DNA from: Bdellovibrio sp.
GTDB lineage: Bacteria > Bdellovibrionota > Bdellovibrionia > Bdellovibrionales > Bdellovibrionaceae
Assembly (NCBI GenBank): GCA_014376935.1
Contig: JACMQO010000010.1
Location: 1 to 42,203 of the forward strand
Reading direction: 5' to 3'
Length of the DNA stretch: 42,203 nt
Shown here: positions 1 through 42,203 of the stretch, piece after piece
Layout of the letters: each line of letters opens with the position of its first letter
How positions within the stretch are numbered: the stretch's first letter is position 1
Translations under genes and position numbers: made by a program
The notes under the pieces: generated by a model
The model's input: only the letters and a program-made list of their open reading frames with translations
Databases searched by the model: none
Told to the model about the DNA's origin: nothing

Positions 1-450
1 GCGGGACCATTTTATTTAGTTTGGCTTAATCCCAAAAAATCAAAAATTTCAACAGAAGAGTGGCCATTTCAATTAGCTGGCTTTGAACAAAAGCCTTCGA
101 TCGAGATTCAGTTTCCATACGCAACACCGGGACGCACGATTTCAGAAAAAAATCCGATTCATAAAGGATATAAACTTTTTATGCAAAATTGCTTCGCCTG
201 CCACACGATGAATGGTGAAGGTCAGTCACAACTAGGACCGGATTTAAATATTCCGCACAACCCCACCGAATATTTGAAACCTACATTTTTTACTAAATTA
301 GTCAGGAATCCTCAAAGCTTAAGAGCTTGGCCCGGATCAAAAATGAGTGGGTTTACCAAAGAGCAACTTTCAGATCAAGATGTGATGTCTATTTTTAAAT
401 ATCTGGAACACATGTCGAAACGAAAAATTAAATCGGCCTCCGCTAACTAG
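1..450 (+). CDS. C-terminal part of a c-type cytochrome domain protein (5' truncated by window edge)
   Basis: Frame 1 is open from base 1 ([13 protein letters not shown]...) and runs into ORF 181-450; heme motif CFACH; the ATG at 181 is internal, not the real start. Confidence 0.8.
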
Positions 451-2716
451 CGCACGCGGTCGTCGTACCACAATTTAAACAGCGATAACAACCCGATTCC
501 AAAATTGTTTCACTACCACATTCTGAACATTTGGGGTAAGTGAATTCATTCTTTGTTTTATCGTGAGCGTCTTTCGAGCCCGACAAAGGCTGCACGAACT
601 TACTGCCATCTCGGTAAATCGCGACCGATTTTAATTTCAGTTGCCATGCTTCGCGGTAAACGGACTCAACATCGGCAACTGTCGCCGAGTTTGGTAAATT
701 CACGGTTTTGGAAATAGCGCCGCTGATAAATGGTTGAACTGCAGCCATCATTTTAATATGCGCTTGCGGGCTTAAGTAATAGTCGCCGGTCGCGCATGAA
801 AAAACCGACAGATGTTCAGGCTTAACTAACGATCCTTTTAAGGTTTCATTCTGAATTAAATACTCTTTAATGTTTTCGACATCAACGTTTGAATAGCCAA
901 GACTTTTTAACCCCCGCTGTAACGATTGATTAATTATTTTTAAATTTCCGCCACCCGATAACTTTTTATATTTGATCAATGAAAAGTCAGGTTCGATGCC
1001 GGTCGTATCACAATCCATGACAATGCCGATGGTTCCTGTAGGTGCAATTACGGTCGCTTGCGCATTTCTAAAACCATATTTAGACCCTGAACCGATCACC
1101 TCAGACCAAACCCCGTTTACGATCTTAGAAAATGCTTTAGGCAATAATGACCACTGAATATTCTTATTTGCACCTTGATGCTTTTTCATAACCGAAAGCA
1201 TGGTCGTTTTATTTTTCTTAAACCCGTTAAAGGCCCCCAAGGCCCACGCCATTTCAGCACTTGTGCGGTAAGCGACACCCGTCATCAATGACGTAATAAA
1301 ACCGGCCCACGCGCGGCCTTCATCTGAATCATACCCTAACCCCATCCGCATCAACATCGAACCTAAGTTGGCAAAGCCTAACCCCAAAGGACGGTAATCA
1401 ATTGAATTCTGCGCAATCGCAGCGGTCGGGTAACTTGCAAATCCAACTAAACATTCTTGAGCGATAAATAGAGTGCGTGCCGTATGAATGAACTCAGCGA
1501 CATTAAAATTATTTTCAGCATCTAAGAACTGCGCCAAATTCAGCGACGCTAAATTACAAGCTGAATTATCTAAGAACATATATTCAGAACACGGGTTACT
1601 GGCATTAATTTTATCAGTCTTAGCACACGTGTGCATTTGATTAATCGCATCATCAAACTGCACGCCCGGGTCCGCGCACGTCCAAGCGGCTTCGGCCAAT
1701 TGATCCCATAATTTTTTTGCGTCTAATTTTTTAAATACTTTGCCATCTTTTTTTCGTAGTGACCAACTGCCACCCGCAGCTAAAGCCTTCATAAAGCCGT
1801 CGGTTACGCGAACAGAATTATTTGCATTTTGCCCTGCTACCGTTTTGAAAGCTTCGCCATCAAGGTCTGATGAATAACCGGCGGCAATTAAAGCCTGAGC
1901 TTTTTTTTCTTCTTTCATTTTCCACGAAATAAAATCTTCGATTTCAGGATGATCTAAATCTAAACACACCATCTTAGCCGCGCGTCGAGTCGTTCCACCC
2001 GATTTAATCGCACCTGCTGACCGATCTAAAACTTCTAAAAACGAAATCAAGCCTGAGCTAGTGCCACCCGTTGAAAGATGTTCGTACTTAGAACGTAAAT
2101 TTGAAAAATTTGTTCCCGTTCCTGAACCATATTTAAAAAGTTTCGCTTCATTTTTTACCAAATCAAAAATACCTTCAATCGAATCATCAATCGATTGGAT
2201 AAAACAAGCCGATATCTGAGGGCGTAAATAGGCATCACGTAAAGTCTCAATCTTTTTAGTTTTAAAATTATACGCATAGTGTTCACTATTCGACGAAACC
2301 CCGTAAGCTTCATGAAGGCCTAAGTTGAACCATACCGGCGAATTAAACGCGGCTTTTTGTGAATACATAATAAATTTGAGCTCTTCCACAAAGGCCGCAA
2401 TTTCTGATGTTGATTTAAATAATCCACTGACTTTTGCCGCAGATGCGAAGCCTTTTCCAATCCGCTCAATCAAGGATTCAATCGAATTTTCGGCACGAAC
2501 TGTTTTTCGAAAGTACTTACTGGCCGCGATATCAATGGCGTTTGAAGACCATGAAACTGGAGCTTTAATATTTTTATTTTCATAGTAAACATGGCCGTCT
2601 TGACCCTTTATCAGCGCGTCGACTTTTTTCCATTTGAAGTAACTAGCAGCTTTTTTGTTTTTAGAAACAAAATAAGATTGAAATAATGGCTTTTGGGGTG
2701 GCTTCTTTTGACTCAT
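443..2716 (-). CDS. nrdJ: Adenosylcobalamin-dependent (class II) ribonucleoside-diphosphate reductase
   Basis: 757 aa with RNR motifs ([77 protein letters not shown]) and C-terminal zinc-ribbon CSECG...CYRCLNCG. Confidence 0.93.
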
Positions 2717-2757
2717 AAGTTATTATAGAATAAACCTGGTTCTATAGGACGTAAATC

Positions 2758-3912
2758 ATGAAACCGATCTACCTAGACTACAACGCAACAACCCCCACCG
2801 ACCCAGCCGTCATTGAATCGATGTTGCCATTTCTTTACGAAAATTTCGGCAACCCGGCCAATATCTTAAATCAATACGGATGGACGGCCGAAAATGCAGT
2901 CAAAGAAGCCGCTAAAAATGTAGCCGATCTGATTCACTGCCAACCCCAAGAATTAGTTTGGAATGCGGGCGCCACAGAAGGCAACAACACGGTCGTCTTT
3001 GCTTTAATCCGAAAACTAAAACAACTTGAGCCTAACGAAAAAATTCATTTCATAACATCCCAAGCCGAGCACTGGAGCGTGATTAATTCTTTTAAAGCCG
3101 CCGAAAAATTTGAAGGAATAGAGCTGGACTTAATTCCGGTAAATCAAGATGGTATCGTCACCGTTCAAGATTTAAAAAAATATATCAAACCCCATACGAA
3201 ATTAGTTAGCTTGATGTGGGTTAACAATGAAATCGGTTCGATCAACCCCGTGAAAGAATTGGCTGAATTTTGCCAACAAAATAAAATCTACTTTCATACC
3301 GATGCCACGCAAGCTTTAGGAAAAATCGACGTTGATTTACAAAAGACTCCGGTTCATTTTTTAACTTTCTCGGCTCATAAGTTTTACGGCCCTAAAGGCG
3401 TAGGCTGTTTATTCACGCGCGCCATGATTCAATTAGACCCCTTTCTTTTCGGCGGAGGCCAACAACGCAATCAGCGTTCAGGTACGTTGAATGTTCCATC
3501 CATTGTCGGCACAGGTACCGCGGCTAAAATTGCAAAAGAGAAAATGCACGCCGAAGCTAAACGCACGCGTGAATTACTAAAAAAATTGTACACTGAACTA
3601 AAAATAGAATTACCCGATTTAAAAATCAATGGTCCTGATCTAGAAAATACAGATCTTAGATCGCCCGTGAATTTAAGCCTTCAATTTAACAAACAAGCTG
3701 ACCTGGTTTTGCCTGAGCTTTCAAAAATCGCGTTCAGCTTAGGCTCGGCCTGCAGCACCGCTGGTACCAGTAGCAGCCACGTTTTAAAGGCGATTGGCCT
3801 TACAGACAAGCAAGCCCAAAGCACGATTCGTTTATCAATCGGGCGTTGGACGACCGAATCCGACATTCGACAAGCCGCAGAAACGCTTATAAAGGCTTTT
3901 AAACCCTGTTAA
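2758..3912 (+). CDS. Cysteine desulfurase, NifS/IscS family
   Basis: MKPIYLDYNATTPTDP start, PLP-lysine region SAHKFYGPKGVG, catalytic Cys region LGSACSTAGTSSSHVL. Confidence 0.92.
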   Translation: MKPIYLDYNATTPTDPAVIESMLPFLYENFGNPANILNQYGWTAENAVKEAAKNVADLIHCQPQELVWNAGATEGNNTVVFALIRKLKQLEPNEKIHFITSQAEHWSVINSFKAAEKFEGIELDLIPVNQDGIVTVQDLKKYIKPHTKLVSLMWVNNEIGSINPVKELAEFCQQNKIYFHTDATQALGKIDVDLQKTPVHFLTFSAHKFYGPKGVGCLFTRAMIQLDPFLFGGGQQRNQRSGTLNVPSIVGTGTAAKIAKEKMHAEAKRTRELLKKLYTELKIELPDLKINGPDLENTDLRSPVNLSLQFNKQADLVLPELSKIAFSLGSACSTAGTSSSHVLKAIGLTDKQAQSTIRLSIGRWTTESDIRQAAETLIKAFKPC

Positions 3913-3979
3913 TTGACTATTAAGTCTTACAGCTATTTCTTCGCTCCACATTTTCAAAAAATCAGGTATACTAAAAAGC

Positions 3980-4306
3980 ATGATACAAATCTCAGAAACA
4001 GCCTCTAAGAAAATTACGGCCTTAAAACAAGAAGATGCGAAACCCGCGGATTCTTTTTTACGCGTTGAAGTTAAAAAAGGTGGCTGCTCGGGCTTATCAT
4101 ACAAAATGGATTTCGATTCGGCCGTTCGCGATGGTGATAAAACCTTCGAAGCGCACGGAGAAAAAATCGTAGTCGATTCACAAAGCTTTCTTTATTTGAT
4201 CGGAATGACTTTAGATTATTCTGGTGGTTTAAATGGTAAGGGCTTTATTTTCAGTAATCCCAACGCAACAAAAAATTGCGGCTGCGGATCTAGTTTTAAC
4301 GTCTAA
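3980..4306 (+). CDS. HesB/IscA/ErpA-family iron-sulfur carrier
   Basis: 108 aa, GGCSGLSYKMDF and C-terminal NCGCGSSF cysteine motifs; directly downstream of the cysteine desulfurase. Confidence 0.92.
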   Translation: MIQISETASKKITALKQEDAKPADSFLRVEVKKGGCSGLSYKMDFDSAVRDGDKTFEAHGEKIVVDSQSFLYLIGMTLDYSGGLNGKGFIFSNPNATKNCGCGSSFNV

Positions 4307-5182
4307 TTAATTCTTCACATTCAGTTCGGGGTGGTACTCGTAAACATCCACCCATGTCATGTACTTCCTCATCTCTTGCACGTAAGCATTCTTTTCGGGG
4401 GTTGCCGTTCTATTGTAGATGGCACGAGCCGCTCCAAAATAGATGTACGGCAAATAATCAACGATTTTATCCTTAGTGATGTACGTGATTTTTCTAATCC
4501 GAACTTGGCGCCGCAATTCATCCAGCGCGTTGATTAAAAAGCCCATCGTCGCAATCGCAGATTTTTTAGGGTCTTTTAATTCTTCAGGCTGAATGCCATA
4601 ATGGTCTTCGATTTTAGTCGGAACAATTTTAATCTGCGTGGGCCCACGGCTGTTGTTATTTATTTCGCGGCCCTTTGCAAAAGACACAATGGCCTTAGCT
4701 AAACCGATCAAAGCCGGAACTTTTTCTTTTAACAAATACCTTTTTGACTGAAAGAAGTTTGATTCACGCCCTAAAATTCCAACCGCCATTTGCGCCAGCA
4801 AGTTATACTCTTGACCGTGAATGCCGTAAAGCTCTTGCAGTTCGGCTTTCTCGTCACCTAAGGCCATTAAAAATTGGTACACATCATTTGTTAGCAGAAA
4901 CGGGTTTTTGGCGACGACCTTGATGGCGCAATCAGCGCATCTGAACTCATTCAAATTCCACTTCACGAAGCCTTTCAGCGGATTAAAATTCAATGCACTT
5001 GGCAACGGTAGTACCGGCATCGTATTCGCTTCTTTAAAACTAATCAGTGCTGCATTAGGTTGAAAGAATAACGATAGGTCGTCACCGTTAGCGCTAGCAG
5101 CAGATGGCAGACCATCAGCCATCGACAACGAAGCCACGACGAATAAAGATAGAAAAGCGAAAGCGCGCATAACATAAGTCAT
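4307..5182 (-). CDS. Secreted lytic-transglycosylase-like protein
   Basis: Signal peptide (MRAFAFLSLFVVASLSMA); GILGRESNF and NNNSRGPTQIK resemble the SLT fold. Confidence 0.5.
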   Translation of the reverse strand: MTYVMRAFAFLSLFVVASLSMADGLPSAASANGDDLSLFFQPNAALISFKEANTMPVLPLPSALNFNPLKGFVKWNLNEFRCADCAIKVVAKNPFLLTNDVYQFLMALGDEKAELQELYGIHGQEYNLLAQMAVGILGRESNFFQSKRYLLKEKVPALIGLAKAIVSFAKGREINNNSRGPTQIKIVPTKIEDHYGIQPEELKDPKKSAIATMGFLINALDELRRQVRIRKITYITKDKIVDYLPYIYFGAARAIYNRTATPEKNAYVQEMRKYMTWVDVYEYHPELNVKN

Positions 5183-5312
5183 AGCAAGAAACTTAGCAGG
5201 TTTTATTCCAGCTTGATCTCGAACTTATTTGTTCTTAATAGTAAAAGTGTCTACAAACGAGACACCATGACAAATGCCGGTCAGCAGCGCCAACTGATCT
5301 TTAGTGATTCCT

Positions 5313-6710
5313 TTAAATCAAGCGCGGGGTATCTGTTGGAAGCAAAATAGAAATAAGCTCTTCGGGAACCGGAATATTAAACGTTATGTATAAAGTCTTT
5401 AGAACTTGAATACTAACAAGTCGCTTCTGAAAACTAAGCATTTTATCTAAGGTGTTTTTAACACTTTCGCGCGAACTCATTTGATCGACTTGATCCACAA
5501 ATTCGTACAAAGTATGGACTACTCTTGAATACGGATGAAGCTTTGCTTTAGGTAGTTTTTGCGGAAATCCCAATCCGGCATCATTTTCATGATGTTGCAA
5601 AACCACGTACAAAATTTCTTCGGGAATGTTGCGGATGCGAGAAATTTGCATGTAACTTTTTAAAGGATGTTTTTCGTAATCTGTTTTTTCTTCGGGTGTC
5701 ATATCAATATATCGTTTATTCAAGGTCGGGCACACTGATTCAATTCCGATATCACACAGTAAGGCCGCTATCGCAATTTTACTTAGGTGTTTAGGGTGCG
5801 TCCATTTCCAATGCTGAAAAACGGTCAAAGCTAAAAATGAAACCAAGACCGATTTGGATGAGCGATCTTTATCATAATTGCTCAGTGAATTAATCAAAAC
5901 GAATAGATCTGTGCTTTCCAAAGCAATCTGAACGTAATTTTCAAAACTACCCGCCACCTTGCCGTACAAATCATCACTGATAAATTCATTCAATGCACTT
6001 TCAGAGATTGTTTTTGAAAAATGATTAAATAATTTAATCTTTTTTACTTTATCTAACGGCTTGATTTTGACAATTTCAGATAGGTTCACTTGCATACCGA
6101 TATACCTCGTAAAATCTGACGAAGAAAGATAGATGTGCTGCATTCCCTTTTTGTAATAATTATGAAGCCTTTCGGGCAAAAGTTCGTGACCTTTTTTAGC
6201 CAGACATAAAAAATTATCATTCACCTTTAAATAAACATCGTAATCACTGACTGAGGCCAATAGAAATTCGGTCAGTCCTATTTTATAAAACTTATCATCA
6301 CCAGCATAAGCCTTAAGATTATTTTTAAGGATCAGGTTCACCATCAAATTTAAATCTTCTAAATCAAACGGCTTACTAACAAATTCATCAACCCCCATAT
6401 CATAAGCCGACTGAATCGAAATACCTTCCGCATGACCGGTCATCAGTACGAATGCCGTACTTTTTTCTTTTAGATCCGATTTAATGATGTGGAAAAATTC
6501 AAGCCCATCTTTTTGCGGCATCTTGATATCTGAAATAATTAGATCAAATTGACTTAAAGACATTTTTTTTAAGGCTTCGTCAACGGACGTGCAATACTGA
6601 GTTTGGTATCCGTTATCTTGCAACGACGTTGCGACCGATTCGGCTAGATCGACTTCGTCATCTAGTACTAATACATTTTTCATAATCCCCGCGATGTGAT
6701 GATTAAGCAT
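5313..6710 (-). CDS. Response regulator: REC domain plus degenerate HD-GYP-like output domain
   Basis: REC signature (VLVLDDEVDLAES, DLIISDIKMPQKDGLEF, FVSKPF); C-terminal AALLCDIGIE...DYEKHPLKS...LQHHENDAGLGFP parallels HD-GYP motifs with HD->CD and GYP->GFP. Start may be the internal ATG at 6683. Confidence 0.75.
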   Translation of the reverse strand: MLNHHIAGIMKNVLVLDDEVDLAESVATSLQDNGYQTQYCTSVDEALKKMSLSQFDLIISDIKMPQKDGLEFFHIIKSDLKEKSTAFVLMTGHAEGISIQSAYDMGVDEFVSKPFDLEDLNLMVNLILKNNLKAYAGDDKFYKIGLTEFLLASVSDYDVYLKVNDNFLCLAKKGHELLPERLHNYYKKGMQHIYLSSSDFTRYIGMQVNLSEIVKIKPLDKVKKIKLFNHFSKTISESALNEFISDDLYGKVAGSFENYVQIALESTDLFVLINSLSNYDKDRSSKSVLVSFLALTVFQHWKWTHPKHLSKIAIAALLCDIGIESVCPTLNKRYIDMTPEEKTDYEKHPLKSYMQISRIRNIPEEILYVVLQHHENDAGLGFPQKLPKAKLHPYSRVVHTLYEFVDQVDQMSSRESVKNTLDKMLSFQKRLVSIQVLKTLYITFNIPVPEELISILLPTDTPRLI

Positions 6711-6881
6711 AATTCTAATTTTGTAAATTCACATTGATTTTTCACAACTGATCTAACATTGGTGCAGGTCGAGTTAAAAACTTGTTAAATAGAGTAAGTT
6801 AATTTCTATATCAAGTAACTCGCGCTGTCATAACGACAAAAAAACACAAACTTTAAAAAAAATGCGCTAGCCTCTTTTGGA

Positions 6882-7631
6882 ATGTTCAAAATCGAAGAAC
6901 GCCTAGACGTGAGCAAACTATCTTACTTAACTTTTAATACCAGTCATCCTGGTGTTTACAGAAAGGAATGCGAAAACTCTTATGGACTTTGGAAAGCTCA
7001 GTGGCTTGAAACTTTTAGCAGTCTTGATAAAACACGTACGCTCAACAGTGACGAATTTTTAGATCGAGAGTTATCTGGACTTTTTGAGGGCGAAAAACCT
7101 ATTGGTTTTACACTTGTTAAATTTATAGACTTAAGTTTTGCATCAACGTTAGATATTTTATACTTCAAAAATTACCCCGAAGAACTGACTGAACAAAATA
7201 AGTTCTTACAAGACCGTATCATGATCATGAGTTTTATGACATTGCGACCCGACTGGAGAAAATCGCAGACGAATTTTTCAATATCCGAACTTCTTCTAGG
7301 ATTCATGATACTTCGTTTAAATATATCTAACTCGAACCGGGCTCTAGCCTGTATTCGAAACGATCGATCCATTAATAAAGTATTTTACCGCCACTCAGGC
7401 CGCTTTCTATTAAAAGGCACAGCTTACAATGTCGAAGTCGATTACGCCGAAGCGGACACTTTAACATCCACACTATCGAGTTATTCCAGCCATGCATTAC
7501 TTTGTTTTAAATTATGGAGCGAATTTTACAATCAAAGGAGAAAAAAACGCCATGACCTTGAAAGACGTATTACACCACGACAAGATGAACAAGCTAGTCG
7601 AAGAGTTCCGCAACCAACCTTGGACCAATAA
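6882..7631 (+). CDS. GNAT/N-acyl amino acid synthase-like acyltransferase (putative)
   Basis: Overall pattern of an autoinducer-synthase/FeeM-like GNAT (IMIMSFMTLRPDWR..., LLLGFMILRLNISNSNRALACIRNDRSINKVFYRHSGR). The last 80 bp overlap the next gene, so the C-terminus needs checking. Confidence 0.45.
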   Translation: MFKIEERLDVSKLSYLTFNTSHPGVYRKECENSYGLWKAQWLETFSSLDKTRTLNSDEFLDRELSGLFEGEKPIGFTLVKFIDLSFASTLDILYFKNYPEELTEQNKFLQDRIMIMSFMTLRPDWRKSQTNFSISELLLGFMILRLNISNSNRALACIRNDRSINKVFYRHSGRFLLKGTAYNVEVDYAEADTLTSTLSSYSSHALLCFKLWSEFYNQRRKKRHDLERRITPRQDEQASRRVPQPTLDQ

Positions 7632-8181
7632 GCATTTTTACGCAAGTTGGTTAGCCCAAAGTTACTACTACACATCGTATAGCACGCGCATGTTAGCTAG
7701 CGCCGCAGGATGGTCTTCCCCCCTGAATGACCGCGCATTTTACCGCCGATCACTGACTCATATCAACGAAGAACAGGGACATGAACTAATCGCACTGAAT
7801 GATTTAAAAGTCTTAGGGTTATCTACAGATGACTTTCCTGAGGCTGGTATTACCCGTGCCCTGTGGGAGCCGCAGTTCTATAAAATTTTAAAAGATCCGG
7901 CCTCGTTACTAGGATATATATTAGCCTTAGAAACATTGGCTGTACGCACCTTTAAAGAATTTCACGGAGAGCTACTACGCACCTATTCCAGTGATGCCGT
8001 TAATTTTGTGAAGGTTCATGCAGACGATGACCCTGATCATGTTGAAGCCGCATTGTCACAAATTGAAAAATGCAACGAGGCTGAAAAGAAAAATATCGAA
8101 AAGAATTTCAATCAAACGATACAAGTCTATGGATTAATGCTGAAAGAAATTCAGTTAGTTACTCTGGAAGCTCGTAAATAA
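7552..8181 (+). CDS. Haem-oxygenase-like / iron-containing redox enzyme (TenA/PqqC-like fold)
   Basis: AAAGGAG at 7534-7540 upstream of ATG 7552 (ORF track start 7492 is probably too far upstream); EEQGHELIALNDLKVLG and VHADDDPDHVEAAL fit the metal-ligand pattern of haem-oxygenase-like diiron enzymes. Confidence 0.65.
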   Translation: MTLKDVLHHDKMNKLVEEFRNQPWTNKHFYASWLAQSYYYTSYSTRMLASAAGWSSPLNDRAFYRRSLTHINEEQGHELIALNDLKVLGLSTDDFPEAGITRALWEPQFYKILKDPASLLGYILALETLAVRTFKEFHGELLRTYSSDAVNFVKVHADDDPDHVEAALSQIEKCNEAEKKNIEKNFNQTIQVYGLMLKEIQLVTLEARK

Positions 8182-8653
8182 ATTCAACCTGACACGTTGA
8201 AATAAATGCGACCGCCTTGTCGCTGCCTTCGCGGTAACAAGGCGCAATCCATTTCAAATTCATCATAAAAGTTCTCTTTTTTGGATGTAAGGCTTCGACA
8301 AGTTCGTGGCTTTTGAAATCCCACCGACATATTTTATTTTCGCCATCACAAACGATCGATGCTTTTTTCATTAAGAAAAGATGAACTTCGTCATCTCGCC
8401 AGAATAATTTCGGAAATGGAATTGTATTCATTTGCTCGTTTGAGTAAGAACAAAGTCTTCTAAATTCTGTATTTGAAAAAAGCTGCACATTTTCGGGAAA
8501 ACTATAAAGCTCAATAATATCGCCCTTTTCAACATTCTTAAATAGCTCAGGATCAACCGTTAGTTGCGATTTTTTTAAATACCCATTAAGAGTTTTTGCT
8601 TCCAAATCAATATCGTAGTGTGAGTAATCTGGAAATGTCTTAATTATATCCAA
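8159..8653 (-). CDS. Conserved hypothetical protein
   Basis: Long ORF, 10 bp downstream of the histidine kinase on the same strand; no family recognised. Confidence 0.6.
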   Translation of the reverse strand: MDIIKTFPDYSHYDIDLEAKTLNGYLKKSQLTVDPELFKNVEKGDIIELYSFPENVQLFSNTEFRRLCSYSNEQMNTIPFPKLFWRDDEVHLFLMKKASIVCDGENKICRWDFKSHELVEALHPKKRTFMMNLKWIAPCYREGSDKAVAFISTCQVEFIYELPE

Positions 8654-8663
8654 CTAGAACTCC

Positions 8664-9755
8664 TTAAAGAGTGATACGTAACTGAATACAAAAGCAACTT
8701 GAACCATGATTTAAATCTAAGAACAATTTACCTTCATGTTGACGTATAATATGGTGTGACAAGCTTAACCCCAGACCCGTTCCTTTACCAGTCGGTTTTG
8801 TTGTAAAGAAAGGATTAAATATTTTACTTTGAATCTCTTCTGGAATTCCTGGACCATTATCTTGAAAAAAGACGCGTACGTATTGACCGTCCGATTCAGA
8901 AAAAATTTTAATCTCGGGCTGACGCGTATCTTCTAAAGCATCACAAGAATTTTTTAATAAATTCACCATCACCTGGACCAACTGAACTGGACGACAGGAC
9001 ACCATAAACCGCCCGTCAAAACCCTGCATGTCCAGCTGAATCCCCTTCAACTTAATACTTTCTATAGTTAGTAAAAAAGATTCATCCAGCATTTCTTTAA
9101 GATCGGCCTTAACAAACAGCTCTTTATCATCATTTCTAGAGAAATTTTTTAAGCCTTTAATAATTTTCGTGATTCGATTCGAATGGTGAATAATTTTACC
9201 AAGCGACTCTGTGATTTTTTCAGAGTCTATACCCAGGTCAATGGCCGAAAGTTTTGATTGTAAGTAGCTGATCTTGGCCATAACGATGGTTAAAGGATTA
9301 CTAATCTCATGTGAAATTCCTCCGGCTAGCTCCGCAAGTTCAGTTAAGCGCGCGATATTTATTTGCTGCGCTCGCGATTGCTCAAGTTCCGAGTTCAGCA
9401 TTTCAAGTTCAGTCGTGTCGATGAACTTGCAGTAATAACAAAGGCTACCATTAAAAAAAATTTGATCAACTTCGACGCGAAAATTTCGATTCTGAATTTT
9501 ATGAACAGAAATGATCAACTGATTTTCAATTTTAAAATCGTGATGCTTAATTTTATCGATAACAAAGGGAAAATCATCACCGTTACCATCTAACTTTGAT
9601 AAACCACTAGATCCAATCATCAAAAAAGTATCGTCACACACGGCGACTTGATCTGGTACAGCGGCCAGCCAATGTTTAATAAATTCGTTTTTAAGTAGCA
9701 CCTGCTGATTTTTTTCCATAAATTGATTAGCTCTAGAATCGGTCATTTGGACCAA
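8664..9755 (-). CDS. Sensor histidine kinase
   Basis: H-box GGISHEISNPLTIVMAKISYLQ, N-box LVQVMVNLLKNSCDAL, G-boxes DNGPGIP and GKGTGLGLSLSHHIIRQHEG. Confidence 0.92.
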   Translation of the reverse strand: MVQMTDSRANQFMEKNQQVLLKNEFIKHWLAAVPDQVAVCDDTFLMIGSSGLSKLDGNGDDFPFVIDKIKHHDFKIENQLIISVHKIQNRNFRVEVDQIFFNGSLCYYCKFIDTTELEMLNSELEQSRAQQINIARLTELAELAGGISHEISNPLTIVMAKISYLQSKLSAIDLGIDSEKITESLGKIIHHSNRITKIIKGLKNFSRNDDKELFVKADLKEMLDESFLLTIESIKLKGIQLDMQGFDGRFMVSCRPVQLVQVMVNLLKNSCDALEDTRQPEIKIFSESDGQYVRVFFQDNGPGIPEEIQSKIFNPFFTTKPTGKGTGLGLSLSHHIIRQHEGKLFLDLNHGSSCFCIQLRITL

Positions 9756-9929
9756 AATCTGTAGTTTTTTGATGAACTTTTTTTCACTTTATACCACCAG
9801 CGTTAAAATACCTGTGACATCTAGAAATCGTACTATTTTGATAAACTTTTAGACTGCGATGGTAAACCGTTGTACTTTATTATAATATAAAGCGCGCTAG
9901 TTTACATAGCTTTTACTTAAGGAGGAGAT

Positions 9930-10571
9930 TTGAAACCAAGGATTGCGATGGTCGACGACGAAGGCGATATTATTGAGTCGTATATCGATCTTTTATCAGA
10001 AAAATATGACATTTCGGCTTTTCCTGACGCCGATACTTTTATTAATTACACCATGCGTCCTGAAAATCCCCCTTTCGAGTTAGCCGTTATCGATTACAAC
10101 TTGGGCGGTAAAAACGGACTCGAAATGATCATTGAGCTTAAAAAACTAAACGTAACAACACCCTTCGTTTTAATGTCAGGCTATTTAAACAAAGATTCGA
10201 CTTTGAAAGCTCATAATCTTGGGGTTTCAAAAATTTTAGAAAAACCAGTTAACTTTCAAATTTTAGATGAAGAAATGGCTTCGGTTTTGCTTGAAACGCA
10301 ATTAAGCCTTATTCAGAAGAAAACACGCGAACTAGCTTTTGAAGTGAATTCAGTCTGCTCGACGTGCTCAATTTATTTCAATGAGTTTGCAGAACGAGAT
10401 GAAAAAAATCAGTTTTTCGATATCTTGTCGCGCCAGCTGGGCGTAAAAAAAGATTCTTTCAAACAGTCTAATTATTTCGACGATTTAAAGGACGAAATTT
10501 TTCGTCATATAAAAACGGAAGAACTTTTGATTCGTCAAATCAACCGAAAAAGACAAAGTTCTGCCATTTAA
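9930..10571 (+). CDS. Response regulator with CxxC-containing C-terminal domain
   Basis: REC motifs (MVDDEGDIIESY, LAVIDYNLGGKNGLEM, ILEKPV); TTG start preceded by AAGGAGGAG; C-terminus has NSVCSTCSIYFNEF. Confidence 0.85.
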   Translation: MKPRIAMVDDEGDIIESYIDLLSEKYDISAFPDADTFINYTMRPENPPFELAVIDYNLGGKNGLEMIIELKKLNVTTPFVLMSGYLNKDSTLKAHNLGVSKILEKPVNFQILDEEMASVLLETQLSLIQKKTRELAFEVNSVCSTCSIYFNEFAERDEKNQFFDILSRQLGVKKDSFKQSNYFDDLKDEIFRHIKTEELLIRQINRKRQSSAI

Positions 10572-10582
10572 AAAATAAAATA

Positions 10583-11392
10583 TTAACTATCGACGGGCTT
10601 CTTTGCTAAAGAAGCTACATCACCTGAGGTTTCAGGCTTTGCAACCGCGTCCGGCTTAGACTGCTGCTGATTAGAATTTCTGTTTTGATTTTGATTTCTA
10701 TTTTGCTGAGCTTGCTGCGGTTTTTGATTTTGATTCGGGTTGCGCGGCCCATTTTGATTGGGGTGATTCGCCTTTTTAGCGTTCGGATTTTGTCCTTGTC
10801 GCTGTTGATTACTCTGATTTAAGTTCTTAGCACCATCTGCATTTTGAGTTTTTTGACCCTGATTGCCGTGACGTGGATTTTGATTACTATTCTGGTTTTG
10901 TGGGCGTGATTGTTGCGCGGCTCTTGCCGGTTGATTTTTCTTTTCTTGCGCCTGCTGAGCTTGCTCGGTCGCCTTTTCAGCGGCTTTTTGCACCTGGGCC
11001 TGTGCTTCGACCGGGCTTAAAATCATCGTATCTTGAACGGCTGAAATTTCTTTTTGATCTTTCTGTTTGAATCCACGGACTTTCTTTTGCGTGTCGACCT
11101 TATTTAACTGTTCAGTCAAATCAACAGTCACCGGACCAAAGCACCTAACTTGGCAGCTTAAACGTCTACCATCTAAAAAGTAACTTGTTCCGATTAAACT
11201 TAATTCGGCTTTACTAGGCTCTGGAATTGAGTTGTCACCCGACGTGATGCGCACGCGGCATTCTGCGCATGATGGTACGCCATTGCAAATTGATTTGATC
11301 TTTAATCCATTTTCTTTTGCGATCTGTAAAAGTGATTTAGATGGATCAACATCGCATTCCACATTCATAGGCATAAATTTAATTTTCATCAT
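10583..11392 (-). CDS. [2Fe-2S] ferredoxin with Asn/Gln/Pro-rich low-complexity C-terminal tail
   Basis: CNGVPSCAECRVRI...LSCQVRC iron-sulfur ligands; tail QQSRPQNQNSNQNPRHGNQGQ...NQNQNRNSNQQQSK. Confidence 0.85.
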   Translation of the reverse strand: MMKIKFMPMNVECDVDPSKSLLQIAKENGLKIKSICNGVPSCAECRVRITSGDNSIPEPSKAELSLIGTSYFLDGRRLSCQVRCFGPVTVDLTEQLNKVDTQKKVRGFKQKDQKEISAVQDTMILSPVEAQAQVQKAAEKATEQAQQAQEKKNQPARAAQQSRPQNQNSNQNPRHGNQGQKTQNADGAKNLNQSNQQRQGQNPNAKKANHPNQNGPRNPNQNQKPQQAQQNRNQNQNRNSNQQQSKPDAVAKPETSGDVASLAKKPVDS

Positions 11393-11432
11393 CCACCACT
11401 ATTTCGTTACTAAAAAAGTAATCGCAACTTCA

Positions 11433-12641
11433 TTAACTGACGATCACTTTTACAAATTTCTTTTTGCCAGCTTTGATTAATATCTGCTGGCCCGAGGCTA
11501 AATCTAATTTTAATTTTGTATCTGACACTTTTTGCGAATCAATTTGCACACCGCCGCCCAAGATCAAGCGACTGGCCTCACCGTTACTGACACTTAAACC
11601 TGCTTGCGTCATCAGTTGAATCAATCCAATGTTTTGCGGCGTCGTCGAAAAAGTTTCGACGTGATCCGGAACACCTTTGTCGACAAAGATCCGATTAAAT
11701 TCATCTTCAGCGGCCTGCGCGGCCGCTTGGGAGTGAAAACGGGCGACAAGAAATTTAGCTAAATCAACTTTGACTTGGCGTGGATGCATCGTTTTTAATT
11801 TTTCAATTTCAGCCGCAGTTTTATCGGTCAGTAACTGATAATATCTAAACATCAATTCATCAGAAACGCGCATTGTTTTACCAAAAATATCTTTTGGTGA
11901 TTCATCAATACCAATATAATTATCTAACGACTTCGACATTTTATTAACACCGTCTAAACCTTCTAGTAACGGCATCGTTAAAACGCACTGCTGTTCTTGA
12001 CCGTAGCTAGATTGTAAATCACGACCAACAAGTAAGTTAAACTTTTGATCGGTTCCACCCAACTCTAGGTCTGTTTTCAGCGCAACCGAATCGTAGCCTT
12101 GGCATAAGGGGTACAAAAATTCATGCAAAGAGATCGGCGTATTGGCTTTATAGCGCTTTGTAAAATCATCACGCTCAAGCATGCGGGCCACCGTGTACTG
12201 AGCCGACAACTTAATGAAATCAATCGAAGTCATTTTTAATAGCCAGCTCGAGTTGTAAACGATTTCGGTTTTATCAGGATCTAAAATTTTAAAAATCTGT
12301 TTTGCGTACGTTTTTGAATTCTGATCAATTTCTTCACGGGTTAAAATAGGACGTGTCGTATTTTTACCCGTCGGATCACCGATCAAAGCCGTAAAGTCAC
12401 CGATCAAGAAATGAATATGATGACCTAAATCTTGTAACGTTTTTAATTTATTGATTACAACCGTGTGACCAATATGAATATCGGGACGACTAGGGTCTGC
12501 GCCTAACTTGATATTCAAAGGCTTTTTCGTATCAAAACTTTTTTTAAGTTTTTTTAAAAAATCCTTTTCGCTAATAAAATCTACCGCACCGAACTTGATT
12601 CGTTCTAATTGCTCTTCAGGTGGTAAAAATTGAAACGCCAT
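11433..12641 (-). CDS. tyrS: Tyrosyl-tRNA synthetase
   Basis: 402 aa; HIGH-like [17 protein letters not shown] motif ([10 protein letters not shown]), C-terminal S4-like domain. Confidence 0.93.
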
Positions 12642-12669
12642 AATAATCCCTTTAAATTAAAAACTAACC

Positions 12670-14232
12670 TTATCGTGCCATTTCAACAGAACGAGTCTCG
12701 CGCACTACAGTGACTTTCACTTGGCCGGCGTAAGACATCTCGCGTTCGATTTTCTTCACGATATCGCGCGCTAACATTGAGCTTTGATCGTCAGTGACTC
12801 GCGAGCTTTCAACCAGCACCCGCACTTCGCGGCCCGCTTGTAAAGCCACGGCTTTCATGACGCCGTCGAAAGAGTTCGCGATACTTTCTAGATCTTTTAA
12901 ACGATTAATGAAGCTATCCATCTGATTACGACGGGCCCCTGGGCGCGAGTTTGATAAAATGTTCGCGGCATGAACAACCCAGGCTAAAGACGTGTTCGGT
13001 TTTTCGTTATCGTTATGGCAACGAATCGCGTAACAAACTTCTTCTGATTCACCGTATTTTTTCGCTAGATCTGCGCCAACGAATGCGTAGTTACCTTCAA
13101 ACGTATGATCTGCCGCTAAGCCAATTCCGTGTAAAAGACCCGCACGTTTTGCGACCTTGATATTTAATCCAAGTTCTGCCGCTAATAATCCTGAAATATG
13201 AGCCACTTCAAGAGCGTGGTTCAAAGCGTTTTGCGCGTGCGTGCTACGGTATTTCAAACTACCCACCATTTTCGTTAACTCTTGGTGAATTTGTCCGATA
13301 CCTAGTTCAGCAACAACTTTATCGCCTTCTTCTTTCATTGATTTTGATAATTCTGATTTTTGTTTTTCAACGACTTCTTCGATACGTGCCGGATGAACGC
13401 GTCCGTCTTCCATTAACTTATCGATTGTTCTGCGTGCTAATTCACGACGAATTGGATCGAAACCAGAAATGACGATTGTTTCAGGTGTATCATCGACGAT
13501 TAAATCCACGCCGCACATTGATTCTAATGTACGGATGTTACGACCCTCACGTCCGATAATTTTACCCTTCATTTCATCTGAAGTTAAGCTCATGACCGAT
13601 ACGGTTCTTTCTGATGTGTATTCAGACGCGAAGCGGGCCATGGCGCGCGCGATGATATTGCGTGAACGTTTGTCGGCTTCTTTTAAAGCTTCTTCTTCGA
13701 TTTCAGCGATTTTTTTGCTGGCTTCAACTTTAGCCGTTTCTTCTAGAACTTGAAATAATTCGCGCTTAGCTTGGTCTTGCGACATCTGTGCGATATTTTC
13801 TAATTTCTTTTGCAGCTGCCCCACTTGGTCTTGCGTGCTGCGGTCTAATTCTTTGATGCGGTTTTCAGTGATGACTAATTTTTCTTCGCGGTCTTTTAAT
13901 CCGGCCGCGAATTTATCGTTATCGTCCTGACGCTGTTTGTGCTGGTCTTCGATTTCTTTTAAACGACGCTCGACCTGAAGCTCTTTATTTTTTAAAGTCG
14001 CTTTTTGCTTATTGATTTCAGTCTCGATATTTTTTCTAGACTTAGTTTCAAAATCTTTCGCTTTTGTTTCAGAATCTTTTTTGATCTTTAAAGATTCTGA
14101 CTTTGCTTTATTTACAATTTTTTCAGCTTCTGTGTGAGCCGTTTTTTTTGTGTTTTGATCTTGAATACGTTTAAACGCAAAAACAATCAAAGCACCAACA
14201 ATAAAACCAACTAATACGTAAACTAACTCCAT
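12670..14232 (-). CDS. rny: Ribonuclease Y
   Basis: N-terminal TM, long coiled coil, KH segment (GKIIGREGRNIRTLESMCGVDLIVDDTPE), HD domain (NHALEVAHISGLLAAELG). Confidence 0.95.
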   Translation of the reverse strand: MELVYVLVGFIVGALIVFAFKRIQDQNTKKTAHTEAEKIVNKAKSESLKIKKDSETKAKDFETKSRKNIETEINKQKATLKNKELQVERRLKEIEDQHKQRQDDNDKFAAGLKDREEKLVITENRIKELDRSTQDQVGQLQKKLENIAQMSQDQAKRELFQVLEETAKVEASKKIAEIEEEALKEADKRSRNIIARAMARFASEYTSERTVSVMSLTSDEMKGKIIGREGRNIRTLESMCGVDLIVDDTPETIVISGFDPIRRELARRTIDKLMEDGRVHPARIEEVVEKQKSELSKSMKEEGDKVVAELGIGQIHQELTKMVGSLKYRSTHAQNALNHALEVAHISGLLAAELGLNIKVAKRAGLLHGIGLAADHTFEGNYAFVGADLAKKYGESEEVCYAIRCHNDNEKPNTSLAWVVHAANILSNSRPGARRNQMDSFINRLKDLESIANSFDGVMKAVALQAGREVRVLVESSRVTDDQSSMLARDIVKKIEREMSYAGQVKVTVVRETRSVEMAR

Positions 14233-14250
14233 AAACGAACCCCTTTTTCC

Positions 14251-14811
14251 CTAACAGCCGACTTCGACAGTTTTTTCGTCTGTAATAATAAAATGACATT
14301 TCAAATCATGATCTTCGACTGGAACTGAATCCACCAAAGACGACTGATAACAAACACCGATCACGGACCCTTTAAATTTTTCTAACGTTTGATCATAAAA
14401 ACCGCGCCCGCGCCCCAGCCTGTGACCTTGCAGGTCAAAAGCCAATCCAGGTACGACAACTCCTTGAAGTTGATCCAGTTCAACACTTTCGCCATCAATG
14501 GGCTCTTGAAAACCCAAAGACGTTTTTTGAAAAGATTGAACTGACTTTTTAAATTCTAATTTTTTTTCTGATAAGACCGGAAAGCACCACTGAATATTTT
14601 CAGAGACTTCCGGCCATTGGATCAAAGGCTCTGACGCCATTGATTGAAAACCGGCCCATAAACCTTTTTCGCTAGCCAATTTGTTTTTAAGATTTTTTTG
14701 CACGCGCGCAGATTTTTCACGTGCTTCATCACCACTGATCTTTTTAAGATCAGCTAAAATGCGACGACGCATTTCTAATTTCATTTGAGTGATTGAAACC
14801 ACAGACTGCAA
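14251..14811 (-). CDS. 5-formyltetrahydrofolate cyclo-ligase family protein
   Basis: VVVPGLAFDLQGHRLGRGRGFYDQTL motif. Confidence 0.88.
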   Translation of the reverse strand: MQSVVSITQMKLEMRRRILADLKKISGDEAREKSARVQKNLKNKLASEKGLWAGFQSMASEPLIQWPEVSENIQWCFPVLSEKKLEFKKSVQSFQKTSLGFQEPIDGESVELDQLQGVVVPGLAFDLQGHRLGRGRGFYDQTLEKFKGSVIGVCYQSSLVDSVPVEDHDLKCHFIITDEKTVEVGC

Positions 14812-14847
14812 AGCGATTCTCCAATGTTATTAAGAACTAAAAAAAAT

Positions 14848-15171
14848 TTAGTTCCAATTCACCTTGTTCGCTTTGGAATTTTCTAGATCGCCCGCCATCT
14901 TTAAAGCTTTCGCTTCAATTTTTTCTAGTTCGGCACGCGCACGTTTTTTGAGAAGAATCATCTCTTCGGCAATGTTTAATGCAGCTAATACGGCCGCATT
15001 TTGAAAAGATGAGTTTTTGGTAGCAGATAAGGCTTCAGTCACTTTTCTATTCACGAATTCAACAAGTTCATTCACTGTTTCATCATCATGAGAGCTTTTG
15101 ATTTTGTACGAAACACCAGCTATTTTAAAATCGAAGGTTTGTTTTTTTTGCGCTTTTTGTGTTTCGGCCAT
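14848..15171 (-). CDS. zapA: Cell division protein ZapA family
   Basis: 107 aa, FKIAGVSYKIKSSHDDETVNELVEFVNRKV plus coiled coil; adjacent to the cyclo-ligase as in many bacteria. Confidence 0.75.
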   Translation of the reverse strand: MAETQKAQKKQTFDFKIAGVSYKIKSSHDDETVNELVEFVNRKVTEALSATKNSSFQNAAVLAALNIAEEMILLKKRARAELEKIEAKALKMAGDLENSKANKVNWN

Positions 15172-15316
15172 GACTGTCTTTTTTTACCTTTACTTTAAGT
15201 TGATCAAACTACCTATGTTCAAATAACTTCTTTGAAAAAATCCAAAGTTAACAATAACTTACATAGATAAGTATAAACACTGTGAACAGGCTGGCAAGTG
15301 GTTTTGCGGCTGATAA

Positions 15317-15871
15317 TTACTTACGGCAAATACAGATGTCAGATGACTCTTTATTTGTGCATTCTAGCTTCCCGGCCGCCCCGACCTTTTCAAAGCTGAT
15401 CGACTTATACTGATCGCGCTCTTTACCAAACTGCAAAAGGGTTTGCCCAGAACGGACCTCTTTCACTTTAAGAAAATCTTCGCGCACATCGGCCCGCATC
15501 AGCAGCTGATTAATCGATGATTCATCAGTCAGGCCCCTTTGACGCGCGTCATTATTAAGAAGCTTCAAAGTATCGTCATCAGTCACCTTATAAATAGAAA
15601 CCAGACCTTTTTCGACCTTTAACTTCAGCAACTGGCCTTTTTCTTTATAAAGCACTTCGCGGTACAAAGTTTCAGACGTCTTTAAATCGTAGTTTTTGTC
15701 GATGAATTCATACAGTTGATTCAGATTTTGAATTTTCTGAACGTCTTCTTTCGTCGCTAAGCAGTTCTTAATATTTTGCTGAAAGGGAGTTAATTTTTTT
15801 TCGCGCGCCGAAGCCGAGATTGAAATCAAAACCAAACACACGATAAATAGAGTCGAAACCGCAAAAGGCAT
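15317..15871 (-). CDS. Secreted hypothetical protein
   Basis: Signal peptide MPFAVSTLFIVCLVLISISASA; no family recognised. Confidence 0.6.
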   Translation of the reverse strand: MPFAVSTLFIVCLVLISISASAREKKLTPFQQNIKNCLATKEDVQKIQNLNQLYEFIDKNYDLKTSETLYREVLYKEKGQLLKLKVEKGLVSIYKVTDDDTLKLLNNDARQRGLTDESSINQLLMRADVREDFLKVKEVRSGQTLLQFGKERDQYKSISFEKVGAAGKLECTNKESSDICICRK

Positions 15872-16095
15872 AAATCATCGTAGGCTTTTATAAAATGCAA
15901 ATCTAGCTTTTTCACGGTGGCTGCCTGGTTTAAAAAGCGTATCAAAACGAGACCGTGCACAAAGTACCGCGCCAATTTTTGTTTAACACCCGCACTTCGT
16001 GTGAACAAACGATTGCATTCAAATCTAAGCTAAGGCCCAAAAGCTTCATTTGATTGTGGCTTCCTTCTTGTATCCTTTTAAGATGTGAGGTTTCT

Positions 16096-17292
16096 ATGAA
16101 AAATAAATTCTATTTAAGTTTAACAGCTATTCTTGTCACTGCGACACTGGTGCCCCTAGTCAGCTTCGCAAAAACTGAAACTTTTAAAATGAAACCTTTT
16201 ATAACGGCCGAGTCTTCTAAAGAAGAAATAGCCGGCGGCTTACAATTACTTTTTAAAAATAGTTTATCGGTCGAAGAATTAGAAAAAAGAGTCGGCGATA
16301 GCCAAGCTTTTCAATCATTAGTTTACGACACTTTAAATACGGCCATCGCGAAAAATCCCAACATTCAAGTTGAAACTTCAGAGAAAACCTTTCGTGGTAA
16401 TTTCGTCAAAGAGACCACGATTAAATTTCCAAGCTTAATTCAAAGAGCCAACAACCATCCGGCCAACACCATGATCGCCCGAATCTACGAACAATCTGTT
16501 CAAGATAAAAATTGTGATTACAAATACCCAACAACCATTATGTTACATCATATCTTAAACGAAGTTGAAAAGATTGAAGAGGCCGCGACTTATATTTCGG
16601 CGGGTATCCTAAATAAACCTTCGATCGTGGTCGTGATCCAAATGCCTCACTACGCGCAACGGCGCCTAGCAGATGGGTCTGAGAATTTTTTAAATTCAGA
16701 TTTAGCAAGCTTTAGAAAAAATATGGCGCAATTGATTTTAGATGTTCATCTATTAAAAAATTATATCGAAACCCGTTCTAACGTCGACACGAACCACATA
16801 AGCTTAACTGGATTTTCGTTAGGCGCAGTGATGGGTTTAACGATTGGAGCATTTGACCAAAGCTTTAATAGCTACGGTTTTTTAATGGGTGGATCGGACA
16901 TGGCCAACATTTTGATGAATCGTGTCACTTCTAATCCGACAAGTGAAGTCGCCGAAGCCTTAAATAATTCTGTAAAGAACGAAGATTACATCCGTTCTGA
17001 AATTGGTGCTGTTGATTCGTTAACTTGGTTACACCGTTATAAAAATAAAGAAACTTTTTTCTTAAACAACAGTCAAGATGTCGTTGTTAAATATAAAGAA
17101 AATGTTCAACCCACTCTTGATATTTTAAAGGCGAATGAAAACCAGGTCGCAACCCGCGTGAACGAAGGCGGACACGTGCCAACTGGGTCGGCATTTACAA
17201 AATTTAAAGAAATCTTTAGACCGCTGAATGATTTTATCATGAAGGGCGCGCCGGATAAAAGCGACGTCTGCCCGATGCGCGGTGGAAATTAA
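16096..17292 (+). CDS. Secreted alpha/beta-hydrolase-like protein
   Basis: Likely start is ATG 16096 (MKNKFYLSLTAILVTATLVPLVSFA signal peptide) rather than 16054; nucleophile-elbow-like LTGFSLGAVMG and C-terminal EGGHVP. Confidence 0.55.
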   Translation: MKNKFYLSLTAILVTATLVPLVSFAKTETFKMKPFITAESSKEEIAGGLQLLFKNSLSVEELEKRVGDSQAFQSLVYDTLNTAIAKNPNIQVETSEKTFRGNFVKETTIKFPSLIQRANNHPANTMIARIYEQSVQDKNCDYKYPTTIMLHHILNEVEKIEEAATYISAGILNKPSIVVVIQMPHYAQRRLADGSENFLNSDLASFRKNMAQLILDVHLLKNYIETRSNVDTNHISLTGFSLGAVMGLTIGAFDQSFNSYGFLMGGSDMANILMNRVTSNPTSEVAEALNNSVKNEDYIRSEIGAVDSLTWLHRYKNKETFFLNNSQDVVVKYKENVQPTLDILKANENQVATRVNEGGHVPTGSAFTKFKEIFRPLNDFIMKGAPDKSDVCPMRGGN

Positions 17293-17295
17293 AGA

Positions 17296-18492
17296 CTAAT
17301 GAATACCTAGAATCGATTTAACATACTCTTCGTATTTAAAAAGTCTTAAGTCAGAAACTTTTTCGCCGACGCCAATTAATTTAATTGGAATTTTAAGTTG
17401 ATCAACCACAGCTAAAGCGACGCCCCCTTTAGCTGTTCCATCCATTTTCGTTAACACGCAACCCGTTACACCCAAGGCCGCATTATACTCTTTGGCCTGC
17501 ATCAAGGCATTCTGACCCGAGTTCGCATCAAGTACAATCCAAGTTTCATGGGGCGCTTCAGGAATCACCTTCGCCATCACACGCTTTACTTTTTTTAGTT
17601 CGTCCATCAAATGACTTTGCGTGTGCAAACGACCGGCCGTATCTAAAATCACGTAATCAAAATTTTGCGCTTTCGCTTTTTGGATCGCATCAAACGCGAC
17701 CGCGCTGGGATCCGTGGTATTTGATGGCCAAAAAATTTCAACTTGTCCTTCGGCTGAAGCTGAAGCCGAAGCCCGGTCGGTCCAAACTTTTAATTGTCCA
17801 CCCGCCGCCGCACGAAACGTATCGCCCGCCGCGACTAAAATTTTAAAACCGTCTGTCGCTAATTGGGAAGTGATTTTTCCGATCGATGTGGTTTTACCCG
17901 CGCCGTTCACTCCCACAACCATCAGGACAGTTGGACCTGACGGCGCTTTCGTGATTTGTTCTTTTACTTGCGTGTTTTGTTCAAATTCGCCTTGAACGGG
18001 TTTTAGAATTTGCATCATTTCTTTTTCTAAAGCCCATTTAACCGTATTGATATCTGAAATTTGTTTTGAAGAAAGTTCTGACTTAATCACATCTAATAAG
18101 CGTTCGACCGTTTGCGGACCCAGATCACTTGTGTATAAAACTTCTTCGACTTCGTCTAAAACTAATTTTTTATCCGCGTTTGAAAAAGCTTTACGGATAC
18201 GACCAAAAAAACTTTCTTCGGTTTTTGCTAACGCTTCGGCGATCGTGATGTTGGTTTCTTCTTCTTTAACGACGGCTTTACGATCAGCAATATCTTTTAA
18301 CCGCGCTTCTTCTAGTTGATCAGCCCCTACGGTCACATCATTAACAGGAACCGGCACCGCTTCATTCGGGGTGATACTTGGCGTTTTTCTTTTTTTAACA
18401 ATCGATAAGACAACTGTTCCCATCACCGCTAAAAAAAGAACACCGATAAAAACTAACAAGATGGTCATTTGGTCAAAGTGTGATTCAGACAT
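17296..18492 (-). CDS. ftsY: Signal recognition particle receptor FtsY
   Basis: SRP GTPase motifs: VVGVNGAGKTTSIGKI, AAGDTFRAAAGGQL, LDTAGRLHTQSHLMDEL, TKMDGTAKGG. Confidence 0.96.
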   Translation of the reverse strand: MSESHFDQMTILLVFIGVLFLAVMGTVVLSIVKKRKTPSITPNEAVPVPVNDVTVGADQLEEARLKDIADRKAVVKEEETNITIAEALAKTEESFFGRIRKAFSNADKKLVLDEVEEVLYTSDLGPQTVERLLDVIKSELSSKQISDINTVKWALEKEMMQILKPVQGEFEQNTQVKEQITKAPSGPTVLMVVGVNGAGKTTSIGKITSQLATDGFKILVAAGDTFRAAAGGQLKVWTDRASASASAEGQVEIFWPSNTTDPSAVAFDAIQKAKAQNFDYVILDTAGRLHTQSHLMDELKKVKRVMAKVIPEAPHETWIVLDANSGQNALMQAKEYNAALGVTGCVLTKMDGTAKGGVALAVVDQLKIPIKLIGVGEKVSDLRLFKYEEYVKSILGIH

Positions 18493-18502
18493 TTTTTAAT
18501 TC

Positions 18503-18796
18503 CTATTCTTCGGTTTCATTTTTTGCGATATCTTTGGGGTCGATTTCGCAGTCGATCGGCCAGGCTTCTTTATGAAATCCATAAGGGCAGTGGCGACATT
18601 TATTAGTACAGCAATATCCGCGTGATTTTAAGTAATAGGACGTCAAGACATGAAATCCCGTCTGTGGGTCTAGGTAGCTGTTCTTTTTTTCTGCGCACGC
18701 CTGCTTATGGAGCGCAACCCATTGTGGCGGTTCAGTCGTATCTAAAAAAACAGGAGCTGGTTTTAAATCAGCTCCTGTTTTCGGCTTACTTGTCAT
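18503..18796 (-). CDS. Small cysteine-rich protein (DUF5522-like)
   Basis: GFHVLTSYYLKSRGYCCTNKCRHCPYGFHKEAW; 5' part of the ORF overlaps a strong terminator hairpin. Confidence 0.6.
   Translation of the reverse strand: MTSKPKTGADLKPAPVFLDTTEPPQWVALHKQACAEKKNSYLDPQTGFHVLTSYYLKSRGYCCTNKCRHCPYGFHKEAWPIDCEIDPKDIAKNETEE
18744..18781 (-). terminator. Intrinsic terminator for smc, embedded in the 5' coding part of ORF 18503-18796
   Basis: Perfect 13-bp inverted repeat AAAACAGGAGCTG (18747-18759) / CAGCTCCTGTTTT (18769-18781), 9-nt loop; minus-strand stem is followed by a run of 7 T. Confidence 0.8.
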
Positions 18797-18808
18797 GTTT
18801 GTTACGTA

Positions 18809-21800
18809 CTACTGAATATCAGCTAATGAAACTGAAACCATCGTTGAAACGCCGCGCTCTTGCATTGTGACACCGTAAAGTTTTTCAGCCACTTCCATTG
18901 TGTGTTTATTATGTGTCACAACAATGATTTGTGAACGCTTCGCCATCTCTTTAACTAAGTCATTGAAACGGAATACGTTGGCGTCATCAAGTGGCGCATC
19001 AACCTCATCCAATAAACAATACGGAGACGGTTTCACCAAGAAGATCGAGAAGACTAACGCAACGGCCGTTAATGCTTTTTCGCCACCCGACATTAACGTC
19101 ACGTTTTGCATTTTCTTACCCGGAGGTTTCGCGATGATTTCGATACCCATTTCGCTTTTCTCTGTGTCTTCAACTAGTTCAAGCTTCGCTTCACCGCCGC
19201 CGAATAACACTGGGAAAACTTTTTGGAAACGTTCATTCACTAGATCAAAAGTTTCTTTGAAACGCTTTGAACAGATTTTATTAATACGGTCGATCACTTT
19301 ACGAAGCTGTTCTTTCGCTTCGGTTAAGTCTGCATGCTGCTGAGTTAAGAATGCATAACGCTCTTGAGTTTCAGAGTATTCATTAATCGCTGATAAATTC
19401 ACTTCGCCAATTTTCGCTAACTTTTCGCGTAATTCTTTAAGATCAGCTTCAGCCGTGGCTGGGTAGTCTGGACGATCCATATACTTCGGAGCCACTTCTT
19501 CTAAAATAAGCATGTACTTTTCACGAACTTGGTCGATCAAGTATTGCTCTTTCATTTTCGCTTGTTCCAATTTCAACTGCGCATCGTTCATTTTAGCAAG
19601 TCGTTCATTACGTTCACGCGTTGATGAGTTCACTTGGCTTTCTAATTCACGAATATGAGCCGTTTCAATCTCAAATTGATTTTTGAAACTAGTCATTTCT
19701 AAACGTTTTGTTTCAACGTCTGCCAACATTTTTTCAAAATCAATTTTGGCTTGTTCTAAACTGTACTGACCTTCGCTCATTTGGAACGAATAGCCTTCAG
19801 CTTCTTCATTCATTCTAGATAATTGAAGATCTAAATCGTTCACTTGTTTTGTGACCATTTCAAGTTGACGATTCACACCTTGGTATTCTTGTGTTTTCGT
19901 TGCCGCGCGAATTTGTAAATCCATCACGTGCGCTTGAGTTGTTTCAAAATTATCTTTCATTGAATTGTATTCAGCTGTTAATGCATCAACCGAAATTTCT
20001 AATTCAACTTTATTTGTGCGCGTTTCTTCTAAACGTTCGTTTAATTCATCGATTTTTTGATTCATTGTTTCTAATGATTCATTGATACGACGAACTTCAC
20101 GCTCTTGACGTTCAACAGCTGATGCGGCTTGAGCAAATTCATTTTCAGAACGCTCTAAGTCTTTTCGTAATTCAGCCACTTTGATTTCTTGTTCTAAGCG
20201 ACGTTTTTGTGCGCCTTCAAAGTCAGTTAAAACGTTGGCTAATTGCGCTTCAATTTTCTTAAGTGAAGCCGTAGCCAAAGCTAGCTTTCCAGCCCATTCA
20301 TTTTTCTTGTCTGATAATTCTTTGATTTCACGACGACGTTTTAAAACGCCAGATTCAGCGGAATCTTTCGATCCACCCGTTAACACGCCGTCAGCTGATA
20401 ATGTATCACCATCTTGAGTTACGAATGTCCAACCGCCGTAGTTCGGGCGTAATTTTAAAGCCGTACGGATTGAATCAACAACCACAACGCCATCTAAAAT
20501 TTCTGCTACTTTGCCCGAGTACTTTTCATTTGAACGAACGATATCTTTTAATAAACCATGAACGCCAGCTTCAGAAGTCGGGCTTCCTTGAAGTGGTTTC
20601 GCGTAAAGGCCATCGTTTGAGTAGAAGCTTGAACGACCGGTATTTTGTTCTTTTAAGTAATCAACCGCTTCAATTGCTTGCTCTGATTTTTGCGATAATA
20701 GCATTTGTAATTTAGAACCAAGTGCTGCTTCCATCGCGATTTCAAATTCAGCCGGAACTTCGATCACTTCAGAAACTGGTTTAAAGAATTCTGATACCGT
20801 ACCGTCGGCGTGCATTTGCGCTGTTTTGGCTTTTGACCAAAGCATGACCTGCTTAACGCCTTCTTCGAAACCTTCAAAGTTGGCCGCTAAGTTTTCTAAT
20901 CCGTAAAGGCGAGACGCCGTTTCATTTAAGTGATCTTTAAATTCCTGAACTTCGACCTGTTTAGTCTGAAGCGCTTCCGTTAAAGCCTTTTTATTCGCTT
21001 CGAAAGCTTCAGCATCGTTCGAAAGATCTAACTGCATCTGGCGTTCAGCATCTAAAGAATTAGATACTTTTTTACGACGACCTTCGAAGTCGTGGTGCTT
21101 TTCGCGAAGTTCTGACAAGTTAATTTCTTCGTCAGCTAATTTAGATTCTAATTCTTCTTTTTGCGTTGTGAACGACTGAACGCGGGCATCCAGTGACGAT
21201 TCACTTTGGCCTAACGCGATTTGCTCGCGGCGTTTTACAGTTAATTCGCTATCGATATTTGAATAGCGCGCTTGTGACGACGCAAAAGCCTCGGATTGCT
21301 CGGCTGATTCGGTCGTTAAGCTTTCTGATTCTTCTTTAAGTTCAGCCGCTTGTTCAGTTAACTGATTTAAATCACGCGATAATAATTCATGACGAGCTTT
21401 TTGCTCATTTAAAATATTACCGGTCATTTGTTCGTTGCGTTTAGCTTGTTCTAAGCCGAAACGTAATTCTTGAATTTCCATTTCTTTTTTCTGAACTGAG
21501 TTTTGGAAATTGTAGAATTCGGTTTGTTTATTTTCGACCGCTTTTTCTTGCTCTAAAATTGTTAATTTTAAAGTTTCTAATTGCGATTGCATTTGCGCTA
21601 AATTCGCTTCGCTACCTATTTCGGTCGCTTGCGATTCATCGAAAATCTTTTGCGCTTCGTCGGCGATGTGTTTCAGGCCTACGAATTGTAAAGATGAAGA
21701 CCATAACTCTAAGTCTTCAATTTGGTTTTTGATATTACGGTAACGTTCCGCACGTTGGGCTTGACGCTGCAAAGAATCGATCTGGCGCTTTAATTCGCCG

Positions 21801-22393
21801 ATGATATCTTGTAAACGCACTAAGTTTTGATCTGTCGAAATTAATTTTCTTTGAGACTCTTTCTTACGCGCTTTGAATTTTGTAATGCCGGCCGCTTCTT
21901 CGATCAACATGCGACGGTCTTCAGGTTTTGACGTGATGATTTTACCGATCATACCTTGCGCGATGATCGAGAAACCTTTCGAGCCTGCGCCCGTGTCCAT
22001 GAAAATTTCTTGAACGTCTTTTAATCGAGCCGCCTCTTTATTAACGAAGTATTCGCCTTCACCATTTCTGTGAAGACGACGAGTCACCATAATTTCAGAG
22101 TGTTTTAAATACTTAGCCGGGAATGGTCCGCCATCGTTTTCTAAAGTTAAGGAAACTTCACATAACCCAAGTGGTGCATAACCTTCAGATCCACCGAAGA
22201 TAACGTCAGTCATTTGCGACGCACGTAAGTCTTTCGCCGACTGATCGCCCATAACCCACATTAAGGCATCAACGATATTCGATTTTCCACAACCGTTCGG
22301 ACCCACGATACCCGTGATTCCGGCATCGAATTGGATGACAGTTTTATCTTTAAAAGATTTGAAACCGATTAGTTCTAGCTTTTTGATTCTCAA
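18809..22393 (-). CDS. smc: Chromosome segregation protein SMC
   Basis: 1194 aa: Walker A FDAGITGIVGPNGCGKSNIVDA, coiled coils with hinge, C-terminal LMSGGEKALTAVAL and CLLDEVDAPLDDAN. Confidence 0.97.
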   Translation of the reverse strand: MRIKKLELIGFKSFKDKTVIQFDAGITGIVGPNGCGKSNIVDALMWVMGDQSAKDLRASQMTDVIFGGSEGYAPLGLCEVSLTLENDGGPFPAKYLKHSEIMVTRRLHRNGEGEYFVNKEAARLKDVQEIFMDTGAGSKGFSIIAQGMIGKIITSKPEDRRMLIEEAAGITKFKARKKESQRKLISTDQNLVRLQDIIGELKRQIDSLQRQAQRAERYRNIKNQIEDLELWSSSLQFVGLKHIADEAQKIFDESQATEIGSEANLAQMQSQLETLKLTILEQEKAVENKQTEFYNFQNSVQKKEMEIQELRFGLEQAKRNEQMTGNILNEQKARHELLSRDLNQLTEQAAELKEESESLTTESAEQSEAFASSQARYSNIDSELTVKRREQIALGQSESSLDARVQSFTTQKEELESKLADEEINLSELREKHHDFEGRRKKVSNSLDAERQMQLDLSNDAEAFEANKKALTEALQTKQVEVQEFKDHLNETASRLYGLENLAANFEGFEEGVKQVMLWSKAKTAQMHADGTVSEFFKPVSEVIEVPAEFEIAMEAALGSKLQMLLSQKSEQAIEAVDYLKEQNTGRSSFYSNDGLYAKPLQGSPTSEAGVHGLLKDIVRSNEKYSGKVAEILDGVVVVDSIRTALKLRPNYGGWTFVTQDGDTLSADGVLTGGSKDSAESGVLKRRREIKELSDKKNEWAGKLALATASLKKIEAQLANVLTDFEGAQKRRLEQEIKVAELRKDLERSENEFAQAASAVERQEREVRRINESLETMNQKIDELNERLEETRTNKVELEISVDALTAEYNSMKDNFETTQAHVMDLQIRAATKTQEYQGVNRQLEMVTKQVNDLDLQLSRMNEEAEGYSFQMSEGQYSLEQAKIDFEKMLADVETKRLEMTSFKNQFEIETAHIRELESQVNSSTRERNERLAKMNDAQLKLEQAKMKEQYLIDQVREKYMLILEEVAPKYMDRPDYPATAEADLKELREKLAKIGEVNLSAINEYSETQERYAFLTQQHADLTEAKEQLRKVIDRINKICSKRFKETFDLVNERFQKVFPVLFGGGEAKLELVEDTEKSEMGIEIIAKPPGKKMQNVTLMSGGEKALTAVALVFSIFLVKPSPYCLLDEVDAPLDDANVFRFNDLVKEMAKRSQIIVVTHNKHTMEVAEKLYGVTMQERGVSTMVSVSLADIQ

Positions 22394-22826
22394 AGCAATT
22401 CCCCTAGTTTAGATCATTTATCTAAAGCGTTCTCGACCAAAGGCCAAGTCCAGTTAAAAGCATAATTCTAAGGGGGGGCTGTTTCATGTCAATAAAACAA
22501 AACACGATGTGGATAACTTTTTTGGATGGTGCGTTGTTTTTGGTCAAAAGTGAAGTATTTCAGGCGCTACGAAAAGCTGGAATTTAAAGCTTGCTCAATT
22601 TTAAGCTAATTTATTTCAGTTTCACAGATTCCTGCAAAGGGCCGCAGTTCTTTAGCTGTGCGTGATTTTTTTCAACTGGATTTAATCATAACCGTTTCAA
22701 AATTAAAGAGGCTTTTTTGAAGTCTTCACGAAGCGCATCCGTAGTAGTAACCAAACCAGTTTGACAAAAATAATTCTTATGCGGTGGGATTTAGAAAGTA
22801 AAATCAATCGTCTAACAGGCTGCTGT

Positions 22827-23009
22827 ATGGGTAGAAAAATACTGGCAATTTTTATTTTTACTATTTTTTTTTAACGGCAATGTCTGCAGATCGCGATCCC
22901 GCAAATTTCGATTGGCTCTTTCTAAAAAATCACTTACCCCTAAGATGTGGCATACGGCGACAAAGGAGCCGCCGGTATTATTAAATTAAGGCGCAGCCCT
23001 TACTTTTAG
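22827..23009 (+). pseudogene. Frameshifted remnant of a small secreted/lipoprotein-like gene
   Basis: MGRKILAIFIFTIFF* stops at a 9-T tract (22864-22872); +1 reading gives ...LTAMSADRDPANFDWLFLKNHL, and a further shift gives DVAYGDKGAAGIIKLRRSPYF*. Confidence 0.45.
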
Positions 23010-23049
23010 GTTAACTGTATTCGGACTTCAGAAGTAAACTGCGAAACTT

Positions 23050-24894
23050 TTATTTCACAACTAAATAATCACTGGGTTGTAGCAGCGGTAAAATCGACAC
23101 ACGACTAAATACGGGATCAAATAGGAATGAGAAATTTGACAAACTCATCAGTGCGACTTCGGCGATAATCACACCGTTAAACTGCCCGATGTATCTTGAA
23201 TCCACCCGCGGCGCATTTAATAGAAGTCTTTCAAAGTGCACTTCACGTGGAGACTCTCCATTGATACTTGTTCTGCACGACGCATCTTGAAACCCAACAA
23301 CGCTGTCTTCGATCGCTTTCAGCTGAACGTTGTCTTGCTGCATGTCGCGTGAAACGATCGTGTAGTTGAGCATGCGGTGGCTAAACGGCGTAAGCTCTGA
23401 CCCCGCCTTCGCATTTTTGTACCAACTAGGAGTCGTGATCGGATAGTCCACATTATTTTCGCAATGGCTGGTGCCGATTCCTAAATTAATCCAACGACCG
23501 CTGACCAATTGTAAATTCGTATTATTTGTTGGTCCTGCCGTTATTTGCACGTAGGTGATATTGTCATTTACAAAAATTGGCCCTGTTACGTAAATACGGC
23601 AACCGTCATTAGTTTTTAATTCTAATTTTTTTAAGAATAAGGTCCCGTTGATTGTTAAATCGCCGTCGCACGTTAATGAACTGGCTTCAAAATACGAACC
23701 TTTATTAATAAGACCACTTAATTCTGGCGACGAATCTTGATTCTTTAAATACACGAAAGGACTATCGCCTAAACCTGTGCGCGAAGAAATTGTGGCCGGC
23801 GAAGGGGCTCCAATAAAAACTTCGCTTTTCACAGTCACCGTCGCGCTACCCCGCACTGCATTCATGTATTGCGGAAGCGTCGTCGCTGCGGCCTGGGCCG
23901 CCGAAAAAGTACCCGAACCACTTGCGCCGTACTTAACTAAACTAAAAGGTAAATCAACATTCGGCACCAAAATTTCTTTCAGAATTGATGAAAGAAATCC
24001 GCCACCGCCGTGGTCATTATAGAAAGAAAATGGCGCAGCGAATGGCTCGAGCCCGGCATTATACGCTTGTTTTCCGAAAAAATATTTATCCCCATATCCA
24101 AAATCTGATATCAATTTTGACCCGGTACTTAAATGACAAGATACACAGCCAACCCCACGAATAGCCATCGACGGCTCGAGATCGCGGAAGGGATTGCCCA
24201 CAGTTAAGATCACTTTCTTTTTCGATATATCACCGAAAGAATTCTTTGCGATGAATTCATAAAAATCACTACCGCGAAAATTATGTGATGGAGAATACGA
24301 AAACTGACCATTGCTTAATTGTTTGATGACACCGTTTTTAGTTGGCATGACTTTAACTTTCGGATCAGCAGATAAATAAAGTTGCGGATCTGGATCGTGA
24401 TAGTCACGAACATCAATTCTAAAGATCACATTAACAGTGTTCATTTCAAATCCCACCGTATCCGTTATGATAACTGGTGCCTGCGCCACCATAACAACCT
24501 CGATCAGAATCGGCACTTCATGGGGATCTTTAACGCCATCTTCCCGCTCGACATATTGAAAACTATCATCCCCAAAAAACTTCAAGGCTGGCAGATAAGT
24601 AAATTGACCGGTCTTGGTATCAAATGACGTAATAGTTCCATGCGTGGGTTGCCGCGTGATCACAAAGGTACCTTTTTTACGACTGATACTAGAAAATGTT
24701 TTCGGCTGAATTTTCAATTCAGTTTCTTCTTTGGTAGTAAATTTTTGAATCGATGACGATCCTAATTCGATATACGCCATATCAGTAAATTTCGTATCGC
24801 TGCAGTTCTGAAAGGCGGTTCCTAAAATAGCAGATGCGATGAAAATTAAAAACACCAAGATTCGCTTTTTCGAAGTGGTTTTACCAATAGTCAT
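23050..24894 (-). CDS. Secreted/lipoprotein with Ig-/cadherin-like repeats and a CxxCH motif
   Basis: Signal peptide-lipobox-like ...GTAFQNCSD; repeats GTFVITRQPTHGTITSFDTKTGQFTYLPALKFFGDDSFQY and similar; VGCVSCH. Confidence 0.65.
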   Translation of the reverse strand: MTIGKTTSKKRILVFLIFIASAILGTAFQNCSDTKFTDMAYIELGSSSIQKFTTKEETELKIQPKTFSSISRKKGTFVITRQPTHGTITSFDTKTGQFTYLPALKFFGDDSFQYVEREDGVKDPHEVPILIEVVMVAQAPVIITDTVGFEMNTVNVIFRIDVRDYHDPDPQLYLSADPKVKVMPTKNGVIKQLSNGQFSYSPSHNFRGSDFYEFIAKNSFGDISKKKVILTVGNPFRDLEPSMAIRGVGCVSCHLSTGSKLISDFGYGDKYFFGKQAYNAGLEPFAAPFSFYNDHGGGGFLSSILKEILVPNVDLPFSLVKYGASGSGTFSAAQAAATTLPQYMNAVRGSATVTVKSEVFIGAPSPATISSRTGLGDSPFVYLKNQDSSPELSGLINKGSYFEASSLTCDGDLTINGTLFLKKLELKTNDGCRIYVTGPIFVNDNITYVQITAGPTNNTNLQLVSGRWINLGIGTSHCENNVDYPITTPSWYKNAKAGSELTPFSHRMLNYTIVSRDMQQDNVQLKAIEDSVVGFQDASCRTSINGESPREVHFERLLLNAPRVDSRYIGQFNGVIIAEVALMSLSNFSFLFDPVFSRVSILPLLQPSDYLVVK

Positions 24895-24984
24895 GCCCTA
24901 CCCCTTTGATAGTAACCTATCGGTAGTCGTGCCACTTTACACAATGGTCTAAATTGAAACGTCGAACATTTAGACTGGTGTAAA

Positions 24985-25023
24985 AAAAAGAGCCAACATC
25001 TTTTGATGCTGACTCTTTTTAAA
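24985..25023. terminator. Probable terminator hairpin between ppdK and the downstream gene
   Basis: AAAAAGAGCCAACATC-TTTT-GATGCTGACTCTTTTT, imperfect stem with A/T-flanked ends. Confidence 0.6.
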
Positions 25024-25038
25024 ATAAAAAAATAAATC

Positions 25039-27720
25039 TTACTTCGTTTTTTGTTTCAAACTTGCCCGGGCCGCCGCTAAACGGGCGATCGGCACGCGGA
25101 ACGGTGAACAGCTGACGTAATCAAGCCCTACATTTTCAAAGAATTCGATCGAATCTGGATCACCACCGTGTTCTCCACAAACGCCCACTTTTAAGTTTCC
25201 TTTAGTTTGACGACCTAAATCTACACCCGTTTTAACGAGCGTACCTACGCCCAATTGATCGATACTGACGAAAGGATCTTTTGCAAAGATCCCCTGCGAT
25301 ACGTACGAACCTAAGAATCGGCTTGAGTCATCGCGCGATAAGCCCAAAGTTGTTTGCGTTAAGTCGTTCGTTCCGAAACTGAAAAAGTCAGCGTGATGAG
25401 CGATTTCATGCGCGGTAACGGCCGCGCGTGGAAGTTCAATCATGGTTCCGATTTGATAATCAAATTTGACCGCTTTTTCTTTTTGAACTTTTTCAACAAT
25501 CGCAATCGTTTGCGCACGAAGAATTTCTAATTCTTTAGCAACACCCACAAGCGGAATCATAATTTCAGGTATAAGCTTATACCCTTCTTTAATCATCATC
25601 GCCACGGCTTCAGCAATGGCGCGTGACTGCATTTCGTAAATTTCTGGGTATGTAACCGCTAAACGACAACCGCGGTGACCTAACATCGGATTGAATTCAT
25701 GAAGTGACGTGATTTTATGTTTTAGCTTAGCAAAATCGTAATTGATTCGTTTTGCTAGTTCTTCAATTTCTGCATCGGTGTGCGGAACGAACTCATGTAA
25801 CGGCGGATCTAACAAACGAATCGTGACCGGAAATCCATCCATGATTTTAAACAATTGATAGAAATCATCATGCTGCATCGGTAAAAGCTTAGCCAATGCC
25901 TTTTCACGTTCAAATTTAGTATCGGCAAGAATCATTTCACGAACAGCATCGATACGATCTGCGCCAAAGAACATATGTTCAGTTCGGCAAAGTCCAATGC
26001 CTTCAGCTCCGAAATCACGTGCAGTTTGCGCGTCTTTCGGTGTGTCGGCATTCGCACGTACTTTCATGCGACGAACTCCGTCAGCCATTTTCATCACGCG
26101 GTCAAAAGTTCCGTCTAATTTAGGCTCGATCGTTTTCACTTCACCTAAATAAACTTCGCCCGTTGACCCGTCTAATGTGATCAGATCACCTTTTTTAAGA
26201 ATGTAACCTTTGGCTTTCATTGTTTCAGCTTGGTGGTTCACTTCGATTTCTGAACACCCAGCGACGCAGCATTTACCCATACCGCGCGCGACAACGGCCG
26301 CATGCGATGTCATTCCACCACGAGACGTTAAAATCCCTTGGGCTGCAATCATACCCGCGATGTCTTCCGGAGACGTTTCAACGCGAACCAAAATCACTTT
26401 GATTCCTTTTTCTTTCATCTCGACCGCCTCTTCAGGGCTGAATACGATTTGTCCGCACACGCCACCCGGGCTGGCTGGTAAACCTTTAGCTAAAACTGTT
26501 TTCACCGATTTCGGATCTAACATTGGATGCAGAAGTTGATCTAAAGAACTTGGGTCAAGACGAAGCAAAGCCTCTTCGACCGTAATCATTTTTTCGTCAA
26601 TCATGTCACACGCAATCGCTAAGGAGGCTTTTGCTGTGCGCTTGCCATTTCGTGTTTGAAGCATCCACAATTTATTTTTCTCGATCGTGAATTCAATATC
26701 TTGCATGTCTTTGAAATACGATTCTAATTTTTTGTAGATCGTTTCTAAATCTTGGTATGGACCCGGCATCACTTCTTTAAGTAAATGAATCGGTTGAGGA
26801 GTACGAATACCTGCAACCACGTCTTCACCTTGTGCATTCACTAAGAATTCGCCGTAGAATTTTTTCTCGCCCGTACTTGGATCGCGTGTGAACGCGACGC
26901 CCGTTGCCGAATCGTCACCTAAATTACCGAACACCATCGATTGAACGTTAACGGCTGTTCCCCAGGCCGCAGGGATCGAATGCAAATCACGGTAAGTGAT
27001 CGCGCGCGGTGTATTCCAGCTTTTAAAGACAGCCGTGATCGCGCCCCATAATTGGTCAACTGGGTCCGACGGAAAACTTGAACCCGTCATTTGCTGAACC
27101 ATATCTTTGAATTTTTTAACTAATTTTTTTAAATCGTCAGCTGTTAAATCTGTGTCTAAATGAATGCCTTTTTCAGCTTTCATGTCTTCTAAAGTCACTT
27201 CTAACAAAGATGAATTCATATTCATCACAACGTCAGAATACATTTGAATAAAACGACGGTATGAATCCCACGCAAAACGCGGATTGTTTGAAGTCGCCGC
27301 TAGGCCTTCAACCGTTTGATCATTTAATCCTAAGTTTAAAATCGTATCCATCATACCCGGCATAGAGGCGCGAGCGCCCGAACGAACGCTAACAAGCAAT
27401 GGATTTTTAACATCACCAAATTTTTTACCAATTTTATTTTCGACGCGCGCTAATGATTCCATCACTTTTGGACGAACCCATTCAGGTAACTTTCCACCGT
27501 TATCATAGAACGCCGTGCAAATATCTGTGGTGATTGTAAATCCAGGAGGAACCGGTAAACCAATTGCAGTCATCTCTGCTAAGTTGGCTCCTTTACCACC
27601 AAGGGTATTTTTCATCGCGGCGCTGCCTTCAGCTTCACCGGCTGCAAAGTAATACACGAATTTTTCAGGCTGATTAGCGCCCTTTTGAGACTGGGATTTC
27701 GAATCTGTTAAAGTATCCAT
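25039..27720 (-). CDS. ppdK: Pyruvate, phosphate dikinase
   Basis: 893 aa: KGANLAEMTAIGLPVPPGFTITT, catalytic His region LTSRGGMTSHAAVVARGMGKCCVAGC, GTNDLTQTTLGLSRDD, VGVCGEHGGDP. Confidence 0.96.
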   Translation of the reverse strand: MDTLTDSKSQSQKGANQPEKFVYYFAAGEAEGSAAMKNTLGGKGANLAEMTAIGLPVPPGFTITTDICTAFYDNGGKLPEWVRPKVMESLARVENKIGKKFGDVKNPLLVSVRSGARASMPGMMDTILNLGLNDQTVEGLAATSNNPRFAWDSYRRFIQMYSDVVMNMNSSLLEVTLEDMKAEKGIHLDTDLTADDLKKLVKKFKDMVQQMTGSSFPSDPVDQLWGAITAVFKSWNTPRAITYRDLHSIPAAWGTAVNVQSMVFGNLGDDSATGVAFTRDPSTGEKKFYGEFLVNAQGEDVVAGIRTPQPIHLLKEVMPGPYQDLETIYKKLESYFKDMQDIEFTIEKNKLWMLQTRNGKRTAKASLAIACDMIDEKMITVEEALLRLDPSSLDQLLHPMLDPKSVKTVLAKGLPASPGGVCGQIVFSPEEAVEMKEKGIKVILVRVETSPEDIAGMIAAQGILTSRGGMTSHAAVVARGMGKCCVAGCSEIEVNHQAETMKAKGYILKKGDLITLDGSTGEVYLGEVKTIEPKLDGTFDRVMKMADGVRRMKVRANADTPKDAQTARDFGAEGIGLCRTEHMFFGADRIDAVREMILADTKFEREKALAKLLPMQHDDFYQLFKIMDGFPVTIRLLDPPLHEFVPHTDAEIEELAKRINYDFAKLKHKITSLHEFNPMLGHRGCRLAVTYPEIYEMQSRAIAEAVAMMIKEGYKLIPEIMIPLVGVAKELEILRAQTIAIVEKVQKEKAVKFDYQIGTMIELPRAAVTAHEIAHHADFFSFGTNDLTQTTLGLSRDDSSRFLGSYVSQGIFAKDPFVSIDQLGVGTLVKTGVDLGRQTKGNLKVGVCGEHGGDPDSIEFFENVGLDYVSCSPFRVPIARLAAARASLKQKTK

Positions 27721-27778
27721 AACGTTTCGTTTTTCCTTTTTTAAAATTTGTTAAAAATTAAAGCCTATGTTTGTAAAA

Positions 27779-29125
27779 TTAAAAGTTTCTTAAACCGCTT
27801 GCAACGTACGCATTCAGTTCGGTGATTTTCACACGGTCCTGAGTCATCTTGTCGCGGTGACGAACAGTGACCGAACCGTCGTTTGCCGTTTCAAAATCGA
27901 CCGTCACGCAATACGGCGTTCCGATTTCATCTTGTCTGCGGTAACGTTTACCGATGGAAGCCGTTTCGTCGTACTGTACGTCGAACTCTTCCGCTAACTG
28001 ATCGCGAATCTTCATCGCCGGAATCGTTAATTCTTCTTTTTTAGATAACGGTAAAACGCAGACTTTGATCGGAGCAATTTCTGGATGCAAACCTAAAACA
28101 ACGCGAATGTCTTCAGAGGTTTTACCCGCTTCGTCCGTCGTTGTAGTGACTTCTTCACGGTACGCATCACACATAAATGCTAAGAATAAACGATCACAAC
28201 CTACCGCGGTTTCAATCACGTAAGGTAAGAATTTTTCTTTTGTGGCTTCGTTGAAGTAATCTAATGATTTGCCCGAAAATTTTGCGTGCTGAGACAAATC
28301 GAAATCGCCACGATTATGAATACCTTCAAGTTCTGAAAAACCCATCGGGAATTTGTATTCGATGTCGACGGCGGCTTTTGCGTAATGGGCTAATTTCTCG
28401 TGCGGTTTAAATTTTAAGTTTTCTTTTTTGATTCCGTATTTTTGGTAGAACGCAAAACGGCGCTCTTTCCATTCGTTAAAAAATTCTTCATCTGTTCCGG
28501 GTTTGACGAAGTATTGCATTTCCATTTGTTCAAATTCACGCGTTCTGAAAATAAAGTTTCCGGGAGTAATTTCGTTACGGAATGATTTTCCGATCGCCGC
28601 AATTCCGAACGGAATTTTATAGCGTGAACTTTGCTGACAGTTTAAAAAATTCACAAAATGCCCTTGCGCCGTTTCGGGACGAAGGTAAACAACGCTGGCC
28701 GAATCTTCTAACGGGCCCATCGTGGTTTTAAACATCAAGTTGAAATTACGCTCTTCTGATAAATTTTTGCTGCCGCAGTTCGGGCATTTTTTATGTTCGA
28801 TGTATGATTCTGTGTTATCGGCGCGAAAACGTGTTTTACAATCTTTGCAATCCACTAACGGATCTGAAAAACCATCCACGTGACCAGACGCTTTCCAAAC
28901 CATCGGGTGCATCAGAATCGCAGCATCAAGACCAACGATGTCACTACGACGAGTCATCGTGTTCCACCAAGCGCGCTTCACGTTTAATTTCATCAAAGAA
29001 CCCAGTGGTCCGTAATCCCAACAACTGCCAAGGCCGCCGTAAATTTCACTGCTTTGAAAAACAAAGCCACGACGTTTCGAAAGACCGACCAATGTGCTTA
29101 AATCTTGAAGTGTTTTTACGACCAC
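27779..29125 (-). CDS. glyS: Glycyl-tRNA synthetase (alpha2, dimeric type)
   Basis: [23 protein letters not shown], class II motif [36 protein letters not shown]. Confidence 0.94.
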
Positions 29126-29258
29126 GAAGCCCCCATTCTCAATTGTAAATTTCTATAGAGAAAACGGTAACATCCGTGCCAAAGCGCAGTCAAATTTAAG
29201 GCGGCAGAAAACGGCTTTTTGTTCATGCGTTATAAGTGATCTATCTAGAGCGAAAAAC

Positions 29259-30050
29259 CTATTCAGAAGCGGCTGAGCGCTTCGCTTGCAAAATTGCCAA
29301 ATGAAAGTAAATAAACGCCACCATTGTAAACACGGGGCTGATAAAAAAGGCCAACGGAACGTAGTTAAACCCAGCTGTTATTAAACCAACAAGGTAACTT
29401 TTGTTTTTAGTTTCGGCATAAACTTGTTTAAACTCGGCATCTGATGCGAAATCAGTCAATGCATCAAAAGCACAGATGCGGCGATTCAGCCACGCCGTCA
29501 GCAGAACGGGTAAGGCCACTTGAAATCCGGGAATCAGCCACAATGGCAGAGTCACAATCCAGGCTAAAAGATAAATTAAAACCGAAACCACGCTATTTAA
29601 AAGCCCTTCAACAAAACGCGCTTTTCCTTTGGGCTGAAGGCCCGGAAAATCACGTTTTGCGATCAGCTTTACCAAATAACTACTGGCTAAAATTGAAGTC
29701 AAAAATAAATTACAAACAACAATAAGCGGAAAGGCAATGGCGATTAAAAGCAAAATAAAAATAAATGGAAAAGCTGGCGCCAGCCAATCAAAATAGGAAC
29801 CAAACCAGCTGTGTGCCGACCCGCTAGTTAAAGTCTGAAGACCCGCCTGATAGATCGAAGTTAACGAGCCCGCCATTAGTAAAAATAACAGCGCCACCAC
29901 GACGGCCGAGATGGCCAGCGGCAAAAATAAAAGCAAAATAATTTCGGGATAAAAGATGCTTTTTAATGTTTGTAAAAAAACTTTTTTGAAAGATATTTTT
30001 TCGGTGTAATGAAGATCCGGAACTAATCTCATCCGCGGCGGTCTTTCCAT
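29259..30050 (-). CDS. Membrane protein, EI24/CysZ-like
   Basis: Multiple TM segments; ...LPVLLTAWLNRRICAFDALTDFASDAEF region typical of EI24-domain proteins. Confidence 0.55.
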   Translation of the reverse strand: MERPPRMRLVPDLHYTEKISFKKVFLQTLKSIFYPEIILLLFLPLAISAVVVALLFLLMAGSLTSIYQAGLQTLTSGSAHSWFGSYFDWLAPAFPFIFILLLIAIAFPLIVVCNLFLTSILASSYLVKLIAKRDFPGLQPKGKARFVEGLLNSVVSVLIYLLAWIVTLPLWLIPGFQVALPVLLTAWLNRRICAFDALTDFASDAEFKQVYAETKNKSYLVGLITAGFNYVPLAFFISPVFTMVAFIYFHLAILQAKRSAASE

Positions 30051-30514
30051 CTTTTTAGAATCGCCTGGTGCGCTAATTCATAAAATTCGAAAGTACTCGG
30101 GTCGCTGTTTAAAATTAAACTTTGATACATTTCAGTCACCACCGGTAGCGGAGCTCCCGCAGGAACACCTAAAACTTCATGAGCTTCCCACTCGTGACCA
30201 TTAAACATGAAATAGATACTAATGTTTTTACTGTGTCGTATGGCTTTGCCTGCATTGATATCGATCACATTTTCGGGTTCAAGCACCGTCATCTTCGGTT
30301 CGGCCGTGGTTTCATCTTTAGGCACAGTTGCATTCAGTTGGCGGTCTTTGTTGATGTGGGCCGACATATCCGCCGCACGAAATTTCTTAAAATCTTCGTT
30401 CGCCTTCATGTTCAGCTTTGTGGGCATGCGTGGTTTACCCCGTCCTAATAAAAAATAGGCGGCAAAAAAGAGTCCCAAGATGATGTTGACGTACAAAAGC
30501 TGTTGGCTATTCAC
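30029..30514 (-). CDS. Membrane-anchored protein with a J-domain-like C-terminus lacking HPD
   Basis: N-terminal TM (LLYVNIILGLFFAAYFLLG); EVLGVPAGAPLPVVTEMYQSLIL...ELAHQAILKRW. Confidence 0.45.
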   Translation of the reverse strand: MNSQQLLYVNIILGLFFAAYFLLGRGKPRMPTKLNMKANEDFKKFRAADMSAHINKDRQLNATVPKDETTAEPKMTVLEPENVIDINAGKAIRHSKNISIYFMFNGHEWEAHEVLGVPAGAPLPVVTEMYQSLILNSDPSTFEFYELAHQAILKRWKDRRG

Positions 30515-30555
30515 TTAATGTTTATTATTAAGGTATCAACCAAATTTGTAAAGAG

Positions 30556-31347
30556 GTGTTCATGGCAGCGAATCCATTTGATCAACAGCAGGCAATTCCG
30601 GGCGTAAAAAAAATCATCGCAGTCGCGTCTGGCAAGGGCGGCGTTGGCAAAAGCACCGTGGCTACCAATTTAGCGCTGGCACTCCGAGAATTCGGCACCG
30701 TGGGCCTATTAGACGCTGACATTTACGGCCCCAGCCTTCCCCGCATGATGGGCGCACTAAACCAAAAACCAATGGTTTCAGAAGGAAACAAGATAAATCC
30801 AGTAACTCGCTACGGTATCAAAATGATGAGCATCGGCTTTTTAGTCGAAGAAGGCTCGGCCGTTGTCTGGCGTGGACCAATGTTATTTAAGGCGATGGAC
30901 CAATTCTTCCGCGACGTTCAATGGGGAGAGCTTGATTACCTAGTTATCGACTTACCTCCGGGCACGGGCGACGTTCAACTTTCATTGGTTCAAAAAATCC
31001 CGACATGGGGCGCGGTCATCGTATCAACACCGCAAAACATTTCTTTGGTTGATGCCAAAAAAGCCATCGACATGTTCGAAAGAACAGGCGTAAAAATCGC
31101 GGGATTGGTCGAAAACATGTCTTACATGATCAACCCAGCCACCCAAGAAAAAATGCAGCTTTTCCCAAAAGGAGAAATGAATTCTTATTTAGACGCAAAA
31201 AAAATCACGAAGCTAACTGAAATTCCGTTTAATCCATCTGTTTCTTTAGCGTCTGAAGCCGGCATCCCAATCGTCGAAAGTCACCCGACCGGAGTCGAAG
31301 GTTTAGCATTCAAAGATCTAGCAAAAAAATTAGCGGCGATGACTTAA
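30556..31347 (+). CDS. Mrp/NBP35-family P-loop ATPase (ApbC-like Fe-S carrier)
   Basis: AVASGKGGVGKSTVATNLALAL, LLDADIYGPSLPRMMG, VIDLPPGTGDVQLSLVQ. Confidence 0.93.
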   Translation: MFMAANPFDQQQAIPGVKKIIAVASGKGGVGKSTVATNLALALREFGTVGLLDADIYGPSLPRMMGALNQKPMVSEGNKINPVTRYGIKMMSIGFLVEEGSAVVWRGPMLFKAMDQFFRDVQWGELDYLVIDLPPGTGDVQLSLVQKIPTWGAVIVSTPQNISLVDAKKAIDMFERTGVKIAGLVENMSYMINPATQEKMQLFPKGEMNSYLDAKKITKLTEIPFNPSVSLASEAGIPIVESHPTGVEGLAFKDLAKKLAAMT

Positions 31348-31389
31348 TTTTTTCGATGATAACCGGAATCATCTGAGCAACCTTTAAAA

Positions 31390-31440
31390 AATGTGGATAA
31401 CGATCGCGAAGGGTCTTTCTCCCGAAGTTTGCCCTTGGTA
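31390..31440 (+). repeat. Left inverted repeat
   Basis: aatgtggataacgatcgcgaagggtctttctcccgaagtttgcccttggta. Confidence 0.9.
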
Positions 31441-31625
31441 CGGACCGTCATTTTTACATTCAAATGTCCGCAGACCTTTAACTACCAGTCCGTGTTTCGA
31501 ATCAAATTGTCTGGAATTAAATTAAATCCAGCATTCGAAATTAGCCTTTTGCGTTGATTAAAACGAAGTTTTAACGCTGCTATAGATTAGCTAATTGCGG
31601 CCTTAGTATTGCTTCGCTGAACTTT

Positions 31626-31934
31626 ATGACTAAACCCAAATTTCAATACAATCAAAATTATGCTCGTTCGCAACTGAATGAAATTGTTGCCTTAGCTGAT
31701 CAGATTCACGCCAAAGAAAAACTATTAATTCAGAAGTTAAGTTTAGCTGACAAAAAAAGAATTTACGTTTTTTTCGGTTTCAAATCGCTAACGGGCTTTT
31801 GCCAAAATGCTTTGTTATTTTCGAAAACCCAGACTCAACGAATCGTTACGCAAGTTCGACGCAACGAGCCTGGAGAAAATAAATTAGAACTGCAGTTGAA
31901 GCAAGACAATGAATTCACGCTAAGCGAACTTTAA
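31626..31934 (+). CDS. Short protein resembling the N-terminal arm of HNH-endonuclease-family proteins, without an HNH domain
   Basis: IHAKEKLLIQKLSLADKKRIYVFFGFKSLTGFCQNALLFSKTQTQRIVTQVRR fits the 'KER..L...L....RRL....G..SL..Y....L..S...A.RRI..' pattern. Confidence 0.5.
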   Translation: MTKPKFQYNQNYARSQLNEIVALADQIHAKEKLLIQKLSLADKKRIYVFFGFKSLTGFCQNALLFSKTQTQRIVTQVRRNEPGENKLELQLKQDNEFTLSEL

Positions 31935-32089
31935 TTTGTTCAGCGAAATGAGCCTCGCATTGATGAACCCCGAATTAATCGATGGAATGAATATTCGAAA
32001 TGCGTACTATAACTTCGTGAACGGAATGAATCTATGAAGCCGGGCTATTCGAACAATGTTAGATACAAACAGCAAAATTTGACAGGTTG

Positions 32090-32140
32090 TACCAACGGCA
32101 AACTTCGGGAGAAATACCCTTCGTGATCGTTATCCACATT
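32090..32140 (-). repeat. Right inverted repeat
   Basis: Reverse complement aatgtggataacgatcacgaagggtatttctcccgaagtttgccgttggta; 3 mismatches to the left copy. Confidence 0.9.
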
Positions 32141-33012
32141 CAAATTTTGCGGCTTTCCCAATAGCATTGGGTGAATGAAGCCACAAGAATCAGGGCCGTG
32201 CCGCCCAGCTGAAGCGGAGATAATTTTTCGGATAGAAATAAAAATGCGAAGAAAGCGGCGAAGGGGGCCTCTAATAAACACATCATGCTGATTGTTGAAT
32301 CGCTGATCACTTTTTGGCTTTTCACTTGAAGATAGAATGCGATTAAAGATGAAAATAACGCTAGAAAAAATACCCCGGCCCAAACTTGTGTCGAATCAGA
32401 AATCAAAACTTTTTGGTGTTCAAAAAGTAAGGCAATGCTGACCGTGATCAACGCGAAAAAACCTTGAATGGTATTAAAAAGAAATGCGTCTTGGGTTTGT
32501 TTTGAGGCGTAGCCGATGTATAAAATATGAATGGCGGCGACGACCGAACACAGTATCGTCCATAGATCTCCTCGCTGAATACTTTCCATTTTCATGTCAA
32601 ATAATAATGAACAACCGAAAAGTGCCACCGCAATTAAAATTAAATTAAAAATGAAAATCTTTTTTCTAAAAAAAACGAAGGCGATCACCGGAACAAAAAA
32701 GATATAGAAGCTGGTAATGAAACTGTTTTTTGTTGCCGAAGTGGATTCTAGTCCGTAAGCCTGAAACAGCAACATCACGCCCATTAAAACACCTGCAATA
32801 GCGCCCTGTTTGAATTCGGATTTGATATTGATGATTGGCTTACGACGAATAAGTAATATGATCACGCTAACCAACGTCGCGATTAGAAACCGGTAAACCA
32901 ACGTTAAAGAAGCCGTAAAGGCATCCATCGCCCACATCGTAGCGATAAAACCGAAGCCCCAAAAGAAGCTGGCCGTGAATATTTCTAATAAGGCTCGTAA
33001 CTGTTTACTCAC
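32140..33012 (-). CDS. EamA/DMT-family transporter
   Basis: 290 aa, ~10 TM; FFWGFGFIATMWAM, LLEAPFAAFFAFLFLSEKLSPLQLGGTALILVA. Confidence 0.88.
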   Translation of the reverse strand: MSKQLRALLEIFTASFFWGFGFIATMWAMDAFTASLTLVYRFLIATLVSVIILLIRRKPIINIKSEFKQGAIAGVLMGVMLLFQAYGLESTSATKNSFITSFYIFFVPVIAFVFFRKKIFIFNLILIAVALFGCSLLFDMKMESIQRGDLWTILCSVVAAIHILYIGYASKQTQDAFLFNTIQGFFALITVSIALLFEHQKVLISDSTQVWAGVFFLALFSSLIAFYLQVKSQKVISDSTISMMCLLEAPFAAFFAFLFLSEKLSPLQLGGTALILVASFTQCYWESRKI

Positions 33013-33056
33013 GGCGGTTTACTTTCTTAAAACGGTTCACTTCTTCTGAAACTAAC

Positions 33057-34682
33057 TTAAACTTTTTTCTTCGCGATTGAGTCAAGATAGTATTGGTAAT
33101 CGCCATCGTAAATTGTTAAATGGCTTTTATCGATTTCAAAAACTTTCGTCGTGATTTCGCGTAAGAAGTAACGATCATGGGATACCATCATCACCGTTCC
33201 GGGGAAGGTTTTGATGGCATTTAATAAAACTTCACGCGACTTGATATCTAAGTGATTCGTTGGCTCATCTAGAACTAAGAAGTTCACGGGATGCGATAAG
33301 ATACAAGCTAAGATCACACGTGATTTTTCACCACCGGATAAAACTGAAATCTTTTTTTCAACTTCTTCACCAGAAAATAGGAATGAACCTAATAAATTTT
33401 TAATCGAACCTAACGTCGCGTTCGGAACACGGTTTTCAACCTCTTGAAGAATTGTCTTCTTAGGATCTAACAAATCTAAAGAGTTTTGAGAGAAATAACC
33501 GTAAACGATACTTGGACCCATATTGCATGTGCCCGCCGTTGATTCCACATCACCCGTAATGATTTTAAGTAAAGTTGATTTACCCGCACCATTCACACCG
33601 ACGACAGCAACGCGGTCATTTCTTTTGACTAAGGCCGATGCATTTTCAAAAACTCTCTTTTCACGGCCATCATCTAAATTCCATACTTTTGATAGGCTTT
33701 GGAATTTAACAACTTCGTCACCACCGCGCGGCGGCTCGGGCCAAGTGAAATTCATGGCGCGGTCTTCTGCGGGGATTTCGATGATATCAATTTTATCTAA
33801 TTTTTTCACGCGTGATTGCACTTGGGCCGCATGTGAAGCGCGGGCCGCGAAACGCGCTATAAATTCTTCTTCTTTGGCTAACATGGCTTCTTGGCGACCC
33901 GCTTGCGCGATCAATTGTTCGCGGCGAATGGCCTTTTCTTTTGCGTAAAAATCGTAATTTCCGGAATAAACCGTTAATGTTCTATTTGCTACTTCGATCG
34001 TTTTAGTCACTAAACGGTTCATGAAATCGCGGTCATGGGATGTCATCAAAACGGCACCCTTAAACTCTTTGATCCATTGTTCAAGCCATACGATTGATTC
34101 GACGTCTAAGTGATTCGTCGGCTCATCCATTAATAAAACATCTGGCATTAGTAATAGAATCTTCGCTAACGACACGCGCATCTTCCATCCACCGCTGAAA
34201 CGACCGACGTCTAAATGCATGTCTTCGTTCGCAAATCCAAGTCCGCCTAGAATCTCTTGGGCTTTTGATTCTAGATCGTATCCGCCAACAGCTTCAAATT
34301 GCGATTGAAGTTCTCCGTAGCGTTCGACCGTCACCATCATATCGTCTTCGGTTAAATCTGGATCTGACAGCTTCGTTTCTAAGGTTTGAATTTCATTTTT
34401 TAAATTTTCAAGATTTCCGGCGGAAAGCACTTCTTCTAAAACGCTACGGCCTTTCATTTCTTCTATATTTTGCGAAAAATATCCCACACGTAATTTATCA
34501 GGAACCGAAACCGAGCCCAAATCAGGTTCGTCTTCTTTAACTAATAGACGAAACAATGTCGTCTTGCCGGCGCCGTTCGGACCGACCAGTCCCCATTTTT
34601 CTCCGGGATTGATTTGAAAAGACGCGTTCGCGTATAGAATTTTAGAACCCTGTTGTTTGGTAACTGCATTAAATGAAATCAT
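33057..34682 (-). CDS. ABC-F family ATP-binding protein
   Basis: Two ABC domains (GPNGAGKTTLF, LLMDEPTNHLDVES; GVNGAGKSTLLK, LVLDEPTNHLDIKS). MISFNAVTKQQGSK at 34682 is the likely start; the 50 aa upstream in the ORF track are atypical. Confidence 0.92.
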   Translation of the reverse strand: MISFNAVTKQQGSKILYANASFQINPGEKWGLVGPNGAGKTTLFRLLVKEDEPDLGSVSVPDKLRVGYFSQNIEEMKGRSVLEEVLSAGNLENLKNEIQTLETKLSDPDLTEDDMMVTVERYGELQSQFEAVGGYDLESKAQEILGGLGFANEDMHLDVGRFSGGWKMRVSLAKILLLMPDVLLMDEPTNHLDVESIVWLEQWIKEFKGAVLMTSHDRDFMNRLVTKTIEVANRTLTVYSGNYDFYAKEKAIRREQLIAQAGRQEAMLAKEEEFIARFAARASHAAQVQSRVKKLDKIDIIEIPAEDRAMNFTWPEPPRGGDEVVKFQSLSKVWNLDDGREKRVFENASALVKRNDRVAVVGVNGAGKSTLLKIITGDVESTAGTCNMGPSIVYGYFSQNSLDLLDPKKTILQEVENRVPNATLGSIKNLLGSFLFSGEEVEKKISVLSGGEKSRVILACILSHPVNFLVLDEPTNHLDIKSREVLLNAIKTFPGTVMMVSHDRYFLREITTKVFEIDKSHLTIYDGDYQYYLDSIAKKKV

Positions 34683-34905
34683 GGGCCGAGTATGATCTAA
34701 GGCCGCGAAATAATCAACCAGAGCGGTGACAATTTTAAGTCGTATGTTCGAAAATCCCGCTCTAAAAGCGTTTAGCGGCAAGGCAGACACTATAACTTTG
34801 ACACTTTTTTTCGGCCCACCTGTCAGAATCATTACAGTTGAAGCGAAGTCTTTGGCTGCGCTATATTAACGCCAGATTAATCAAACGTTTTGCCGAAAAG
34901 AGCTT

Positions 34906-35799
34906 ATGAATTTATCTAAACTGACTCTAGCCTTGATTTTAATTGCTTCACCTTTGGTGCTGCATGCGCAAGCTACTGTGGTTCAGTGCAAAGAGCTTTT
35001 TTCGAAAGATTATAAAACCCAGGATTTTGTGATTTCAATTGAAGGTAAAAAACAATCAAAACTATTCTTAGAAAAAGCCCACGAAAATTTGATTGCCGAG
35101 AACGATCCCGTTCAATTAAATGTCATTCTTAATAAAATGAGCGACTACGGCGTCCCATCGCTAAGCATCGAACAACGCAATTTTATTTTTAAATTCCGCC
35201 AGAACTCGTCACTCTTAAGATCGATCTTTCAAACCTCTGATAAAAATCACTTAAGCCCCAATAAATTTGGTCGCTTCGTCAAAGATTTTGGCGTTTTAAA
35301 AGATTTTTTAATGATGAGTGATTCTGAAAATGCGCAGATTATGGCGATCGATATTTTAAAAAAATATTCAGACCTTGATTTCAAAAAATTAATCAAAAAA
35401 GCACAACCAGCCTCTAAGAAATCGGTCGCCCTGTACTTTAATGGCATTCTAGAAAACGCCAAAAAAATTATGTCGAAAAGCGTGATGACCATCGACGAAG
35501 TGCACGACGTCCGTAAACATCTGCGCGATGTTTTACGCTACATTCAAATCGAGCGCGACTTAGCCATTGAAGGCGAAAAAGAAATCAGTGCCGAAAAAGA
35601 AGATGCGATCTATTTTCTTAAAAAGCTAAATACCAAATTGGGCTTTGTTTGCGATGACTACGCGGCACAAATTTTAAGAGACCAAAATAGCGGTTCACCA
35701 GACCGCGTGACGAAGAAAACTTTGGTTGAATTTCCCGTTGAACTTCGTCCTAAGGTCGAACATTTCTTAAATCTTTACGTCGTTCAGGTGACTGAGTAA
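34906..35799 (+). CDS. Secreted protein with a CHAD-like segment
   Basis: Signal peptide MNLSKLTLALILIASPLVLHAQA; MTIDEVHDVRKHLRDVLRYIQIERDLA resembles CHAD helices. Confidence 0.45.
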   Translation: MNLSKLTLALILIASPLVLHAQATVVQCKELFSKDYKTQDFVISIEGKKQSKLFLEKAHENLIAENDPVQLNVILNKMSDYGVPSLSIEQRNFIFKFRQNSSLLRSIFQTSDKNHLSPNKFGRFVKDFGVLKDFLMMSDSENAQIMAIDILKKYSDLDFKKLIKKAQPASKKSVALYFNGILENAKKIMSKSVMTIDEVHDVRKHLRDVLRYIQIERDLAIEGEKEISAEKEDAIYFLKKLNTKLGFVCDDYAAQILRDQNSGSPDRVTKKTLVEFPVELRPKVEHFLNLYVVQVTE

Positions 35800-35973
35800 C
35801 AACCTATCAAACAATTAGTCACTGTGACGTCGAATGTTGTATTCACCCAGCTTTCGTGGTGTTTCAGCCGTTTAAATGCAGTTAAATTCATTTAAGGCCT
35901 TGATCATAGGCCCTTTTCTTGAAGTACCACATTTGTCACGCTGAACCGTATTTTTTGCAAATAAAGAGGCCGC

Positions 35974-37209
35974 ATGAAGTCTTGGACCGTCAGCTCAATA
36001 TTATTTGTTTTTTTGTTTAACCAGATCGCTGGTGCGGCGGGTTTATGCGAAGCCCTTTTTCCTGAAGCAAAAGCGGCCAAAATTGTTGCCGATGCGGCTC
36101 CTAAAAAAGTCATTGCAGAAAAATTTAAAATTAAAGTTGCAACAGATTCAGATCGCACAGAAATGTACAAAATAAATGATGAAGGCTTTCATTCGCGTTT
36201 AAAAATTGAAGTCAAAGAGCTTTCTAAAGATTCAGATCAAGCCGTTTTAGAATTAATGCGCCTATTGGTTGATGGTACGACTTATGCCTTAGAAGACAAA
36301 AATGTTTTACTTAAAAACAAAATGTCTTTGGGAATTCGTTTAAATAATGGTTTTACATTCTTAGTCAATTACGAATCAAAAAGTTCAACTCGTCCGTGGT
36401 TTGTCGTTGAAGATAAAATCTTATTACTATCACCAACAAATAAAGAGATCAAAATCACGGATGGAATTGTCGACCCCATCAGTTTAAAAATCGCAAAATC
36501 GGAATTTGACATGCCTGATTTTTTCGAAAAAGACAGTCAAGTCGTCTTAAAAATACCACTTTCGGTTGAACCCGAAGTTCTAAAAAAATTAGATAGCTAT
36601 GCCCCGCTTTTCGAACATATGCCAAAAGAAAAACTACGTAAAATCCTAGCGATTAATTCTACATTTAAACGTAAAGCGATGCTTCAATTAGAGCGCGCGA
36701 AATCAATGTTTAAAAAAGAAATTATGAAACAGCCCTTCAAAATTCTACTTCACGGCACAATTATGGGTTTGATTAGTTTTGGTGTGAATCAAGCCGTTTC
36801 TACAACTGGAACTGACGTATTTAAACATATGAACGACAAGCCCGCGGCCGTGGTCGAAGCCGCCACACTAACGGCCTCTTTCTCGGCGAACGAGGCCCTT
36901 GCGAAAGCTCAGTACTCAGAACTTCGTAAACAGATTCAACAAACCGCGCAAGAGCAACACACGACGGCCGGAGCTGAAAAATCAAAAGACATCATCGTCG
37001 CGGGCGGAACCTCGTTTACGGTGAACGCCAAGACTTTTATTTTTGAGCAAGCGGATCCCATGAACGGTTCCATTCATACGTACATCGTTTTCGCCGAAGA
37101 CAAAGTCATTAAAAACGAGCCCGCACTTCAGTACTTCGCGACTGAAATCAACGCGGCTAAATATGCACCCATGATTCAAGCCATTAAATCTCATCAACAG
37201 ATCGATTAA
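35974..37209 (+). CDS. Secreted/membrane hypothetical protein
   Basis: Signal peptide MKSWTVSSILFVFLFNQIAGA; internal hydrophobic segment ILLHGTIMGLISFGVNQAV. Confidence 0.6.
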   Translation: MKSWTVSSILFVFLFNQIAGAAGLCEALFPEAKAAKIVADAAPKKVIAEKFKIKVATDSDRTEMYKINDEGFHSRLKIEVKELSKDSDQAVLELMRLLVDGTTYALEDKNVLLKNKMSLGIRLNNGFTFLVNYESKSSTRPWFVVEDKILLLSPTNKEIKITDGIVDPISLKIAKSEFDMPDFFEKDSQVVLKIPLSVEPEVLKKLDSYAPLFEHMPKEKLRKILAINSTFKRKAMLQLERAKSMFKKEIMKQPFKILLHGTIMGLISFGVNQAVSTTGTDVFKHMNDKPAAVVEAATLTASFSANEALAKAQYSELRKQIQQTAQEQHTTAGAEKSKDIIVAGGTSFTVNAKTFIFEQADPMNGSIHTYIVFAEDKVIKNEPALQYFATEINAAKYAPMIQAIKSHQQID

Positions 37210-37264
37210 ACCCTGCGCTGACCGTATTAATCTGAGAATTGACGCGTTTAAAATGAGCGTCAAT

Positions 37265-37302
37265 TCAGTTCTTCGAATCCGTCTGATACGGATTCTGAAC
37301 TA
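37265..37302 (+). terminator. Possible terminator hairpin after ORF 35974-37209
   Basis: AGTTC-ttc-GAATCCGT ctgat ACGGATTC-t-GAACT; weak T-tract. Confidence 0.45.
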
Positions 37303-37324
37303 TTTTGATATCTTATAAAATAAA

Positions 37325-37352
37325 TTGGAAACTTCTTTCAACCCACGATAAT
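37325..37352 (+). promoter_or_regulatory. Putative promoter for the intergenic RNA(s)
   Basis: TTGGAA (37325-37330), 16-nt spacer, GATAAT (37347-37352); CACGATAA (37344-37351) also resembles a sigma-28 -10 (GCCGATAA), but with TAAA 19 nt upstream instead of ~15. Confidence 0.45.
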
Positions 37353-37380
37353 ATTTTCATATCGGACGTATCGACGTAAG

Positions 37381-37498
37381 CCTAGGCCCGCAAGGGTTTC
37401 CGCAAGGAAAGTCACTTAGGACAGTTGTCGAGATTAAGGAGGGCATGTGAGAAGAGTTTTCAATCACAATGATAAGACACCAAAGTGACGAAAAACCC
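37381..37498 (+). ncRNA. Candidate structured, possibly bistable RNA of unknown class
   Basis: CCTAGG/CTTAGG closes two abutting hairpins CCC-GCAA-GGG and TTTCC-GCAA-GGAAA; GTCACTT(37411-37417)/AAGTGAC(37483-37489) and GGGTTT(37394-37399)/AAACCC(37493-37498) form a nested alternative helix; further hairpin CATGTGA...TCACaATG (37444-37471). Confidence 0.6.
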
Positions 37499-37623
37499 CA
37501 ATAAAATATTTTACCCTGTTGATTTTAAAATAAAAAGTTTGAGCTAAGAATTTAGATTATGTTTAAGAGGTTATTTTATTTAGTTAACAACTAACTAATA
37601 GGAGGCGCTTAGCGGATCTTAGA

Positions 37624-37639
37624 ATACGGGTGACCGTAT
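37624..37639 (+). other. GNRA hairpin immediately upstream of the GEMM aptamer
   Basis: ATACGG-GTGA-CCGTAT, perfect 6-bp stem. Confidence 0.6.
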
Positions 37640-37654
37640 CCTTCTTTTGCCTCA

Positions 37655-37726
37655 AGGCAAACCTCGGGAAACTGAGGGACGCAAAGCTAAAGGGGCTTGT
37701 TGAAAGACGTGCCAGCCAGCTGCCAA
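37655..37726 (+). promoter_or_regulatory. Cyclic-di-GMP-I riboswitch aptamer (GEMM-I)
   Basis: GGCAAACC; P2 CCTCGG-GAAA-CTGAGG; GGGACGCAAAGC; ...TGCCAGCCAGCTGCC closing P1 (GGCA 37656-37659 / TGCC 37721-37724). Conserved GEMM-I elements are in correct order. Confidence 0.92.
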
Positions 37727-37814
37727 AGGATAAAAAAGACCTGCGGTGAAAACTGCAATGGAAGGAAAAAATCGTTCCTACAAAATTATATCATGGATTG
37801 GTTTCATTCCCCTT

Positions 37815-37855
37815 AAATGCAGGCATTTCACTGATGAATAGCTTGCATTTTTTTT
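37815..37855 (+). terminator. Strong intrinsic terminator ending the GEMM-containing transcript
   Basis: AAATGCAGGC (37815-37824) / GCTTGCATTT (37841-37850), 10 pairs including one G-U, followed by a run of 8 T (37848-37855). Confidence 0.88.
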
Positions 37856-37886
37856 GTCTAAAACAAACCCACTTCAAATTAAAATT

Positions 37887-38231
37887 TTACAGAATCGTCT
37901 TTAATGCATTTTCGTAATTAGGTTCACTGGCAATTTCAGCCACCTGCTCTGCATACAAAACTGTGTTGTCAGCCGACAACACAATCACCGCGCGCGAAAG
38001 CAGTCCTGCAAGGGCAGAATCAGCGATCGTGACGCCGTAGTCTTTACCAAACGAACTTCTAAACGTTGAAAGAGTTTCGCAATTCTTAATGCCTTCCGCT
38101 CCGCAAAAACGGACTTGAGCAAATGGAAGCTCGGCAGAAATATTTAAAACTTTTTTCTTACCCGCAAAATCATTTAATGAAACTTCAGATAAATCATTCC
38201 TTGCTGCTAGCGACTTCTTTAGCCGTTGCAA
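37887..38231 (-). pseudogene. tpx: Thiol peroxidase (tpx) remnant lacking its N-terminus and peroxidatic-Cys segment
   Basis: DLSEVSLNDFAGKKKVLNI is directly joined to SAELPFAQVRFCGAEGIKNCETLSTFRSSFGKDYGVTIADSALAGLLSRAVIVL; the 'FPSIDTGVC...' block between KVLNI and SA(D/E)LPFAQ of typical Tpx is absent. Confidence 0.8.
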
Positions 38232-39756
38232 TTTTCCGTTGTTTTCTTGAAGACTTTGCTACCTTTTTATTCGCTTTTTTATCGGCGTATAAGGTTTTTT
38301 TGCTGGTGTCGTTTTTAGTTTGCTCTTGTTTTACTTCTCCGGGAATCACCAGTTTAGAACCTGAACGTACTTTTGATTTACGGGATAAGCGATTGATTTT
38401 TTTTAATTCTAAAACCGTCACGCTATATTTTTCAGCGATTGAAGCTAAAGAATCACCCGGCTGTACGATGTAAAAGTTTTTAGATCCACCCGACACCGCC
38501 GCAGCTAGCTCGGGACGCTTTTCTTTTAATGGCGTACGATCTGGTACAAAAATATTTTGGCCTAATTTAAGTTTTCTTTTACGAGGAAAATCATTGATAT
38601 CACGTAAGTAAGCGACATTTGTTCTAAACTTTCTAGCAACCGACGCGAACGTGTCACCGCGCTTAATTTTGTAAGTTTGAATTTCGTCGCTATCGGCCAC
38701 GTATTCAGCTTTATCAACGAAACTATCTTGCGCCGCTTTCATGGCCACTTCAAAACTACCCGCTGGAATACGTAATCCCAACGTGTTCGCTGAATCTAAC
38801 GGTGCGATCTCGCCTTTAAATTTTGGATTTAAAGCTTTGAAATCTTCGTAGTTGTAATTCATTTTTTCGGCCATAACACGTAAGTTCACCGGTTGGTTCA
38901 CGGTCACATGGTCAAATTCAATCGGAGCCATGTAATCGATGCCGTCAAATCCGTACTTGTCTGGATTTTTAGCGATCAACTTAGCCGCGATGTATTTCGG
39001 TACGTAATCATCTGTTTCACGCGGTAACGCTTTTTTATTTCTGATTAGCTCCCAGAAATCGTTCGTTTTATATTTCTTTGTTACTTTTAAAACACGGCCC
39101 TCACCCACGTTGTAGGCGGCCATTGATAAGTACCAAGAATTAAACATGCCGTATAAATCTTTAAAGTATTCAGATGCCGCTTGCGTTGATAAAACGGGAT
39201 CGCGTCGCTCATCGACAAGTTGATCAATTTTTAGTTTATAACGTTTACCCGTTCCGCGAATAAATTGCCAGTACCCCACCGCTGATGCATGACTGAAAGC
39301 TTGCGGAGAAAAACCGGATTCAATCAAAGCGATGTAAAAAAGATCTTCAGGTAATTTATTATCACGTAAAACTTTTTTCATTAAAGCTTCGTAGCGTGTT
39401 GAACGTAATAAATAACGTTCCATATGCGGACGACCACGACCTTGGAAGTAGTTAATCCATTTTTCAACGTGCGCATTAATTTCAGTCGGAATGATTTCAA
39501 GTTCTTCAGACTCGACCGTTTTATTTTCTGTTAAATCTGAAACCCGAAATTGCGCGGGTTCTTCAGCCGTCACGTCGTGAGCCGGATTACCTGCGGCGAT
39601 CGCGGCCGCATTTGCAGGGCCTGTTGGATTTGAAGTGGCCGTTGCGCCTTCGATGGCCATAGGTTTCATCGCGCAGCTTGATAAATAACCAACAGTCGAT
39701 AATAGAATAAGTAGAACCGAAATATTATGTCTCACTACAACTCCAGCGTTAAACAC
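38194..39756 (-). CDS. mltD: Membrane-bound lytic murein transglycosylase D-like, SLT plus two LysM domains
   Basis: Lipobox LSSCAMKP; ALIESGFSPQAFSHASAVGYWQFIRGTGKRYKLKIDQLVDERRDP; LysM YKIKRGDTFASVARKF and YIVQPGDSLASIAEKYSV. Confidence 0.9.
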   Translation of the reverse strand: MFNAGVVVRHNISVLLILLSTVGYLSSCAMKPMAIEGATATSNPTGPANAAAIAAGNPAHDVTAEEPAQFRVSDLTENKTVESEELEIIPTEINAHVEKWINYFQGRGRPHMERYLLRSTRYEALMKKVLRDNKLPEDLFYIALIESGFSPQAFSHASAVGYWQFIRGTGKRYKLKIDQLVDERRDPVLSTQAASEYFKDLYGMFNSWYLSMAAYNVGEGRVLKVTKKYKTNDFWELIRNKKALPRETDDYVPKYIAAKLIAKNPDKYGFDGIDYMAPIEFDHVTVNQPVNLRVMAEKMNYNYEDFKALNPKFKGEIAPLDSANTLGLRIPAGSFEVAMKAAQDSFVDKAEYVADSDEIQTYKIKRGDTFASVARKFRTNVAYLRDINDFPRKRKLKLGQNIFVPDRTPLKEKRPELAAAVSGGSKNFYIVQPGDSLASIAEKYSVTVLELKKINRLSRKSKVRSGSKLVIPGEVKQEQTKNDTSKKTLYADKKANKKVAKSSRKQRKIATAKEVASSKE

Positions 39757-39857
39757 TAAGGGTATAAACCATTCGCAAACTTATCAATTTTTCTTACTAG
39801 AAAATGGACTATTTTCTGCGAAAAACCTGGACCTTTGTCGTAGCTATCTGTTAATTG

Positions 39858-41861
39858 CTAGTTATTATCGCTAGCCTTCAGATCCGCATCAATTTCTGCC
39901 GCTAATTTTCGAAGTTTTTCTAATTCAGCGTTGGTCGTTTTTGATTCGACAATATTCTTCTGAACCGCATCCGGAGCAAACCCCAAAAGTTGAAAATAAT
40001 CAAAAGAAGACGACATGCGCGCTAAAAACTTTTCTTTTAATTTAAATGGAATTCTATCGGTGACGCTTGACCACTCTTGATTCGCGGTTCGCTGCCCACT
40101 GAGGTAGGCGGCCAACGTGTAAATTAAATTCACACCTTCCGCCCCCACTTGCCGGTAATTATTTTCTGACAAATTCTTCGTTAGAAGTTTCATCTTTTGC
40201 GCAATCATCAAGTTCAACTGCGGATCTTGATTTAACATTTTAAACTGCTTGAAAAAATAAACCAGCATGGCCACTAAAGATAAAGCAAAAGCGACTAAGT
40301 AAATGCCGTATCGAAATTGCGGCGTGATTAATGAAGCTTCTGGAATTTCTAATTGGGCTTGCGGTTGAAACGCCACGGATTTTCCGCCGGCGGGTGTCGC
40401 AATGTCGGCGCCTGTCGTGCCCGACGTTGCATTGGCCCCTGGTAGTGCTTTCGTGATGGTCAACTTCAGTGGCTCGGTCATTTTTGAAATATATTTTTTC
40501 TGTTGCGGATCAAAGTGCGAAAAATCAATCGCAGGAATGGTGATGTCACCTTCTTTGCGTGGAATCAGCAGCACTTCAAATTCTTTGTAACTTTGTCCAT
40601 TTTTAAAAAACTTGGCTTCACTTTTCGTATCAAAGACTTCTAATCCTTCAGGCCATTGAATATTCGGCAGATCAATTAACTTCGCGTTGCCCGTTCCTTC
40701 AAAGCGAATTTTAACCGAAAACGGCTGATGAGCCGGGAATTGTGTGCCGTCAGTTTTAATACTGACTTCAAACGAACCCACCGCGCCCGAAAAATTTCTA
40801 GGTTTCCCTTCGTTCGGCAATGGTAAAACTTTAATCGCGACACGCTTAGAATTTTTAGTCCATTCGTGTGATTCACCCCATCCAAATTGGGTCGGCATGC
40901 GGGTGCGTGCTTTAATTCTAAATTCATCGATGATCGCGGTTCCCGCTTTGATGGGGAATAAAGCATGACTTGCTAGTAACGCTTTTTGATAATTTACGCC
41001 GTTCACGATTTCAGGAATAAATTGCAGACTTGGAACCTCTTCGACAATTTCTTTCCAAAATCCTTTTAGATCAGGAAATTTAGCACGATCTAAAGATTCG
41101 ATTTGGCCTTTCACGTATATATACCAGTTCGCCGTGATCTGCTGCCCTTCATAAACTTCTTTTTGATCTAAATCTAAATACACAAAAAAAGCTTCGTTCG
41201 TATTCAAATCAGGAATTGTTTTCGATTCAACCTGTTGGCGCGCACCGCCTCCTAAACCGCCGCCACCGCCCCGGCGCATTTGATCAAATATTCTTTCTTT
41301 TTCTTTTAACAGCTGAGTGAAAATATCATTTTCATCGGCAAATGGATCATTCTGATCATCAAATCCCGGTGGCAACTGTGCGCCACCGCCACGACTGCGG
41401 GCCCGGGGCTGTTGCTGCTGCTTTTGCGCTTGACCACGAAACTTTTCATCCACTGAAATCGTGATCGGCTGAGTTTTAAATGTTTTGCCGTTAATCGGAA
41501 CATCAATCACCGGAATAATAAATTGACCTTCTTTTTGCGGCGACAACATAAAATTAAAAGATTGCGCAACTGATTTTGTAAAATCACTTTTACCATTCAC
41601 GATACTCATGCGTGTCGATGATGATTTACCGTCAGACCATGAATTTAATAATTCAAGCCCCGTTAACGTCGGAAGCTTTATCACAACATCATCAAAATCA
41701 TCGTTGGCTTGCACCAGAATAGACAAGGTGAACGAATCACCAATACCCAATTGGTTACGATCAACGCTTGTTTTCACCTGCGCGTTGAAATCTGCAGCGT
41801 AGGCCGCGAACGAACTTAGAAACAAAAATACGAAAGCTATGTAATTACCAATCTTTTTCAT
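39858..41861 (-). CDS. batD: BatD-family (Bacteroides aerotolerance-like) membrane protein
   Basis: Signal peptide MKKIGNYIAFVFLFLSSFAAYAADF from 41861 (ORF track start 41930 overlaps the upstream gene); NRNQLGIGDSFTLSI-type oxygen-tolerance repeats, C-terminal TM. One residue pattern paraphrased: sequence reads VDRNQLGIGDSFTLSI. Confidence 0.82.
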   Translation of the reverse strand: MKKIGNYIAFVFLFLSSFAAYAADFNAQVKTSVDRNQLGIGDSFTLSILVQANDDFDDVVIKLPTLTGLELLNSWSDGKSSSTRMSIVNGKSDFTKSVAQSFNFMLSPQKEGQFIIPVIDVPINGKTFKTQPITISVDEKFRGQAQKQQQQPRARSRGGGAQLPPGFDDQNDPFADENDIFTQLLKEKERIFDQMRRGGGGGLGGGARQQVESKTIPDLNTNEAFFVYLDLDQKEVYEGQQITANWYIYVKGQIESLDRAKFPDLKGFWKEIVEEVPSLQFIPEIVNGVNYQKALLASHALFPIKAGTAIIDEFRIKARTRMPTQFGWGESHEWTKNSKRVAIKVLPLPNEGKPRNFSGAVGSFEVSIKTDGTQFPAHQPFSVKIRFEGTGNAKLIDLPNIQWPEGLEVFDTKSEAKFFKNGQSYKEFEVLLIPRKEGDITIPAIDFSHFDPQQKKYISKMTEPLKLTITKALPGANATSGTTGADIATPAGGKSVAFQPQAQLEIPEASLITPQFRYGIYLVAFALSLVAMLVYFFKQFKMLNQDPQLNLMIAQKMKLLTKNLSENNYRQVGAEGVNLIYTLAAYLSGQRTANQEWSSVTDRIPFKLKEKFLARMSSSFDYFQLLGFAPDAVQKNIVESKTTNAELEKLRKLAAEIDADLKASDNN

Positions 41862-42203
41862 TTTTATTTTCTTTTCTTTCTTTTTTCTCGAAGTTAGCGC
41901 GAATTTTTTGCTCTTGGTTTTTAAGTTCACCCAAGATTTTTTTCACATCACCTTCGCTCAGCTGGTCACCTTGAAAAGGGCGCGGTTTGTATTTCGGACT
42001 ATTTTGGGCTTCTTTAGGATCTTTTTTATCCTTTTCATCTTTGCCGTCTTTGTCTTCTTTTTTCTCTTGGTCTTTATCTTTTTGATCTTTATTGTCTTTG
42101 CCGTCTTTCGATTTATCGTCAGATTTTCCGTCTTTATTTTTTTGGTCCGAATCTTTCTTATCGCCATCTTTAGATTGGTCTGAAGAATTTGACTGAATTA
42201 ATA
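41845..42203 (-). CDS. C-terminal part of a BatC-like protein with Lys/Asp-rich linker (5' truncated by window edge)
   Basis: Minus-strand frame open from the window edge: ...DQSKDGDKKDSDQKNKDGKSDDKSKDG...NSPKYKPRPFQGDQLSEGDVKKILGELKNQEQKIRANFEKKERKENKNEKDW*; missed by the ORF track, which lists the wrong frame 41958-42167. Confidence 0.75.
   Translation of the reverse strand, partial: LIQSNSSDQSKDGDKKDSDQKNKDGKSDDKSKDGKDNKDQKDKDQEKKEDKDGKDEKDKKDPKEAQNSPKYKPRPFQGDQLSEGDVKKILGELKNQEQKIRANFEKKERKENKNEKDW

Follow-up and report, generated by a model that had tools for sequence, protein, structure and literature searches.

The closest described counterpart of the RNA analyzed here is merRNA of Bdellovibrio bacteriovorus HD100 (Karunker et al. 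2013, PMC3627812), a 445-nt transcript encoded at positions 1,073,741-1,074,185 of the minus strand, which rises 5000-fold in the attack phase to about twice the level of tmRNA, its reads being reported as about equal to those of all attack-phase mRNAs together. That work listed no FliA promoter for merRNA, found no conserved downstream ORF and described the RNA as not conserved outside the Bdellovibrio lineage; storage of c-di-GMP was proposed as its role, in a model called speculation and yet to be validated (PMC3627812). Short ORFs beside a riboswitch are known from the B12 riboswitches of ppe2 and metE in Mycobacterium tuberculosis, where the uORFs are translated, that of ppe2 having a poly-proline end and an initiation region partly masked in the predicted bound state (PMC11260477). 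The locus analyzed here resembles ppe2 and metE in carrying a riboswitch and short ORFs on one leader (translated there, predicted here), whereas it differs in that the uORF there feeds a following gene and here only a terminator follows. Dual-function sRNAs such as SgrS/SgrT and RNAIII are abundant regulated RNAs that also encode a small protein; unlike these, the present RNA has two micro-ORFs, a ligand-sensing aptamer and no known target pairing.

An Rfam cmscan search of the window, that is, of the whole 42,203-nt stretch of DNA analyzed, returned a single match above gathering, to the c-di-GMP-I family RF01051, aligned over the full model (1-87) at 64.7 bits against a gathering cut-off of 35 bits. 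This confirms the GEMM-I aptamer that the initial annotation had placed on the plus strand at 37655-37726. The aptamer is single-copy in the source genome (3.27 Mb searched). By its covariance match it belongs to the c-di-GMP-I riboswitches, and c-di-GMP binding is predicted. The G of the GGCAAA segment, which we take to be the specificity base G20, is intact in the window aptamer, and cGAMP-type specificity is not favoured. The full-length match is shared with other RF01051 riboswitches; unlike the usual ones, the window RNA has as its candidate regulated frame a micro-ORF ending at the terminator, and a long-range helix (P0).

The intrinsic terminator, previously read at 37815-37855, was found as a stem of TGCAGGC (37818-37824) and GCTTGCA (37841-37847) followed by eight U (37848-37855), which a simple terminator scan misses because of the long loop. 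The next gene was also correctly assigned to the opposite strand, a minus-strand ORF occupying 37887-38231 and converging on the aptamer RNA, an arrangement found as well in 43 of the 53 family genomes with a called gene. No ordinary-length gene lies directly downstream of the aptamer in the window, nor in most of the relatives' genomes. A leader-peptide attenuator was considered and rejected, as it requires a regulated downstream operon and the next gene is convergent instead. The convergent ORF itself is thiol-peroxidase-like, matches only positions 70-148 of the Redoxin profile, seems by eye to lack the peroxidatic-cysteine segment and overlaps the end of the MltD-like gene, and no ORF is present at its site in the nearest relative (G004); it is probably a decayed gene.

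The carrier is a Pseudobdellovibrio-type genome of the same genus as B. exovorus JSS (G002) and B. qaytius (G013), and not Bdellovibrio sensu stricto. The only aptamer in the HD100 genome (G045), at 1,073,868-1,073,951 on the minus strand, lies inside the published merRNA, and a 20-nt 3' element, uORF1, P0, an AGGAGG element and the terminator position are common to both RNAs. The synteny comparison that had been suggested as a check shows neighbour genes overlapping stepwise among the relatives, with an SLT/LysM (MltD-like) gene downstream and, in many genomes including HD100, an Mrp-type ATPase gene upstream; an ABC-F gene is close to the locus in the window's genus. The names Mrp, J-domain, GlyRS and aminotransferase (neighbour clusters 1, 2, 3 and 22) were read from the sequences and not from a family search. 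Because the HD100 coordinates agree, sequence is shared outside the aptamer and the neighbours are linked stepwise, the window RNA is, on sequence grounds, the ortholog of HD100 merRNA, as the initial annotation had proposed.

The aptamer was found in 77 of 100 relatives, exactly once in each and across several families of the order, and, across the class, in 91 of 144 genomes; it is missing from some families of the order and so is not universal. Judged by these genomes, the locus is conserved beyond the Bdellovibrio lineage, contrary to what was published for merRNA, and, unlike in the published account (PMC3627812), micro-ORFs are present in both the window RNA and merRNA. The existence of merRNA is already known (Karunker et al. 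2013); what is added here is its conservation over several families, two micro-ORFs, P0 and the probability that the RNA is not gene-less. In the openly searchable literature, the multi-family conservation, P0 and the micro-ORFs of merRNA were not described, and the papers examined on merRNA or Bdellovibrio c-di-GMP signalling mention no ORFs in merRNA beyond the 2013 statement on conserved downstream ORFs.

The RNA had been taken to span 37560-37855. Its 3' boundary stands, as the HD100 3' end projects onto position 37854 and the U run stops one base later. The 5' boundary does not, since the promoter region ends at 37352 and HD100 merRNA extends from 234 nt upstream of its aptamer to 127 nt downstream of it; given the genus-conserved promoter region and this lead, the RNA almost certainly begins some 200 nt upstream of 37560. 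The promoter boxes (AAATTGGAAA...TATTCT-like) are conserved in the genus alignment, from which their support comes, the consensus match by itself not being above chance. No FliA motif with two or fewer mismatches was found between 36800 and 38000, which agrees with the HD100 table. With a promoter predicted from genus conservation and a terminator found, the window RNA is predicted to be a stand-alone transcript. It resembles HD100 merRNA in its total length (about 450-500 nt), in its single c-di-GMP-I aptamer, reached after about 200-300 nt, in a terminator about 127 nt past the aptamer and in having no ordinary downstream gene.

The segment 37560-37856 has a fold z of -3.1. Within the predicted transcript, positions 37340-37440 contain two GCAA-capped hairpins, CCC-GCAA-GGG and UUUCC-GCAA-GGAAA, which are very variable across the genus; 37340-37470 was rejected as a separate structured RNA (fold z = -1.35, not significant alone). 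The AGGAGG element upstream of the aptamer is Shine-Dalgarno-like, yet only five loci have a suitably spaced start codon behind it. Its action as a decoy pairing with CUUCC was also rejected, the two being complementary but the predicted probability of pairing about 0 in most genomes.

Table 1. Features of the merRNA ortholog in the window (positions as counted in the window).
Feature	Position	Strand	Evidence or remark
Predicted promoter	37325..37352	+	-35 TTGGAA 37325-37330, -10 GATAAT 37347-37352
Probable full transcript, merRNA ortholog, about 497 nt	37359..37855	+	Promoter position, terminator end, HD100 comparison
Shine-Dalgarno AAGGAGG of uORF1	37436..37442	+	Sequence; Shine-Dalgarno at the same place in most family members
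uORF1, GTG start, MRRVFNHNDKTPK-stop	37447..37488	+	D-x-x-P-[K/E]-stop end; codon-wise substitutions
AGGAGG element, no start codon behind	37600..37605	+	28-67 nt upstream of the aptamer in 66/77 loci
Hairpin ATACGG-GTGA-CCGTAT	37624..37639	+	Just upstream of P0; conserved in genus alignment
P0 helix, 5' strand CCTTCT	37640..37645	+	Pairs with 37760-37765; sixth pair covaries
Aptamer stem P1, 5' strand CTTTTG	37644..37649	+	Pairs with CAAAGG 37724-37729; bases in common with P0
c-di-GMP-I (GEMM-I) aptamer	37646..37727	+	RF01051, 64.7 bits, E 1.4e-10
Alternative hairpin TTTGCC-TCAA-GGCAAA (anti-P1)	37646..37661	+	Minimum-energy fold; predicted probability 0.88 in the window
Hairpin TGCGGT-GAAA-ACTGCA	37742..37757	+	Ends at uORF2 start codon; sequence and fold
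uORF2 region	37758..37816	+	ATG 37758; tail ATGGATTGGTTTCATTCCCCTTAA 37793-37816, (M)DWFHSP-stop; start and tail out of frame in the window
P0 helix, 3' strand GGAAGG	37760..37765	+	Codons 2-3 of uORF2
20-nt element GATTGGTTTCATTCCCCTTA	37796..37815	+	Conserved even at wobble positions
Intrinsic terminator	37818..37855	+	Directly 3' of uORF2 stop codon; terminator in 68/77 loci

The first micro-ORF was seen in the genus alignment as a short frame varying only as a coding sequence would. Preceded by a strong Shine-Dalgarno, placed 5' of the aptamer and about 9-19 codons long, it reads MRKRIFSHNDKSPK-stop in B. exovorus JSS and MRTHEHHDDELK-stop in HD100, and a mechanical search recovered it in most family members. 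Column permutation gave its codon signature a z of about 5.7 in the genus (0/3000 permutations, and likewise 0/3000 in the family), with no enrichment in the other two frames of the region. In other families the frame ends in DPPPE-stop or DPPPK-stop with wobble bases varying freely; PPP is a ribosome-stalling motif. The D-x-x-P-[K/E]-stop end occurs in 45 of 77 loci, where shuffles lead one to expect 0.05 (0.065% per locus); among real control stretches there was a single match. As the regular expression had been derived after these 77 loci were seen, 13 new loci were fetched as a held-out test, and 10 of them carried the motif. This form is absent from 32 of the 77 loci, HD100 included, and from both held-out loci of family f11. 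At the level of sequence, the comparison shows a coding signature in uORF1.

The second micro-ORF, uORF2, lies between the aptamer and the terminator (MEGTNTYKDWFHSP-stop in HD100), where a riboswitch-controlled ORF would be, and for this reason the initial annotation probably erred in describing the RNA as one without a gene to control: the lack of a downstream ORF to regulate in cis stands for ordinary-length genes but not for the conserved micro-ORFs that flank the aptamer. In most family members, ATGGAAGG is found 3' of the aptamer, followed by a variable spacer and (D)(W/R)FHSP, with the stop codon against the terminator stem, and the genomes without ATGGAAG carry another in-frame ATG behind GGAAGG, as read from the sequences. 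The frame is kept in 43 of the 45 family genomes having both landmarks, over seven spacer lengths (30, 33, 36, 39, 42, 45 and 54), and the in-frame reading meets no stop in 455 codons vs 21 in 850 for the other frames. By hand parsimony, the spacer must have changed length six times on the genus tree, in five cases by a multiple of three; the sixth change is that of the window, whose 44-nt spacer sets the frame off by one base and makes it one of the two exceptions among the 45. The window copy is broken at its C-terminal motif, next to an A6 run, either as a real lesion or as an assembly error.

A substitution test for uORF2 was not significant, the variable part being without amino-acid constraint, so the coding claim draws solely on the frame and on the stop counts. 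In the tail not even the wobble positions vary, so an RNA-level constraint acts there too; both frame and position of uORF2 seem to matter, alongside an RNA-level function of the tail. The Shine-Dalgarno of uORF2 in the genus is weak and predicted to be paired. We regard uORF2 as a candidate cis target in the family, its frame being disrupted in the window copy. In this the window RNA differs from HD100 merRNA, and massive attack-phase expression is known for HD100 only. A separate observation concerns one Bdellovibrio subclade (G052, G054, G057 and G058; loci L058, L100, L101 and L102), where the uORF2 stop is lost (CCT CGC) and the frame continues into the terminator stem.

The P0 helix joins CCUUC(C/U), just 5' of the aptamer, to the GGAAGG of uORF2. 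Its pairs 1-3, 5 and 6 are kept in 37 of 37 distinct sequences and pair 4 in 35; the sixth pair is C-G, A-U, U-A or U-G (0/5000 shuffles as good), with at least three changes on a well-supported genus tree, both sides together. P0 shares two bases with P1 (CCUUUG/CAAAGG). Ligand-free folding favours P0 (mean 0.53) together with the UUUGCC-UCAA-GGCAAA hairpin, whereas with P1 forced P0 is lost and the predicted accessibility of the uORF2 start goes up in 35 of 44 genomes, the mean rising only from 0.33 to 0.42. In a shorter folding model part of P0 can stack on P1; predicted start-site accessibility differs little between the states, and the full-length fold favours neither clearly. The folding models predict that P0 and P1 compete at the uORF2 start, a statement that does not extend to the ON/OFF direction. 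The covarying P0, with its bases shared with P1 and its place over the uORF2 start, suggests that c-di-GMP gates uORF2 translation. A sequestor switch of ACCU with AGGU at the Shine-Dalgarno of uORF2 was rejected, as the pairing is the same with P1 forced or forbidden; the "no P1" constraint of that test seems to have also forced those bases unpaired, which makes that column unreliable.

It is rather probable, in our judgment, that the best description of this Pseudobdellovibrio-type merRNA ortholog of about 500 nt is a tiny bicistronic mRNA. Comparison between genomes shows the aptamer and its single copy, the orthology, the coding signature of uORF1, the conservation of the uORF2 frame in the family and the covariation of P0, and both uORFs would presumably be translated. 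A stand-alone RNA made from its own promoter would carry uORF1, ending in D-x-x-P-K/E-stop 5' of the aptamer, then the one c-di-GMP-I aptamer, then uORF2, ending in FHSP-stop in the family with its stop codon against the stem, and finally its own terminator. Binding of c-di-GMP would stabilise P1, which would compete for bases with P0 at the start codon and codons 2-3 of uORF2 and in this way set uORF2 translation; release (ON) is slightly favoured by folding, stacking of the outer P0 on P1 (OFF) being the alternative. More tentatively, merRNA, which ranks among the most abundant RNAs of the predator in its attack phase, may be a c-di-GMP-gated micropeptide mRNA and not a non-coding sponge, the Pro-rich micro-ORFs (DPPPK/E-stop, FHSP-stop) making peptides or capturing ribosomes when c-di-GMP signals.

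That the RNA is a non-coding sponge or reservoir, solely binding and releasing much c-di-GMP (Karunker et al. 2013), seems unlikely to us, even with the abundance and attack-phase rise of HD100 merRNA and the affinity of about 1 nM cited for the aptamer class (PMC3627812) in its favour. The rarity of ordinary-length genes after the aptamer is compatible with it, as are the GGDEF genes of the source genome, by which c-di-GMP is presumably made there. However, codon conservation in uORF1, a preserved uORF2 frame and a covarying helix across a start codon would all be superfluous for a sponge, and the single copy per genome and the conserved flanks point beyond the aptamer. A trans-acting sRNA is more doubtful still: UUUCAUUCCCCUUA would be a C-rich seed pairing with the Shine-Dalgarno of other mRNAs, its exposure changed by c-di-GMP. 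The invariance of this element even at wobble positions and its place just before the terminator would suit a seed, as would its family specificity, an exact search for the 20-mer across about 85,000 species genomes giving 19 matches, in Bdellovibrionaceae/Bdellovibrionales records apart from one. Yet its mean predicted accessibility (0.46 vs 0.41 for the rest of the RNA) makes it no more accessible, and it doubles as the in-frame end of uORF2, a role for which a seed has no use. The RNA is very unlikely to be a 3'-UTR element of the upstream gene (a 411-aa ORF in the window, mrp in many relatives), as this gene is co-directional in the window and many relatives (mrp in HD100) but opposite in B. 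exovorus JSS and several others, the genus-conserved promoter region belongs to the RNA itself and HD100 merRNA has its own mapped 5' end (PMC3627812). Finally, an ordinary cis riboswitch that lost its target gene and is kept by drift, brought to mind by the similar aptamer before a terminator and queE in the more distant families f17 and f21, is highly improbable for an RNA that several families conserve beyond the aptamer itself, that shows both coding and base-pair covariation and that reaches the level of expression reported in HD100.

In the loci of these two families of the phylum (L138, L140, L141, L145, L149, L150 and L153), the one c-di-GMP-I aptamer has a terminator and then a QueE-like start, MGFDGLLVxEIFHSLQGE, downstream of it, and a long helix, CCCCCUUUGAAA:UUUCAAAGGGGGG, competes with P1. 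From its sequence context, this aptamer may be a c-di-GMP switch for queE.

Since 2013, merRNA has been a striking RNA with a speculative function. If the reading of merRNA as an RNA with two micropeptides and a c-di-GMP-gated start is true, its function would become testable by point mutations in place of a debate on storage, and the RNA would stand out among riboswitches, since the frame it regulates is shorter than 20 codons and is followed by nothing, and since several families of predators and related bacteria have kept it. What merRNA controls has probably been overlooked so far, and gene finders may miss the targets of "orphan" riboswitches where these are too short.
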